Source: Teichococcus aestuarii (GTDB taxonomy: Bacteria > Pseudomonadota > Alphaproteobacteria > Acetobacterales > Acetobacteraceae). Taken from it: a DNA stretch of 64,000 bases. Each line of letters starts with the position of its first letter. The first letter of the stretch is position 1. The DNA is taken from positions 186,001 through 250,000 of the forward strand of contig NZ_PDOA01000001.1 of NCBI RefSeq assembly GCF_003116135.1. Direction: 5' to 3'. The notes beneath the pieces are model-generated. The model was not told where the DNA came from. It saw only the letters and a list, made by a program, of their open reading frames with translations, and did no database searches. Positions 1 to 64,000 of the stretch are shown piece by piece. The position numbers were made by a program, and so were the translations under genes.

Positions 1-2
1 CC

Positions 3-257
3 GGGCTGAACCTGATCGGCCTCAAGCGCCGCGGCTTCCCGCGCAGCCAGATCCACACGCTGCGCGCCGCCTACCGCAGCCTGTTCCGCACCGCCGGCGT
101 CTTCCAGGACCGCGTGGACATCACCGAGGCCAGCTTCGGCGAGGACCCGGTGGTGCAGGAGATCCTGGCCTTCATCCGCGCCGACAGCCGCCGCGGCCTC
201 TGCCGCGCCGGCCGCGAGCTGCTGGATGAGGAGGAAGGCGCCGAGGCCGCGGCGTGA
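3..257 (+). CDS. lpxA: UDP-N-acetylglucosamine acyltransferase LpxA, C-terminal part
   Basis: This is the 3' end of a gene cut by the window edge; 84 residues and the TGA stop are visible. LpxA transfers a 3-hydroxyacyl chain from acyl carrier protein to UDP-GlcNAc, the first step of lipid A synthesis in the cytoplasm. The visible part opens with GLNLIGLKRRGF, the conserved exit from the left-handed beta-helix, and continues as the C-terminal helical domain (AYRSLFRTAGVFQDRV). It ends 21 bases before lpxI on the same strand, so the two are probably co-transcribed. The acidic, Ala-rich tail is ordinary for GC-rich relatives. Confidence 0.93.
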   Translation, partial: GLNLIGLKRRGFPRSQIHTLRAAYRSLFRTAGVFQDRVDITEASFGEDPVVQEILAFIRADSRRGLCRAGRELLDEEEGAEAAA

Positions 258-278
258 CAGGCGCCGGGGCCTGAGCCG

Positions 279-1157
279 GTGTCTTCGCCCGTCATGCCGC
301 GGCCTGGAATGCCGCCGCTCGGGATGATCGTCGGCGGCGGGCTGCTGCCGCAGCGCGCCGCCGCCGCCGCCGCCGCCGCCGGCCGCGTGCCGCATGTGGT
401 GGTGTTGGAAGGCTTCGGCGAACCGCGCGACTATGCGGCCTATCCGCACATCGTCTGCCGCCTCGGCGCCGCCGGCCGCATGCTGGAGTGGCTGCGCGCC
501 GCCGGGGCGCGCGACCTGGTGCTGGCCGGCCGCGTCTCCCGCCCCAGCTTCTTCGCGCTGCGGCCGGATGCGGGGGCGGCGAGGATGCTGCCGCGCATCG
601 GCATGCGTGCCTTCGGCGGCGACGATTCGCTGCTGACCGCCGTGCTGCGCGTGCTGCGCGAGGAGGGCTTCAACCCGATGGAAGCCTATGCCGTGCTGGA
701 GGACTTGCTGGTGCGCGACCCCACCGCCCTGACCACCCATCTGCCGGACGAGGATGCCCGGCGCGACATCCGCCGCGGCCTCGCCGTGGTGCGGGCGCTC
801 GGCGCCGTCGATGTGGGGCAGGGGGCGGTGGTGCAGCAGGGGCTGGTGCTGGCCGTCGAGGCGATCGAGGGCACCGACGCCATGCTGGCCCGCGCCGGCA
901 CGCTGCGGCGCGAGGGGCCGGGCGGCGTGCTGGTGAAGATCCTGAAGCCGGGCCAGGACCGGAGGGTGGACCTGCCCACCATCGGGCCGGACACGGTGGC
1001 CAATGCCGCCGCTGCCGGCCTGCGCGGTATTGCCATCGAGGCGAACGGCACCATCATCGTCGACCGTGCGGCGACCGCCGCGGCGGCCGAGGCGGCCGGA
1101 CTGTTCCTGCTGGCCATCGACCCGTCGCACGAAGCCTGGTCCGAAACCATCTCCTGA
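279..1157 (+). CDS. lpxI: UDP-2,3-diacylglucosamine pyrophosphatase LpxI (DUF1009)
   Basis: A 292-residue protein of the LpxI family, which cleaves UDP-2,3-diacylglucosamine to lipid X and UMP. Many alphaproteobacteria use it in place of the unrelated LpxH. The N-terminus carries a glycine-rich stretch ([12 protein letters not shown]) typical of the first domain. The C-terminal catalytic domain shows the conserved [10 protein letters not shown] segment and VKILKPGQD. The start used is GTG at 279; ATG codons at 294 and 309 are alternatives that keep the conserved core. A homopolymer-like run of alanine codons (GCC/GCG) follows the first beta-strand. It sits directly after lpxA, matching lipid A gene order, but the next gene is a glyoxalase and not lpxB. 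Confidence 0.93.
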
Positions 1158-1171
1158 CAGGGAAACACCCC

Positions 1172-1585
1172 ATGAGCAGCTTCCTGCACACCATGATCCG
1201 CGTCGGCAACCTGGAGCGGAGCGTGGATTTCTACACGCGCCTGCTCGGCATGCAGGAGCTGCGCCGCAACGACGTGCCGGACGGCAAGTACACGCTGGTC
1301 TTCGTCGGCTACGCACCGGAGAGCACCGGCGCGGGCGTCATCGAGCTGACCTACAATTACGGCGTGGACAAGTACGAGCTGGGCAACGCCTTCGGCCATC
1401 TTGCCATCGGCGTGCCGGATGTCTATGCCACCTGCGAGAAGCTGCGCGCCGAGGGCGCCAAGATCACGCGCGAGCCGGGGCCTGTGAAGTTCGGCACCAC
1501 CGTGATCGCCTTCGTCGAGGACCCGGACGGGTACAAGATCGAGCTGATCGAGCGCAAGTCGGCGGAAGCCGGGACGCGCGGCTAA
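1172..1585 (+). CDS. gloA: Lactoylglutathione lyase (glyoxalase I)
   Basis: A 137-residue VOC-superfamily enzyme that isomerises the hemithioacetal of methylglyoxal and glutathione to S-lactoylglutathione. It matches the usual GloA length and motifs: [16 protein letters not shown] at the N-terminus with the first metal-ligand histidine, [17 protein letters not shown] with a ligand glutamate, FGHLAIGV with the second histidine, and [11 protein letters not shown] with the final glutamate. These H/E/H/E positions are those expected for a Ni/Zn glyoxalase I. The ATG at 1172 follows GGAAAC and lies 14 bases after lpxI. Glutathione for the reaction could come from gshB at 17.1 kb, although no link is encoded here. 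Confidence 0.95.
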
Positions 1586-1597
1586 CAGGCGTCCCCG

Positions 1598-1620
1598 CCC
1601 GGGGGAGGCTGTCCCCCGGG
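1598..1620. terminator. GC-rich hairpin between convergent genes
   Basis: A perfect inverted repeat, CCCGGGGGA with TCCCCCGGG and a 5-base loop, lies between gloA and the convergent hydrolase gene. There is no T-tract on either side, so termination is inferred from position and from the similar CCGGGGG hairpins found after other genes in the window. Confidence 0.5.
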
Positions 1621-1636
1621 CCCCGGCCGCCGGCCC

Positions 1637-2446
1637 TCAGGCCTCCTCGATCAGCGCGCGCGCCGCGTGGCAGAGCAGGCCGTCCGGCGCGCGCAGCGTC
1701 TCCAGCAGCGTCGCCTCGTCCAGGCCGGGCAGCGGCAGCAGCGGGGCGGCGCAGCCTTCCCGCTGCCGCAGCGCGTGGAAGGCGCGGGACTGCCGCTGCG
1801 CCGCCTCCGGCTCCGCCTCGCCATAGGCCAGCGCGAAGGGCTTGCGCACCACCGGCAGGCGCTGCGGCGAGAGCACCTCCACCTCCAGCGGCGTCAGCCC
1901 CAGCCTCTCCTCCAGTGATTCCAGTTCGTAGAGGCCGGAAAGGCCGAGCCCGGCCTTCACGCGCGGATGGCCGAGCAGCATGGCGGCCAGATGCGCGCCG
2001 GAGTTCCAGCCGCAGAGCAGCACCGGCCCGGTGATGCCGTGCAGCGGCCCCTGCGCCGCCAGCCAGTCGAGCGCGCGGTGACCCTGCCGGACGATGCGCG
2101 TCAGGCTGGCCTCCGGCATCAGGCTGTGGCCGGGCAGGGCGGCCGACCAGCCATGCGCCAGCAGCCCCTGCGCCAGCGCGCCGAAGCCCTGCCGGCCGCC
2201 TTCCCGCCAGCCGCCGCCATGCAGCAGCACCACGCAGGGCGCGGCGGGGTCGATGGCGGGGTAGAGATCCCACCGGCAGGCCTCGGCGGCCGCGTAGGGA
2301 AGGTCCAGCCTGCCGGGCCGGGCGGCCCGCAGCGCCCGCGAATCCTCCGCCCACTGGCCGGCCAGCTCCGCCGCCGAGAGGCCCGGCCCGCCGCGGCGGA
2401 GCACCGTCCGTCCACCCTGCGGCGCGGCCTGCGGAGGCGGGATCAT
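1637..2446 (-). CDS. Alpha/beta-hydrolase fold protein, kynurenine-formamidase-like, catalytic residues degenerate
   Basis: A 269-residue protein with the fold and landmarks of the bacterial kynurenine formamidase/arylformamidase group: LHGGGW at 75-80 (oxyanion-hole loop), a nucleophile-elbow-like segment GWNSGAHLA at 146-154, and SGLYELESL at 170-178. The elbow, however, reads G-W-N-S-G where family members read G-H-S-A-G, so the expected nucleophile position is Asn148. The region that normally supplies the acid has only glutamates (YGEAEPE, 208-214), and the segment usually carrying the catalytic histidine reads LDEATLL. Ser149 might act as a displaced nucleophile, but no histidine is obvious. 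It may be a pseudoenzyme. The ATG at 2446 was chosen because the conserved part starts soon after; the frame stays open further upstream. Confidence 0.75.
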   Translation of the reverse strand: MIPPPQAAPQGGRTVLRRGGPGLSAAELAGQWAEDSRALRAARPGRLDLPYAAAEACRWDLYPAIDPAAPCVVLLHGGGWREGGRQGFGALAQGLLAHGWSAALPGHSLMPEASLTRIVRQGHRALDWLAAQGPLHGITGPVLLCGWNSGAHLAAMLLGHPRVKAGLGLSGLYELESLEERLGLTPLEVEVLSPQRLPVVRKPFALAYGEAEPEAAQRQSRAFHALRQREGCAAPLLPLPGLDEATLLETLRAPDGLLCHAARALIEEA

Positions 2447-2648
2447 CGCCTCGCCCCACCTGGGTGGCGGTCCTTCAAGGGCGCCGTGCAGCGGTGGGGA
2501 TGCGACATGCCGGGACACTCCTTGCTCGGGCCGTCCTGGCCCTTTGCAACCGGCGTGCCGCGCCGGGCGAGGCCGGGGCCGGCGGTCCCCGGGCCTGCCC
2601 GGCGGGTGCGGCGGCCGCCCACCCCTTGTGCAGTTGCGCCGCGGCGGG

Positions 2649-3101
2649 TCAGCCCGGCGGGGAGACGAGCAGCGGTGCCAGCGCCTCGCGCAGGGCCGGC
2701 GGCACCGGCACGGTCTGCCGCTGCGTCGCCGCGTCCACCTGCACATGGATGAAGTGGCCCTCGGCGCAGGCCAGGTCCTCGCCCGGGCGGAACAGCCCGA
2801 TCTCGTAGCGCACCGAACTGCGCCCGACATGCGCGACCCGCAGCCCGCCCGCCAGCACATCCGGGAAATGGGCGGGGCTGTGGAAGCGGCACATCGTCTC
2901 CACCACCACGGCCAGGCTGGAGCCGGGATCGGCCGGGGTGGGCTGCAGGCCGCGCCCGGCCAGGAACAGCGCCACCAGCGTGTCGAAGTAGAAGTAGTAG
3001 GCGGCGTTGTTGATGTGGCCGTAGCTGTCCTGGTCGCCCCAGCGGGTGGGGATGTCCTGGAAGTGCCGGTACTCGGCCCGGCGGGGGATGCTCTTGCTCA
3101 T
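2649..3101 (-). CDS. Acyl-CoA thioesterase, 4HBT hotdog family
   Basis: A 150-residue single hotdog-domain protein. The N-terminal motif WGDQDSYGHINNAAYYFYFD is the characteristic 4-hydroxybenzoyl-CoA thioesterase (YbgC/FadM-like) signature, with the catalytic Asp and the G-H-x-N turn. Family members hydrolyse short to long acyl-CoAs in the cytoplasm; the substrate cannot be told from sequence. The start at 3101 (MSKSIPRRAEYRHF) fits the family N-terminus. It is transcribed away from minC and towards the hydrolase gene 202 bases downstream; that gap is GC-rich and I see no gene in it. Confidence 0.9.
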   Translation of the reverse strand: MSKSIPRRAEYRHFQDIPTRWGDQDSYGHINNAAYYFYFDTLVALFLAGRGLQPTPADPGSSLAVVVETMCRFHSPAHFPDVLAGGLRVAHVGRSSVRYEIGLFRPGEDLACAEGHFIHVQVDAATQRQTVPVPPALREALAPLLVSPPG

Positions 3102-3231
3102 GCGCGGGGCGCGGTCCTTGTCGTGATGCGGGGCTGCGATGCGGGGCTGCAATGCGGGGCGGGCTGTGGCACGCCGCCCACGCCCGGCGGCAAAAATCCG
3201 CGCGGGGGGGCGGGGTTTGCGCGGCCCGGGC

Positions 3232-3260
3232 TTCGCCCTGGCGCGTGGGCCTTGTATAAA
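3232..3260 (+). promoter_or_regulatory. Candidate promoter for minCDE
   Basis: The 269-base gap between the divergent thioesterase and minC genes contains TATAAA at 3255-3260, an AT-rich exception in this GC-rich DNA, with TTCGCC 17 bases upstream at 3232-3237. The -10 resemblance is good and the -35 weak. The position about 110 bases before minC makes it the best promoter candidate for the min operon. Confidence 0.4.
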
Positions 3261-3370
3261 AGAAGAATTCCTGGCGAACAGGGCGCCGATCGGTGGCAAT
3301 ATGCCGCCGCCGGCCCGCCCGGCCTGCCGGAGTCCCGCAACCCGACCAGCCAGGATCGTTTCCGCGCACG

Positions 3371-4123
3371 ATGTCAGCACCCGCCGCCAATCCCCGCCTT
3401 GAGCCATTCCGGCTGCGCGGCGCGAATTTCAATCTGCTGGTGCTCCGGCTGCTCGATCCACGGCACGAGGTGATTGTTCCTGCCCTCGGCGACCAGTTCC
3501 GCCGCGCGCCCGGCTTCCTGCGCTTCGCGCCGCTGGTGATCGGGCTGGACGACCTGGCGGTGGCGCCGCACGAGGTGGATTTCGCCACCCTCGCGGCCGA
3601 GCTGCGCCGCATCGAGATCATGCCCATCGGCACCGTGGGCGGCTCGCCGGAGATGAAGGCCGCAGCCCAGAGCGCCGGCCTGCCGCCGCTGCGTGCCGCC
3701 GGCGCGCAGGAGGAGGTGGCGCTGGCGCCGCCGCCCCCGCCCGCCGCCAGCAGCGAGCCGCCGCCCGCGCCGCCGCTGCCGCCCGGGTCGATGCGCCCCA
3801 CCGTCATCGTCGACCACGCGGTGCGCGCTGGCCAGCGCATCTGGGCCCAGGGTGCCGATCTTATCATCAACGGCACGGTCAATCCGGGCGGCGAGGTGAT
3901 TGCGGACGGCAACCTGCACGTCTATGGCGCCCTCCGGGGCCGGGCCATCGCCGGCGGGGCCGACAACATGGAAGCGCGCGTCTTCGCGTTGAATTTCGAT
4001 CCGGAACTGGTTTCCATCGCCGGCTACTACGCCGTGCGGGAGGGGCTGACGGACGCGCCGATCGGCAAGCCGGCGCAGGTGCGGCTGATCGGCGAGAACA
4101 TGCGGTTTGACCGGCTGGGCTGA
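3371..4123 (+). CDS. minC: Septum site-determining protein MinC
   Basis: A 250-residue MinC, the FtsZ-polymerisation inhibitor recruited to the membrane by MinD. The N-terminal FtsZ-binding domain occupies roughly residues 1-105 (FRLRGANFNLLVLRL onward). A proline/alanine-rich linker covers about 115-140, and the C-terminal beta-helix domain that dimerises and binds MinD follows (VRAGQRIWAQGADLIINGTVNPGGEVIADGNLHVYG, split here as conserved segments at about 150-190). The ATG at 3371 is preferred over an upstream in-frame ATG because the domain begins directly after it. It is followed after 33 bases by minD, and the three min genes form one operon. Confidence 0.95.
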   Translation: MSAPAANPRLEPFRLRGANFNLLVLRLLDPRHEVIVPALGDQFRRAPGFLRFAPLVIGLDDLAVAPHEVDFATLAAELRRIEIMPIGTVGGSPEMKAAAQSAGLPPLRAAGAQEEVALAPPPPPAASSEPPPAPPLPPGSMRPTVIVDHAVRAGQRIWAQGADLIINGTVNPGGEVIADGNLHVYGALRGRAIAGGADNMEARVFALNFDPELVSIAGYYAVREGLTDAPIGKPAQVRLIGENMRFDRLG

Positions 4124-4156
4124 GCCCGCTTCCCACCCGGCAGAGAGGAGAGACCA

Positions 4157-4975
4157 ATGGCGCAAGTGATCGTGGTGACGTCGGGCAAGGGAGGGGTCGG
4201 CAAGACCACAAGCTCCGCCGCCTTCGCCACCGGTCTCGCCCAGAGCGGCAAGAAGACGGTGGTCATCGACTTCGACGTCGGCCTGCGCAACCTCGACCTC
4301 ATCATGGGCGTCGAGCGCCGCGTGGTGTTCGACATCGTCAACGTCATCAGCGGCGAGGCGCGGCTGAACCAGGCGCTGATCCGCGACAAGCGGGTGGACA
4401 CCCTCTCGATCCTCCCTGCCAGCCAGACGCGGGACAAGGACGCCCTCACCAAGGAGGGCGTGGCGCAGATCATCGACGAGCTGAGCCAGGATTTCGACTA
4501 CATCGTCTGCGACAGCCCCGCCGGCATCGAGAAGGGCGCGCTGCTGGCTCTCTACTTCGCCGACCAGGCGATCATCGTCACCAACCCGGAAGTCTCCTCC
4601 GTCCGGGACAGTGACCGCATCCTCGGCGTGCTGCAGTCCAAGTCGCGCCGCGCCGAGGAGAAGAAGGAGCCGGTGAAGGAGCACCTCCTCGTCACCCGGT
4701 ACGCGCCGGAGCGGGTGGAGAGGGGCGAGATGCTGAAGCTCGAGGATGTGCGCGAGATCCTCGCCATCCCGCTGCTCGGCGTCATCCCCGAGAGCGAGAG
4801 CGTGCTGAAGGCCTCCAACACCGGCAGCCCGGTGATCCTGGACGACGTGTCGAACGCCGGCCAGGCCTACAAGGACGCGGTCGCCCGCTTCCTGGGCGAG
4901 GACCGCCCGCACCGCTTCATCGACCCGGAGAAGCGGGGCTTCCTGTCGCGCCTGTTCGGGGGGAGGGCCGCATGA
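4157..4975 (+). CDS. minD: Septum site-determining protein MinD
   Basis: A 272-residue deviant Walker-A ATPase of the MinD/ParA family. The P-loop GKGGVGKTT lies at about residues 10-18, Walker B-type DFDVGLRN at about 38-45, and the DSPAGIEKGA segment at about 115. The C-terminus ends in FLSRLFGG, the amphipathic membrane-targeting helix through which ATP-bound MinD attaches to the inner membrane. MinD recruits MinC to inhibit division near the poles, and MinE stimulates its ATPase to make the system oscillate. The ribosome site GAGAGGAGAG lies just upstream. The stop overlaps the minE start in an ATGA, suggesting translational coupling. Confidence 0.98.
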   Translation: MAQVIVVTSGKGGVGKTTSSAAFATGLAQSGKKTVVIDFDVGLRNLDLIMGVERRVVFDIVNVISGEARLNQALIRDKRVDTLSILPASQTRDKDALTKEGVAQIIDELSQDFDYIVCDSPAGIEKGALLALYFADQAIIVTNPEVSSVRDSDRILGVLQSKSRRAEEKKEPVKEHLLVTRYAPERVERGEMLKLEDVREILAIPLLGVIPESESVLKASNTGSPVILDDVSNAGQAYKDAVARFLGEDRPHRFIDPEKRGFLSRLFGGRAA

Positions 4976-5325
4976 GCTGGCTCGACGTCTTCCGGGGCAA
5001 GAGCAAGCCGCCGCCCAGCGCGGGTGCCGCCAAGGAGCGGCTGCAGATCGTGCTGGCGCATGAGCGCATCAGCCGCACGGGCGACGATTTCCTGCCGCGG
5101 CTGCAGAAGGAGCTGATCCAGGTGGTGGCGCGCTACGTCGCCATCGACCCGAAGGCGGTGAACATCTCGCTCGACCGCGGCGGCGACATGAGCACGCTGG
5201 CGATCGAGGTGGAACTGCCGGCGCCGGAGAAGCCCAAGCCCGGCGCCGACGCCCCCGCCGGCAAGGCGGCCGCGCCGGAAGCGCCGGCCGGCAGCAAGGC
5301 CGAGGCCGGCCAGAAGGCCTCCTGA
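4972..5325 (+). CDS. minE: Cell division topological specificity factor MinE
   Basis: A 117-residue MinE. The N-terminal amphipathic part with the anti-MinCD helix covers about residues 1-35 (AKERLQIVLAHERI), and the topological-specificity domain follows (FLPRLQKELIQVVARYV, about 40-85). MinE displaces MinC from MinD and triggers ATP hydrolysis. The protein is about 30 residues longer than the usual ~88; the extra part is a low-complexity Ala/Pro/Lys tail (from about residue 84) with no recognisable motif. It overlaps minD by four bases and converges on the DMT transporter gene 22 bases away. Confidence 0.96.
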   Translation: MSWLDVFRGKSKPPPSAGAAKERLQIVLAHERISRTGDDFLPRLQKELIQVVARYVAIDPKAVNISLDRGGDMSTLAIEVELPAPEKPKPGADAPAGKAAAPEAPAGSKAEAGQKAS

Positions 5326-5347
5326 AGCCCGGGGAACCGGCGCGGCC

Positions 5348-6211
5348 TCAGCGGCCGCGCCGCACCAGGTAGAGGGTGGCGCCGAGCATCACCACCGTGC
5401 CGGCCAGCAGCGCCAGGCCCGGCCGCTCGGCATAGATGGCCCAGCCCAGCATGGCGCTGGCCGGAATCTGCGCATACTCGATCGGCGCCAGCAGCCCGAC
5501 CTCCGCCCGCCGCGCCGCGGCCGAGGCGGCGAGGTCGCTGCCCAGCGCGAACAGCGTGCCGCCCACCAGCATGGCCAGGGCGAACAGGCTCGGCGTCTGC
5601 CAGACGAAGGCCGAGACCGGCCCCCAGAACAGCACCGAGATCACCGAGTACCAGGCCACCACCCGCACCGGCGGCTCGGTGGCCGAAAGGGCGCGGAAGG
5701 TGATCAGCACCAGGGCGCTGCACATCCCCGCCGCCAGCGCCGCCGGCGTGCCGAGCGAGAGGCTGCCGCCGGGCTGCGCGACGATCAGCACGCCGACGAA
5801 GCCGATGGCGGCGGCCAGCGCCCGGTCGCGCCGCACCGCCTCGTGCAGCAGCAGCGCCGCCAGCGGCAGCACCCAGAGCGGGCGGGCGCTCATCATCGCC
5901 ACCGCGTCGGCCAGCGGCAGCAGGGTGATGGCGAGGAGCTGGAGCAGGAAGGTGGCGATGCCGGCGGCACCGCGCGCCAGGTGCAGCTTCGGCCGGCGCG
6001 TGGCCAGCGCCGCGATGGGGCCGGCGCGCAGGATCCAGGGCGACAGGATGGCCAGGGTGATCAGCCCGCGCGCGAAGGGCACCAGCGGCACCGGCAGCCC
6101 CTCGCGCAGGGCGGCGCGGTAGCAGGCATTCACGCCCGCGCCGCACAGGGCGGCCAGCAGCATCAGCCCGATGCCCGCCAGCGCGGCGGAGGGCCGGCGG
6201 GCCAGCGGCAT
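5348..6211 (-). CDS. DMT-superfamily (EamA) inner-membrane transporter
   Basis: A 287-residue hydrophobic protein with about ten predicted transmembrane helices arranged as two five-helix EamA repeats, the hallmark of the drug/metabolite transporter superfamily. Conserved turns include FARGLITLAIL in the first repeat and APIEYAQIPASAMLGWAIY in the second. The substrate cannot be inferred; relatives export amino acids, purines or other metabolites. Its ATG overlaps the TGA of the upstream small gene by one base (TGATG), so the two are probably co-transcribed and coupled. Its 3' end converges on minE. Confidence 0.9.
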   Translation of the reverse strand: MPLARRPSAALAGIGLMLLAALCGAGVNACYRAALREGLPVPLVPFARGLITLAILSPWILRAGPIAALATRRPKLHLARGAAGIATFLLQLLAITLLPLADAVAMMSARPLWVLPLAALLLHEAVRRDRALAAAIGFVGVLIVAQPGGSLSLGTPAALAAGMCSALVLITFRALSATEPPVRVVAWYSVISVLFWGPVSAFVWQTPSLFALAMLVGGTLFALGSDLAASAAARRAEVGLLAPIEYAQIPASAMLGWAIYAERPGLALLAGTVVMLGATLYLVRRGR

Positions 6212-6408
6212 CAGCGGCGGGGCGCGAGCTCGGATTCCAGCGCCTTGATCTTGGCGGTCAGCGACTCCCGCAGCGAGGCGGCGGCGTGCGGCTTCAGCGC
6301 CGCCAGCGCCTCCTTCAGGTCGCGCAGCTGGCGCTTCTTCTCCTCGGTGGTGCGGGAGATGGGACGATTGCCGGAGAGCTGGCCGTCGAACGCACGCATG
6401 GTCGTCAT
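6211..6408 (-). CDS. Small charged hypothetical protein
   Basis: A 65-residue protein I do not recognise by name. It has a short N-terminal segment (MTTMRAFDGQLSGNR) and then a highly charged, predicted helical region (EEKKRQLRDLKEALAALK) that could form a coiled coil; there is no membrane segment. The ATG at 6408 is favoured by AAGGAC just upstream. It is coupled to the DMT transporter by a TGATG overlap and follows the marR gene by 63 bases on the same strand. The compact coupling and good ribosome site argue that it is a real gene. Confidence 0.65.
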   Translation of the reverse strand: MTTMRAFDGQLSGNRPISRTTEEKKRQLRDLKEALAALKPHAAASLRESLTAKIKALESELAPRR

Positions 6409-6471
6409 GTCCTTGTGGCAGGGGCCGCGCATCCTGTGCGGGCGCGCAGGGAAAGAGGAAGGAGAGGCGTC

Positions 6472-6924
6472 TCAGAGACCGTTCAGCTTGCGCAGCAGGC
6501 AGAGCAGGGCCTCCCGCTCCGCCGCGTCCAGCGGCTGGGCGATCCGGTCCTCATGCTCTCCCACGCGGGCCTTGAAGGGCGGCAGCAGCGCCATCCCCTC
6601 GGCGCTCAGGCGCAGGGCCTGGGCGCGCCGGTCGCTGGGAACCGCATGCCGCTCCACCAGCCCGCGCTCGGTGAGGCGCTGCATGGCCGGGCTCAGCGTG
6701 GACTTGTCCAGCGCCGCGGCCGTGGCGAGCTGCCCGAGGGTGATGCCGGGATTGGCCTCCACCAGGCAGAGCAGCGCGAACTCCCCGGAGGTGATGCCGA
6801 ACTCGGCCGTGCTCTCGGTGAAATCCAGCAACATGCGGGTATGGGCGCGGCGCAGCAGATGCCCGAGCAGCCCCGGCAGGGGCCCCAGGTCGATCGGCTC
6901 CTGCCTGAATCGCTCCGCGTCCAT
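6472..6924 (-). CDS. MarR-family transcriptional regulator
   Basis: A 150-residue winged-helix regulator of the MarR type, usually a dimeric repressor released by small aromatic or oxidising ligands. The N- and C-terminal helices for dimerisation flank a winged-helix domain at about 50-120: ITSGEFALLCLVEANPG, the recognition-helix region LDKSTLSPAMQRLTERGLV, and the wing PSDRRAQALRLS. The wing Asp-Arg pair (SDRR) is conserved. No cysteine suggests redox sensing. It sits between tamB and the small gene/DMT transporter pair on the same strand, so the transporter is a plausible target. Confidence 0.9.
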   Translation of the reverse strand: MDAERFRQEPIDLGPLPGLLGHLLRRAHTRMLLDFTESTAEFGITSGEFALLCLVEANPGITLGQLATAAALDKSTLSPAMQRLTERGLVERHAVPSDRRAQALRLSAEGMALLPPFKARVGEHEDRIAQPLDAAEREALLCLLRKLNGL

Positions 6925-6987
6925 GGCCGCAGCATAGCGCAGCCGGCGATGGGGAGGAACGGGCGCCGGGGGGCGGTCTTCCCCGGC

Positions 6988-9900
6988 TTAGTACTCGAAC
7001 TCGTAGGAAAGGCCGATGCGCTCGCCCGTCTCGCCGCCGGTGCTGCTCTCCAGCTTCAGCCGCGGCGTCAGCTCCACCTCGACGCCGACGCGCGGCCCGC
7101 CCTCGGCGCCCTGCTCGACGCCGACATAGACGCCCTGGCCGACATAGCCGCCCGCCTGCACCGAGGGGTTCTCCAGCCCGCCCTCCTGGTTGCCGACGCC
7201 GAGCCGGTCCAGCCCCAGCCGGTCCGCCAGCCGGCCGAGGAAGCCGCGCCCGCCGCCGGGCGCGACGCCGGCCAGGTTGGCGACGCCCCCCGCGAGCTGC
7301 GCGATCTCCAGCGGCGAGAGCTTGTCCACGGGGCGGCCGAACAGCAGCCGCGCCAGCACCTCGTCCTGCGGCAGCTCCGGCTCCGAGGTGAAGCTGATCT
7401 CCGGCTTGCCGGGCTCGCCGGTGACGGTGATGGTGATGGTCACGCCCTGGGCATTGGTGCTGGCCTCGAAATCGAGGTGCGGCTGCAGGTCGCCAGTGAA
7501 GGTGATGGCGCCGCGGTTGAAGACGATGCGCCGGTCGAGCAGCTGGAAGGTGCCGCGCCGCATGGTGAAGGCGCCCGCCGGCTGCGGGTCCGCCGCCGTG
7601 CCGCCGACGCGCAGCGTGCCGCCCAGCTCCGCGTCGAGCCCACGGCCGCGCACCAGGATGGATTGCGGCGCCTCCACCGTCACGTTCAGCCGGATGGGCG
7701 GCGCGGCGGGGCCGGGCTCGGGTGGCGCGGGGGCGCCGGCGCCACGCTCGCGCACATCGCCCAGCGTGGCCACGCCACCGCCTGGCAGCGCCTGCGGGAT
7801 GTTCACCACCACCCGGCGCAGCCGCACCGTGCCGCCCAGCGCCGGGTCGGTCTGCAAGGGCCCGGTGAAGCGGAGGTCGGCATCCAGCAGCGCCGTCACC
7901 AACTCGCTCTGCACCGGCGTCGCGTCGCGCGCGGTGATGGCGATGTCGATCGGGATGCCGGCGGCCAGCGGCTGCGCGCTGCCGCGCGCGGTGATGCTGC
8001 CATTGCCGGCGCGGGCCACGAAGTTCTCGAGCAGCACCTGGTCGCCGCTGGCGCGCAGCCGGCCGTTGATGCCGGTGAGGCGCAGCCCGAAGAGCGGGTT
8101 GCGCACCTCGCCGCCGGAGAGGGTGGCGGTGCCGTTCAGCGCGGGCGCGCCCAGCGTGCCGGAGGCGCCGCCATCGAGCACGATGCGGCCGGTGACGCGG
8201 TTGGCGCTGCCACCCAGGCTCGGCGTCAGCAGCGGCTGGAGGTTGGCCTGGCCGCTGAGGCTGGCCGAGAGCGGCGCCTCGGCCCCCGGCCCCTGCGGCA
8301 GCTCGGCGCGGGCGTCGAGCGTCACCATGCTGCCCATGCGCAGCGCGGCGCTGGCCCGCACCGCGCCGTTGCCGGCCCGCTGCGCCTCGACGCGCAACGT
8401 GGCGGCGGGCCAGCCGCGCGACCACGGCGCCTCGGCGCGCAGCCCGGTGCCGTTGAGGGTGGCGTTGACCTCCGGCGCGCTGGTCGGGCCGGTGATGCGC
8501 GCCTCGCCCACCACGGTGCCGGAGAGGCGCGGCTCGGGCGCGAACATGTTGACCAGCGAGGCAGGCAGGGCGGCCAGCGCCACGCGGATGTCGGCCCGCT
8601 CCGGCCCCCAGCGGCCGCTGACGGTGAGGTTGCCCGCCGGCCGCGCGGCGAGGCGCAGGCCGGGGATCTCCACCGCGCCGGAATTGGGCAGCAGGATGGC
8701 GCCGGGTGCCGCGAGGCGGATGCCCATCTCGCCCTGCGCCGCCTCCAGCGCGGCGATATCGACCCGCATGCCCTCGTCATTGCGGCTGAAGCGGCCGCGG
8801 CCCTCGACATTGGCCTGGGGCAGCCCGGCGCGGATGTTCCAGTCGAAGGCGGCGTCGGTGCCCTTCACCAGGGCGTTGGCGCTGTAGCGCTGGCCGCCGA
8901 CCTCGACATTCGGCGCCTCGATGCGGGCGTCGATGCTCTGGCGGCCCTCGGGGGTCGGCGCCAGCTTCGCCTCGACGCGCAGCCGCCCGGCCACCGGCTG
9001 GCCAGCCAGCTCGGAGAGCGGCGCCAGGTTCTCGGCGGCGATGGTGGCGGTGCCGTCGAACAGGGTGGTGGCGGTGTTCAGCGTGCCGTCCACATGGCCA
9101 CGGATGGGGCCGAAGGTGATATCGCCCTCGGCCAGCCGCACCAGCTCGCCCTCCTGCGCCGCGCGCAGGGCAAGGGCGATGGGCTGGCCCTCGGCCCGGC
9201 CGGTCAGGCGCAGCGTGCCGGCCATGCCGCTGATGGAGGGCATCTCCGCCACCAGCTCCGGCGATTCGACGCGCCGCCCGGCGACGAACAGGCCGGGGCT
9301 GGCCGCCTTGAGCGCGATGGCGGGGTCGGCCGCGGGGCCGGTGACGCGGGCATCGACGGCAATGGGGCCGGACAGCTCCGGGCGGATCGCCTGCAATTCC
9401 GGCACATCGAGCCGCGCCGTGAGGTCCAGCACGTTCCAGCCACTGCCCTCGACATGCAGCCGGGCGCCCTGGCCACGCACCTCCAGGCTGTCGATGCGGA
9501 AGGCGGTGCCGCGGTAGTCGGCCTCGGGGTTGGGGCCGAGCACGGCGCCCATCGGGTCCGGGCCGCGCAGGCCGCGCGGGCGGAGCTGCGCCTGGATGCG
9601 TTCGCCATCCTCCACCCGGGCGGTGAGGGTGATACCCTCCCAGCCGATGATCTCCGGCACCAGCGGCGCCAGCTCCGCCGAGTTCGCGATGCGCGCCTCG
9701 GCCTCCAGCAGCGCCAGGCTGCCGCGCGCGGTGATCTCGCCGGCGCGGGCGGAGAGGCGGAGATTCTCCAGCTCCGGCTGGCCGCCGGCGGGCAGCTTCG
9801 CGCCCAGCGTGAAGTCGATGGCGCGCACCGGCTCGGGCGCCAGGTTGGCCGGCGCGTCGAGATGGCCGGCGAGGGTGAGGGCGCCGCCGCCCGCCGCGTC

Positions 9901-10734
9901 CAGCGCCACGCGGCCCTCGGCGTTGAAGCCGGCGAGTTCACCAAAGGCGGCGCGGGCGCGCAGATCGGCGCCGCTGGCCGGGCCGTCCAGCCGCAGGGTG
10001 AGGTCGGCCGGCGCCTGCGGGATGCCGAGCGCAGTGGCCAGCACGCCGCCGGGCGGCTCCTGCGCGCGCAGGTCGGCCAGCAGCCGCGCCTGCGGGTCGA
10101 GGCCCAGCTCCAGGTCGAGCCGGCCCTCGGCCTCCAGCCGCTGCACGGCGAGCTTCGCCTGCAGGGCGGCGGCGACGAGGCTGGCCTCGCCGTTCAGCGA
10201 GAGGGCGAAGCCCGAGGGACCATGGGGGGCTGGGCCGTGCTCCTCCACCGTGGCCGCCACCAGCTCGCGCGGGATCTCGATGCGCTCCACCGCGAGGCGT
10301 TCCAGATGCACCGCCACGGGCAGGTTCGGCAGGGTGGGGATGGGGCCGCCCTCGGTGGTCTGCGGCTCGGGCTCTGGGGCGGGCGCGCCGGCCTCGGGCA
10401 GGCGCAGCAGCGCCACGCGGCGGGCGGTGAGCGCCTCGATGCGCAGGTCGCGCGAGAGCAGGGCGCGCAGGTCGAGGTCGAGGCGGGCATCCTCCACCTC
10501 CAGCCAGGGCCCCTGCGAATCGGCCATGGTGAGGCGGGCGAAGCCGGGGGCGCCGGGAATGGGGCCGTGCAGCCCCTCGATGGTCAGGCCCGGGACGAAA
10601 CGCTGCGCGAGGTCAGCCAGCAGGCGCTGGCCGGGCGCGGTGTTGGCGCCCACCAGCACGCCGCCCAGCAGCAGCACGGGCAGCAGAATCAGAATCGCGA
10701 GCAGGCCCAGGGCCCAGCGGAGCACCCGGCGCAT
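6988..10734 (-). CDS. tamB: Translocation and assembly module subunit TamB (DUF490)
   Basis: A 1248-residue AsmA-like/TamB protein. The N-terminus has a single transmembrane anchor (LGLLAILILLPVLLLGG, about residues 9-30). A very long repetitive beta-rich region follows, and the C-terminal DUF490/TamB domain is recognisable by FEASTNAQGVTITITVTGEP, DEVLARLLFGRP and the terminal SYEFEY. Such proteins span the periplasm as a beta-taco groove and work with TamA in outer-membrane protein insertion, and probably in moving phospholipid to the outer membrane. The ATG at 10734 overlaps the tamA stop by one base (TGATG). The length is normal for the family. Confidence 0.95.
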   Translation of the reverse strand: MRRVLRWALGLLAILILLPVLLLGGVLVGANTAPGQRLLADLAQRFVPGLTIEGLHGPIPGAPGFARLTMADSQGPWLEVEDARLDLDLRALLSRDLRIEALTARRVALLRLPEAGAPAPEPEPQTTEGGPIPTLPNLPVAVHLERLAVERIEIPRELVAATVEEHGPAPHGPSGFALSLNGEASLVAAALQAKLAVQRLEAEGRLDLELGLDPQARLLADLRAQEPPGGVLATALGIPQAPADLTLRLDGPASGADLRARAAFGELAGFNAEGRVALDAAGGGALTLAGHLDAPANLAPEPVRAIDFTLGAKLPAGGQPELENLRLSARAGEITARGSLALLEAEARIANSAELAPLVPEIIGWEGITLTARVEDGERIQAQLRPRGLRGPDPMGAVLGPNPEADYRGTAFRIDSLEVRGQGARLHVEGSGWNVLDLTARLDVPELQAIRPELSGPIAVDARVTGPAADPAIALKAASPGLFVAGRRVESPELVAEMPSISGMAGTLRLTGRAEGQPIALALRAAQEGELVRLAEGDITFGPIRGHVDGTLNTATTLFDGTATIAAENLAPLSELAGQPVAGRLRVEAKLAPTPEGRQSIDARIEAPNVEVGGQRYSANALVKGTDAAFDWNIRAGLPQANVEGRGRFSRNDEGMRVDIAALEAAQGEMGIRLAAPGAILLPNSGAVEIPGLRLAARPAGNLTVSGRWGPERADIRVALAALPASLVNMFAPEPRLSGTVVGEARITGPTSAPEVNATLNGTGLRAEAPWSRGWPAATLRVEAQRAGNGAVRASAALRMGSMVTLDARAELPQGPGAEAPLSASLSGQANLQPLLTPSLGGSANRVTGRIVLDGGASGTLGAPALNGTATLSGGEVRNPLFGLRLTGINGRLRASGDQVLLENFVARAGNGSITARGSAQPLAAGIPIDIAITARDATPVQSELVTALLDADLRFTGPLQTDPALGGTVRLRRVVVNIPQALPGGGVATLGDVRERGAGAPAPPEPGPAAPPIRLNVTVEAPQSILVRGRGLDAELGGTLRVGGTAADPQPAGAFTMRRGTFQLLDRRIVFNRGAITFTGDLQPHLDFEASTNAQGVTITITVTGEPGKPEISFTSEPELPQDEVLARLLFGRPVDKLSPLEIAQLAGGVANLAGVAPGGGRGFLGRLADRLGLDRLGVGNQEGGLENPSVQAGGYVGQGVYVGVEQGAEGGPRVGVEVELTPRLKLESSTGGETGERIGLSYEFEY

Positions 10735-12671
10735 CAGAAAGCCTGCCCGATGCCGACATAAAGGCCGAAGGCGGAATCCCCGCTCTCCTTGTTGAGGGGG
10801 ATGGCGATATCGGCGCGCAGCGGACCGATGGCCGTGAGGTAGCGCACGCCCAGGCCGGCGCCGACCTTGAGGTTGCCGAAATCCGGCGTCGGGTCGCGCG
10901 TCACGGAGCCGGCATCGACGAAGGCCGCCATGCCGATCGGGCCGCTGATGCGCTGGCGCAGCTCGACGCTGCCCTCCACCAGCGAGAGGCCGCCCGCCGG
11001 CTCGTCGCTGGCCGTGCGCGGCCCGACGGACTGGTAGGAATAGCCGCGCACCGAGCCGCCGCCACCCGCGTAGAAGCGCTTGTCGGGCGGCACGCCGCCG
11101 AAGGAGGCGCCGACGATGCTGCCCACCACGCCGCGCAGCGCGATGATGCTGCCCTTGTCGCCGCTGACGTCGAAATAGGTGCTGCCCTGGGCGCGCAGCC
11201 GGGTGAAGGCATTGCTCTCGCCCAGCGAATAGATCGGGTTGACCAGCAGCGCGGCACGGATGCCGCGGCTCGGATTCAGCGGGTTGTCCGTGTCGTTCCA
11301 ACGCAGCTGCCCGATCAGGCCGAGCAGCTGGTAGTTCGTCGTCACATTGTCCTGGGTGACGCGGCTGAACTCGATCTGCGGGCCGAAGCCATAGGTCAGG
11401 CGGGGCGAGAACTCCCGCTCCAGCAGCGCGCCGAGGGTGAAGGCGTCGCGGTCATAGGCGTCGGGGCGCTCGCGCAGCGCGGCGATGTCGAAGGTCAGGG
11501 TCTGGTTGCGGCCGGCGAACCAGGGGGTGCGCAGGCTGGCGCCAATCTTGCCGCCCGTGTCGCTGGTGTCGCCCGTGGTGCCGAGGCGGTTGACCTCCGC
11601 CTCCAGCCGCAGCCGCTCGGCGCCGCCGAACAGGTTGCGGTGCTCCCAGTAGGTGCTGAAGGTGGGGCCGTAGCGCGTCTCGTAGGCGGCGCTGAAGCCG
11701 ATGGCGTGCAGGGGCCGCTCGGCCACGGTGAAGGTGAGGGGCAGGTCGCCCGCCTCGTCCAGCCGCTCGCCGGCACGGGCCCGCACGGTGCTGAACACGC
11801 CGAGGCTGAGCAGGTCCCGCCGCTTGTCGTCGATCGCCTTCTGGCTATAGCCCTGGCCCTGCATCGGGGCGACGATGCGGGCGAGCAGGTCGCTGTCGGT
11901 GCGCTCCTCGCCGCTGACGCCGGGCCGGGCGAATTGCGGGCGCGGGCCGGGGGCCACGGTGAAGGTGACCTCCATGCGGTTCGTGTCATGGTCCACCGTC
12001 ACGCGGCGGCGCACGGCGGCGAAGGGATGGCCGGCATTGCGCAGCGCGTCGCGCAGCCGCCCCTCGGCATCCAGCACTGGCTGGGCGCGGGCGGGGTCGC
12101 CCTCCTTCAGGCCAGTCTCCCCGGCATCGGCGATCGAGGCGCCGGCGGGTTCGGCCTGCAGCCGCACGGGCGCCAGGCGGTATTGCGGCCCCGGCTCCAC
12201 CATGACGGAGACCGGCACCGGCTCCGCATTGCCCTCGCGCGCCAGCAGGCGCTCGGCCAGGCCCGGGCTGTCCGGCGCCTGACCGTCGATGGCGATGCGG
12301 GCGCTGCCGCCGTAATAGCCCTCGGAGCGCAGTGCATCGCGCATGTTGTCGGTCTCGGCCAGGGCGCGGCCGATCAGCCCGTAGGCATCCACCGGCGCGC
12401 TCTCGCGCAGCCGCTCCAGCGCGGAGGCATTGCGGATGGCGGTGTCCAGCGCCTCGTCGCCGGTTTCCGGCAGGGCCACGGTATAGGCGAGATTGGCCTC
12501 GTCCTGCGGCACCTCCGGCTGGCTGGCGGCCGGCGTGCCTGCGGCCCCGCTTTCCGCCCCCCGGCTTTCCGGCGCAGGCTGGGCGAAGGCGCGCAGCATG
12601 GCCGTGAGGGGAAGGGCACCCGCGACGGCGGCGGACAGGGCGACAAGGGCAAGTCGGGATTTGAGGCGCAT
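10734..12671 (-). CDS. tamA: Outer-membrane assembly protein TamA (BamA/Omp85 family)
   Basis: A 645-residue Omp85 protein. A signal peptide covers about residues 1-31, with cleavage likely near LRAFAQPAPES. POTRA domains follow to about 270, and then a 16-strand beta-barrel. The barrel shows the Omp85 signatures RFYAGGGGSVRGYSYQSVGP (the VRGY/F motif in the lid-lock loop) and the terminal strand GLYVGIGQAF ending in phenylalanine. TamA works with TamB in outer-membrane biogenesis. The start lies only 25 bases from the divergent M20 gene, and a small palindrome fills that gap. Confidence 0.95.
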   Translation of the reverse strand: MRLKSRLALVALSAAVAGALPLTAMLRAFAQPAPESRGAESGAAGTPAASQPEVPQDEANLAYTVALPETGDEALDTAIRNASALERLRESAPVDAYGLIGRALAETDNMRDALRSEGYYGGSARIAIDGQAPDSPGLAERLLAREGNAEPVPVSVMVEPGPQYRLAPVRLQAEPAGASIADAGETGLKEGDPARAQPVLDAEGRLRDALRNAGHPFAAVRRRVTVDHDTNRMEVTFTVAPGPRPQFARPGVSGEERTDSDLLARIVAPMQGQGYSQKAIDDKRRDLLSLGVFSTVRARAGERLDEAGDLPLTFTVAERPLHAIGFSAAYETRYGPTFSTYWEHRNLFGGAERLRLEAEVNRLGTTGDTSDTGGKIGASLRTPWFAGRNQTLTFDIAALRERPDAYDRDAFTLGALLEREFSPRLTYGFGPQIEFSRVTQDNVTTNYQLLGLIGQLRWNDTDNPLNPSRGIRAALLVNPIYSLGESNAFTRLRAQGSTYFDVSGDKGSIIALRGVVGSIVGASFGGVPPDKRFYAGGGGSVRGYSYQSVGPRTASDEPAGGLSLVEGSVELRQRISGPIGMAAFVDAGSVTRDPTPDFGNLKVGAGLGVRYLTAIGPLRADIAIPLNKESGDSAFGLYVGIGQAF

Positions 12672-12676
12672 CGTCT

Positions 12677-12692
12677 TAGGGAGTATGCCCTA
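12677..12692. promoter_or_regulatory. Palindrome in the 25-base tamA/amidohydrolase gap
   Basis: TAGGG at 12677-12681 and CCCTA at 12688-12692 form an inverted repeat with a 6-base spacer. It occupies the middle of the 25-base gap between two divergent start codons. It could be an operator, part of a -10 element (GTATGC), or chance; both promoters would have to reach into neighbouring coding sequence. Confidence 0.35.
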
Positions 12693-12696
12693 GCAC

Positions 12697-13854
12697 ATGG
12701 ATCCGACTCTTGCCGAAACACTCACGCGTTGGCGCAGGCATCTCCACGCCAACCCCAGCCTCACCCTGCATGAAGGGCCAACCGCCAAGTTCGTGGTGGA
12801 CAAGCTGAGGGAGCTGGGTGTGACCGACATCGTCACCGATGTTGGGGGTCATGGCGTGGTGGCAACCCTGCACCGGCCCGGCAGCAACCGCAGCGTCGGC
12901 CTGCGCGCCGACATGGACGCGCTGCCGATCGAGGAGGCGGCGCAGGACCTGGCCTGGCGCAGCACCAACCCGGGCGTGATGCATGCCTGCGGACATGACG
13001 GCCACACCACGGCGCTGCTCGGCGCCGCGGCGCTGCTGATGCAGGATGAGAGCTGGTCCGGCACGGTGCGGCTGGTGTTCCAGCCGGCCGAGGAGGGCGG
13101 CGGCGGCGCCGCCTCCATGGTGCGCGACGGGCTGTTCCGGCGCTTCCCGATGGACCGCATCTTCGGCTGGCACAACTGGCCGGGCCTGGCCGCGGGCACC
13201 ATCGCGGTGCATGACAGCGCGGTGATGGCCGCCGGCCGGCGCTTCGAGATCGTCGTGGAGGGCCATGCCGGCCACGCCGCGCTGCCGCACCTGACGCGCG
13301 ACCCGATGGTGGCCGCCGGCCACGCCATCGTCGCCTGCCAGTCCATCGTGGCGCGCAACCTCGACCCGATGGAAACCGGCGTCGTCAGCCTGACCATGAT
13401 CCATGGCGGCGAGGCGGAGAACCAGATCGCCGCCCGCGTCACCATCAAGGGCAGCATGCGCTTCATCAAGCCGGAGGTCGGGCGGGAGATCGAGGCGGGG
13501 CTGCAGCGCGTGGCGGAGGGCGTCTCGGCCACCTTCGGCGTGCAGGCCACCAGCCGCGTCTGGGGCGGCGTGCCCGTCACCGCCAACCACCCGGAGGCGC
13601 GTGAGCTGGCGGCCGGCGCGGCAGCGGCGGTGACCACGCTCCGCCGCGACATCGGGCCCGCCATGACCGGGGAGGACTTCTCGCACTTCCTGCATGAGGT
13701 TCCTGGCGCCTTCGTCTGGATCGGCAACGGCCCGGCCGAGGGTGGATGCGAGCTGCACAACCCGCATTACGACTTCAACGACGCCGTGCTGCCGGTGGCC
13801 AGCGGCTTCCTGGCGGAGACCGCCCGGCGTGCCCTGGCACAGGAGCCCGGCTGA
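12697..13854 (+). CDS. M20D-family metal-dependent amidohydrolase (hippurate/N-acyl-amino-acid hydrolase type)
   Basis: A 385-residue M20 peptidase-superfamily enzyme of the type that hydrolyses N-acyl amino acids such as hippurate or N-acetyl amino acids. Dinuclear metal ligands are in place: RADMDALPIEE; HACGHDGHT with the M20D cysteine and histidine; FQPAEEGGGGA with the catalytic glutamate; GHAGHAALPH; and GEDFSHFL near the C-terminus. The lid/dimerisation domain lies at about 180-300. There is no signal peptide, so it is cytoplasmic. The substrate is not deducible. The start is only 25 bases from tamA, divergent; I chose the first ATG because RRHLHANPSLTLHE follows at the normal distance. 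Confidence 0.92.
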   Translation: MDPTLAETLTRWRRHLHANPSLTLHEGPTAKFVVDKLRELGVTDIVTDVGGHGVVATLHRPGSNRSVGLRADMDALPIEEAAQDLAWRSTNPGVMHACGHDGHTTALLGAAALLMQDESWSGTVRLVFQPAEEGGGGAASMVRDGLFRRFPMDRIFGWHNWPGLAAGTIAVHDSAVMAAGRRFEIVVEGHAGHAALPHLTRDPMVAAGHAIVACQSIVARNLDPMETGVVSLTMIHGGEAENQIAARVTIKGSMRFIKPEVGREIEAGLQRVAEGVSATFGVQATSRVWGGVPVTANHPEARELAAGAAAAVTTLRRDIGPAMTGEDFSHFLHEVPGAFVWIGNGPAEGGCELHNPHYDFNDAVLPVASGFLAETARRALAQEPG

Positions 13855-13908
13855 AGGCAGCGTGGCGCGCATCTTCCGCCTGCCGCGGGAAACGCCGGAG
13901 GCATGGCC

Positions 13909-13959
13909 CAGGTTGCGCCGCGCAACCTGCCGTGGCCGCCACGGTTCCCGCCGCACCGT
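13909..13959 (+). terminator. Tandem hairpins upstream of the aldo/keto reductase gene
   Basis: CAGGTTGCG pairs with CGCAACCTG (13909-13929, 3-base loop), and CCGTGG pairs with CCACGG immediately after it (13930-13944, 3-base loop). TCTTTT follows at about 13954-13959. This looks like the end of the M20 transcription unit, although it could also act as a 5' leader of the reductase gene. Confidence 0.5.
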
Positions 13960-13989
13960 CTTTTGCCACCCCCCGCCGAGGAAGACCGC

Positions 13990-14817
13990 ATGATCCCGCT
14001 TGCCCGCTCGCCCCGCATCGCCATCCCCAAGCTCGGGCTCGGCACCTGGAAGCTGGCCGGGCCGGAGGGGCAGGCGGCGGTGGAGAGCGCCCTGGCGCTC
14101 GGCTACCGCCATCTCGACACCGCCGACCGCTACGGCAACGAGGCGGAGGTGGGGGCCGGCCTCGCCGCCTCCGGCGTGGCGCGGGGGAATGTCTTCCTCA
14201 CCAGCAAGGTCTGGTACGACAACCTGGCCCCCGCCGCGCTGCGGCGCTCGCTGGAAGGCTCACTGGCCAAGCTGGGCACGGACCATCTCGACCTGTTCCT
14301 GATCCACTGGCCGTCGCCGGAGATGGACCTTGCCGCGGCGGTGGCGGCGCTGGAGAAGGCGAAGGCGGAGGGGCTGGTGCGCCGCTGGGGCGTCTCCAAC
14401 TTCCCGCTCGGGCTGATGCGGCAGCTGGAGGCGATGGGCGCGGAGCCCGCCTGCCTGCAGGTGGAATACCATGTGCTGCTCTCGCAGCAGCCGCTGCTGG
14501 AGTGGTGCCGGCCGCGCGGCATCGCGCTCGCCGCCTATTCGCCGCTGGGGCAGGGGGCGCTGGCCAGCCAGCCGGTGCTGGCGGAGATCGGCCGCAGGCA
14601 CGGCGCCACGGGGCTGCAGGTGGCGCTGGCCTGGCTGCTGCGGCAGGAGATGGTGGTGGCCATCCCCAAGGCCAGCCGGCGCGAAAGCCAGCAGGCCAAT
14701 CTCGACGCCGTGGCGCTGGCGGAGAGGCTGGACGCGGCGGATGTCGCCGCCATCGACGCGCTGCCGAAGGACTGGCGCCGCGTGAACCCCGACTTCGCGC
14801 CCGACTGGAACAGCTGA
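13990..14817 (+). CDS. Aldo/keto reductase
   Basis: A 275-residue AKR-superfamily NADPH-dependent oxidoreductase with a (beta/alpha)8 barrel. The catalytic tetrad is complete: Asp in HLDTADRYGNE, Tyr in the same motif, Lys in TSKVWYDN, and His in FLIHWPSP. The C-terminal coenzyme-binding segment IPKASRRESQQANLDA is typical of the 2,5-diketo-D-gluconate reductase-like (DkgA/B) subgroup. Such enzymes often reduce methylglyoxal and other aldehydes, but the substrate is not fixed by sequence. The ATG at 13990 has GAGGAAG upstream. It converges on dnaQ with a 10-base gap. Confidence 0.93.
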   Translation: MIPLARSPRIAIPKLGLGTWKLAGPEGQAAVESALALGYRHLDTADRYGNEAEVGAGLAASGVARGNVFLTSKVWYDNLAPAALRRSLEGSLAKLGTDHLDLFLIHWPSPEMDLAAAVAALEKAKAEGLVRRWGVSNFPLGLMRQLEAMGAEPACLQVEYHVLLSQQPLLEWCRPRGIALAAYSPLGQGALASQPVLAEIGRRHGATGLQVALAWLLRQEMVVAIPKASRRESQQANLDAVALAERLDAADVAAIDALPKDWRRVNPDFAPDWNS

Positions 14818-14827
14818 AGGCGGCGCC

Positions 14828-15541
14828 TCAGCCGCCAGGCTTCTCCCCGCCGCCGAGCAGCGTGGCCCAGACCGGGTCCTTGAGCTTGCCCAGGAAGGCG
14901 GTGTGGGCGGCGATCTCCGCCTCGCTCGGCACGACCGGGCGCGGCGCGCGCGCCACCGGCGCGGCATCGAGCTCGATCGCCGCCGGCGCCGCCACGCGCG
15001 GGGCCGAGGCCAAGGCGAGGTCCGGCTGCTTGCCGCCCATCAGCTCCAGATAGACCTGCGCCAGCAGCTGCACGTCGAGCAGCGCGTTGTGCGCGGTACG
15101 CATGGAGTTGTCGATGCCGTAGCGGCGGCAGAGCGCGTCCAGGCTGTTGGGCAGGCCGGGGAAGCGCTTCTTGGCCAGCACCAGCGTGTCCACCATGCGC
15201 GCCCGGTCGATCACGGGGTGGCCGGCCTTCTTCAGCTCGAAATCGAGGAAGGCGAAGTCGAACGGGGCGTTGTGCGCCACGACCGGGTCGTCGCCCAGGA
15301 ACGCCAGCAGGGCGGGGGCGATCTCGGCGAATTTCGGCTTGTCCCGCAGCATGTCCCAGGTGAAGCCGTGCACCTTGGCCGCCTCCTCCGGCACCTCCCG
15401 CTCGGGGTCGATGAGCTGGTGGTAGAAGCGGCCGGTGGGGACGAGGTTGACCAGCTCCACCGCCGCCACCTCCAGCACGCGGTCGCCCGTGGCGGGGTCG
15501 AAGCCGGTGGTCTCGGTGTCGAGCACCAGGGCACGGCTCAT
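14828..15541 (-). CDS. dnaQ: DNA polymerase III epsilon subunit (3'-5' proofreading exonuclease)
   Basis: A 237-residue DEDDh exonuclease. ExoI is [10 protein letters not shown], ExoII is [11 protein letters not shown] and ExoIII is [14 protein letters not shown] with the catalytic histidine; all acidic residues are present. The exonuclease domain covers about residues 1-175. The rest is a poorly conserved Ala/Pro linker and a C-terminal segment ([16 protein letters not shown]) in the place where epsilon subunits contact the polymerase alpha subunit. Its start overlaps the coaE stop (ATGA), giving the aroE-coaE-dnaQ operon found widely in alphaproteobacteria. Confidence 0.96.
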
Positions 15542-16122
15542 CGGTCATTCTCCAGCAGGCGGCGGATGGCCCGGCGCGCATGGCCGCGCGACAGGCCGGT
15601 GCGGATGACATGGTCGGCGCGCCGGCGCTTCTCGGCATCCGGCGTCTGGCGGGCGAGGATGGCGTCCAGACGCTCCGGCGTCATGCCGCCGCGAGCCAGC
15701 ACGCGGGCGCGCTGCACGGCGGCGGGGGCGGAGACCACCACCACCGCGTCGCACCGCGCCTCGCCGCCGGTCTCGAACAGCAGCGGGATGTCGAGCACCA
15801 CGAGGCGCCGCCCGGCGCGGCGGGCGCGGGCCAGGAAGCGCCGCTCCTCCGCCCGCACCAGCGGGTGGACGATGCCCTCCAGCCGGCGCAGCGCGGCGCG
15901 GTCGGCCAGCACGACGCGGCGCAGCGCCTCGCGGTCCACCGCGCCGTCGCGCACCGTGCCGGGAAAGGCCTCGCCGATCGGCCGCACGGCGCGGCCGCCG
16001 GGGCCCTGCAGGGCATGCACGGCGGCGTCGGCGTCGAACACCGGCACGCCGAGCCGCCGGAAGGTGGCGGCGGCGGTGGACTTGCCCATGCCGATGCCGC
16101 CCGTCAGGCCCCAGATCTTCAC
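15538..16122 (-). CDS. coaE: Dephospho-CoA kinase
   Basis: A 194-residue P-loop kinase that phosphorylates the 3'-hydroxyl of dephospho-CoA, the last step of coenzyme A synthesis. Visible motifs are [17 protein letters not shown] (Walker A), [11 protein letters not shown], the lid and CoA-binding region [12 protein letters not shown], and [12 protein letters not shown]. The start is GTG at 16122, directly before [10 protein letters not shown]; there is no in-frame ATG upstream within range. Ten bases separate it from the aroE stop, and it overlaps dnaQ by four bases. Confidence 0.95.
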
Positions 16123-16132
16123 GAAGCCACTT

Positions 16133-16978
16133 TCATGCGGGGTGGCGCGGGATGTCGGCGGCGACGAAGTCGCGCAGCGCCCGGTCCACCACCGGCTCCA
16201 CCCCGAACCAGGCGGCGAAGCCGGGCCGCGCCTGGTGCAGCAGCATCCCCAACCCGTCGACGCCGCGCAGGCCGCGGGCGCGGGCGGCGGCCAGCAACGG
16301 CGTCTCCAGCGGCACATAGACGGCATCGGCCACCACCGCATGGGCGGGGAGGGGGGCGAGGTCGATCTCCAGCGGCGGCTGGCCGGCCATGCCGAGGCTG
16401 GTGGAATTGACCAGCAGCGCCGCGCCCTCCAGCGGCGGCGCCTCGGCCACCGCGACGGGGCCACCCAGCGCCCCGGCCAGCGCCTCAGCGCGCGCCCGGT
16501 TTCGGTTGACCAGGGTCAGGCGCGGGCAGCCGGCGTCGAGCAGGGCGGCCGCGATGGCGCGCGCCGCGCCGCCGGCGCCGAGCAGCACCGCCGGGCCATC
16601 CGCCGCCCGCCAGCCCGGGGCCTGCTCCCGCACGCTCTCCAGGAAGCCGTAGCCATCGGTGTTGGAGCCCTCGATGCGGCCCTCGCGGAACACCAGCGTG
16701 TTCACCGCCCCGGCGCGGCGGGCGCTCTCCGCCACCGAATCGCACAGGGCGAAGGCCGCCTCCTTGTGCGGGATGGTGACGTTGGCGCCCTGGAAGCCGA
16801 GCGAGACCAGGGCGCGCACGGCCTGCGCGAAGTCTTCCGGCCGCACCTGGAGCGGGATGTAGGTGCCATCGATGCCGTGCTGCCGCAGCCAGTGGCCATG
16901 CAGCCGGGGGGAGCGCGAATGCGAGGCCGGCCAGCCCAGCACGCCGGCCAGCCTGGCCTTGCCGGTGAGGATCGTCAT
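16133..16978 (-). CDS. aroE: Shikimate dehydrogenase
   Basis: A 281-residue NADPH-dependent shikimate dehydrogenase, which reduces 3-dehydroshikimate in the chorismate pathway. Substrate-site residues are present: SHSRSPRLH at about 17-25, the catalytic lysine in [11 protein letters not shown], and the conserved Asn and Asp in GSNTDGYGF. The dinucleotide-binding motif is [15 protein letters not shown], and [10 protein letters not shown] is typical of NADPH binding. C-terminal [10 protein letters not shown] matches the family. The ATG at 16978 ([17 protein letters not shown]) fits the normal N-terminus. It is first in the aroE-coaE-dnaQ operon and divergent from gshB. Confidence 0.97.
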
Positions 16979-17097
16979 GCGCCCATGAATCGGGCGTGGC
17001 GGCGGCTTGGTCAATGGGCCGCCGCCACGCCCCCTGGCATTCCGCGCCCCGCAATGCCACCACTTGGGGCGACGAAACGGCACACACGGAGCATTCC

Positions 17098-18042
17098 ATG
17101 GCGCGTGGCTTGAAGGTCGCGGTCCAGATGGACCCGATCCAGGGGATCAACATCGACGGCGACAGCACCTTCGTGCTGATGCTGGAGGCGCAGGCGCGGG
17201 GCCACCAGCTCTGGCACTACCATGTGAAGGACCTGACGCTGGCCTCGGGCCGCGTGCTGGCGCGGATGCAGCCGGTCGAGGTGCGGCGGGAGAAGGGCAA
17301 CCACTACACGCTGGGCGAGGCGGCGGAGCACGACCTCTCCACCATGGATGTGGTGCTGATGCGGCAGGACCCGCCCTTCGACATGGCCTACATCACGGCC
17401 ACGCACATCCTGGAGCACATCCACCCCAAGACCCTGGTGGTGAACGACCCGGTGCATGTCCGCAACGCGCCGGAGAAGCTGTTCGTGATGCAGTTCCCGG
17501 AGCTGATGCCGGACACCATCATCACGCACGACCCGCTGGAGGTGCGGAAGTTCCGCCAGAAGCATGGCGACATCATCGTCAAGCCGCTGTTCGGCAATGG
17601 CGGGGCGGGCGTGTTCCACCTGCGCCCCGAGGATGGCAACCTCAACTCCCTGCTGGAGATCTTCGCCGAGCGCTCGCGCGAGCCGCTGATGATCCAGCAA
17701 TACCTCCCCGCCGTGCGGCTGGGCGACAAGCGCATCATCCTGGTGGATGGCGTGCCGATGGGTGCCATCAACCGCGTGCCGGCCGAGGGGGAGAGCCGCA
17801 GCAACATGCATGTCGGCGGCCGCCCCGAGGCGGTGGCGCTGACCGAGCGGGACAAGGAGATCTGCGCCCGCATCGGGCCGGCCCTGAAGGAGCGCGGCCT
17901 GATCTTCGTCGGCATCGACGTGATCGGCGACTACCTGACCGAGATCAACGTCACCTCGCCGACGGGCCTGCAGGAATTGGCCCGCTTCGACGGCGTGCAC
18001 CTGGAGAAGGCGATCTGGGACGCCATCGAGGCCAAGCGCTGA
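17098..18042 (+). CDS. gshB: Glutathione synthetase
   Basis: A 314-residue ATP-grasp enzyme that joins gamma-glutamylcysteine and glycine. It has the prokaryotic GshB arrangement: N-terminal domain with [19 protein letters not shown], the central [19 protein letters not shown], and the ATP-grasp core with [24 protein letters not shown] and [10 protein letters not shown]. The C-terminus carries [21 protein letters not shown] with metal-binding Glu/Asn. The ATG at 17098 is preceded by GGAG. It is a single-gene unit closed by a strong terminator. Confidence 0.97.
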
Positions 18043-18066
18043 GACTCGAAGCAAAAAGATAGGGGT

Positions 18067-18096
18067 CCGGGGGAATTCCTTCCCCCGGCCTTTTTT
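18067..18096. terminator. Rho-independent terminator after gshB
   Basis: A perfect 9-base-pair stem, CCGGGGGAA with TTCCCCCGG and loop TTCC (18067-18088), is followed by CC and TTTTTT (18091-18096). On the other strand an A-rich flank (AAAAAGATA, read as T-rich) also follows the stem, so it could serve the convergent yeiH-type gene too. Confidence 0.9.
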
Positions 18097-18102
18097 CGGT
18101 GC

Positions 18103-19170
18103 TCAGACCAGCCGGATCAGCAGCAGGCTGACCAGCCCCAGCGCCAGCAGCGAGAGCATCACGGTGGCGGTGACCCGCCCGCCGGCCTTGGCCACCATCC
18201 GCACATCGACGCCGAGCCCCAGCGCCGCCATGGCCAGCAGCGTCAGCACGCCTGTCAGGGTGGCGAGCGGCGCCAGAAGTGCCTGCGGGATCAGCCCCAG
18301 CGCGCGCAGCGCCATCAGCCCCAGGAAGCCCAGGATGAACCAGGGCACCAGCTTGGCCAGGCCCAGCTTTTGCCCACCCGGCTTCTTCCCCTCCCGCTGC
18401 CCGGCGAGCAGGGAGAGGCCCAGCACCACCGGCCCCAGCATCAGCACCCGCACCAGCTTGACCAGCGTGCCGAGCTGCACGGCGAGCGCCCCCACCGGCG
18501 CCGTGGCCGCCAGCACCTGCGGCACCGCATAGACGGTGAGGCCCGCCAGCACGCCGTATTGCAGCTCACTCAGCCCCAGCACCGGCACCAGCAGCGGCAG
18601 CGACAACACCACCCCGACGCCGAGCACCGCCGTGAAGGCGATGGCGCTGGCCACGTCCTTGGCCTGGGCGCCGATCACCGGCGCCACGGCGGCGATGGCC
18701 GAGTTCCCGCAGATGGAGTTGCCGCAGGCCACCAGCATGGCCATGCGCTTCGGCAGGCCGAGCAGCCGCCCGAGGCCGTAGCTGAAGGCGATGGCCAGCA
18801 GCACCACCACGCCGATGCCCAGGATCAGCGCCGGCCCCGCCGCCAGCATGGCGGTGACGCTGAGCGAGGCGCCGAGCAGCATCACCGCCACCTCCAGCAG
18901 CGTCTTGGCGCTGAGGCCGATGCCGGGGGCGAAGCGGGCGGGCGGCACCCACAGGCTGCGCAGCACGGTGCCGATGAGGATGGCCAGCACCAGCGAATCC
19001 AGCCAGGCCCGGCCGAGGAAATGCGCCTGCGCCTGCGACAGCAGCGCGGCCGCACCGCCGACGACGGCGCAGAGCAGCACGCCCGGCGCCATGCGCCGCA
19101 GCCAGGCCAGGGCGGGATGCCCGGTATTCTTGTCCGGAGAGGCGGCGAGGGCAGGAGGAACAGGCGGCAT
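18103..19170 (-). CDS. yeiH: YeiH/UPF0324 family membrane protein, putative sulfate/anion exporter
   Basis: A 355-residue integral membrane protein with about ten helices. The diagnostic motif is the conserved VACGNSICGNSAIAAVAPVI, and CGNSICGNSAI is highly characteristic of the family. Members are annotated as putative sulfate exporters; experimental support is limited. The start at 19170 is the choice that leaves a short cytosolic tail; an upstream in-frame ATG at 19221 would add 17 residues. The divergent LysR gene matches the yeiE-yeiH arrangement seen in enterobacteria. The C-terminal end abuts the gshB terminator. Confidence 0.9.
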   Translation of the reverse strand: MPPVPPALAASPDKNTGHPALAWLRRMAPGVLLCAVVGGAAALLSQAQAHFLGRAWLDSLVLAILIGTVLRSLWVPPARFAPGIGLSAKTLLEVAVMLLGASLSVTAMLAAGPALILGIGVVVLLAIAFSYGLGRLLGLPKRMAMLVACGNSICGNSAIAAVAPVIGAQAKDVASAIAFTAVLGVGVVLSLPLLVPVLGLSELQYGVLAGLTVYAVPQVLAATAPVGALAVQLGTLVKLVRVLMLGPVVLGLSLLAGQREGKKPGGQKLGLAKLVPWFILGFLGLMALRALGLIPQALLAPLATLTGVLTLLAMAALGLGVDVRMVAKAGGRVTATVMLSLLALGLVSLLLIRLV

Positions 19171-19247
19171 GACAGAACCGTGGCGTTTGGGTGACGCCCA
19201 TCCTGCCGCGCGCCGTATCATCGATCCAACGCGTTGTTCTTGTCATT

Positions 19248-19268
19248 CCGTTCGATAAAATCGAACGG
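19248..19268. promoter_or_regulatory. Perfect palindrome, probable LysR-type operator
   Basis: CCGTTCGAT (19248-19256) and ATCGAACGG (19260-19268) are perfect inverted repeats around AAA. The element contains a T-N11-A core (TCGATAAAATCGA), the form bound by LysR-type regulators. It lies between the divergent yeiH-type and lysR genes and ends 20 bases before the lysR start, where the regulator could repress its own synthesis and activate the exporter. Confidence 0.7.
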
Positions 19269-19288
19269 TTGTCCTTGGGAGACCCCGC

Positions 19289-20182
19289 GTGACCCTGGAA
19301 CAGCTCCGCATCTTCCTGGCGGTGGCCGAGCGCGAGCATGTCACCCGCGCCGCGGCGGCGCTGCACCTGACGCAATCGGCGGTGAGCGCCGCCATCCGCG
19401 CGCTGGAGGGGCGGCATGGCATCGCCCTGTTCCACCGCATCGGCCGGCGTATCGAACTGACCACGGAGGGGCGCATCTTCCGCACCGAGGCCGCCGCCGT
19501 GCTGGCTCGCGCCGAGGCGGCGGAGCTGGTGCTCTCCGAGCTGGGCGGCACGCTACGCGGCACGCTGCGGGTGCAGGCCAGCCAGACCGTGGCCAGCTAC
19601 TGGCTGCCGCCGCTGCTGGTGCGCTTCCACGCCGCCTGTCCGGGCGTGGCGGTGGAAGTGGGCGCCGGCAACACCACCAGCGTGGTGGAGGCGGTGCTGC
19701 GCGGCGAGGCGGAGCTCGGCTTCGTGGAAGGCGAGGTGGCCGAGCCGGCCCTGCGCCAGGCGGTGCTGGCGCGCGATCAGCTCGTCATCGTCGTGGGGCC
19801 GCGGCATCCCTGGGCGCGGGCCGAATCGCTCCGCCTCGCCGACCTGCCGCAAAGCCGCTGGGTGATGCGGGAGGCCGGCTCCGGCACCCGTGCCGCCTTC
19901 GAGGAGCTGCTGCGCGGCGCCGGGCTGGCGCCCGAGGCGCTCTCGGTGATCCTGGAACTGCCCTCGAACGAGGCGGTGCTGGCGGCGGTGGAGGCCGATG
20001 GCGGCGCCACGGTGGTGTCCGAGCGGGCGGCGGGGCCGCATCTGGCCGCCGGCCTGCTGGTGCGGGCGCCCATCGTCCTGCCGCCGCGCAGCTTCAAGGC
20101 GCTGCGGCACCGGGAGCGCTATTCCAGCCGCGCCTCACGGGCGCTGCTGGCCCTCGCGGGCGCGGACGAGGCCGCTCAGTAG
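19289..20182 (+). CDS. LysR-family transcriptional regulator, YeiE-like
   Basis: A 297-residue LTTR. The N-terminal winged helix-turn-helix covers about residues 1-60 (LEQLRIFLAVAEREHVTRAA, then LHLTQSAVSAAIRALEG), a linker helix follows, and the periplasmic-binding-protein-like effector domain covers about 90-295 with the CysB/CbbR-type stretch GTLRVQASQTVASYWLPPLL. VMREAGSGTRAAFEELL in the second half is common in YeiE/CbbR-like members that sense anions. The start is GTG at 19289 with TTGGGAGA upstream. Divergence from the yeiH-type gene and the palindrome between them suggest local control. Its 3' end overlaps the convergent ftsB end by seven bases. Confidence 0.92.
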   Translation: MTLEQLRIFLAVAEREHVTRAAAALHLTQSAVSAAIRALEGRHGIALFHRIGRRIELTTEGRIFRTEAAAVLARAEAAELVLSELGGTLRGTLRVQASQTVASYWLPPLLVRFHAACPGVAVEVGAGNTTSVVEAVLRGEAELGFVEGEVAEPALRQAVLARDQLVIVVGPRHPWARAESLRLADLPQSRWVMREAGSGTRAAFEELLRGAGLAPEALSVILELPSNEAVLAAVEADGGATVVSERAAGPHLAAGLLVRAPIVLPPRSFKALRHRERYSSRASRALLALAGADEAAQ

Positions 20183-20499
20183 AGGCGCTTGTTGGGCCCG
20201 TAGGGCATCACCAGCTCGTTTTTGCCCACCATGTTGAGCAGGGCGCGGGCGCGCTCGTCGAGCTGGTCGCGGTCGATGCGGTCGCCGCGCAGGCCGGCGA
20301 CGCGCCGCTCCATGGCGTCGCGCTCGCTCTCGGCCTGGGCCAGGGTGATGCGCGCGGTCTCGATCTCGGCCGCCTTCGCCTCGCGCGCCAGCGAACCCAC
20401 GCGGGGCCCGTGCACCGCGTACCACGCGAAATGCCAGATCAGCCCCGCGAAGATCAGCGGCAGCCACAGAACCTGGATTGTCCGCTTGATGGCCCGCAT
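20176..20499 (-). CDS. ftsB: Septum formation initiator FtsB/DivIC family
   Basis: A 107-residue bitopic protein with a short cytoplasmic N-terminus, one transmembrane helix (LWLPLIFAGLIWHFAWYAV, about residues 10-30) and a periplasmic coiled coil (EAKAAEIETARITLAQAESE). The C-terminus RIDRDQLDERARALLNMVG is the typical DivIC/FtsB end. FtsB forms the FtsQLB complex that activates septal peptidoglycan synthesis. The location downstream of eno is the standard one for this family. The start at 20499 begins directly after a pentanucleotide repeat in the leader. A family-level match is firm; exact orthology to E. coli FtsB is inferred. Confidence 0.88.
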   Translation of the reverse strand: MRAIKRTIQVLWLPLIFAGLIWHFAWYAVHGPRVGSLAREAKAAEIETARITLAQAESERDAMERRVAGLRGDRIDRDQLDERARALLNMVGKNELVMPYGPNKRLY

Positions 20500-20515
20500 C
20501 GATCCCACTCCGCAC

Positions 20516-20550
20516 ACCGCACCGCACCGCACCGCACCGCACCGCACTGC
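20516..20550. repeat. ACCGC pentanucleotide tandem repeat in the ftsB leader
   Basis: Six perfect copies of ACCGC (20516-20545) followed by one variant copy ACTGC. The tract lies 17 bases upstream of the ftsB start, inside its untranslated leader or promoter. Its length could vary by slippage. Confidence 0.85.
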
Positions 20551-20656
20551 AAGAAGGATTAACGGCAGGTGAAAGGTGTTGTGCAAGAGGAGGATAGCGG
20601 TCGCTCCTGGTTTCGCGCGGCAGCGTGGCGCGGCGGCCACGAAAAAGCGAGGAGGC

Positions 20657-20688
20657 GAAGGCCGGGGGCGGCTGCGCCCCCGGCCTTC
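20657..20688 (-). terminator. Terminator after eno
   Basis: A 13-base-pair perfect stem, GAAGGCCGGGGGC with GCCCCCGGCCTTC and a 6-base loop, lies 11 bases beyond the eno stop. On the minus strand a run of five T (complement of GAAAAA at 20641-20646) follows about ten bases later. It separates eno from ftsB. Confidence 0.75.
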
Positions 20689-20698
20689 CGGCCGCGCC

Positions 20699-23747
<3,049 letters not shown>

Positions 23748-23832
23748 CCCCGGGAGGGATGGCGCCAGTCTCGGCTCTTGTTATTTCATTACCGTTAAAG
23801 GGCCGGAGGAAGGCCGCCGCGGCGGGGCAGGG

Positions 23833-27323
<3,491 letters not shown>

Positions 27324-27466
27324 GAAGTCACCCGGCCAGATTGCGGGATGCGCGGGGGGAGGGGGCGTTCCAGGGTGCCGCTCCGCTTCGGCTGCCGTGT
27401 CATAAGGGCGCAGGGCGGCGCGGTGAAATCCTTTTACCGCGAGCGGAACAGGAGGCGCGGCCGTGC

Positions 27467-27985
27467 CTAGACCGGCGCGCCCCCGGGGGCGGCGCTCTCC
27501 CGGGCCAGCTCGCCCACCAGGCCGAGGGCGGTGGCGACGCTGGCCGCCCGCACCGCATCCCGGTCGCCGGGGAAGACGCAACGCCGGTGCAGGGTCTCCC
27601 CCCCGCGCCGGCTCGCCGCGATGTGCACCAGCCCCACCGGCTTGCCCGGCGTGGCGCCGCCCGGCCCGGCGATGCCGGTGAGCGAGACGGCGAGGTCGGC
27701 GCCGGAATCGCGCAGCGCACCCTCCGCCATGGCGCGCGCCACCGGCTCCGACACGGCGCCATGCGTGGCCAGCATCGGCTCCGGCACGCCCAGCATCCGC
27801 GCCTTGGCGGCGTTGGAATAGGTGACATAGCCGGCCAGCAGCGTGGCGGAGGAGCCGGGCACCGCCGTCAGCACGGCGGAGACCAGCCCGCCGGTGCAGC
27901 TCTCGGCGGTGGCGAGCGTCAGGCCGAGCGCCTGCAACTCCGCCAGCAGGGTGGCGGCGGCGGCGCGGGTGGTGGCGTCCAGCAT
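27467..27985 (-). CDS. pncC: NMN amidohydrolase PncC / CinA C-terminal domain protein
   Basis: A 172-residue stand-alone CinA-C domain. The active-site motif ATAESCTGGLVS is present, as are GYVTYSNAAKARMLGV and SLTGIAGPGGATPGKPVG, all typical. The family deamidates nicotinamide mononucleotide in pyridine nucleotide salvage; the N-terminal MoCF-like domain of full CinA is absent, as usual for PncC/YgaD types. The start at 27985 lies two bases after the pgpA stop, and slt-pgpA-pncC form a tight minus-strand operon. Confidence 0.93.
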   Translation of the reverse strand: MLDATTRAAAATLLAELQALGLTLATAESCTGGLVSAVLTAVPGSSATLLAGYVTYSNAAKARMLGVPEPMLATHGAVSEPVARAMAEGALRDSGADLAVSLTGIAGPGGATPGKPVGLVHIAASRRGGETLHRRCVFPGDRDAVRAASVATALGLVGELARESAAPGGAPV

Positions 27986-27987
27986 CG

Positions 27988-28509
27988 TCAGAACCCTCCC
28001 TCGGGCAGGCCGAGCGCGGCGGCGGCGGCACGCAGCGCCAGGATCACGGTGGCGGCCAGGGCACCGGCGATGATGTCGTCCAGCATCACGCCCGTGCTGC
28101 CCTTGCGGCGGTCCGCCCAGCCCACCGGGCCGGGCTTGGCGATGTCGAACAGGCGGAACAGCAGGAAGGCCAGGATCAGCCCCGGTGCTCCGGCGCCGAG
28201 CGGCAGCGCGGCGAGGGCGAGGCACTGACCCGCCCCCTCATCCACCACCACCCAGCCGGGATCGGCGCGGGCCTCGGGCAGCCGCTCCACCGCCCACCAG
28301 CCGAGCAGGGCCAGCAGGGCGGCCAGCGCCAGGCAGCCCTCCGGCCCCAGCAGCGCCGCCGGCAGTACCAGGGCGGAGCCCCAGCTGCCCGGCGCCGGGC
28401 GCAGGAAGCCCACGCCGCCCATGCTGGCCACCAGACGCGGCAGCAGCCCGCCCGCCGCCAGGGCGGGGGTGGGAACGGGAAGGGGGGCGGGCGCCATCGG
28501 CTCGGACAT
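27988..28509 (-). CDS. pgpA: Phosphatidylglycerophosphatase A
   Basis: A 173-residue membrane phosphatase that dephosphorylates phosphatidylglycerol phosphate. Family motifs are GFLRPAPGSWGSALVLP (phosphate-binding GxxPxxPGTxGS-like), the acidic WVVVDEGAGQCLA, and FDIAKPGPVGWADRRKGSTGVMLDDIIAG, split across the third and fourth helices. The first twenty residues are a Pro/Ala-rich extension. The ATG overlaps the upstream slt stop by one base (TGATG). It is followed by pncC, a combination seen in many proteobacteria. Confidence 0.93.
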   Translation of the reverse strand: MSEPMAPAPLPVPTPALAAGGLLPRLVASMGGVGFLRPAPGSWGSALVLPAALLGPEGCLALAALLALLGWWAVERLPEARADPGWVVVDEGAGQCLALAALPLGAGAPGLILAFLLFRLFDIAKPGPVGWADRRKGSTGVMLDDIIAGALAATVILALRAAAAALGLPEGGF

Positions 28510-30572
28510 CAGCGCGCGACGCCCACCGGCAGCCAGGGCTTCAGCGGGTGGTCGAGCGCGCCCTCGCCGGCCAGGGCGCGGTAGATGACGGCATTCTCCA
28601 CCACGCGCTGGGCGTAGTTGCGGGTCTCGGAGAAGGGGATCTGCTCCATCCAGTCGATCATGTCCTGGCCGCCGGCGGCGGCGGGCGGGCGCGGGTCGCC
28701 ATAGGTGACGAGCCACTCATCCACCCGGCGCGGCCCGGCATTGTAGGCCGCCGCCGCCATGGCGAGGTTGCCGAAGCGGGCAAGCTGGTCGCCCAGATAT
28801 TGTGCGCCGAGCCGCAGATTGTGCTCCGGCTGGCTGGTGAGCCAGCCGGGCTGGTGCGGCACGCCGAGCTGCCGCGCCACCAGGGTGGCGGTGCCGGGCA
28901 GCAGCTGCATCAGCCCCCGCGCATTCGCCGGGGAGAGGGCGGTGGGGTCGAAATTGCTCTCCTGCCGCGTCACCGCATAGACGAAGGCGGGCTCCACCCC
29001 GGTGCCATTGGGCGAAGCGGTGGCGGGCAGGGCGTAGGGGGTGGGCCAGCCCTCGGGCAGCAGCATCACCCCGTCGGCCCCGGCGCGGCGCGCCACCCAC
29101 ACGGCATGGTCCTGCCGGCCGATGCTGTTGGCCAGCCGCGCCGTCAGCACCTGCTCGGCGGCGTCCGGCGCCGTCTCCTCCAGCCGCAGCAGAAACAGGC
29201 GGGCGCGGGCGGTGTCGCCGAGGTCGGCGAGGGTCAGCACGGCCTGCACCAGCTCCTTCTCCAGGAAGGCCTCGGCGGCGCCGGGGGCGGGCTGCGGCGG
29301 GCGGGTGGCGGCGATGCGCGCGGCCAGCTGCGGCGCGCCCTCGCCCAGCGCCAGGGCGCCGAGCTGGCCGTAGAAGGCGGTGGGCAGGGCGGCGGCGGCG
29401 GCGTAGTGGCCGCGCGCCGCCTCGGCCTGCCCCTGCGCGGCGGCGGCGCGGCCACGCCAGTAATGCGCCCGGGCATTGGTGATGACGCTGTCGCTGTCCC
29501 GCCCCAGCACGGCGAAATGGCGGGCGGCGCGGGCCGGGTCCTCCAGCCGCCGCAGCGCGATGAAGCCGGCCAGGAACTCCGCCTCGTGCAGCCCCTCGCC
29601 GGCGCTCTGGCCATGCTGGGCAGCGGTGCGGTAGGCGTTGGGCACGTCGCCCAGCCGCAGCAGCTTGCGCGAGAGCACCTGCCGCTCCGTCCAGACGGCA
29701 CGCGCCGCCTCGGGCGTGAGGTCACGCTGCAGGGGCTCGGCGCGCTGCCACACGGCGGCGGCCTCGCGGTCGCGCTCCTGCCGGCGGAGATAGCGGGCCA
29801 GCTCCAGCGAGAGGCCGAGATCCTCGCCCGCGCGGGCCAGCGCCCCGGCCTCGGCGCCCGGCTGCTCGGCGGCCATGGCGAGGCGCAGCTCGGCGGCGAG
29901 GCGGGCCTCGGGCGGCAGCAGCGGCAGCATCCGCGCGGCGGCGGCGCCCTGCCGCGCCCAGGCCAGGCGCTCATAGCGGGCGCGGTGGTCGGCCGGCGTC
30001 AGCACGCTGCCGAGGGCGGCCAGGAAGCCGGCCTCCGCGCCCGGGTCGGCGGGGGCGTCGCGCCAGCCTTCCTGCACCGCGCGGCGGGCGCCGGCGGCGT
30101 CGCCCTGGCGCTGCAGCGCCTCGGCATATTGCCGCACCGCCACCAGGCCGCGCGGCGGGGTGCGGGCGAAGAGGCGCAGGACCAGCGCGTCGTCGGCCAG
30201 CACCGGCAGGCTTTCCTCGCCGCGCAGCGCCAGGGTCTGCGGCAGCGGCCAGGCCGGGTTGGCGGCGGTGAAGTCCGCCACCTCCTGCGCCGTGGCGAGG
30301 CCGCGCACCTGCAGCCGCAGCCAGGTGAAGATCTTCGCCGCCAGCGGGTCGGCGCCCTGGCTGGCAATGCTCTCGGCCTCGCTCCAGCGGCCGGCCTGCG
30401 CGGCCACCATGGCGGCGCGGCCGGTGGCGCGGGCGCTCTCCGTCGCCCAGGGCTGCGCTTCCGCCGTGGCGGCGAGAGGCGGCGCGAGGAAGGCCAGGGC
30501 CAGCAGCGGAGCGGCGAGCAGGCGGTGGCGGAGGGCGGGGCGGAAGCCAGGGCGGCGCGGCGCGGGGCACAT
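28509..30572 (-). CDS. slt: Soluble lytic murein transglycosylase (Slt70-like)
   Basis: A 687-residue periplasmic enzyme that cleaves peptidoglycan with 1,6-anhydro-muramyl ring formation. A signal peptide ends near AATAEAQ (about residue 40). A long alpha-superhelical domain of TPR-like hairpins covers about 40-520, and the C-terminal lysozyme-like SLT domain about 530-670. The catalytic glutamate is in YAVTRQESNFDP, followed by ARGLMQLLPGTA and AAYNAGPRRVDEWL, all diagnostic. The start at 30572 gives a normal signal peptide. Divergent dapA-smpB lies upstream, a common alphaproteobacterial arrangement. Confidence 0.95.
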   Translation of the reverse strand: MCPAPRRPGFRPALRHRLLAAPLLALAFLAPPLAATAEAQPWATESARATGRAAMVAAQAGRWSEAESIASQGADPLAAKIFTWLRLQVRGLATAQEVADFTAANPAWPLPQTLALRGEESLPVLADDALVLRLFARTPPRGLVAVRQYAEALQRQGDAAGARRAVQEGWRDAPADPGAEAGFLAALGSVLTPADHRARYERLAWARQGAAAARMLPLLPPEARLAAELRLAMAAEQPGAEAGALARAGEDLGLSLELARYLRRQERDREAAAVWQRAEPLQRDLTPEAARAVWTERQVLSRKLLRLGDVPNAYRTAAQHGQSAGEGLHEAEFLAGFIALRRLEDPARAARHFAVLGRDSDSVITNARAHYWRGRAAAAQGQAEAARGHYAAAAALPTAFYGQLGALALGEGAPQLAARIAATRPPQPAPGAAEAFLEKELVQAVLTLADLGDTARARLFLLRLEETAPDAAEQVLTARLANSIGRQDHAVWVARRAGADGVMLLPEGWPTPYALPATASPNGTGVEPAFVYAVTRQESNFDPTALSPANARGLMQLLPGTATLVARQLGVPHQPGWLTSQPEHNLRLGAQYLGDQLARFGNLAMAAAAYNAGPRRVDEWLVTYGDPRPPAAAGGQDMIDWMEQIPFSETRNYAQRVVENAVIYRALAGEGALDHPLKPWLPVGVAR

Positions 30573-30737
30573 GGGACCGGACCCTAGCCGATCGGTCCCG
30601 CCTTGTCCCGCGCGGCGGAAGGGCAACCATGCGCGCGTGCCGCTTGTGTGGCGCCGCCGCCGCGCCTAGCTTCCCGCCTCTGCGGGCGCGCCGCCGCGCC
30701 ACGCCGCCAGCCACTCCGGGAAGGAAAGTCTCGTCCG

Positions 30738-31616
30738 ATGTTCAAGGGATCCCTCGTCGCGCTGATCACGCCGATGACCGAGGCCGGCGCCGTGGACGAG
30801 AAAGCCTTCCAGGATTTCGTCAACTGGCAGGTGGCCGAGGGCACCAGCGGCCTCATCCCCGTGGGCACCACCGGCGAGAGCCCGACCCTGTCGCATGAGG
30901 AGCACCACCGCGTGGTGGCGCTGTGCGTCGAGGCGGCGGGCGGGCGGGTGCCGGTGATCGCCGGCACGGGCAGCAACAGCACGGCCGAGGCGATCGAGCT
31001 GACCCGCCACGCCAAGGCGGCCGGCGCCGACGCCGCCCTGGTGGTGACGCCCTACTACAACAAGCCGACGCAGGAAGGCCTCTACCTGCACTTCACCGCC
31101 ATCGCCGACGCGGTGGACCTGCCGATCATCATCTACAACATCCCGCCCCGCAGCGTGATCGACATGTCGGTCGAGACCATGGCGCGGCTGGCGAAGCACC
31201 CCAACATCATCGGCGTGAAGGACGCGACGGCGAACCTGACCCGCCCGCTGCACACCCGGCTCGCCTGCGGCACCGATTTCTGCCAGCTCTCGGGCGAGGA
31301 CCACACGGCGCTCGCCTTCCGCGCCGCGGGCGGCGTGGGCTGCATCAGCGTGACGGCCAATGTGGCGCCGCGCCTCTGCGCCGAGATGCACGCCGCCTGG
31401 GAGGCCGGGCGGATCGAGGAGGCGATGGCCATCCAGGACCGGCTGACGCCGCTGCACGACGCGATGTTCTGCGAGACCTCGCCCGGCCCGGTGAAGTACG
31501 CCGCCAGCCTGCTGGCCAAGTCCTCCGCCTTCTGCCGCCTGCCCATGGCGCCGGTGGCCGATGCCACCCGGGCGCGCGTGAAGGCGGCCATGGTCACGGC
31601 CGGCCTGCTCAACTGA
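30738..31616 (+). CDS. dapA: 4-hydroxy-tetrahydrodipicolinate synthase
   Basis: A 292-residue (beta/alpha)8 aldolase that condenses pyruvate with aspartate semialdehyde, the first committed step to lysine and meso-diaminopimelate. Motifs are [24 protein letters not shown], the catalytic tyrosine in [12 protein letters not shown], the Schiff-base lysine in [13 protein letters not shown], and [13 protein letters not shown]. It matches the family along its full length. The ATG at 30738 starts directly at [12 protein letters not shown]. It leads dapA-smpB on the plus strand, divergent from slt. Confidence 0.97.
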
Positions 31617-31723
31617 GGCGCCCGCCGCACTGAAACCGGGGCGGGGCGGGCGCCGTTCCTTCCTGCCCAACGCCTCCCCGCCGCCACCCTCCCACCCCCG
31701 GCGGGGACGAGACTGAGAGAACG

Positions 31724-32209
31724 ATGGCCGAGCCCCGCAAGAAATCGCTGATCTCCCACGGCACCGCCGCGCAGAACCGCAAGGCGCGCTTCGACTACAA
31801 GATCGGCGACACCTACGAGGCCGGGCTGGTGCTGATGGGGCCGGAGGTGAAGTCCCTGCGCGCCGGCCGCGCCGCCATCGCCGAGGCCTGGGCCGGCGAG
31901 CGCGACGGCGAGCTGTGGCTGTTCAACTGCTACATCCCGGAATGGCAGGCGGGCAGCTTCGTCTCGCAGTTCGAGCCGCGCCGGCCGCGCAAGCTGCTGC
32001 TGAAGAAGAAGCAGATCGAGAGCCTGACCGGCGCCGTGGCGCGCGAGGGCGTGACGCTGGTGCCGCTGGAGATCCTGTTCAACGACCGCGGCATCGCCAA
32101 GGTCGTGCTCGGCCTGGGCGAGGGCAAGAACAAGGCCGACAAGCGCCACGCCATCGCCGCGCGCGACTGGCAGCGCGACAAGGCCCGGCTGATGCGCGAC
32201 AAGGGCTGA
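31724..32209 (+). CDS. smpB: SsrA-binding protein SmpB
   Basis: A 161-residue SmpB, which carries tmRNA into stalled ribosomes for trans-translation. The oligonucleotide-binding beta-barrel shows NRKARFDYKIGDTYEAGLVL, GPEVKSLRAGRA and NCYIPEWQ. The basic C-terminal tail (KRHAIAARDWQRDKARLMR) is the one that reads the empty mRNA channel. The ATG at 31724 follows GAGAGAACG. The partner RNA gene ssrA and the adaptor sspB lie about 6 kb downstream in the same window. Confidence 0.97.
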   Translation: MAEPRKKSLISHGTAAQNRKARFDYKIGDTYEAGLVLMGPEVKSLRAGRAAIAEAWAGERDGELWLFNCYIPEWQAGSFVSQFEPRRPRKLLLKKKQIESLTGAVAREGVTLVPLEILFNDRGIAKVVLGLGEGKNKADKRHAIAARDWQRDKARLMRDKG

Positions 32210-32229
32210 ACGGCTCTTCCGGGCAGGCC

Positions 32230-32454
32230 CTAGCCGGCGCCGCGGCCGAGCAGCGCCGCCACCCGCAGCGCGCTGGCCAGCGGCAGCTCGGGGTCTTCCC
32301 GCGCCGCGTCCAGCCGCTGCACCAGGGCGGAGAGGGCCAGCCCCTCCGCCGCCGCCATCGCCTCCAGCGCCGCCCAGAAGGCCGGCTCCAGCGCCACGCT
32401 GGTGCGGTGGCCGGCCAGGGTGAAGGAGCGCTTCTGGAGGTGGGCGCCGGTCAT
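32230..32454 (-). CDS. Small ribbon-helix-helix domain protein
   Basis: A 74-residue protein matching the ribbon-helix-helix RHH_4 type found in alphaproteobacteria: a beta-strand (KRSFTLAGHRTSVALEP) followed by two helices (AFWAALEAMAAAEGLALSALVQRLD). RHH proteins usually bind DNA as dimers, with strand residues entering the major groove; the target is unknown. The gene lies between smpB (convergent) and fumC (same strand, 10 bases upstream), so it is probably transcribed with fumC. Confidence 0.75.
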   Translation of the reverse strand: MTGAHLQKRSFTLAGHRTSVALEPAFWAALEAMAAAEGLALSALVQRLDAAREDPELPLASALRVAALLGRGAG

Positions 32455-32464
32455 CGGCGGTGGC

Positions 32465-33889
32465 TCACCCGGCCCCGGCCAGGGTGGCGCCGGGGCTGAC
32501 CATCTCCTCCGGCTTCACCCAGGCGTCGAAATCCTCGGGCTTCACATAGCCGAGCCGCTCGGCGGCGTCGCGCAGCGTCAGGTTCTCGGCCAGCGCCTTC
32601 TTGCCGATCTGCACCGCCTTGTCGTAGCCAATGCGCGGGTTCAGCACCGTCACCAGCATCAGCGACTTCGCCAGGTTCTCGGCGATGCGCGGCCGGTTCG
32701 GCTCCAGCTTTTCCACCATGTTGTGGGCGAAGCTCTCGGCGGCGTCGGCCAGCAGCGTCACGGATTGCAGCGTGGCGTTGATGATGACGGGCTTGAAGAC
32801 GTTCAGCTCCAGGTGGCCCTGCGCGCCGGCTACGGTGATGGCGGTGTGGTTGCCCATCACCTGCGCCGCCACCATGGTCAGCGCCTCCGACTGCGTCGGG
32901 TTGGTCTTGCCCGGCATGATGGAGGAGGACAGCCCGTCCGCCGGCACGACCAGCTCGGAGAAGCCGGAGCGCGGCCCGCTGCCCAGCAGGCGGATGTCGT
33001 TGCCGATCTTGGTGAGCGACACGGCCAGGGTGTTCAGCACCCCCGACAGCTCGACGAAGGAATCCTCCGCCCCCATCCCCTCGAACTTGTTGGGGTTGGG
33101 CTGGAAGTCGAGCCCGGTGAGCGCGCGCACCCGCTCGCAGAAGGCGGTGTCGAAGTCAGGATGGCGGTTGAGGCCGGTACCGACGGCGGTGCCGCCCTGC
33201 GGCAGCAGGCGCAGCCGGGGCAGGGCGCCGCGCAGCCGGTCCTGGCCATGCGCCACCTGCGCGGCCCAGGCGGCGAATTCCTGGCCCAGCGTCACCGGCA
33301 CCGCGTCCATCAGGTGGGTGCGGCCGACCTTGACGATGTCGCCCCATTCCGCCGCCCGCTTCTCCAGCGCCGCCCGCAGCACGCCGAGCGCCGGGATCAG
33401 CCGCTGCTCCACCGCCTCGGTGGCGGCGATGTGCATCATGGTGGGGAAGCTGTCGTTGGAGGACTGGCCGCGGTTGACGTGGTCATTGGGATGCACCGGC
33501 TTGCGGGTGCCGAGGGGCTGCCCCAGCATCTCGTTGGCGCGGTTCGAGATGACCTCGTTGGCGTTCATGTTGGTCTGGGTGCCGGAGCCGGTCTGCCAGA
33601 CGGGAAGGGGGAAGTCGGCATCGCGCTCGCCCGCGGCGATCTCGGCGGCGGCGGCGATGATGGGGTCGGCGATCTCGGCCGGCAATTCGCCCAACGCCTT
33701 GTTGGCCTCGGCGGCGGCCTGCTTCTGCAGGCCCACGGCGCGGATCAGGATGCGCGGGAAGCGCTCCGTGCCGATCCGGAACAGGCGGCGGGCCCGCTCG
33801 GTCTGCGGGCCCCAGTAGCGGGCAGCCTCGATCTCGATGGTGCCGAGGCTGTCCGTCTCGGTGCGGGTCTCTGCGTGCGTCTCGGGCAT
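32465..33889 (-). CDS. fumC: Fumarate hydratase class II
   Basis: A 474-residue iron-independent fumarase of the aspartase/fumarase superfamily, forming malate from fumarate as a homotetramer. Signature SSSIMPGKTNPTQSEAL is present, with GSGTQTNMNANEVISNRA, the catalytic-histidine region HPNDHVNRGQSSND and VGRTHLMDAVP. The ATG at 33889 has AAGGGA upstream. A short, acidic, Thr/Glu-rich N-terminal extension precedes the conserved core. A second, unrelated class I fumarase gene lies 1.7 kb away. Confidence 0.97.
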   Translation of the reverse strand: MPETHAETRTETDSLGTIEIEAARYWGPQTERARRLFRIGTERFPRILIRAVGLQKQAAAEANKALGELPAEIADPIIAAAAEIAAGERDADFPLPVWQTGSGTQTNMNANEVISNRANEMLGQPLGTRKPVHPNDHVNRGQSSNDSFPTMMHIAATEAVEQRLIPALGVLRAALEKRAAEWGDIVKVGRTHLMDAVPVTLGQEFAAWAAQVAHGQDRLRGALPRLRLLPQGGTAVGTGLNRHPDFDTAFCERVRALTGLDFQPNPNKFEGMGAEDSFVELSGVLNTLAVSLTKIGNDIRLLGSGPRSGFSELVVPADGLSSSIMPGKTNPTQSEALTMVAAQVMGNHTAITVAGAQGHLELNVFKPVIINATLQSVTLLADAAESFAHNMVEKLEPNRPRIAENLAKSLMLVTVLNPRIGYDKAVQIGKKALAENLTLRDAAERLGYVKPEDFDAWVKPEEMVSPGATLAGAG

Positions 33890-33986
33890 GGGATGTCCCT
33901 TCCTGCGGTCCGGTTCAGGTAGGGAGCGAAGCAGACCCCGCACAGGTTGCCACGCCGCCGGATATGCCCCGCGGCGCGGTCACGGC

Positions 33987-34343
33987 TCACCAGCCGTAGT
34001 GGCGGCGCGGCGGGGGCGCGTAGTAGGCGACCGGCGGCGGCTCGTAATACACCACGGGCGGCGGGGGCGGCGGTGCGTAGTAAGCCACCGGCGGCGGCGC
34101 GTAATAGGCCACGGGCGGCGGCGGCGGGGCGTAGTAGTAGGCCGGCGGCGGTGCCGCCTGGGCGGTGGCGGCGCTGCCGACCAGCGCGCCCACGGCCAGG
34201 CCGCCGATGATGCCGGCCACGACCGCACCGCCATTGCCGCCACCGCGGTGGCGGTGCCAGTCCCCCGCCTGCGCGGCTGGGCTGGCGAGGCCAATGGCCG
34301 CCAGGGCGGCACCGGCAAGGAACAAGGAGCGGAACGGGGTCAT
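33987..34343 (-). CDS. Secreted Pro/Tyr-rich repeat protein
   Basis: A 118-residue protein of unknown function. A signal peptide covers about 1-26 (FLAGAALAAIGLASPAAQAG). It is followed by a short His/Arg/Gly segment, a glycine-zipper-like hydrophobic stretch (GGAVVAGIIGGLAVGALVG), and a C-terminal half built almost only from YYAPPP-type units (VAYYAPPP three times plus variants). It is probably exported to the periplasm or outer membrane. AGGAGGG precedes the start at 34343. It has its own position between fumC and the VOC gene on the minus strand. Confidence 0.75.
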   Translation of the reverse strand: MTPFRSLFLAGAALAAIGLASPAAQAGDWHRHRGGGNGGAVVAGIIGGLAVGALVGSAATAQAAPPPAYYYAPPPPPVAYYAPPPVAYYAPPPPPPVVYYEPPPVAYYAPPPRRHYGW

Positions 34344-34425
34344 GTGGGTCGCCCTCCTGGGCTCTATCCTCCCACTATAGCGCCGATTGGCGCCGGAATA
34401 AGGCGAAGCAGGGGCGCGATGATGG

Positions 34426-34449
34426 CGCGCCGGGCCTGCGCCCGGCGCG
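34426..34449 (-). terminator. Hairpin after the VOC gene
   Basis: A perfect 10-base-pair stem, CGCGCCGGGC with GCCCGGCGCG and loop CTGC, lies 17 bases beyond the VOC stop on the minus strand. There is no T-tract, so it may act as an RNA-stabilising end or in Rho-dependent termination. Confidence 0.45.
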
Positions 34450-34465
34450 GGGCCGCCGCCTGCCC

Positions 34466-34870
34466 TCAGGCGCGGGCGCCGTAGGTGGCCAGCTCGATCA
34501 GGTTGCCATCCGGGTCCCGGCAATAGACGGAGGTGATGGGGCCGAGGGCCCCCGCCTTCGCCACCGGCCCCAGCTCCACCGTCACGCCGCATTCGTGCAG
34601 GTGGGCGATGACGTCCTGCGCCGTGACGGCGACGACGAAGCAGAGATCCTGGCAGCCCGGGGCGGCGGCGGGGCCGGTGAACCAATCCTCCTGCGTCGCC
34701 GTCTCCGGGCGCAGGTTGATCTTCTGGCCGCCGAACCGCAGCGCGTTGCGGCGCTGCTCGCCGAAGGCCTCGCGGTCCATGCCCAGCACGCGCTGGTACC
34801 AGGAGGCCGTGATCTCCACATCCCGGCAGGTGATCACCAGGTGATCCAGCCGGTCCACCGCGAAACGCAT
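34466..34870 (-). CDS. VOC-family (glyoxalase/bleomycin-resistance-like) protein
   Basis: A 134-residue vicinal-oxygen-chelate protein. FAVDRLDHLVITCRDVEITASWYQRVLGM carries the first putative metal ligand (split: DHLVITCRD), DLCFVV the second half start, and RDPDGNLIELATYG the final glutamate. The close group includes small virulence-protein-like VOC members of unknown substrate. Two bases separate it from the upstream ridA-type gene, and it is the last gene of a four-gene unit starting with the class I fumarase. Confidence 0.88.
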   Translation of the reverse strand: MRFAVDRLDHLVITCRDVEITASWYQRVLGMDREAFGEQRRNALRFGGQKINLRPETATQEDWFTGPAAAPGCQDLCFVVAVTAQDVIAHLHECGVTVELGPVAKAGALGPITSVYCRDPDGNLIELATYGARA

Positions 34871-34872
34871 GC

Positions 34873-35292
34873 TCAGCTTCCTCCCTCGCCGCGCGCCGGC
34901 TCATGCGGCGCCGGACGCAGCCGGGCCGTCACCTCGATCTCGATCCGCATGGCATCCGTCTGCAGCCCGGCATGGATCATGGTGGAGGCCGGGCGGGCCC
35001 GGCCCAGCCACCTCCGCGTGACGGGCCAGCAGAGCGGCCAGTCCTCCCGCCGCGGCACGATGAAGGTGGCGCGCACCACGTCGTCGAGCGTGGCGCCGGC
35101 CTGCTCCAGCGCGGCGGCGATGTTGCGGAAGGTCTGCTCGCACTGCTCCGCCACGCCCTCGGCGATGGTCATGGTGGCGTAGTCGTAGCCGGTGGTGCCG
35201 GAGACATAGACGGTGTCTCCCACCACCACGGCACGTGAGTAGCCGATCTCTTCCTCGAAGCGGCTGCCCGAGGAGATCAGGCGGCGTTCCAT
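34873..35292 (-). CDS. RidA-family (YjgF/YER057c/UK114) protein
   Basis: A 139-residue RidA-like protein. Family landmarks are YSRAVVVGDTVYVSGTTGYD at the N-terminus, ECEQTFRNI-like EQCEQTFRNIAAALEQAGAT, and VVRATFIV. True RidA proteins hydrolyse reactive 2-aminoacrylate imines using an arginine near the C-terminus (usually in a VARAxLP-type segment). Here the comparable region is VVRATFIVPRREDW, and the C-terminus reads MRIEIEVTARLRP, so the arginine context is RidA-like but subfamily membership (Rid2-7) is uncertain. It is embedded in the fumarase-DUF1272-VOC unit. Confidence 0.88.
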   Translation of the reverse strand: MERRLISSGSRFEEEIGYSRAVVVGDTVYVSGTTGYDYATMTIAEGVAEQCEQTFRNIAAALEQAGATLDDVVRATFIVPRREDWPLCWPVTRRWLGRARPASTMIHAGLQTDAMRIEIEVTARLRPAPHEPARGEGGS

Positions 35293-35302
35293 GCGGTGCT
35301 CC

Positions 35303-35554
35303 TCAGCCCGTGGCGGCGGGGCAGGGTTGCGCCCGGCGGACCCGTTCCGCCTGGGCCGGGAAGCGCGCCAGCCTGTCGGCCGGGCGCACGGGGCGGGCCA
35401 CCAGCTCTCCGCCGCAATTGGGGCACCGCCCGCCGAGCCGCGCCGTGGCGCAGTCCCGGCAGAAGGTGCACTCGAAGGAGCAGATCAGCGCCTGCCGCGA
35501 ATCGGGCGGCAGGTCGCGGTCGCAGCATTCGCAATTGGGGCGGAGCGCCAGCAT
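35303..35554 (-). CDS. DUF1272 cysteine-rich zinc-binding protein
   Basis: An 83-residue protein with seven cysteines in a zinc-finger-like layout: CECCDRDLP, CSFECTFCRDC and CPNCGGEL. This matches the small DUF1272 family of unknown function. It probably binds one or two zinc ions; the C-terminal part is basic and less conserved. It lies 10 bases downstream of the class I fumarase and 10 bases upstream of the RidA-type gene, so it belongs to the same transcript. Confidence 0.85.
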   Translation of the reverse strand: MLALRPNCECCDRDLPPDSRQALICSFECTFCRDCATARLGGRCPNCGGELVARPVRPADRLARFPAQAERVRRAQPCPAATG

Positions 35555-35564
35555 GGCCGCGCTC

Positions 35565-37277
35565 TTACTCCAGCCCGTCGTAGAAGTCGTTGCCCTTGTC
35601 GTCCACCACGATGAAGGCGGGGAAGTCCTCCACCTCAATGCGCCAGACGGCTTCCATGCCGAGCTCCGGGTATTCCAGCACCTCGACCTTGCGGATGCAG
35701 TCCTGCGCCAGCCGCGCCGCCGGGCCGCCGACCGAGCCGAGATAGAAGCCGCCATGCGCCTTGCAGGCGTTGGTGACGGCCTTGGAGCGGTTGCCCTTGG
35801 CAAGCATCACCAGGCTGCCGCCGGCGGCCTGGAAGGCGGCCACGTAGCTGTCCATGCGGCCCGCCGTGGTGGGGCCGAAGGAGCCCGTGGGCAGGCCCTC
35901 GGGGGTCTTGGCCGGGCCGGCGTAGTAGACCGGGTGGTCCTTCAGGTATTGCGGCAGGCCCTCGCCACGGTCGAGCCGCTCCTGCAGCTTGGCGTGGGCG
36001 ATGTCGCGCGCCACGACGATGGTGCCGGTGAGCGAGACGCGGGTCTTCACGGGATGCTTCGACAGCTCGGCGCGGATCTCGTCCATCGGCCGGTTGAGGT
36101 CGAGCTTCACCACCTCGCCACCCAGGATCTCGTCCGTGGTCTCGGGCAGGAAGCGGGCCGGGTCGTGCTCCAGCGCCTCCAGGAACACGCCCTCGGGCGT
36201 GATCTTGGCCTTGATCTGCCGGTCGGCCGAGCAGGAGACGCCGATGCCGATGGGCAGGGAGGCGCCGTGGCGGGGCAGGCGGATGACGCGCACGTCGTGG
36301 CAGAAATACTTGCCGCCGAACTGCGCGCCGATGCCCAGATTCTGCGTCAGCTTGTGGACTTCCTGCTCCAGCTCGCGGTCGCGCAGGCCATGGCCGGACC
36401 TGTCGCCGGTGGCGGGCAGCTCGTCGAGGTAGCGGGTGGAGGCCAGCTTCACCGTCTTGAGCGTCGTCTCGGCCGAGGTGCCGCCGATGACGATGGCCAG
36501 GTGGTAGGGCGGGCAGGCGGAGGTGCCCAGCGTCTTGATCTTCTCCTCCAGGAAGGCCAGCAGCTTCGGCTTGTTCAGCACGGCGCGGGTCTGCTGGAAG
36601 AGGAAGGTCTTGTTGGCCGAGCCGCCGCCCTTGAGCACGAACATCATGTGGAACTCGTCCGCATGGTGGTCGCCGGGGGAGGCGTAGATGTCGAACTGCA
36701 CGGGGAGGTTGTTGCCGGTGTTCACCTCCTCGAACATCGAGAGCGGCGCCATCTGCGAGTAGCGCAGGTTCGTCTCGGTGTAGGTGCGGTGCACGCCGTA
36801 GGAGAGCGCCTCCTCCTCATCCCCCTCGACCCAGACGCGCTGGCCCTTCTTGCCGAAGACGATGGCGGTGCCGGTGTCCTGGCACATGGGCAGCACGCCG
36901 CCGGCCGAGATGGAGGCGTTCTTCAGCAGGTCGAGCGCCACGAAGCGGTCATTGGCGCTGGCCTCGGGGTCCTTCAGGATCTTGGCCAGCTGCTCCAGAT
37001 GGCCGGGGCGGAGGAAGTGGGACACCTCCTTGCACGCCGTGAAGGCCAGCTGCTCCAGCGCCCCGGGCGAGACCTTGAGGACCTTCTTGCCCTCGACCTC
37101 GATGACCTTCACCCCCTCGATCGGCAGCTTGCGGTAGGTGGTGCGGTCCTCGCCCAGCGGCAGCATGGGGGAGTACTGGAAGCCCTTGCTGCGCTGGGAA
37201 ACCGGGGTGCCCGCGTCGGTGTCGTTCAGCGGGGTATCGGCCAGAGGGGCGGCGGGGGGAATGTTGTCAGGGGTCAT
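35565..37277 (-). CDS. fumA: Fumarate hydratase class I, iron-sulfur
   Basis: A 570-residue fused class I fumarase that hydrates fumarate using an oxygen-sensitive [4Fe-4S] cluster. The three cluster cysteines are in place: Cys132 ([11 protein letters not shown]), Cys255 ([15 protein letters not shown]) and Cys349 (GVSCSADRQ). The N-terminal alpha-like domain covers about 40-370, and the beta-like domain about 380-570 ([26 protein letters not shown]). The first 30 residues are a weakly conserved lead. It is first in a four-gene unit with DUF1272, RidA and VOC genes. Symbol fumA is used by class; closer orthology to E. coli FumA or FumB is not claimed. Confidence 0.94.
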
Positions 37278-37388
37278 CGGACGCTCCGGCAGCTCGGCAG
37301 AGGCAGGACAGCAGGGGCAGGGCGCCGCCGGACGGGCAGCGTCGCGCCGGGAAAGAGGTAGTGCAGCCCGCCGGGCAAGCCAACCGGC

Positions 37389-37417
37389 ACGGGCCCCGAA
37401 GCGGGGCCTGCCCGTGG
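37389..37417 (-). terminator. Hairpin after sspB
   Basis: CACGGGC (37389-37395) pairs with GCCCGTG (37411-37417), with an inner CCCG/CGGG pairing, in the 165-base gap between the sspB stop and the class I fumarase start. No T-tract follows on the minus strand. The rest of the gap is GC-rich; I see no gene in it. Confidence 0.45.
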
Positions 37418-37442
37418 CGTCAGCGGGGGAGGGCGGTGCCGC

Positions 37443-37976
37443 TCAATCCCGGGTCGGGCGGCGGCGGAAGGCGTCGAGGCTCACCACCTGGGCGGGGCCT
37501 TCCGGCTCGGCCGGGGCAGGGGCCTCGGCCTCCGGCTGCTCCGCCATCGGAGAGGGCGCGACCTCGGCCCCGGCAGGCGCCGCCGCCTCAGCGGCCTCGG
37601 CCGAGGGAAAGCGCAGCCCCACCCGCACATGCGGGTCCCAGAAGGCGGTCAGGGCGGAGATCGGGATCACCAGCGTCGCCGGCACCCCGCCGAAGGACAG
37701 GCCGGCCGTGACGAAGCCCTGCTCCCGGTCGACCTTCAGGTCCCAGAACTGGTGCTGGAGGACGATGGTCATCTCCTCCGGGTAGCGGGCCTTGAGGTGA
37801 CCGGGAATGGCGACGCCAGGCCGGTCGGTGCGGAAGGTGAGGTAGAAGTGGTGCTCACCGGGCAGGCCGTGCTCGCCCGCATGTTCCAGGGCGCGCAGCG
37901 CGACCTCGCGCATGGCGTCCTCGGTCCAGCGATCGTAAGGCAGCAGGCTTTCCGCCTGCCTGGTCTCATCCGTCAT
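37443..37976 (-). CDS. sspB: ClpXP adaptor protein SspB, alpha type
   Basis: A 177-residue SspB that tethers ssrA-tagged proteins to ClpXP. The substrate-binding fold covers about 10-130 (PYDRWTEDAMREVALRAL; HHFYLTFRTDRPGV; QHQFWDLKV; FGGVPATLVIPISALTAFWDP). A disordered Ala/Glu/Pro-rich linker follows. The C-terminal ClpX-binding (XB) peptide is recognisable as VVSLDAFRRRP. It is in the same orientation as, and about 85 bases downstream of, the ssrA gene whose tag it would recognise. The start at 37976 fits the conserved N-terminus. Confidence 0.94.
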   Translation of the reverse strand: MTDETRQAESLLPYDRWTEDAMREVALRALEHAGEHGLPGEHHFYLTFRTDRPGVAIPGHLKARYPEEMTIVLQHQFWDLKVDREQGFVTAGLSFGGVPATLVIPISALTAFWDPHVRVGLRFPSAEAAEAAAPAGAEVAPSPMAEQPEAEAPAPAEPEGPAQVVSLDAFRRRPTRD

Positions 37977-38061
37977 GCAGCATACCCCGGCAGACGCCCA
38001 GAAAACGCATGACCCATACCGGATGCTCCCCAGGTGCGGGAAGTGGTCCAGCGCAGGAAAG

Positions 38062-38372
38062 GGACGGGAGCGGCAAATCAGTGGGGGGATTCTGTTGCCC
38101 GGTTCCCCCCGGACCGCGCTTACCTATTGTTAGGCAGCGAGCGCCATGGTCTCGCGACCATTATCGTTGGCACTTGTGATTTAGCCCGATAACGGCGGTA
38201 CAATGCCGGGCAAAAGACATGGCTTTACCACGCGCGTCGAGCCTGTTTCGTCCCCAGAAGCCCGCCAGACGATCCCTGGCGGCGATGCTGGTGGAGACGC
38301 CGGGCACTGCCCCCGGGTCCGCAACGCTTATTCCACATGCCGTTTATCGCCATAGTCCCCGAGGGGACGACG
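38062..38372 (-). ncRNA. ssrA: tmRNA gene, circularly permuted two-piece form
   Basis: On the minus strand the acceptor piece comes first (about 38372 to 38289) and ends in a CCA that is encoded. It contains a T-arm-like CCGGG-7-CCCGG and CGTCTCC before ACCA. A 33-base spacer follows, then the coding piece starting GGGGACGAAA at 38255. GGGGACG pairs with CGTCTCC over seven base pairs (one G-U), rebuilding the tRNA-like acceptor stem across the two pieces. GGCTCGACG after it matches the conserved tmRNA 5' domain. The tag frame runs 38171-38130. An H-type pseudoknot follows: GGGGGG/CCCCCC (38110-38105 with 38088-38083) interleaved with GGCAA/TTGCC (38099-38095 with 38076-38072). Outer ends are estimates. 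A TATATC at 38380-38375 is a possible -10 element. Confidence 0.93.
38130..38171 (-). other. tmRNA tag reading frame
   Basis: The resume codon GCC at 38171 opens a frame encoding ANDNGRETMALAA and then TAA. With the alanine carried by tmRNA, rescued proteins would end in A plus this peptide. The N-terminal AANDN part matches what alpha-type SspB recognises, and the terminal ALAA matches ClpX/ClpA recognition. Confidence 0.93.
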
Positions 38373-38799
38373 ACGATATAGGCCGCCCCGCGGCGGAAAT
38401 CGAGGGGGCGCTTCCGGAAAAGCGCCGCGCCCGCCCGCCCCACATCTCTGGCTTGTACACCTCTGGCGTGCCGGAGGCGGCCGGCCCCGGCCGTGCTGGA
38501 ACTCTGCCGACCGGACCGCCCGCGTGGGGCGGGCCTCCGGTGTCATGAGCGGGTGAGCCCGGACCAGGACACGGCAGGCCGGGCGATCAACATGCCGTGA
38601 AGGTCGTGCACTTCCGCATGTGTGCCGCGCACCGGGCCCCGCAGATCGGCGCTGGTGGGATGGCCCCCTTTTGGCTAGACCCTGCGCGACCCGGAGCCCG
38701 GGGCCACCGCCCCGAGCCTCACTGCCTTTCGCGCCTTCTCCGGTTCCGCCTTCCGGCTTTCCGGCCGTGGCGGCTTCCGCACGCCCAGGATCTGAACCC
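38373..38799. other. Gap between ssrA and thyX promoter regions
   Basis: About 430 bases between divergent ssrA and thyX. It should hold both promoters. I see a TATATC on the minus strand next to ssrA and a GGCGCTT/AAGCGCC hairpin at about 38408-38427, but no convincing gene. Frames that stay open here lack family similarity and run antisense to the tmRNA or into thyX. Confidence 0.6.
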
Positions 38800-39738
38800 A
38801 TGGAACTCACCGCCGCGCAGCGTCAGGAACTCTCGGAAGCGCAGGCGGCGCGGACGGAGACGCGGCGCCCCACCGTGCCGGCCCTGGAGGCGATGCTGTT
38901 CGAGCCGCTGCCGGTGCTGGACCACGGCTTCGTCCGCGTGGTGGACTACATGGGCGACGACGCGGCGGTGGTGCAGGCGGCGCGCGTCTCCTACGGCCGC
39001 GGCACCCGCGCGGCGAACGAGGACCGTGGCCTGATCCGCTACCTGATGCGGCACTGGCACAGCACGCCCTTCGAGATGTGCGAGATCAAGTTCCATGTGA
39101 AGCTGCCGATCTTCGTGGCGCGGCAGTGGATCCGCCACCGCACCGCCAACGTGAACGAGTACTCGGCCCGCTACTCCATCATGGACCGGGAGTTCTACCT
39201 GCCCGCCCCGGCGCAGCTCGCCGCGCAGTCGGCCAGCAACCGGCAGGGGCGGGGGGATGTGCTGGAAGGGCAGGAGGCGGCCGAGGTGCTGGAGCTGCTG
39301 CGCCAGGACGCCATGCGCAACTACGACCACTACCAGGCCATGCTGAACCTCGACGAGGCGGGCAACACGCTCGACCCCGCCCGCCAGGGCCTGGCCCGCG
39401 AGCTGGCGCGCATGAACCTGACGCTGAACGCCTACACCCAGTGGTACTGGAAGACCGACCTGCACAACCTGCTGCACTTCCTGCGGCTGCGGGCCGACGC
39501 GCACGCCCAGTACGAGATCCGCGTCTATGCCGAGGCGATGCTCGCCGTGCTCGATGCCTGGGTGCCGGCGGTGGCGGAGGCGTTCCGCGACTACCGGCTC
39601 GGCGCCGTCACCCTCTCGGCGCAGATGCTCGGCGTGGTGAAGCGGCTGCTGGCGGGCGAGCCGGTGACGCAGGAGCAGAGCGGCCTCTCCAAGCGGGAAT
39701 GGCGCGAGCTGATGGAGCAGCTCGGCCGCGCCGCCTGA
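38800..39738 (+). CDS. thyX: FAD-dependent thymidylate synthase ThyX
   Basis: A 312-residue flavin-dependent thymidylate synthase that makes dTMP from dUMP using methylene-tetrahydrofolate and reduced FAD. The ThyX motif [11 protein letters not shown] is at residues 112-122 with spacing RHR-X7-S. Supporting segments are [18 protein letters not shown], and [21 protein letters not shown] near the C-terminal catalytic arginine (split for length). The ATG at 38800 has AGGA upstream; upstream in-frame codons give no conserved sequence. It is followed after 10 bases by a small membrane-protein gene. No ThyA is seen in this window. Confidence 0.97.
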
Positions 39739-39748
39739 GGCCCGCGCC

Positions 39749-40075
39749 ATGGCCGCCGCACCCCGTGGCAGCACCGCCCGCGCGCCCCGCCGCGGCAAGG
39801 CCGCCGCGCCGCCGCGCCCCGGGCTGTGGCGGCGGCTGAAGGGCCTGCTGGGCGGCTTCTCCTGGCGCCGGTGGCTGGCGGTGTGGATCTGCGTGGCGGT
39901 GCTGCTGGTCGGCATCCCGCTGGCGCATGCCATGGTGGGCGATCTGGGCGCGCTGCTGCTGCTGACTGGCGTCGGCGGCTTCGCGCTCGGGCGCTCCACG
40001 GCGCCGCAGCGCGGCATGATGCGCGGCCAGGAGAAGGGCAGGGGCGCCGCGTCCGGCGCCCGCCGGGGCGCGTGA
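39749..40075 (+). CDS. Small hypothetical membrane protein
   Basis: A 108-residue protein I cannot name. The N-terminus is basic and low-complexity (ARAPRRGKAAAPPRPG). Two predicted transmembrane helices follow (WLAVWICVAVLLVGIPLAHAM and GALLLLTGVGGFALG), and the C-terminus is again basic and Gly/Arg-rich. The gene starts 10 bases after thyX on the same strand with only a weak ribosome site, so translation may depend on coupling. No motif suggests a function. Confidence 0.55.
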   Translation: MAAAPRGSTARAPRRGKAAAPPRPGLWRRLKGLLGGFSWRRWLAVWICVAVLLVGIPLAHAMVGDLGALLLLTGVGGFALGRSTAPQRGMMRGQEKGRGAASGARRGA

Positions 40076-40115
40076 GGACGGCCCGCAGGCCCTGGCTGCG
40101 GGGGAGGCATGGACG

Positions 40116-40331
40116 ATGTTCTGGGTGATTCTGCTGCTGGTGCTGCTGCTGGGCTTCCCGCTGATGATGGCGCTGGCGGCCATCTCCTTCGGGCTCTGGC
40201 TGGCCTGGGCGGTGCTGGCCCTGGCCTGGGCCGTCATCACCTTCGTGGTGCATGACGCGGCCACGGCGCTGCTCGTCGTGGCCGCCCTCTGGCTCGGCTA
40301 CCGGCTGGGGCGCCGCCGCCTCACTCCATGA
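40116..40331 (+). CDS. Small hypothetical membrane protein
   Basis: A 71-residue, almost wholly hydrophobic protein with two or three predicted transmembrane helices (VILLLVLLLGFPLMMALAAI, then LAWAVLALAWAVITFVV, then ALLVVAALWLGYRLG) and a basic C-terminal end RRRLTP. GGAGG lies eight bases before the ATG, a good ribosome site. It follows thyX and another small membrane gene, and its last 11 bases overlap the convergent apbC end. Function unknown. Confidence 0.6.
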   Translation: MFWVILLLVLLLGFPLMMALAAISFGLWLAWAVLALAWAVITFVVHDAATALLVVAALWLGYRLGRRRLTP

Positions 40332-41472
40332 CGATGCGCGGCCCCTTCGCCGCCTCGCCCAGCTTCCGCCGCAGCCGCTGCGCGATGGCGCGGTAGCGCC
40401 CCGCCTCCTCGCTCTCCGGCCGCGCCATGACGATCGGCGTGCCGGCATCGGCCAGTTCGCGGATCTCGAGCTTCAGCGGCAGCTCGCCCAGGAACTCCAC
40501 CCCCATCCGCTCCGCCTCGGCCCGCGCCCCGCCATGGCCGAAGATGTTGGCCGTGTGGCCGCAATTCGGGCAGCAGTAGTAGGACATGTTCTCGATCAGC
40601 CCGAGAACCGGCACCTTCACCTTCTCGAACATGCGCACGCCGCGCCGCGCGTCGATCAGCGCCACGTCCTGCGGGGTGGAGACGATGACGGCGCCGGCCA
40701 GCGGCACGCGCTGGCTGATGGTGAGCTGCGCGTCGCCGGTGCCGGGGGGCATGTCCACCACCATCACGTCGAGCGTGCCCCATTCCACCTGGCCCAGCAT
40801 CTGCTCCAGCGCACCCATCACCATCGGCCCGCGCCAGATCATCGGCGTCTCCTCCTCGACGAGGAAGCCGATGGACATGGCCTTCAGCCCCCAGCGGGAG
40901 AGCGGGATGATGCGCCCTCCCGTGGCGCGCGGCTTCTCCCGCGTGCCGAGCATCTGCGGCAGGGAGGGGCCGTAGATGTCGGCGTCCAGCAGCCCGACCT
41001 TCAGCCCGTCCGCGGCCAGGGCCACGGCGAGGTTGACGGCGGTGGTGGACTTGCCGACGCCGCCCTTGCCCGAAGCGACGGCGATGATGGAGGTCATCTC
41101 GGGCAGCAGCATCGGCCCCTGGCCCGGGGCGGGGCGGGTGGCGCGGGCGGTGCCCGGCGCCGGGGCGGCGCCATGCGCGTGGTCATGCCCGTGCGCGTGC
41201 GGGGTGGTTGGCGCGGGGATGTCGCGGTGCGCCGTCAGCACGCAGGTGGCGGAGAGCACGCCGGGCACGGCGGCCGCCGCGCGCTCGGCCGCCGCGCGCA
41301 GCGGCTCCAGCGCCCGGGCGCGCTCGCGCGGCACGGCGAGGGCGAACTGCACCATGCCGTCCCGCGCCGAAAGCCCCTGCAACATGCCGGAGGAAACAAC
41401 GTCCTGCCCGCTCTCCGGGTCCCGCAGCGTGGCGAGCGCCGCGCGCACGGCCTCCGACAGTGACTCCGACAT
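40321..41472 (-). CDS. apbC: Iron-sulfur cluster carrier protein ApbC/Mrp
   Basis: A 383-residue Mrp/NBP35-family P-loop ATPase that carries [4Fe-4S] clusters to target enzymes. An N-terminal MIP18-like (DUF59) domain covers about 1-85 and the ATPase domain about 125-380. Walker A is SGKGGVGKSTT (134-144), with DADIYGPSLPQML and VDMPPGTGDAQLT after it. The cluster cysteines are in MSYYCCPNCGH. The linker carries an alternating histidine run, HAHGHDHAH (92-100), which may bind metal. It converges on the small membrane gene and is divergent from hflK. Confidence 0.95.
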   Translation of the reverse strand: MSESLSEAVRAALATLRDPESGQDVVSSGMLQGLSARDGMVQFALAVPRERARALEPLRAAAERAAAAVPGVLSATCVLTAHRDIPAPTTPHAHGHDHAHGAAPAPGTARATRPAPGQGPMLLPEMTSIIAVASGKGGVGKSTTAVNLAVALAADGLKVGLLDADIYGPSLPQMLGTREKPRATGGRIIPLSRWGLKAMSIGFLVEEETPMIWRGPMVMGALEQMLGQVEWGTLDVMVVDMPPGTGDAQLTISQRVPLAGAVIVSTPQDVALIDARRGVRMFEKVKVPVLGLIENMSYYCCPNCGHTANIFGHGGARAEAERMGVEFLGELPLKLEIRELADAGTPIVMARPESEEAGRYRAIAQRLRRKLGEAAKGPRIVME

Positions 41473-41649
41473 CGCTTGAAAACCCCTTCATACCGGACAA
41501 TATCGGCCCCGCCCTCGCCGTGGCGTGATCCGCATGGATTGCGCCTTGGCCCGGACAGGGCGACATATGGTCCGGCCCTGTCGCGCATGCACCGTCTGTG
41601 CGCAAGCGTCTGTGGCCGGGAGCACACGTAACGGGAGAGCAGCCAGCCT

Positions 41650-42861
41650 ATGCCCTGGAACAGTAGCGGCGGATCCGGCCAAGGAGGCAGCCCTTGGGGC
41701 AATCCACGCCCCGGTGGACCTTGGGGACAACCGCCACAGGGCGGCGGCGGCGGGCGCAGTCCCGGCGGCGGCCCTGATCTCGACGAGGCCATCCGCCAAG
41801 CGCAGGACGCGCTGCGGCGCTTCCTGCCGGGTGGTGGCGGCACCGGCAAGTGGATCGGCATCGGCGCCGTGGTGCTGCTCGGCCTGTGGGCCGCCAGCGG
41901 CATCTACCGCGTGCAGCCGGACGAGCAGGGCGTGGTGATGCGCTTCGGCGCCTTCAACCGCACCACCATGCCGGGCCTGAACTACCGCCTGCCCTGGCCG
42001 GTGGAGAGCGTGACCACGCCGCGCGTGACGCGCATCAACCGCATCGATGTCGGCTTCCGGGCGTCCAGCGACGCGCCGCTGACCCGTCCCGTCCCCGCCC
42101 GGGACGTGATCGAGGAAAGCCTGATGCTGACCGGTGACGAGAACATCATCGACATCGACTTCGCGGTGTTCTGGCGCATCCGCGACGCGGGCGAGTACCT
42201 GTTCAACACCCGCAATCCCGAGCAGACCGTGAAGCTCGCGGCCGAGAGCGTGATGCGCGAGGTGGTGGGCCGCACCCCCATCCAGCCGGCGCTGACCGAG
42301 GCGCGTGCCGAGATCGAGCAGGCGGTGCGCACCGGCACCCAGTTCATCCTCGACCAGTACGGTTCGGGCATCGAGCTGGCGCAGATCCAGCTGCTGAAGG
42401 TGGAGCCGCCGGCCGAGGTGATCGACACCTTCCGCGACGTGCAGCGCGCCAACGCCGACCGCGAGCGCATGCGCAACGAGGCCGAGGCCTACCGCAACGA
42501 CATCATCCCCCGCGCCCGCGGCGAGGGCCAGCGGATGATCCAGGAGGCGGAAGGCTACAAGGAGAGCCAGGTCGCCCGCGCCCGCGGCGAGGCGTCGCGC
42601 TTCACCTCCATCCTCTCCGCCTACCAGGTGGCGCAGGACGTGACGATCCGCCGCCTCTACCTCGAGACGATGGAGGAGATCCTGCGGCGCAACCCGAAGA
42701 TCCTGGTGGATGACCGCCTGCAGGGGGTGGTGCCCTACCTGCCGCTGGATGGCGCGACGCAGCCCGCCGCCCCGCCGCGCGCCGCCGCCGCCGCCGCGCC
42801 GCCGGCCCCGCCCGCGGTGCTGAACCCGCCGCGCGCCAACGCGCAGGGAGGCGCCCGATGA
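41650..42861 (+). CDS. hflK: FtsH protease modulator HflK
   Basis: A 403-residue band-7/SPFH protein. A Gly/Pro/Gln-rich cytoplasmic N-terminus covers about 1-70, a transmembrane helix about 74-92 (WIGIGAVVLLGLWAASGIY), and the periplasmic SPFH domain follows (VQPDEQGVVMRFGAF; NYRLPWPVESV; DENIIDIDFAVFWRI). A long coiled coil (RERMRNEAEAYRNDIIPRARG) and an Ala/Pro-rich tail close the protein. HflK and HflC form a cage around the membrane protease FtsH and limit its action. The stop overlaps the hflC start (ATGA). Confidence 0.96.
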   Translation: MPWNSSGGSGQGGSPWGNPRPGGPWGQPPQGGGGGRSPGGGPDLDEAIRQAQDALRRFLPGGGGTGKWIGIGAVVLLGLWAASGIYRVQPDEQGVVMRFGAFNRTTMPGLNYRLPWPVESVTTPRVTRINRIDVGFRASSDAPLTRPVPARDVIEESLMLTGDENIIDIDFAVFWRIRDAGEYLFNTRNPEQTVKLAAESVMREVVGRTPIQPALTEARAEIEQAVRTGTQFILDQYGSGIELAQIQLLKVEPPAEVIDTFRDVQRANADRERMRNEAEAYRNDIIPRARGEGQRMIQEAEGYKESQVARARGEASRFTSILSAYQVAQDVTIRRLYLETMEEILRRNPKILVDDRLQGVVPYLPLDGATQPAAPPRAAAAAAPPAPPAVLNPPRANAQGGAR

Positions 42862-43841
42862 ACCGCATGCTGCTGCTGGGCGGCGTGGTGCTGGTGGGCA
42901 TCGCCACCGCCGCCTCCTCGCTGTTCACCGTGCACCAGACCGAGCAGGTGCTGGTGACGCAGTTCGGCGAGCCGATCCGGGTGATCAACGACCCAGGCCT
43001 GCACGCCAAGATCCCCTTCATCCAGACGGTCATCAGCTTCGACCGCCGGCTGCTCGACTACGACGCGCCGGGCGAGGAGGTGATCCTGAGCGACCAGCGC
43101 CGGCTGATCGTGGACAGCTTCACCCGCTTCCGCATCACCGACCCGCTGCTGTTCTTCCAGACGGTGGGCGCGCAGGAGGCGGGCATCCGTGCCCGGCTCT
43201 CCTCGGTGGTGGTCTCGGCGCTGCGCCGCGTGCTCGGCAACGAGCCGCTGCTGGCCGTGCTCTCCTCCGACCGCGCGCGGATCATGACGGAGATCAACCG
43301 CCAGGTGAACGAGGAGGCCCGCCGCTTCGGCGTGGCGGTGGAGGATGTGCGCATCCGCCGCGCCGACCTGCCGGAGGAGAACACCCAGGCCATCCTCAGC
43401 CGGATGCAGTCGGAGCGCGAGCGCGTGGCGCGCGAGGCGCGCGCCGAGGGCGCCGAGGTGGCGGCGCGCGTCCGCGCCGGGGCCGACCGCGAGCGGACCG
43501 TGATCCTGGCCGAGAGCCAGGCGCAGGCCGACACGCTGCGCGGCCAGGGCGAGCAGGAGGCGATCCGCATCTTCGCCGAGGCCTACCAGCGGGACCCGGA
43601 GTTCTTCGGCTTCTACCGCGCCATGCAGGCCTACCGGGAGGCCTTCTCCGAGGGCGAGACCCGGCTGGTGCTGACGCCGGATTCGGAGTTCTTCCGCTAT
43701 TTCCGGCAGAGCCGCCCGGGCCTTCCGGTGCCGGGCGTGCGCCCGACGCCAGGGGCCGAGGCGGAGCCGAACGGCGCCGCGGCTCAGGCCGCGCCGGCGC
43801 CCGCCAGCCCGGCGCCCGCCAACCCGGCACCGGCCAACTGA
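42858..43841 (+). CDS. hflC: FtsH protease modulator HflC
   Basis: A 327-residue partner of HflK with an N-terminal transmembrane segment (MLLLGGVVLVGIATAASSLF) and an SPFH domain: VHQTEQVLVTQFGEPI, GLHAKIPFIQTV and SFTRFRITDPLLFF. A helical coiled-coil region rich in Glu/Arg/Ala follows (RERVAREARAEGAEVAARV), then FYRAMQAYREAF typical of HflC. The C-terminus is a Pro/Ala-rich repeat-like tail (ASPAPANPAPAN). It overlaps hflK by four bases and is followed by the DUF2065 gene. Confidence 0.96.
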   Translation: MNRMLLLGGVVLVGIATAASSLFTVHQTEQVLVTQFGEPIRVINDPGLHAKIPFIQTVISFDRRLLDYDAPGEEVILSDQRRLIVDSFTRFRITDPLLFFQTVGAQEAGIRARLSSVVVSALRRVLGNEPLLAVLSSDRARIMTEINRQVNEEARRFGVAVEDVRIRRADLPEENTQAILSRMQSERERVAREARAEGAEVAARVRAGADRERTVILAESQAQADTLRGQGEQEAIRIFAEAYQRDPEFFGFYRAMQAYREAFSEGETRLVLTPDSEFFRYFRQSRPGLPVPGVRPTPGAEAEPNGAAAQAAPAPASPAPANPAPAN

Positions 43842-43854
43842 ACCGGATAGCGGC

Positions 43855-44049
43855 GTGACCGCCTTCCAGGTCCTGGCCGGCATGGCGGTGGTGCTGGCGC
43901 TGGAGGGGCTGCTCTACGCGGCCTTCCCCGGCGCCATGCGCCGCGCCCTGGCCACTCTCGCCCTGCAGCCGTCGGAGCGGCTTCGGCTGGTCGGGCTTGG
44001 CGTCGCCGTGGTGGCCGTGGTGGCGGCGACGCTGCTGGTACGCGCCTGA
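43855..44049 (+). CDS. DUF2065 (YjeT-like) small membrane protein
   Basis: A 64-residue protein with two transmembrane helices (FQVLAGMAVVLALEGLLYAAF and LRLVGLGVAVVAVVAATLLV). The central loop PGAMRRALATLALQP matches the DUF2065/YjeT family, which usually follows hflKC or sits near them. The start is GTG at 43855, 13 bases after hflC. Function is unknown; the conserved position suggests a role with HflKC-FtsH. A terminator follows. Confidence 0.85.
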   Translation: MTAFQVLAGMAVVLALEGLLYAAFPGAMRRALATLALQPSERLRLVGLGVAVVAVVAATLLVRA

Positions 44050-44080
44050 GGCGCGGGCCAATCTTTGTGACAGGAAGGCC

Positions 44081-44117
44081 CGCCCCGGTTGCAACCGCAG
44101 CCGGGGCGAAGCTTTTT
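44081..44117 (+). terminator. Terminator of the hflK-hflC-DUF2065 operon
   Basis: CGCCCCGG (44081-44088) pairs with CCGGGGCG (44101-44108), enclosing a 12-base loop that can itself form GGTT/AACC. AAGCTTTTT follows, with five T at 44113-44117. Confidence 0.85.
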
Positions 44118-44242
44118 GTAACAGCTTTTCCATCATGCTCGGGTCCGGCTGCCCTTCCGGCGCCGCCCGCGCCGCCCCATTCTCTCCCCCATGCCGGACC
44201 GATCCCCGTCCGGGTTCTGCTTGTCGCAAGCGAGGTTTGCCG

Positions 44243-45784
<1,542 letters not shown>

Positions 45785-45819
45785 GCCTGCTGCCCGACTG
45801 ACAGAAAGAAGAAGGGGGC

Positions 45820-45851
45820 CCGGGGGAATTCATTCCCCCGGCCTTTCTTTT
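45820..45851. terminator. Bidirectional terminator between degP and serB
   Basis: CCGGGGGAA and TTCCCCCGG form a 9-base-pair stem with loop TTCA (45820-45841). CCTTTCTTTT follows on the plus strand and a CTTCTTCTTTC tract on the minus strand. The stem is the same as that after gshB apart from one loop base. Confidence 0.88.
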
Positions 45852-45863
45852 ATGTGCGTCCCT

Positions 45864-46754
45864 TTACGAGACGAATTCTCCCGCGCGATACCCCTGCGCG
45901 AAGAGGAGGGCGCGCAGATCCGCATGATCGACCCGAACCCGCGCCGCCGCGGCGACCACCGGCTTGGCCCGGTAGGCCACGCCGAGGCCGGCCGCGCCGA
46001 GCATGGCGAGGTCGTTGGCGCCATCCCCCACGGCGATGCTGGCCGAGAGCGGCAGCCCCAGCTCGGCGCAGAGGCGCTTGAGGGTGGCGAGCTTGGCGTC
46101 GCGGTCGAAGATGGGCTCTGCGACGGTGCCGGTGAGGGCGCTGCCATCATCCTCCAGCACATTGGCGTGGTGGCTGGTGAAGCCGGCCTGGGCCGCCACC
46201 CGCCCGGTGAACCAGGTGAAGCCGCCGGAGGCGAGGGCGCAATGCGCGCCATGCGCCACCATGGTGCCGACCAGCTCGGCGGCGCCCGGCATCAGCCGGG
46301 TCTCCGCCCAGGTGGCCTCCAGCGCCGAGAGGGAGAGGCCCTTCAGCATCGCTACCCGCTCGCGCAGCGCGGCGGAGAAGTCGATCTCGCCATTCATGCT
46401 GCGGCGGGTGATCTCGGCCACGCGCTCCTTCAGCCCGGCATAGGCGGCCAGCTCGTCCAGCGTCTCGCTGGTGACGATGGTGCTGTCCATGTCGGCGATC
46501 AGCAGGCGCTTGCGCCGGCCCTCGGCGGGCTGAGCGATGCAGTCCACCGCCGCGCCCTCCAGCGCGGCGCGGGCGGCGGCGTCCGCCTGCTCCGGCGCGA
46601 GGCCGGCGAAGGGCAGGTCGAGCGCCTCGCCCTCGGCCAGCCATTCGGGGGTGGCGGCGTCGGCGCCGATATCGATGAGCGCGGAACGGATCCGCGCGGC
46701 GAGGGGCGCCTGCAGTTGGCCTGCGGGCGCGATCAGGGTGAGCACATGCTGCAT
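45864..46754 (-). CDS. serB: Phosphoserine phosphatase
   Basis: A 296-residue HAD-superfamily phosphatase, the last step of serine synthesis. HAD motif I is LLIADMDSTIV (nucleophile Asp and DxDST), then ETLDELAAYAG and the substrate loop RSMNGEIDFSAALRERVAML. Motif II is ALASGGFTWFTG, and motif IV VGDGANDLAML. The N-terminal ~85 residues form an ACT-like regulatory region. The ATG at 46754 was chosen over one at 46796, which would overlap the divergent miaA start. It lies 26 bases from miaA. Confidence 0.95.
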   Translation of the reverse strand: MQHVLTLIAPAGQLQAPLAARIRSALIDIGADAATPEWLAEGEALDLPFAGLAPEQADAAARAALEGAAVDCIAQPAEGRRKRLLIADMDSTIVTSETLDELAAYAGLKERVAEITRRSMNGEIDFSAALRERVAMLKGLSLSALEATWAETRLMPGAAELVGTMVAHGAHCALASGGFTWFTGRVAAQAGFTSHHANVLEDDGSALTGTVAEPIFDRDAKLATLKRLCAELGLPLSASIAVGDGANDLAMLGAAGLGVAYRAKPVVAAAARVRVDHADLRALLFAQGYRAGEFVS

Positions 46755-46780
46755 GGGGGGCGGACCATGCCCGTTGGCCG

Positions 46781-47812
46781 ATGACGGATCAACCATCTCC
46801 GCGTGAACCTCTGGAGCATGGCCCGCTGGCGCTGCTGGTGGCCGGCCCCACCGCCAGCGGCAAGTCGGCCCTGGCGCTGGGGCTGGCCGCGCGGCTCGGC
46901 GGCGTGGTGATCAACACCGACAGCATGCAGGTCTATGCGGGGCTGGCGGTACTGACGGCACAGCCCTCGGCGGCGGAACAGGCGGAGGCGCCGCACCGCC
47001 TCTATGGCGAGCGCGACCCGGCCGAGGCCGCGAGCGTGGCCTGGTGGCGGGAGCGGGCGCTGGCGGAGATGGCCGCGGCCCATGCGGCGGGGCGCCTGCC
47101 CATCCTGTGCGGCGGCACGGGGATGTATTTCCGCGCCCTGGCCGAGGGGCTGGTGGAGATCCCGTCCATCCCCGAGGCGGCACGGGAGGAGGCGCGCGGC
47201 CTGCTGGCGGCGGAGGGGCCGGCGGCGCTGCATGCCCGGCTCTCCCTGGCCGACCCGGAGACCGCCGCCCGGCTGCGCCCGACCGACAGCCAGCGCCTGG
47301 CCCGTGCCTTCGAGGTGTGGCGCGGCACCGGGCGCGGCCTCTCAACCTGGCTGGCGGAAGGCGGCACCGGCCCGGCGCGGCTGCCGGACGGCACGCCCTG
47401 GCGCCTCGCCGCGCTGCGGCTGGACCCGCCGCGCGAGGCGCTGCGCCAGGCCATCGGCCTGCGCTGGGAGGCGATGCTGCGCGCGGGCGCGGTGGAGGAG
47501 GTGCGCGCCCTGCTGGCGCGCGGCCTCGACCCCGCCCTGCCGGCGATGCGCGCGCATGGCGTGCCGGAACTGGCCGCCATGCTGGCCGGGCGCTGGGACC
47601 GGGCGGAGGCGGGGCGGCGCGCCTGCCTCGCCATCGGCCAGTACACCAAGCGCCAGGCCACCTGGTTCCGCCACCAGACGCTGGCCGCCCCGAGCGAGAC
47701 GCATACGATCCATGCGCGTGTCACGCATCTAGAGCAATTTTCGGAAAGAGAATTGGGGGAAATTTTCGCGTTTGTTTGTTCGCGCGTTGACGTGGCGCAC
47801 CGGGGCGCGTAG
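46781..47812 (+). CDS. miaA: tRNA dimethylallyltransferase
   Basis: A 343-residue enzyme that adds dimethylallyl to A37 of tRNAs reading UNN codons. P-loop VAGPTASGKSALALGLA lies near residue 20, DSMQVYAGLAVLTAQPSAAEQ is the substrate-binding loop, and GGTGMYFRALAEGL is conserved. The tRNA-binding RLRPTDSQRLARAFEVW and the C-terminal AIGQYTKRQATWFRHQ follow. About 30 extra residues at the C-terminus are encoded by AT-richer DNA that also carries the probable ilvB promoter. Confidence 0.96.
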   Translation: MTDQPSPREPLEHGPLALLVAGPTASGKSALALGLAARLGGVVINTDSMQVYAGLAVLTAQPSAAEQAEAPHRLYGERDPAEAASVAWWRERALAEMAAAHAAGRLPILCGGTGMYFRALAEGLVEIPSIPEAAREEARGLLAAEGPAALHARLSLADPETAARLRPTDSQRLARAFEVWRGTGRGLSTWLAEGGTGPARLPDGTPWRLAALRLDPPREALRQAIGLRWEAMLRAGAVEEVRALLARGLDPALPAMRAHGVPELAAMLAGRWDRAEAGRRACLAIGQYTKRQATWFRHQTLAAPSETHTIHARVTHLEQFSERELGEIFAFVCSRVDVAHRGA

Positions 47813-47815
47813 ATC
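47787..47815 (+). promoter_or_regulatory. Probable sigma-70 promoter of ilvB
   Basis: TTGACG (47787-47792) and TAGATC (47810-47815) are separated by 17 bases. The -35 lies inside the last codons of miaA and the -10 straddles its stop. Transcription would begin near 47822, leaving a leader of about 50 bases before ilvB. This is the best consensus promoter I found in the window. Confidence 0.7.
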
Positions 47816-47871
47816 GGGGGCCCGGGCGGAGAACGCGCCCGGCAAACAGCCACAGGAAAGCCAGAAGCATC

Positions 47872-49668
<1,797 letters not shown>

Positions 49669-49730
49669 GCGCCGGCACCCGCCCACAGCTTCCGCCTCCT
49701 CATCCCGACCGATCCTTCCCAGGACAGACC

Positions 49731-50255
49731 ATGCCTGACCCATCCGACATGACGCACCGCGCCGCGACCATTGCGGTGCTGGTGGAGAACGAGGCCGGCG
49801 TGCTGGCCCGCGTCATCGGCCTGTTTTCCGGCCGCGGCTACAACATCGACAGCCTGACCGTGGCGCCGGTGGACGCCGAGGGGCGCCTCTCGCGCATCAC
49901 CGTCGTCACCTCCGGCACGGAGATGGTGATCGAGCAGATCAAGGCGCAGCTCGACCGGCTGGTGCCCGTGCACAAGGTGGCCGACCTGACGCTGGAGGGG
50001 CCGCACCTCAACCGGGAGCTGGCGCTGATCAAGGTGGTGGGCAGCGGCTCCGCCCGGCAGGAGGCGCTGCGCCTGGCGGACGCCTTCCGCGCCCGCGTGG
50101 TGGACGCCACCACCGAGAGCTTCGTCTTCGAGATGACCGGCAATGCCGAGAAGCTCGATGCCTTCATCAACCTGATGCGGCCGATCGGGCTCGCCGAGGT
50201 CAGCCGCACCGGCGCGGTGGCCATCGCGCGGGGCACCGCCAGCCTGACCGTCTGA
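49731..50255 (+). CDS. ilvH: Acetolactate synthase, small (regulatory) subunit
   Basis: A 174-residue regulatory subunit. The N-terminal ACT domain (ATIAVLVENEAGVLARVIGLFSGRGYNIDSLTV, about 7-40, read in parts) binds valine for feedback inhibition. The second half is an ALS_ss_C domain (FRARVVDATTESFVFEMTGN; GLAEVSRTGAVAIARG). It activates IlvB. The start could also be ATG at 49749 (MTHRAATIA), which matches the family N-terminus more closely. It lies 62 bases after ilvB on the same strand. Confidence 0.95.
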   Translation: MPDPSDMTHRAATIAVLVENEAGVLARVIGLFSGRGYNIDSLTVAPVDAEGRLSRITVVTSGTEMVIEQIKAQLDRLVPVHKVADLTLEGPHLNRELALIKVVGSGSARQEALRLADAFRARVVDATTESFVFEMTGNAEKLDAFINLMRPIGLAEVSRTGAVAIARGTASLTV

Positions 50256-50261
50256 GCGCGG

Positions 50262-50280
50262 CCGGGGGGGGCTCCCCCGG
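50262..50280 (+). terminator. Short hairpin between ilvH and ilvC
   Basis: CCGGGGG pairs with CCCCCGG around a 5-base loop just after the ilvH stop. Without a T-tract it may only partly terminate or may protect the upstream mRNA. ilvC, 95 bases after ilvH, could be on the same transcript. Confidence 0.45.
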
Positions 50281-50326
50281 ACGAGGATGCGCGGCGGGGC
50301 AGGGGGCCCGGCCGTGGAGTGAGTGA

Positions 50327-51367
<1,041 letters not shown>

Positions 51368-51502
51368 ACCGGGACGGGGCGCCTCGGCACCCCTTTTCGT
51401 GCCTGCGGCTCATGGCGGCGTTTCCCGCCCGGCAACCGCGGGCGGCGCGGCCCGTTCCTGCCTCGCCCGGATGGATGGCACCGGGCGGCAAGGAACAGTG
51501 GC

Positions 51503-52699
51503 ATGCGGCTTTTCAACTGCGAGGTCTGCGGGCAGCTCCTCTACTTCGAGAACACCCGCTGCGAATCCTGCGGCGCCACGCTGGGCTATGTGCCCGGCGT
51601 GAACCGCCTCTCCGCGCTCGACCCGGCGGAGCCGGAGGGCGGCGTGGTGCAGGCCACCGACGGCGCCGCCTCGGCCCAGCAGGCCGCCGGGCAGGCGGCG
51701 GACGGCCCGGCGGAGAACGCGCAGGCCGAGACCTCCTCCCAGGCGGTGGGCCAGCTCTGGCGGCCGCGCGCCGATGCCGCCCGCCTGCACCGCTTCTGCG
51801 ACAATGCCGCGCACGATGCCTGCAACTGGCTGGTGCCGGAGGACAGCGCGGACACCTTCTGCCTCGCCTGCCGTCACAACCGGACCATCCCCGACCTCTC
51901 CAACCCCGCGCACGCGGCGCAGTGGCGCAGGATCGAGACGGCCAAGCGCCGCGCCATGTACAGCTTCCTGCGCCTCGGCCTGCCGATGAGGACCCGGCAG
52001 GAGGACCCCGAGGAGGGCCTCGCCTTCGACTTCCTGGCCGATCCGCCGGCGGAGCAGGGGCCCAAGGTGATGACCGGGCATGACAACGGCCTGATCACCC
52101 TGGCGCTGGCCGAGGCGGACGATGCCGAGCGCGTCCGGCGCCGCACCAGCATGGGCGAGCCCTACCGCACCCTGCTCGGCCATTTCCGCCACGAATCCGG
52201 CCATTACTTCTGGGACCGGCTGGTGCGCGACGGCGGCCGGCTGGAGGAGTGCCGCGCCGTGTTCGGCGACGACAGCCAGGATTACGGCGCCGCGCTGCAA
52301 CGCCACTACAATGAGGGCCCACCCGAGGACTGGCAGGAGAACTTCGTCTCCACCTACGCCACCGCCCACCCCTGGGAGGATTTCGCCGAGACCTGGGCGC
52401 ACTACCTGCACATCATCGACACGCTGGAGATGGCGCGCGCCTTCGGCATCGGCATCGACCCGCGCGCCGACCGCACCGGCGAGATGAGCGCCGAGGTGGA
52501 TTTCGACCCCTACAGGGCCACCGACATCCAGCCCGTGATGGAAGCCTGGGTGCCGCTGACGGCGGCGGTGAACAGCCTCAACCGCTGCATGGGCGCGGCC
52601 GACCTCTACCCCTTCGTGCTGTCGCCGGCGGTGGTGCGGAAGCTGGGCTTCATCCAGTCCCTCGTGCACGGGAAGGTGGCGGCCTCCGGCGCGGGCTGA
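51503..52699 (+). CDS. Zinc-ribbon metallopeptidase-like protein
   Basis: A 398-residue protein that fits the family of putative zinc-dependent peptidases with N-terminal zinc ribbons. The first ribbon is CEVCG...CESCG (Cys 6, 9, 20, 23). A second cysteine set, CDNAAHDAC and CLAC (99, 107, 120, 123), follows an Ala/Gln-rich insert. The zincin motif HESGH is at 230-234, and WEDFAETWAHYLH supplies a likely third-ligand glutamate. There is no signal peptide, so it should be cytoplasmic. Substrate and role are unknown. AAGGAACA precedes the ATG. It follows ilvC by 135 bases on the same strand. Confidence 0.85.
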   Translation: MRLFNCEVCGQLLYFENTRCESCGATLGYVPGVNRLSALDPAEPEGGVVQATDGAASAQQAAGQAADGPAENAQAETSSQAVGQLWRPRADAARLHRFCDNAAHDACNWLVPEDSADTFCLACRHNRTIPDLSNPAHAAQWRRIETAKRRAMYSFLRLGLPMRTRQEDPEEGLAFDFLADPPAEQGPKVMTGHDNGLITLALAEADDAERVRRRTSMGEPYRTLLGHFRHESGHYFWDRLVRDGGRLEECRAVFGDDSQDYGAALQRHYNEGPPEDWQENFVSTYATAHPWEDFAETWAHYLHIIDTLEMARAFGIGIDPRADRTGEMSAEVDFDPYRATDIQPVMEAWVPLTAAVNSLNRCMGAADLYPFVLSPAVVRKLGFIQSLVHGKVAASGAG

Positions 52700-52781
52700 G
52701 CAGGGCGGCGGAGGATGGTTCCCACCAAGGCTGTTCCGCTCTAGAGCTTGAGCGCAACAGCCCGGCAGGGAGAATCGTGGC

Positions 52782-53207
52782 GTGGGGAAGTTGCGCATGG
52801 CGGCGCTGGGCCTGCTTCTGGGGTTGGGCCTTCTGGAGTTGGGCGCCTGCGCCACCTCCCCGGCCCTCACGCCCGAACAGCAGCGCGAACTGGCCAGCTG
52901 GAGCGGCGAGGTCAGCCGGAAGATCCAGAGCAAGCGCTATTTCCCGCACGATCCCGGCCGGGCGAGGCCCATGACATCCGGCACGGTGAGGGTGCGCTTC
53001 ACCGTGGCCGAGAATGGCGGGATCTACACGCCGCAGATCGTCAGCTCCTCCCGCGAGCCCCTGTTCGACGCCGCCGCGCTCGCCATCGTGCTGTCGTCTG
53101 CGCCGCTTCCGCCGCCGCCGGCGGCGCTGGTGGCGCGGGGTGAGCCGATCTCGCTCCAGGTGCCCATCACCTTCATCCCGCCGGATGCGCCTCGCCCCAG
53201 GCTGTGA
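52782..53207 (+). CDS. Lipoprotein with TonB C-terminal-like domain
   Basis: A 141-residue secreted protein. The signal peptide ends in a lipobox, LELGAC, with the lipid-anchored cysteine at residue 23. The rest resembles the TonB C-terminal energy-transducer domain: SRKIQSKRYFPHDP, SGTVRVRFTVAENGGIY and FDAAALAIVLSSAPLPPPP. Without the transmembrane anchor and periplasmic linker it is unlikely to be a standard TonB. The start is GTG at 52782 with AGGGAGA upstream; ATG at 52797 is an alternative that keeps the signal peptide. Confidence 0.8.
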   Translation: MGKLRMAALGLLLGLGLLELGACATSPALTPEQQRELASWSGEVSRKIQSKRYFPHDPGRARPMTSGTVRVRFTVAENGGIYTPQIVSSSREPLFDAAALAIVLSSAPLPPPPAALVARGEPISLQVPITFIPPDAPRPRL

Positions 53208-53264
53208 CTCGTCCCGCAGCGGCCGGTTGACGCGCCGCGCGCGGCGCCGCCAAGCTTCCTTCCC

Positions 53265-54191
53265 ATGACGATCCTCGCCCCAGAAAGCGGCTACCCCCGC
53301 GATTTCGCCGGCTACGGCCCCAACCCGCCCGACCCGCAATGGCCGGGCGGCGCGAAGCTCGCCCTCTCCTTCGTGCTGAACTACGAGGAGGGCGGCGAGA
53401 ACAGCGTGCTGAACGGCGATGCCGGCAGCGAGATCTACCTGAACGAGACGCCGGGCGGGAACCCGGTGCTCGGGATGCGCGACATCGGCAAGGAGAGCCA
53501 GTTCGACTACGGCGCCCGTGCCGGCGTCTGGCGCGTGCTGCGGATGTTCGCCGAGCGCGGGCTGAAGCTGACGGTCTATGGCGTCGGCCGTGCGCTGGAG
53601 CTGAACCCGGCGGTGGGCCGCGCCTTCGCCGAGGCGGGGCACGAGGTGGCCAGCCATGGCTGGCGCTGGATCAACTACCAGGAGGTGGACGAGGCCACCG
53701 AGCGGCGGCACATCGCGCAATGCGTCGAGACCATCGCCCGCACGGTGGGGAAGCCGCCCGTGGGCTGGTACACGGGCCGCATCAGCGAGCGGACGCGCCG
53801 CCTCGTCGCCGAGCATGGCGGCTTCCTCTACGACAGCGACGCCTATGACGACGACCTGCCCTACTACGTCACCGCCGCCGGCCGGCCGCTGCTGGTCCTC
53901 CCCTACACGCTCGACAACAACGACATGAAGTTCGCGGTGCCGCCCGGCTTCACCGCGAATGACGGCTTCACCCAGCACCTGACGGACGCCTTCGACTTCC
54001 TCCGCCGGGAAGGGGAGACGGCGCCGAAGATGATGAGCGTCGGCCTGCATTGCCGGCTGGTGGGCCGGCCGGGGCGCGCCGCCGCCCTGGCGCGCTTCCT
54101 CGACCATGTCGTGGCGCAGCGCGACGTCTGGGTGGCGACGCGCGAGGAGATCGCGCGGCACTGGCTGAGGGTGCATCCGCCCCGGGGCTGA
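53265..54191 (+). CDS. PuuE-like polysaccharide deacetylase family protein (allantoinase type)
   Basis: A 308-residue NodB/polysaccharide-deacetylase-fold protein of the group that includes the cofactor-independent allantoinase PuuE. Family marks are DFAGYGPNPPDPQWPGGAKL and SFVLNYEEGGENSVLNGD at the N-terminus, GHEVASHGWRWINYQ, VGWYTGRISERTRRL and YDSDAYDDDLPYY. No other purine-degradation gene (uraH, uraD, allC) lies nearby, so allantoin as substrate is inferred from family only. It starts 57 bases after the lipoprotein gene, with no clear ribosome site. Confidence 0.85.
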   Translation: MTILAPESGYPRDFAGYGPNPPDPQWPGGAKLALSFVLNYEEGGENSVLNGDAGSEIYLNETPGGNPVLGMRDIGKESQFDYGARAGVWRVLRMFAERGLKLTVYGVGRALELNPAVGRAFAEAGHEVASHGWRWINYQEVDEATERRHIAQCVETIARTVGKPPVGWYTGRISERTRRLVAEHGGFLYDSDAYDDDLPYYVTAAGRPLLVLPYTLDNNDMKFAVPPGFTANDGFTQHLTDAFDFLRREGETAPKMMSVGLHCRLVGRPGRAAALARFLDHVVAQRDVWVATREEIARHWLRVHPPRG

Positions 54192-54293
54192 GGCGGGCGG
54201 CGCCATGGGGCGGCGACGGCCATGCCGGGCCGGTCGCCGCGTTTACCGGCGTTTCAGGAGAGTTTGCCACAAGGGGAATGACCTGGAGGCAAC

Positions 54294-56609
54294 ATGCCCG
54301 TCTTTCCCCTTTCCATGACCGTCGGCCGCAGGCTCGCCCTGGCGGCATTGGTGCCGGTCCTGCTGCTCGGACTGATGGTGGGCGGCGTCTGGCGGAGCCT
54401 CGACACCATTCGGCTCGAGAGCGAAGCGGAGCTGGTGGCCGACGAGGTGGAGATGCAGCTCCACCTGACCGGCACAGCCATCCAGGCGGCGCGGGTGCAG
54501 CTGCGGGATGTCGTCAACGCGCAGAACCTCCAGGCGCTGGAAGCCGCCCGGAGCCAGGGCGCGCAGGAGATGGAGCGCGCCCGCGGCCATGTGCAGGAAG
54601 CCCAGCGCCAGGCGGCGGGCGGCCGGGTCAGGCAGACGCTGGACGCGGCGCTGGCCCTGTTCGGCGAATACGCCCAGGTGCGCGACGCCGTGACCGAGCG
54701 GCGCCGCGCGGTGCTGGAGACGCGCGACCGCCTCTCCGCCCTCGGCCGCGAATACGAGCGGCTGTTCGAGGTGGTGATGGGCAGCATTGAGTTCTCGCAG
54801 CCTGCGGCGCAGCGGGAGGAGACGCGCGGCAGCCTGCTCACCCTGCACCGCGCCATCACCGAGATCCGCCTCGGCCTGCAGGACTACATGCTGTCGGGCG
54901 AGGCCACGCAGATGCGCCGCGTGCGCAGCGCCATCCAGCAGTCGCGCGTCTATCTCCGCGGCGCCGCGCGGCTTGCCGCCGGCGACGCCGCGCTGCGCGA
55001 CTGGATCGACCAGGCGAGGCAGGTCGGCGATGCCGGCGGTGCCATCCTAGAGGCGCTGGAGCAGATCGACCGGCTGCGCCAGGATGGGGTGGTCGCCAAC
55101 CGCGAGCGACTGGAGAAGGCGCTGGACGATGCCGGCGCGCAGGTGGCCAGCGCCAGCGAGGAAGGCCGCCTGCGGCTGGAGGCGGCGATGGAGAATGCCC
55201 GCCACACGATGTTGATCCTGGGGCTGACGGCGGCGCTGCTGCTGCTGCTGCTCGGGCTGATCAACGCCCGCGCCATCGGCACTCCCCTGCGCCGTCTGGC
55301 GGCGGCGATGGCGGCGCTGGCAGCGGGCCAGACGACGGCCGGCGTTCCGGGCCTCGGGCGGCGCGACGAGATCGGCACCATCGCCCAGGCCATGCAGGCG
55401 CTGCAGGCCACGGTCGGCCGTGCCTTCGCGCAGAGCCAGATGCTGGAGCAGCTGCCGCTCGGCGTCATGACCGCCGATCCGAAGGACGGGTTCCGCATCA
55501 CCTATCTGAACGAGGCGAGCCGCGAGGGGCTGCGGCCGCTGCAGCACGCGTTGCCATGCCGGGTGGAGGAACTCGCGGGGCAGAGCGTCGATCTGTTCCA
55601 TCCGCCGGCGCAGCGCCAGCGTATCCGCGACATCCTGGCCGACCCGGCGCGCCTGCCCTACGCCGCCAAGATCCGCCTGGGCGACGAGGTGCTGGCGCTT
55701 CGCGTCACCGCCATCCGCGATGCGCAGGGCGGCTATGTGGGGCCGATGCTGAGCTGGTCGCTGATCACCGCGCAATCCCGCCTCGCCGCCGGCTTCGAGG
55801 CGGAGGTGGGGGCAGTGGTGAATGCCGTCGCCCGCTCGGCCGGCGCCCTGCAGGAGGCGGCGCGTGGCATGAGCGCCAGCGCCACCCGCTCCGGCCAGGA
55901 GGCGGGCGCGGTGGCGGCGGAGGGGGAGCGCGCCGGGGCCAGCGTGCAGGCGGTGGCTGCCAGCGCGGAGCAGCTCGCCGCCAGCGTGGCGGAGGTGACG
56001 CGGCAGGTGCAGAGCGGCGCCGGCGTGGCGCAGGAGGCAGCGGGCGAGACCCGCCGCGCCGATGTCACCATCCAGGCCCTGTCGGAGGCGGCGGGCCGCA
56101 TCGGCGACGTGGTGCAGCTGATCCAGGACATCGCCGGGCAGACCAACCTGCTGGCGCTGAACGCCACGATCGAGGCGGCGCGGGCGGGGGAGGCCGGCAA
56201 GGGCTTCGCCGTGGTCGCCTCCGAGGTGAAGAACCTCGCCGGGCAGACCGCCCGCGCCACCGAGGAGATTGGCCAGCAGATCCAGGCCATCCAGGGCAGC
56301 ACCGCCGAGGCGGTGGTCGTGCTGCGCGGCATCGGCGCCACGGTGGAGCGGATGAACGAGGTCACCTCCGCCATCGCCGCCGCGGTGGAGCAGCAGGCGG
56401 CGGCCACGCAGGAGATCGCCCGCAGCGCCGCGCAGGTATCGGACAGCGCCGGCGCCGTCAGCCGCCGCATCGCCGATGTGAGCAGCGCGGCGGAGGAGAC
56501 GCGCCACGCGGCGGGCAGCGTGCTGGACTCCGCCGCCGAGCTGAGCGGGCAGGCCGTGGCGCTGCGGCAGAAATCGGATGCCTTCCTGCAGGCCGTGCAG
56601 GCGGCGTGA
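54294..56609 (+). CDS. Methyl-accepting chemotaxis protein
   Basis: A 771-residue chemoreceptor. The first transmembrane helix is about 13-33 ([18 protein letters not shown]) and a helical periplasmic sensor domain covers about 35-300. The second helix is about 304-325 ([18 protein letters not shown]), followed by HAMP ([31 protein letters not shown]) and a PAS-like segment at about 385-500. The signalling domain has the conserved tip [20 protein letters not shown] and [14 protein letters not shown]. The C-terminus lacks a CheR/CheB pentapeptide. No other chemotaxis gene is nearby. GGAGG precedes the ATG. Confidence 0.94.
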
Positions 56610-56649
56610 CCGCGCGAGGGACAGGGGCGGATTCAGGGGAAGAAAGCGC

Positions 56650-56677
56650 TTGCGGCGGGGCGCGGGCCTGCTATCGT
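56650..56677 (+). promoter_or_regulatory. Candidate promoter for the leu leader
   Basis: TTGCGG (56650-56655) and TATCGT (56672-56677) with a 16-base spacer. A start site 6-8 bases after the -10 would fall at 56683-56685, on or next to the leader ATG, which has no ribosome site. The leader peptide could therefore be translated from a leaderless mRNA. Confidence 0.5.
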
Positions 56678-56684
56678 CTCTTCC

Positions 56685-56792
56685 ATGAACGCCGCCGCGC
56701 GCATCCACGGCCTGACGAACGGTTCCGCCGCCGTCGCCGCGCGCGCCCTTTCCGGCCTCCTTCTCCTTCGACTTAGCCGCCCCTGGGCGTGA
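56685..56792 (+). CDS. leuL: leu operon leader peptide
   Basis: A 35-residue frame between the chemoreceptor gene and leuA. It ends ALSGLLLLRLSRPWA, with four consecutive leucine codons (CTC CTT CTC CTT, 56757-56768), a fifth nearby (CTT, 56772) and another just before (CTT, 56748). This is the hallmark of a leucine-sensing attenuator leader. The stop overlaps a hairpin, and downstream sequences can pair in alternative ways. Ribosome stalling at the leucine run when leucyl-tRNA is scarce would change that pairing and raise leuA expression. The peptide itself is not expected to have a function. Evidence is position, codon content and the RNA structure. Confidence 0.78.
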   Translation: MNAAARIHGLTNGSAAVAARALSGLLLLRLSRPWA

Positions 56793-56848
56793 CGCCCGGC
56801 TGACTGGCCGGCATCGCTCAGGGGGACCCCTGGGTGCCTCGCGCGCCC
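56780..56848 (+). promoter_or_regulatory. Competing hairpins of a leuA attenuator
   Basis: CAGGGG (56819-56824) can pair with CCCCTG upstream (56780-56785), inside the leader frame, or with CCCCTG downstream (56827-56832). The downstream GGGTG (56832-56836) can instead pair with CGCCC (56844-56848). A further hairpin GGGCG/CGCCC (56785-56797) overlaps the leader stop. These exclusive pairings fit an attenuator. No T-tract follows the last stem, so whether it stops transcription or acts on translation is unresolved. Confidence 0.6.
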
Positions 56849-56888
56849 ATGCCTGCCCGGCTCGAGTCAAGCAACGAAGGAACGCCCC

Positions 56889-58472
56889 ATGGCCATCAAC
56901 CATCCCAGCTTCGGCACCATCGACGACAAGCGCGTCATCGTCTTCGACACCACGCTGCGCGATGGCGAGCAGTCCCCCGGCTTCTCCATGAACCTGGAGG
57001 AGAAGCTGCGCATGGCCGAGGCCCTGGCCGAGCTGGGCATCGATGTCATGGAGGCGGGCTTCCCCATCGCCAGCCAGGGCGATTTCGAGAGCGTCCAGTC
57101 CATCGCGCAGCGCTTCGCCAAGGACGGTCCCGTCGTGTGCGGCCTGTCGCGCTCCGCGCCGGGCGACATCCTGCGCGCCGTCGAGGCGGTGAAGCCCGCC
57201 GCCCGCCAGCGCATCCACACCTTCCTCTCCACCTCCGACCTGCACATGCGCGTCAAGCTGCGGATGAGCCGCGAGGAAGTGCTGGAGGCCATCACCAAAT
57301 CCGTCTCGCTGGCGCGCAACCACGTGGCGGATGTCGAATGGTCGGCCGAGGATGGCAGCCGCACGGACCCCGACTTCCTGTGCCGCTGCGTCGAGGCCGC
57401 CATCAAGGCCGGCGCCACCACCATCAACGTGCCGGACACGGTGGGCTATGCCATTCCGGCCGACCTCACGCGCATCTTCACCATGCTGCGCGAGCGGGTG
57501 CCGGGCACCGATGGCGTGATCTTCTCCGCCCACAACCATGACGATCTGGGTCTGGCGGTGGCCAACACCCTGGCCTGCCTGGAGGCCGGCGCGCGGCAGG
57601 TGGAGGCCACGATCAACGGCATCGGCGAGCGGGCGGGCAATGCCAGCCTGGAGGAGGTGGCGATGGCGCTGCGCACCCGCGCCGACGCCATGCCCTACAC
57701 CACCGGCATCGTCACGCAGAACATCCTCAAGACCAGCCGCCTGCTGGCCACCATCACCGGCTTCGACGTGCAGCCGAACAAGGCCATCGTCGGCCGCAAC
57801 GCCTTCGCGCATGAGAGCGGCATCCACCAGGATGGCGTGCTGAAGGACAAGACCACCTACGAGATCATGACGCCGGAGAGCGTCGGCTGGGCCACCAACG
57901 CGCTGGTGATGGGCAAGCATTCCGGCCGCGCCGCCTTCCGCGACAAGCTGGCGAGCCTGGGCTACACGCTGGGCGACAACCAGCTGAACGACGCCTTCCG
58001 CCGCTTCAAGGACCTGGCCGACCGCAAGAAGAGCGTGTTCGACGAGGACATCGTCGCCCTGGTCGATGACGAGGTGGTGCGCGGCCATGACCGGCTGAAG
58101 CTGCTGGCGCTGACGGTGGCCACCGGCATGGGCACCCGCCCCACCGCCTCGCTGGCGGTGGAGATCGATGGCGAGAAGGTGGAGGCCGTGGCCGGCGGCG
58201 ATGGCGCGGTGGATGCCACCTTCAACGCGCTGCAGCAGGTGGTGCCGCACAAGGCGACGCTGAAGCTCTATGCCGTGCAGTCCGTCACCGGCGGCACCGA
58301 CGCGCAGGCGCGCGTGACGGTACGGCTGGAGGAGGAAGGCAAGCTGGTGGACGGCCAGGGCGCCGACACGGACACCATCATCGCCTCCGCCCGCGCCTAT
58401 GTGCATGCGCTGAACAAGCTGCTCTCCAAGCGCGCCCGCACCGCGCCGCCGGAGATGATGCGCACCGCCTGA
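56889..58472 (+). CDS. leuA: 2-isopropylmalate synthase
   Basis: A 527-residue enzyme that condenses acetyl-CoA and 2-ketoisovalerate, the first committed step of leucine synthesis. The catalytic TIM barrel opens with IVFDTTLRDGEQSPGFSMN, carries the metal ligands in FSAHNHDDLGLAVANTLA and the conserved NGIGERAGNASLEEV, and GFDVQPNKAIVGRNAFAHESG. The C-terminal regulatory LeuA dimer domain covers about 390-515 (VATGMGTRPTASLAVEIDG; DAQARVTVRLEEEG) and normally binds leucine for feedback inhibition. GAAGGA precedes the ATG. A leader peptide lies 97 bases upstream. Confidence 0.97.
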   Translation: MAINHPSFGTIDDKRVIVFDTTLRDGEQSPGFSMNLEEKLRMAEALAELGIDVMEAGFPIASQGDFESVQSIAQRFAKDGPVVCGLSRSAPGDILRAVEAVKPAARQRIHTFLSTSDLHMRVKLRMSREEVLEAITKSVSLARNHVADVEWSAEDGSRTDPDFLCRCVEAAIKAGATTINVPDTVGYAIPADLTRIFTMLRERVPGTDGVIFSAHNHDDLGLAVANTLACLEAGARQVEATINGIGERAGNASLEEVAMALRTRADAMPYTTGIVTQNILKTSRLLATITGFDVQPNKAIVGRNAFAHESGIHQDGVLKDKTTYEIMTPESVGWATNALVMGKHSGRAAFRDKLASLGYTLGDNQLNDAFRRFKDLADRKKSVFDEDIVALVDDEVVRGHDRLKLLALTVATGMGTRPTASLAVEIDGEKVEAVAGGDGAVDATFNALQQVVPHKATLKLYAVQSVTGGTDAQARVTVRLEEEGKLVDGQGADTDTIIASARAYVHALNKLLSKRARTAPPEMMRTA

Positions 58473-58486
58473 CCCGATGGCGGGGT

Positions 58487-58534
58487 CCGGGGGGATACTA
58501 TCCCCCCGGCGGGGGCCGGGGGCAGCGCCCCCGG
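58487..58534 (+). terminator. Double hairpin after leuA
   Basis: CCGGGGGGA pairs with TCCCCCCGG (58487-58509), and CCGGGGGC pairs with GCCCCCGG (58516-58534, loop AGC). The second stem is followed by GACTCTTCCTCTC, a weak T-rich tract. It lies between leuA and the convergent rocD and may serve both strands. Confidence 0.7.
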
Positions 58535-58545
58535 GACTCTTCCTC

Positions 58546-59748
58546 TCAGTGCCCCAACACCGCCTCGAACTGCTCCACCGCCCACTCCACCTCGCCGCGC
58601 GTGATGACGAGGGGCGGCGCGATGCGGATGGTGTGGTCGTGCGTGTCCTTGGCCAGGATGCCGCGCTCGCGCAGCGCCTCGCAGTAGCGCCGGGCGCCGC
58701 CGGCCTCGGGGTGCAGCTCCACCGCCAGCATCAGCCCCCGCCCGCGCACCGCGCGGATGAGGCCACCGCCGATGCCTTCCAGCCCGGCGCGGAAATGCGC
58801 CCCCTGGGCGGCGGCGTTGCCCACCATGCCTTCCTCCATCAGCACGCGCAGCGCCATGCGCGCCACGGCGCAGGCCAGCGGATTGCCGCCGAAGGTGGAG
58901 CCATGCTGCCCGGGGCGCAGCACGCCCAGCACGTCGGAATTCGAGAGCACGGCCGAAACCGGGTAGAAACCACCCGAGAGCGCCTTGCCCACCAGCGTCA
59001 CATCCGCCTCGATGCCCTCATGCTCCTCCGCCAGCAGGCGGCCGGTGCGGCCGAGGCCGGTCTGGATCTCGTCCAGCACCAGCACGACATCGTGCCGCGT
59101 GCAGAGTTCCCGCACCCGGCGGAAATAGCCGGCGGGCGGGATGATGACGCCGGCCTCGCCCTGGATCGGCTCGGCCAGCACCGCCACGGTGTGCGGCGTG
59201 ATGGCCGCCTCCAGCGCCGCCGCGTCGCCGAAGGGCACCACGGGGAAGCCGGGGGCGAAGGGGCCGAACTGGCCGCGTGCCTCCGGGTCGGTCGAGAAGC
59301 CGACGATGCCGAGGGTGCGGCCGTGGAAGTTCCCGTCGCAGACGATGATCTCGGCGCGGCCCTCCGGCACGCCCTTCACCGCATAGCCCCATTTGCGGAC
59401 GCATTTCAGCGCCGTCTCCACCGCCTCGGCACCGCTGTTCATCGGCAGCACCTTGTGCGCGCCGGTGAGCGCCGCGATCTCCTCGTAGAACAGCGCGAGC
59501 TGGTCGTTGCGGAAGGCGCGGGAGGTGAGGGTGAGGCGCCCCGCCTGCTCGACCATGGCGGCCAGGATGCGCGGGTGGCAATGCCCCTGGTTCACCGCCG
59601 AATAGGCGGAGAGGCAGTCGAGATAGCGGCGCCCCTCGACATCCCACACCCAGACGCCCTGGCCGCGCGTCAGCACGACGTCGAGCGGCTTGTAGTTCTG
59701 CGCGCCGAGCTCCTGCTCGGTGCGGATCAGGCCGGGAAGCACGGACAT
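58546..59748 (-). CDS. rocD: Ornithine aminotransferase
   Basis: A 400-residue class III PLP enzyme that converts ornithine and 2-oxoglutarate to glutamate semialdehyde. Typical features are [29 protein letters not shown] near the N-terminus (split: [10 protein letters not shown]), [12 protein letters not shown], the cofactor aspartate in [14 protein letters not shown] and the Schiff-base lysine in [29 protein letters not shown] also matches. It lies 24 bases downstream of the arginase gene on the same strand, so arginine would pass through ornithine to glutamate. Confidence 0.96.
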
Positions 59749-59772
59749 GACGGGCTCTCCTCCATGCAGGGT

Positions 59773-60753
59773 TCAGGCGGCGTCGCGCAGGGCGGGGGTG
59801 GCCAGCAGCGGCGCGACGAGGGCGACGGCCCGGCGGGCGCTGGCGCCCGAGGGGTCGAGGCCGGGGTTCAGCTCGACCAGGTCGAGGGCGCGGAGCAGGC
59901 CGCTCCCGCGCACCAGGGCCAGCGCCGCCGCCAGCGCCTCCAGCGAGAGGCCGCCCGGCACGGGGGTGCCGGTGCCGGGCATCAGCGTGGGGTCGAGCAC
60001 GTCCACATCCAGGCTGACATGCAGCCAGCCCCCCGCCGCCACGGCCTCCTCCAGGAAGCGGCGCAGCGGGGCCAGGCCTTCCGCGCGCAACCGGTCCATG
60101 CCGAGCACGGCGGCACCGCGCGCCCGCAGCAGCCGGGCCTCGCCAGGGTCGAGGTCGCGCACCCCCAGCAGGGCAAGGCGGGAAGGCGCCACGGGCGGCG
60201 GCGCTGGCGCGCCCCACAGATCGCCAAGGCCGGGCTCGCCGCAGAGGGCGGCCAGCGCCATGCCGTGCACATTGCCGCTGGGCGAGGTGGCGGGGGTGTT
60301 GAAATCCCCATGCGCGTCCATCCAGAGCAGGTAGAGGGGCCGGCCCGCCGCGGCGGCGGCTGTGGCGCTGGCCGCCACCGAGCCCATGGGCAGGCTGTGG
60401 TCGCCGCCCAGCAGCAGCGGCCGGCGGCCGCTGGCGAGGATGGCTGCGGCCTCGGCGCGGATGGCGCGCACCCAGGCGGCGATGCGGGGCAGGTGGTGCG
60501 CCGGGCCCTCGGGCCGCAGTCGGGCCAGGGCAGAGGGGGCCAGGGCAGCGGGGACCAGGGCAGCGGGGACCAGGGCAGCCGGGGGCAGGGGGGTGGGGGC
60601 GGGGAGGTCTCCCCGGTCCTCGGCGGCGGTGCCGAGGGCTTCCAGCAGGCCGGCGGCGCGCAGCGCGGCAGGACCCTCAGCGGCACCGCGCCGGCCGGCG
60701 CCCCAATCCGCCGCCGCACCGAACACCACCCAGCCTTGCCCGCCCATCGTCAT
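59773..60753 (-). CDS. rocF: Arginase
   Basis: A 326-residue ureohydrolase that splits arginine into ornithine and urea. Both manganese-binding motifs are complete: GGDHSLPMG, then DAHGDFN, then SLDVDVLDPTLMPGTGTPVP. LVELNPGLD near the C-terminus supplies the conserved glutamate. Residues 58-77 are an alanine/proline repeat (PAALV units) encoded by four 15-base repeats, placed before the GGDHS strand where family members have a variable loop. The start at 60753 could also be ATG 60747. Three phased operator-like sites lie upstream, and an Lrp-type regulator gene precedes it. Confidence 0.95.
   Translation of the reverse strand: MTMGGQGWVVFGAAADWGAGRRGAAEGPAALRAAGLLEALGTAAEDRGDLPAPTPLPPAALVPAALVPAALAPSALARLRPEGPAHHLPRIAAWVRAIRAEAAAILASGRRPLLLGGDHSLPMGSVAASATAAAAAGRPLYLLWMDAHGDFNTPATSPSGNVHGMALAALCGEPGLGDLWGAPAPPPVAPSRLALLGVRDLDPGEARLLRARGAAVLGMDRLRAEGLAPLRRFLEEAVAAGGWLHVSLDVDVLDPTLMPGTGTPVPGGLSLEALAAALALVRGSGLLRALDLVELNPGLDPSGASARRAVALVAPLLATPALRDAA
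60525..60584 (-). repeat. 15-base coding minisatellite in rocF
   Basis: Four tandem units of 15 bases (plus-strand form CCAGGGCAGCGGGGA, with small differences), at 60525, 60540, 60555 and 60570. Units two and three are identical. They encode the PAALV repeat of arginase and keep the reading frame, so copy number could vary without a frameshift. Confidence 0.9.
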
Positions 60754-60833
60754 GCCTTCGCCTCCGCCAGCAGCCCCGAGCGGGGCCGTGGCGGGCAGTC
60801 TGGGGACGAGAGCGGCTCAGCAAGAAGCCGGAG

Positions 60834-60885
60834 AAATGCGCAGAAGGGCGGGTTGATTGCGCAGAATGGCGGGCCACTTCGCGCA
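60834..60885. promoter_or_regulatory. Three phased TGCGCA-type sites upstream of rocF
   Basis: TGCGCA occurs at 60837-60842 and 60858-60863, and CGCGCA at 60880-60885, i.e. 21 and 22 bases apart, about two helical turns. The first two sit in a 19-base direct repeat (TGCGCAGAA then GGCGGG) starting at 60834 and 60855. The array fills the 137-base gap between the Lrp-type gene and rocF, where a multimeric Lrp-family protein could bind one DNA face. Confidence 0.6.
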
Positions 60886-60890
60886 AACCG

Positions 60891-61325
60891 TCAGCCCTTG
60901 CGGCGGGCTAGCAGCAGGTTGCTCTCGGTATTGGCCACGCCCTCGATGTGCCGGATCTGCCGGAGCAGCGCGTCGAAGGCCTCGAGGCTTTCCGTCTCCA
61001 CCTCCAGCACCAGGTCCCAGCGGCCATTGGTGGCGTGGACCGCCACCACCTGGGGAAGGCCCTGAAGGCGGCGTGTCACCCGGTCGGTGGCGTTGCCCTC
61101 GATCTCGACCAGGGTGATGGCGCGCACCGGCGCCCGCTCCGCCTCGTGCCGCAGCACGATGGTGAAGCCCTGGATGACGCCGCGCTCCAGCAGCCGGTCG
61201 ATGCGCGCCTTCACCGTGGCGCGGGAGAGGCCGGTGGCGGCGGCGAGGCTGGTGAGCGGCTGCCGCGCATCGGCGCGCAGCAGGGCGATCAGGGAGCGGT
61301 CCGCCGCGTCGAGGGGCGGGATCAT
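60891..61325 (-). CDS. Lrp/AsnC-family transcriptional regulator
   Basis: A 144-residue regulator. The N-terminal helix-turn-helix covers about 1-60 (LDAADRSLIALLRADARQPL; GLSRATVKARIDRLLERGVI), and the C-terminal RAM ligand-binding domain about 65-140 (RAITLVEIEGNATDRVTRRL; VVAVHATNGRWDLVLEVET). RAM domains bind amino acids and assemble into octamers. The gene lies directly upstream of rocF-rocD on the same strand, so control of arginine/ornithine catabolism, with arginine or ornithine as effector, is the natural guess. The N-terminus MIPPLDAADR is normal. Confidence 0.92.
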   Translation of the reverse strand: MIPPLDAADRSLIALLRADARQPLTSLAAATGLSRATVKARIDRLLERGVIQGFTIVLRHEAERAPVRAITLVEIEGNATDRVTRRLQGLPQVVAVHATNGRWDLVLEVETESLEAFDALLRQIRHIEGVANTESNLLLARRKG

Positions 61326-61626
61326 GCGCGCTGCACCGCAGGCTTCGGTGTGCCGGGGCAGGAGTTGGCAGATGGCATGGCGTGCTGGCCGGTGTCCCGG
61401 CTCCTCCTCTCCCGCAGGGGCCGCACGGTGCGGCCAGGCTGGCAGGGAAGGGATAGCCGCAGGCGGGCCGGTGGCGCCACGCCCCGGGGTGCGGCGACCG
61501 CAGGGGAAGAACGCGAAAGGCCGCGGCTCCTCGTGGTGCCGCGGCGTTCCGTCATGTCACTTGCCCGGCGCTCCGGCACGGCGCGGCCCCGGGGGCCGCT
61601 GGAAGCCGCTCAGCGCCAGAAACAGC
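61326..61626. other. Non-coding gap upstream of the Lrp-type gene
   Basis: About 300 bases between the start of the Lrp-type gene and the end of the glycine-zipper lipoprotein gene. Open frames here are Arg/Pro-rich and lack family similarity. The region must contain the Lrp-type gene's promoter; I cannot point to clear -35/-10 elements, a palindrome or an RNA structure. Confidence 0.5.
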
Positions 61627-61866
61627 TTAGCGCCAGACGGGGCGGCCGAGATTGACCTGGTCGCCGCGGGTCAGGGCACCGCCCGCCGCACCGGCGGCGC
61701 CGCCCAGCAGGGCACCGGTCCCGGCACTGCCGGTGAGGGAGCCCACCGCCGCGCCGGCGCCCGCGCCCAGCAGGCCGCCCGAGGCGGCACGGTCACCGGT
61801 CGAGTAGCCGCACGCGCCGAGGCCGATGCTGGCGAGGGCCAGCAGAGCGAGAGAGGACTTCCTCAT
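61627..61866 (-). CDS. Glycine-zipper lipoprotein
   Basis: A 79-residue outer-membrane-type lipoprotein. The signal peptide KSSLALLALASIGLGAC ends in a lipobox (GLGAC, lipidated Cys18). The mature part is a glycine-zipper: GGLLGAGAGAAVGSLTGSAG then GALLGGAAGAAGGALTRG. Such small lipoproteins (SlyB/17-kDa-antigen-like, osmotically inducible) are thought to stabilise the outer membrane. AAGGAGC precedes the ATG at 61866. It is divergent from mreB. Confidence 0.85.
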   Translation of the reverse strand: MRKSSLALLALASIGLGACGYSTGDRAASGGLLGAGAGAAVGSLTGSAGTGALLGGAAGAAGGALTRGDQVNLGRPVWR

Positions 61867-61980
61867 GATCGTGCTCCTTGAAGGGTTCAGAGAGTCATGC
61901 GCCTGCAACGGGGCAGGGGGCGGAAGGTTGCCGCTTCGTCATCCGGAATGACGCTTGAGCGGGGCGGCGGGGGGCGGTAA

Positions 61981-63120
<1,140 letters not shown>

Positions 63121-63157
63121 CGCATAGCGCCGCCCCTCCGGGGCGGATGGAGGCCGT

Positions 63158-64000
63158 GTGATCCGTCTCAGCATTCCGCTGCGTCAGGCCCTGGCGCGCC
63201 TGTCCATGCCCGTCCTGGTGGCGGCCGCCTTCGGCACCATGCTGCTCGGCAAGGCCGACACGGTGCTGGTGGAGCGTGCCCGCATGACCCTGGCCGACGC
63301 CCTGGCGCCGATCTACGGCGTCATCGCCGAGCCGATGGGCACGGTGCGGGACGCGGTGCAGGAGCTGCGCTTCCTGGCGGCCATGCGGGAGGAGAATGCC
63401 CGGCTGCGCGCCGAGAACGAGCGCCTGCACCGCTGGCAGGCCGCCGCCCTGGCGCTGGAGACGGAGAACGCCCTGCTGCGACGCCAGCTCCGCTACGTGC
63501 CGGAAGGGGCGGCGAGCTTCCAGACCGCCCGCGTGGTGGCCGATGCCGGCGGCACCTATGCCCGTGCCGTGCTGCTCTCCCTCCAGCCCGGCCAGACCCC
63601 GCGCAAGGGTCAGGTGGCGCTGGACGAGCGGGGCCTCGCCGGGCGCGTCAGCGAGGTGGGCAGCCGCTCGGCCCGCGTGCTGCTGGTGACCGACATGAAC
63701 AGCCGCATCCCCGTGGTGCTGGAGGGCAGCCGCTCCCGCGCCCTGATGGTGGGCACCAATGGCGAGCGCCCGCGCCTGCAGCACTGGCCGGAGGGCGCGC
63801 CGCCGCAGGAAGGCGAGCGGGTGGTGACCAGCGCCGAGGCCAATGTGTTCCCCGCCGGCCTGCCGGTGGGCATGGTGCGCTGGACGGAGGGCGGCGTGGC
63901 CGAGGTGGAGCTGTTCGCCCGTCTGGACCGGCTGGATCTGCTGCGCATCTTCGAGTTCGGCCTCTCCGGCATCCTGCCGCCGGAGGCGGTGGCCCGCCCC
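63158..64000 (+). CDS. mreC: Rod shape-determining protein MreC, N-terminal part
   Basis: The first 281 residues of MreC; the gene runs off the window. MreC is a bitopic periplasmic scaffold that links MreB and the elongation synthases. The start is GTG at 63158 with GGAGG upstream. A transmembrane segment at about 15-32 (LSMPVLVAAAFGTMLLG) is followed by a coiled coil (AMREENARLRAENERLHRW) at about 70-105. Beta-domain motifs follow: ARVVADAGGTYARAVLL, GLAGRVSEVGSRSARVLLVTD and NSRIPVVLEGSRSRALM. It follows mreB by 58 bases on the same strand. Confidence 0.94.
   Translation, partial: MIRLSIPLRQALARLSMPVLVAAAFGTMLLGKADTVLVERARMTLADALAPIYGVIAEPMGTVRDAVQELRFLAAMREENARLRAENERLHRWQAAALALETENALLRRQLRYVPEGAASFQTARVVADAGGTYARAVLLSLQPGQTPRKGQVALDERGLAGRVSEVGSRSARVLLVTDMNSRIPVVLEGSRSRALMVGTNGERPRLQHWPEGAPPQEGERVVTSAEANVFPAGLPVGMVRWTEGGVAEVELFARLDRLDLLRIFEFGLSGILPPEAVARP

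Follow-up and report, generated by a model that had tools for sequence, protein, structure and literature searches.

The window analysed here, the whole stretch of 64,000 nucleotides, carries on its minus strand at about 38368–38080 a circularly permuted two-piece tmRNA gene (ssrA) of the alphaproteobacterial kind, identified by both the Rfam model RF01849 (alpha_tmRNA) and ARAGORN. An earlier note on this DNA had proposed such a gene and suggested a covariance-model search; this returned an overwhelming match to RF01849 of 240.1 bits against a gathering threshold of 50 (E 1.9e-68), covering positions 1–355 of the 355 in the model, and ARAGORN agrees, calling one tmRNA in the window, on the minus strand at 38383–38039, with the tag ANDNGRETMALAA. 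A further match at this locus, to RF04321 (tmRNA_permuted), scored 141.9 bits, and these are the only two Rfam matches over gathering in the whole window. The limits of the gene vary with the source: Rfam gives 38407–38080, conserved leader included, ARAGORN the coordinates above, and the earlier note 38372–38062. All elements described in that note sit on the minus strand, which its claim did not name.

Parts of the tmRNA gene and its neighbours

A likely −10 element, TATATC (38375–38380, minus strand), precedes the acceptor piece; an alignment of 36 tmRNAs shows a conserved block resembling CTATAT, which suggests the promoter role. According to the RF01849 alignment and the sequence itself, the acceptor piece, the tRNA-like 3' half with its encoded CCA, comes first in the gene as the earlier note had held (38289–38368, the 5' end being approximate), and is followed by a linker of 33 nt (38256–38288), which should be absent from the mature two-piece RNA, and by the coding piece (38080–38255). 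The acceptor stem described in that note is present: CGTCTCC at 38299–38293, followed by the discriminator A at 38292 and CCA at 38291–38289, pairs with GGGGACG at the start of the coding piece (38255–38249) in seven base pairs, including a G-U third pair that we take to be the alanine mark. The mature pieces are likely about 80 nt (to 38289) and 174–176 nt (from 38255) long once the linker is excised, these ends being predicted ones. The 13-codon tag frame already noticed is recovered at 38171–38130, where ARAGORN and the relatives give ANDNGRETMALAA plus TAA with the resume codon GCC. The H-type pseudoknot downstream of the tag is also borne out (38116–38083), with crossing stems of four (CGGT/ACCG) and seven (GGGGGGA/TCCCCCC) standard pairs; a single-strand fold, which cannot draw pseudoknots, gives the second stem only, with no excess stability (z 0.06). 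Three things go beyond the earlier note, namely a hairpin inside the tag frame, the adjoining sspB and smpB genes, and a possible hairpin in the linker. The last has 8 bp (38282–38262; z −2.0 alone, −2.9 with flanks), and a conserved structure in the linker was rejected, as its length and sequence vary among relatives although the hairpin can form.

For comparison, an SspB protein scan yielded 403 confirmed relatives, of which the best 80, headed by Pseudoroseomonas and Roseomonas, were taken as the named loci and are therefore a sample of near kin; the nearest row on the protein tree is Roseomonas sp. KE0001 (L005), with 89% identity. ARAGORN found a tmRNA upstream of sspB on the same strand in 72 of the 80, that of L039 was found by Rfam, and that of L031 is split. 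The fetched stretches of L026 and L048 reach only 125 and 349 nt upstream of sspB, and no tmRNA was found in those of L027, L067, L069 and L079; each of these six genomes has one tmRNA match elsewhere in its assembly.

The structure was assessed in an alignment of the window's tmRNA with 35 of the 72 that ARAGORN found in the named loci (36 of 73 tmRNAs). Over the permuted-tmRNA structure and pseudoknot, the paired fraction is 95.3% (of 1652 cells), and changes on both sides occur at 20 of the 46 pairs, compared with a shuffled mean of 13.8 and none of 500 shuffles as high; the pairing fraction and covariation score were likewise reached by none of 500. The number of further pair types is less telling (49 against 44.8, with 27 of 500 shuffles as high), and sliding the structure by 1–3 columns lowers pairing to 39–57%. 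The acceptor stem is paired in all 36 sequences, with one variable pair that changes from C-G to U-A in 13 of them. Stem 1 of the pseudoknot pairs in 100% of cells, with two of its four pairs changed on both sides (in 9 and 8 sequences), and stem 2 in 99.6%, with one of seven so changed (15 sequences). In the upstream hairpin, helices 1 and 2 pair in 79.6 and 61.8% of cells; the loop varies in length and aligns badly. Chance pairing as the origin of the tmRNA structure is rejected by this covariation together with the ARAGORN call and the RF01849 match.

Downstream on the same strand lies sspB (37443–37976; PF04386, E 1.2e-42), whose product is expected to bring tagged proteins to ClpXP; its Pfam domain begins 152 nt past the RF01849 match. 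The gene smpB, for the protein partner of tmRNA, is on the plus strand at 31724–32209 (PF01668, E 1.2e-49 in the window), is preceded by a dapA-like gene, and is the single SmpB match in the genome (E 4.0e-49 there), so that ssrA, smpB and sspB all fall within 6.7 kb. Two unrelated fumarases, of the FumC and the Fumerase-domain type, are also found near sspB on the minus strand (32465–33943 and 35565–37277). The genes for the tag and for its adaptor are often neighbours in this class. Among 58 genomes searched, 54 have both (one has tmRNA only, one SspB only and two neither), and in 47 of these 54, sspB lies 3' of ssrA on the same strand and within 3 kb: 16/16 of the same genus, 14/17 of the same family and 17/21 of other families, three genomes with the two genes on different contigs being counted as not near. 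The SspB domain is within 300 nt of the RF01849 match in 16/16 (own genome included), 7/17 and 14/21, respectively. One genome of the same genus (G002; L188, L213) has two equally scoring tmRNA genes, both with an sspB of their own close by; the genes may be duplicated, or the assembly (6.1 Mb, with 5% contamination) may be redundant.

The assembly to which the window belongs is 5.2 Mb long and 99.95% complete and contains a single tmRNA match, and a second tmRNA in the genome is thereby rejected. It is exceedingly improbable that the locus is a relic or decoy while another tmRNA works in the cell: nothing was found in support of that reading, and it is opposed by the single match in so complete a genome and by the conservation of structure, tag and neighbours. 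As a gene, this ssrA is ordinary, a typical representative of an established kind. A permuted tmRNA in Caulobacter crescentus was reportedly described by Keiler et al. in 2000. The gene resembles that tmRNA and RF01849 in its permuted order, two-piece acceptor stem, encoded CCA, resume codon, tag ending in LAA, and pseudoknot after the tag; it differs in its tag and in the hairpin within the tag frame, a segment for which the Rfam model has no pairs. That permuted ssrA is an alphaproteobacterial trait, as the earlier note stated with reference to Caulobacter, is correct and already known from the available part of PMC11915505, which puts the number of unique permuted tmRNA sequences at 11,946 and refers to Keiler et al. 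2000 for Caulobacter. The same note's description of the tag as previously unlabelled stands in part. A literature search for the strings ANDNGRETMALAA and ANDNSREAVALAA gave no match; on the other hand, ANDNGRETMALAA is present in 8 of the 80 named loci (L005, L006, L007, L009, L010, L012, L016 and L018), and ARAGORN and Rfam call the gene automatically.

A hairpin within the tag reading frame

Codons 4–9 of the tag frame, AAT GGT CGC GAG ACC ATG, can fold as ATGGTC-GCGA-GACCAT (38161–38146, minus strand), a perfect stem of 6 bp closed by a GNRA loop. Its occurrence was surveyed in 205 loci, drawn in part from 60 extra genomes (59 searched) of genera thought to be Roseomonas-like, picked to enrich for the tag pattern. 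Ten loci lack an ARAGORN tmRNA (among them L039, with its tmRNA found by Rfam), and the remaining 195 gave 164 distinct sequences, 64 of which fit the 13-residue pattern ANDN-x-R-E-x-x-ALAA; L031 was omitted here for its split gene. A broken tmRNA in L242 (model 40–244) was rejected, the match being cut by the end of the locus. In L076 and L095 the long tags called by ARAGORN possibly begin at the wrong codon. That of L076 (4512–4872, Acidisoma sp. L85) has 23 residues with a second ANDN inside (ANGN...GANDNDARVAVAA) and is a tag in tandem or else has its resume codon misplaced.

All six pairs are Watson-Crick in 62 of the 64 distinct tmRNAs, through five stem versions: ACAGCC in 40 (loop GCGA in 36 and GTGA in 4, both GNRA), ATGGTC in 12, ACGGTC in 8, and ACGTTC and ACGTCC in one each. 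In the other two (tag ANDNSREAYALAA, stem ATAGCC) the outer two pairs are lost and the inner four kept. Thus 380 of 384 pair cells are Watson-Crick, and the 62 perfect stems contain no G-U pair and no one-sided change. Over the 64, pair 1 is A-T in 62 and broken in two; pair 2 is C-G in 50, T-A in 12 and broken in two; pair 3 is A-T in 42 and G-C in 22; pair 4 is G-C in 62 and T-A in two; pair 5 is C-G in 43 and T-A in 21; and pair 6 is always C-G. These paired changes determine residues 5, 8 and 9 of the tag. Among the 100 other distinct tags, 99 have at most five consecutive Watson-Crick pairs within the frame, so the hairpin is not essential to tmRNA in general; the exception is L095, with eight pairs in a doubtful 25-residue call.

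The hairpin could be a by-product, without a role, of the amino acids the tag needs and of codon bias. The ends ANDN and ALAA are common to nearly all tags seen, GC-rich codons pair easily, and two of the 64 tmRNAs live with four pairs. For each variant, the chance of forming six pairs was computed from its peptide and from the codon usage of seven window genes. It is 0.22 for VREDV, which can thus have them from codon usage alone, and only 0.0018 for GRETM (the window), 0.0035 for SREAV, 0.015 for GRETV and 0.019 for VRENV; with uniform codons the chances are 0.007–0.021; the rows are related, so these chances are not multiplied. Rare codons are used in the stem as well: judged by the same seven genes, the window's tag has AAT (5 against 59 AAC) and GGT (6 against 154 GGC), and the SREA tag has GCT (5 against 193 GCC). 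Together with the exclusively two-sided changes at pairs 2–5, all of them variable among the 62 perfect stems, and the absence of such a stem from 99 of 100 other tags, this makes a by-product unlikely. By predicted energy the hairpin is of modest stability, at −8.4 kcal/mol (z −2.6 for 24 nt, and −1.4 over the whole tag frame). From the pattern of base changes, we infer dual coding in the tag middle, of a peptide and of an RNA hairpin.

The literature search for a covarying hairpin within a tmRNA tag found none among the matches listed, nor in the available part of PMC1168896. In that part, the tag reading frame of standard tmRNA precedes helix 5, whose loop holds the stop codon and whose compensatory support is weak, and a helix m by the E. 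coli resume codon is proposed from energy alone. The present hairpin resembles helix 5, as described there, in lying close to the tag, and differs in being wholly within codons 4–9 with strong compensatory support; it does not match helix 5 in place, since its last base, 38146, lies 13 nt ahead of the stop codon (38132–38130). As with helix 5, a small stem, CCTR...YAGG, lies by the stop codon here too, and its variable pair is A-T in 57, G-C in two and A-C in two of the 61 tmRNAs that fit this layout. In L015 and L029, TGA replaces TAA/TAG as the stop, with C for T at the partner position, and three of the 64, also with TGA, fall outside the layout. The tag stop codon may be paired in this small stem.

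In E. coli the ANDN end of the tag is read by SspB and the ALAA end by ClpX. In the working proposed here, one precursor would be transcribed and tRNA-processing enzymes, as known for Caulobacter, would cut out the 33-nt linker. The two products, the acceptor RNA (about 80 nt) and the coding RNA (about 175 nt), should by analogy with Caulobacter be joined by the acceptor stem and long-range helices. Charged with alanine and carried by SmpB, the tmRNA would enter ribosomes stalled on broken mRNA, translation would resume at GCC 38171 and append (A)ANDNGRETMALAA, and SspB and ClpXP, to judge from their families, would destroy the tagged protein. The hairpin-dictated residues sit between ANDN and ALAA, and the variable tag middle (residues 5, 8 and 9), expected to lie between the ends read by SspB and ClpX, would also encode the 6-bp GNRA hairpin. 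Beginning at the 11th nucleotide of the tag frame, the hairpin would be reached by the ribosome soon after tag translation begins and would need unwinding; before loading, it may guard the tag codons against mispairing. Selection to keep it would restrict codons and couple residues, such that the tag changes by compensatory, mostly block-wise base changes.

Taken as a whole, we consider it very probable that this is the sole ssrA of the genome, permuted and in two pieces, with a tagging role and a selected tag hairpin. RNA pairing would then explain the variable tag-middle residues in this group and offer a testable case of overlapping coding of RNA structure and peptide; it also counsels caution, as tag differences from strain to strain need not reflect selection on proteolysis.

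Switching of stem versions among relatives

The stem versions were followed on the SspB+fumarase+ThyX tree, a quick tree of 43 rows in which 17 of the 40 inner branches are starred and 9 are open. Its 37 stem-bearing rows, one of which is the joined exons of L031, require at least 11 stem-state changes, with pairs 3 and 5 switching together at least nine times, pair 2 at least seven times and pair 4 once, minimum counts that uncertain branches could lower.

L013 and L018 are close sisters on this tree. Their acceptor pieces (81 nt) are identical, and their coding pieces (174 nt) differ at six positions, all in the stem and amounting to three compensatory pair changes. Their flanks and sspB are 95–98% identical and their long linkers nearly the same, so the gene seems to have been inherited in place while the tag changed. 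The same six stem differences separate the window from its congener G005 (L107, tag ANDNSREAVALAA), in which the mature pieces show one difference outside the stem; the sspB genes of this pair are 84% identical, and further differences lie in the leader and trailer. Of 698 compared pairs, 97 are close (at most 9 differences outside the stem), and among them the stem differs at no position in 70, at six in 24, at two in two and at four in one; members and history are shared, so neither the 97 pairs nor the 64 rows are independent.

Two courses could have produced this pattern. The GRET and SREA alleles may have arisen repeatedly by stepwise compensatory mutation, a course we hold possible if not probable: pairs 2, 3 and 5 change by transitions only, which could pass through G-U pairs, other forms (GRETV, VREN, VRED) exist, and of the 27 close pairs whose stems differ, three do so at only two or four positions. 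It is opposed by the mature tmRNAs of L013 and L018, identical over 255 nt save for exactly six bases of the stem (with random placement, the chance is 2.6e-9), and by the absence among the 64 of GREA and SRET forms and of G-U stems. Short-tract exchange is favoured because these half-way forms are lacking, and we infer from the sequence comparisons that the stem mostly switches as a block by such recombination, for which no donor was identified. With belief and doubt about evenly balanced, we take the Roseomonas-type tag to be dual-coded, its hairpin under selection, and to exist as a few alleles (GRET, SREA, VREN, VRED) that are mostly replaced as blocks between lineages by short-tract recombination. 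If this allele reading is true, tag peptides evolve by allele switching that preserves RNA pairs and not by single point mutations. The tmRNA gene itself is expected in an alphaproteobacterium; the tag hairpin and its block switching may not be known to a specialist.

A group II intron in the tmRNA gene of Paeniroseomonas aquatica

In the split gene of L031 (Paeniroseomonas aquatica CECT 7131, NZ_JAUFPN010000194.1), the RF01849 match is divided in two, with a group II intron domain between the parts; no other tmRNA match was found in that genome. The insert (1285–3843, 2,559 nt, GTGCG...AT) lies between the tRNA-like part and the tag and encodes a protein of 627 residues with reverse transcriptase, maturase and HNH domains. 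An EBS-IBS pairing search found nothing convincing for this intron. The group I introns in tmRNA genes treated in the available part of PMC11915505 are comparable, in that L031 too has an intron of self-splicing type inside ssrA; the L031 intron differs in being of group II, with its own reverse transcriptase, and in interrupting a permuted gene. The term "group II" does not occur in the available main text of that paper, and a literature search for a group II intron in a bacterial tmRNA gene gave none among the matches listed. Should the L031 intron splice, it would be a second intron type in a tmRNA gene and would make ribosome rescue unusually dependent on splicing.

Among 397 genomes of the family, one matches at the same insertion site, and it is identical to L031 in contig number, positions and letters and hence taken as the same species. 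Pattern matches across the class (4 of 289 genomes, against 1 of 289 for a reversed control pattern) support no second case: L153 and L154 are intact tmRNAs, L155 lies inside a full-length RF01849 match of G041, and L156, where Rfam has nothing over gathering and ARAGORN calls no tmRNA, may have matched by chance. Searched with 1293–3845, the L031 intron is single-copy in its own genome, the second match being a 38-nt fragment. When the exons are joined, the alignment runs through the junction without a gap and the tag is ANDNSREAVALAA.
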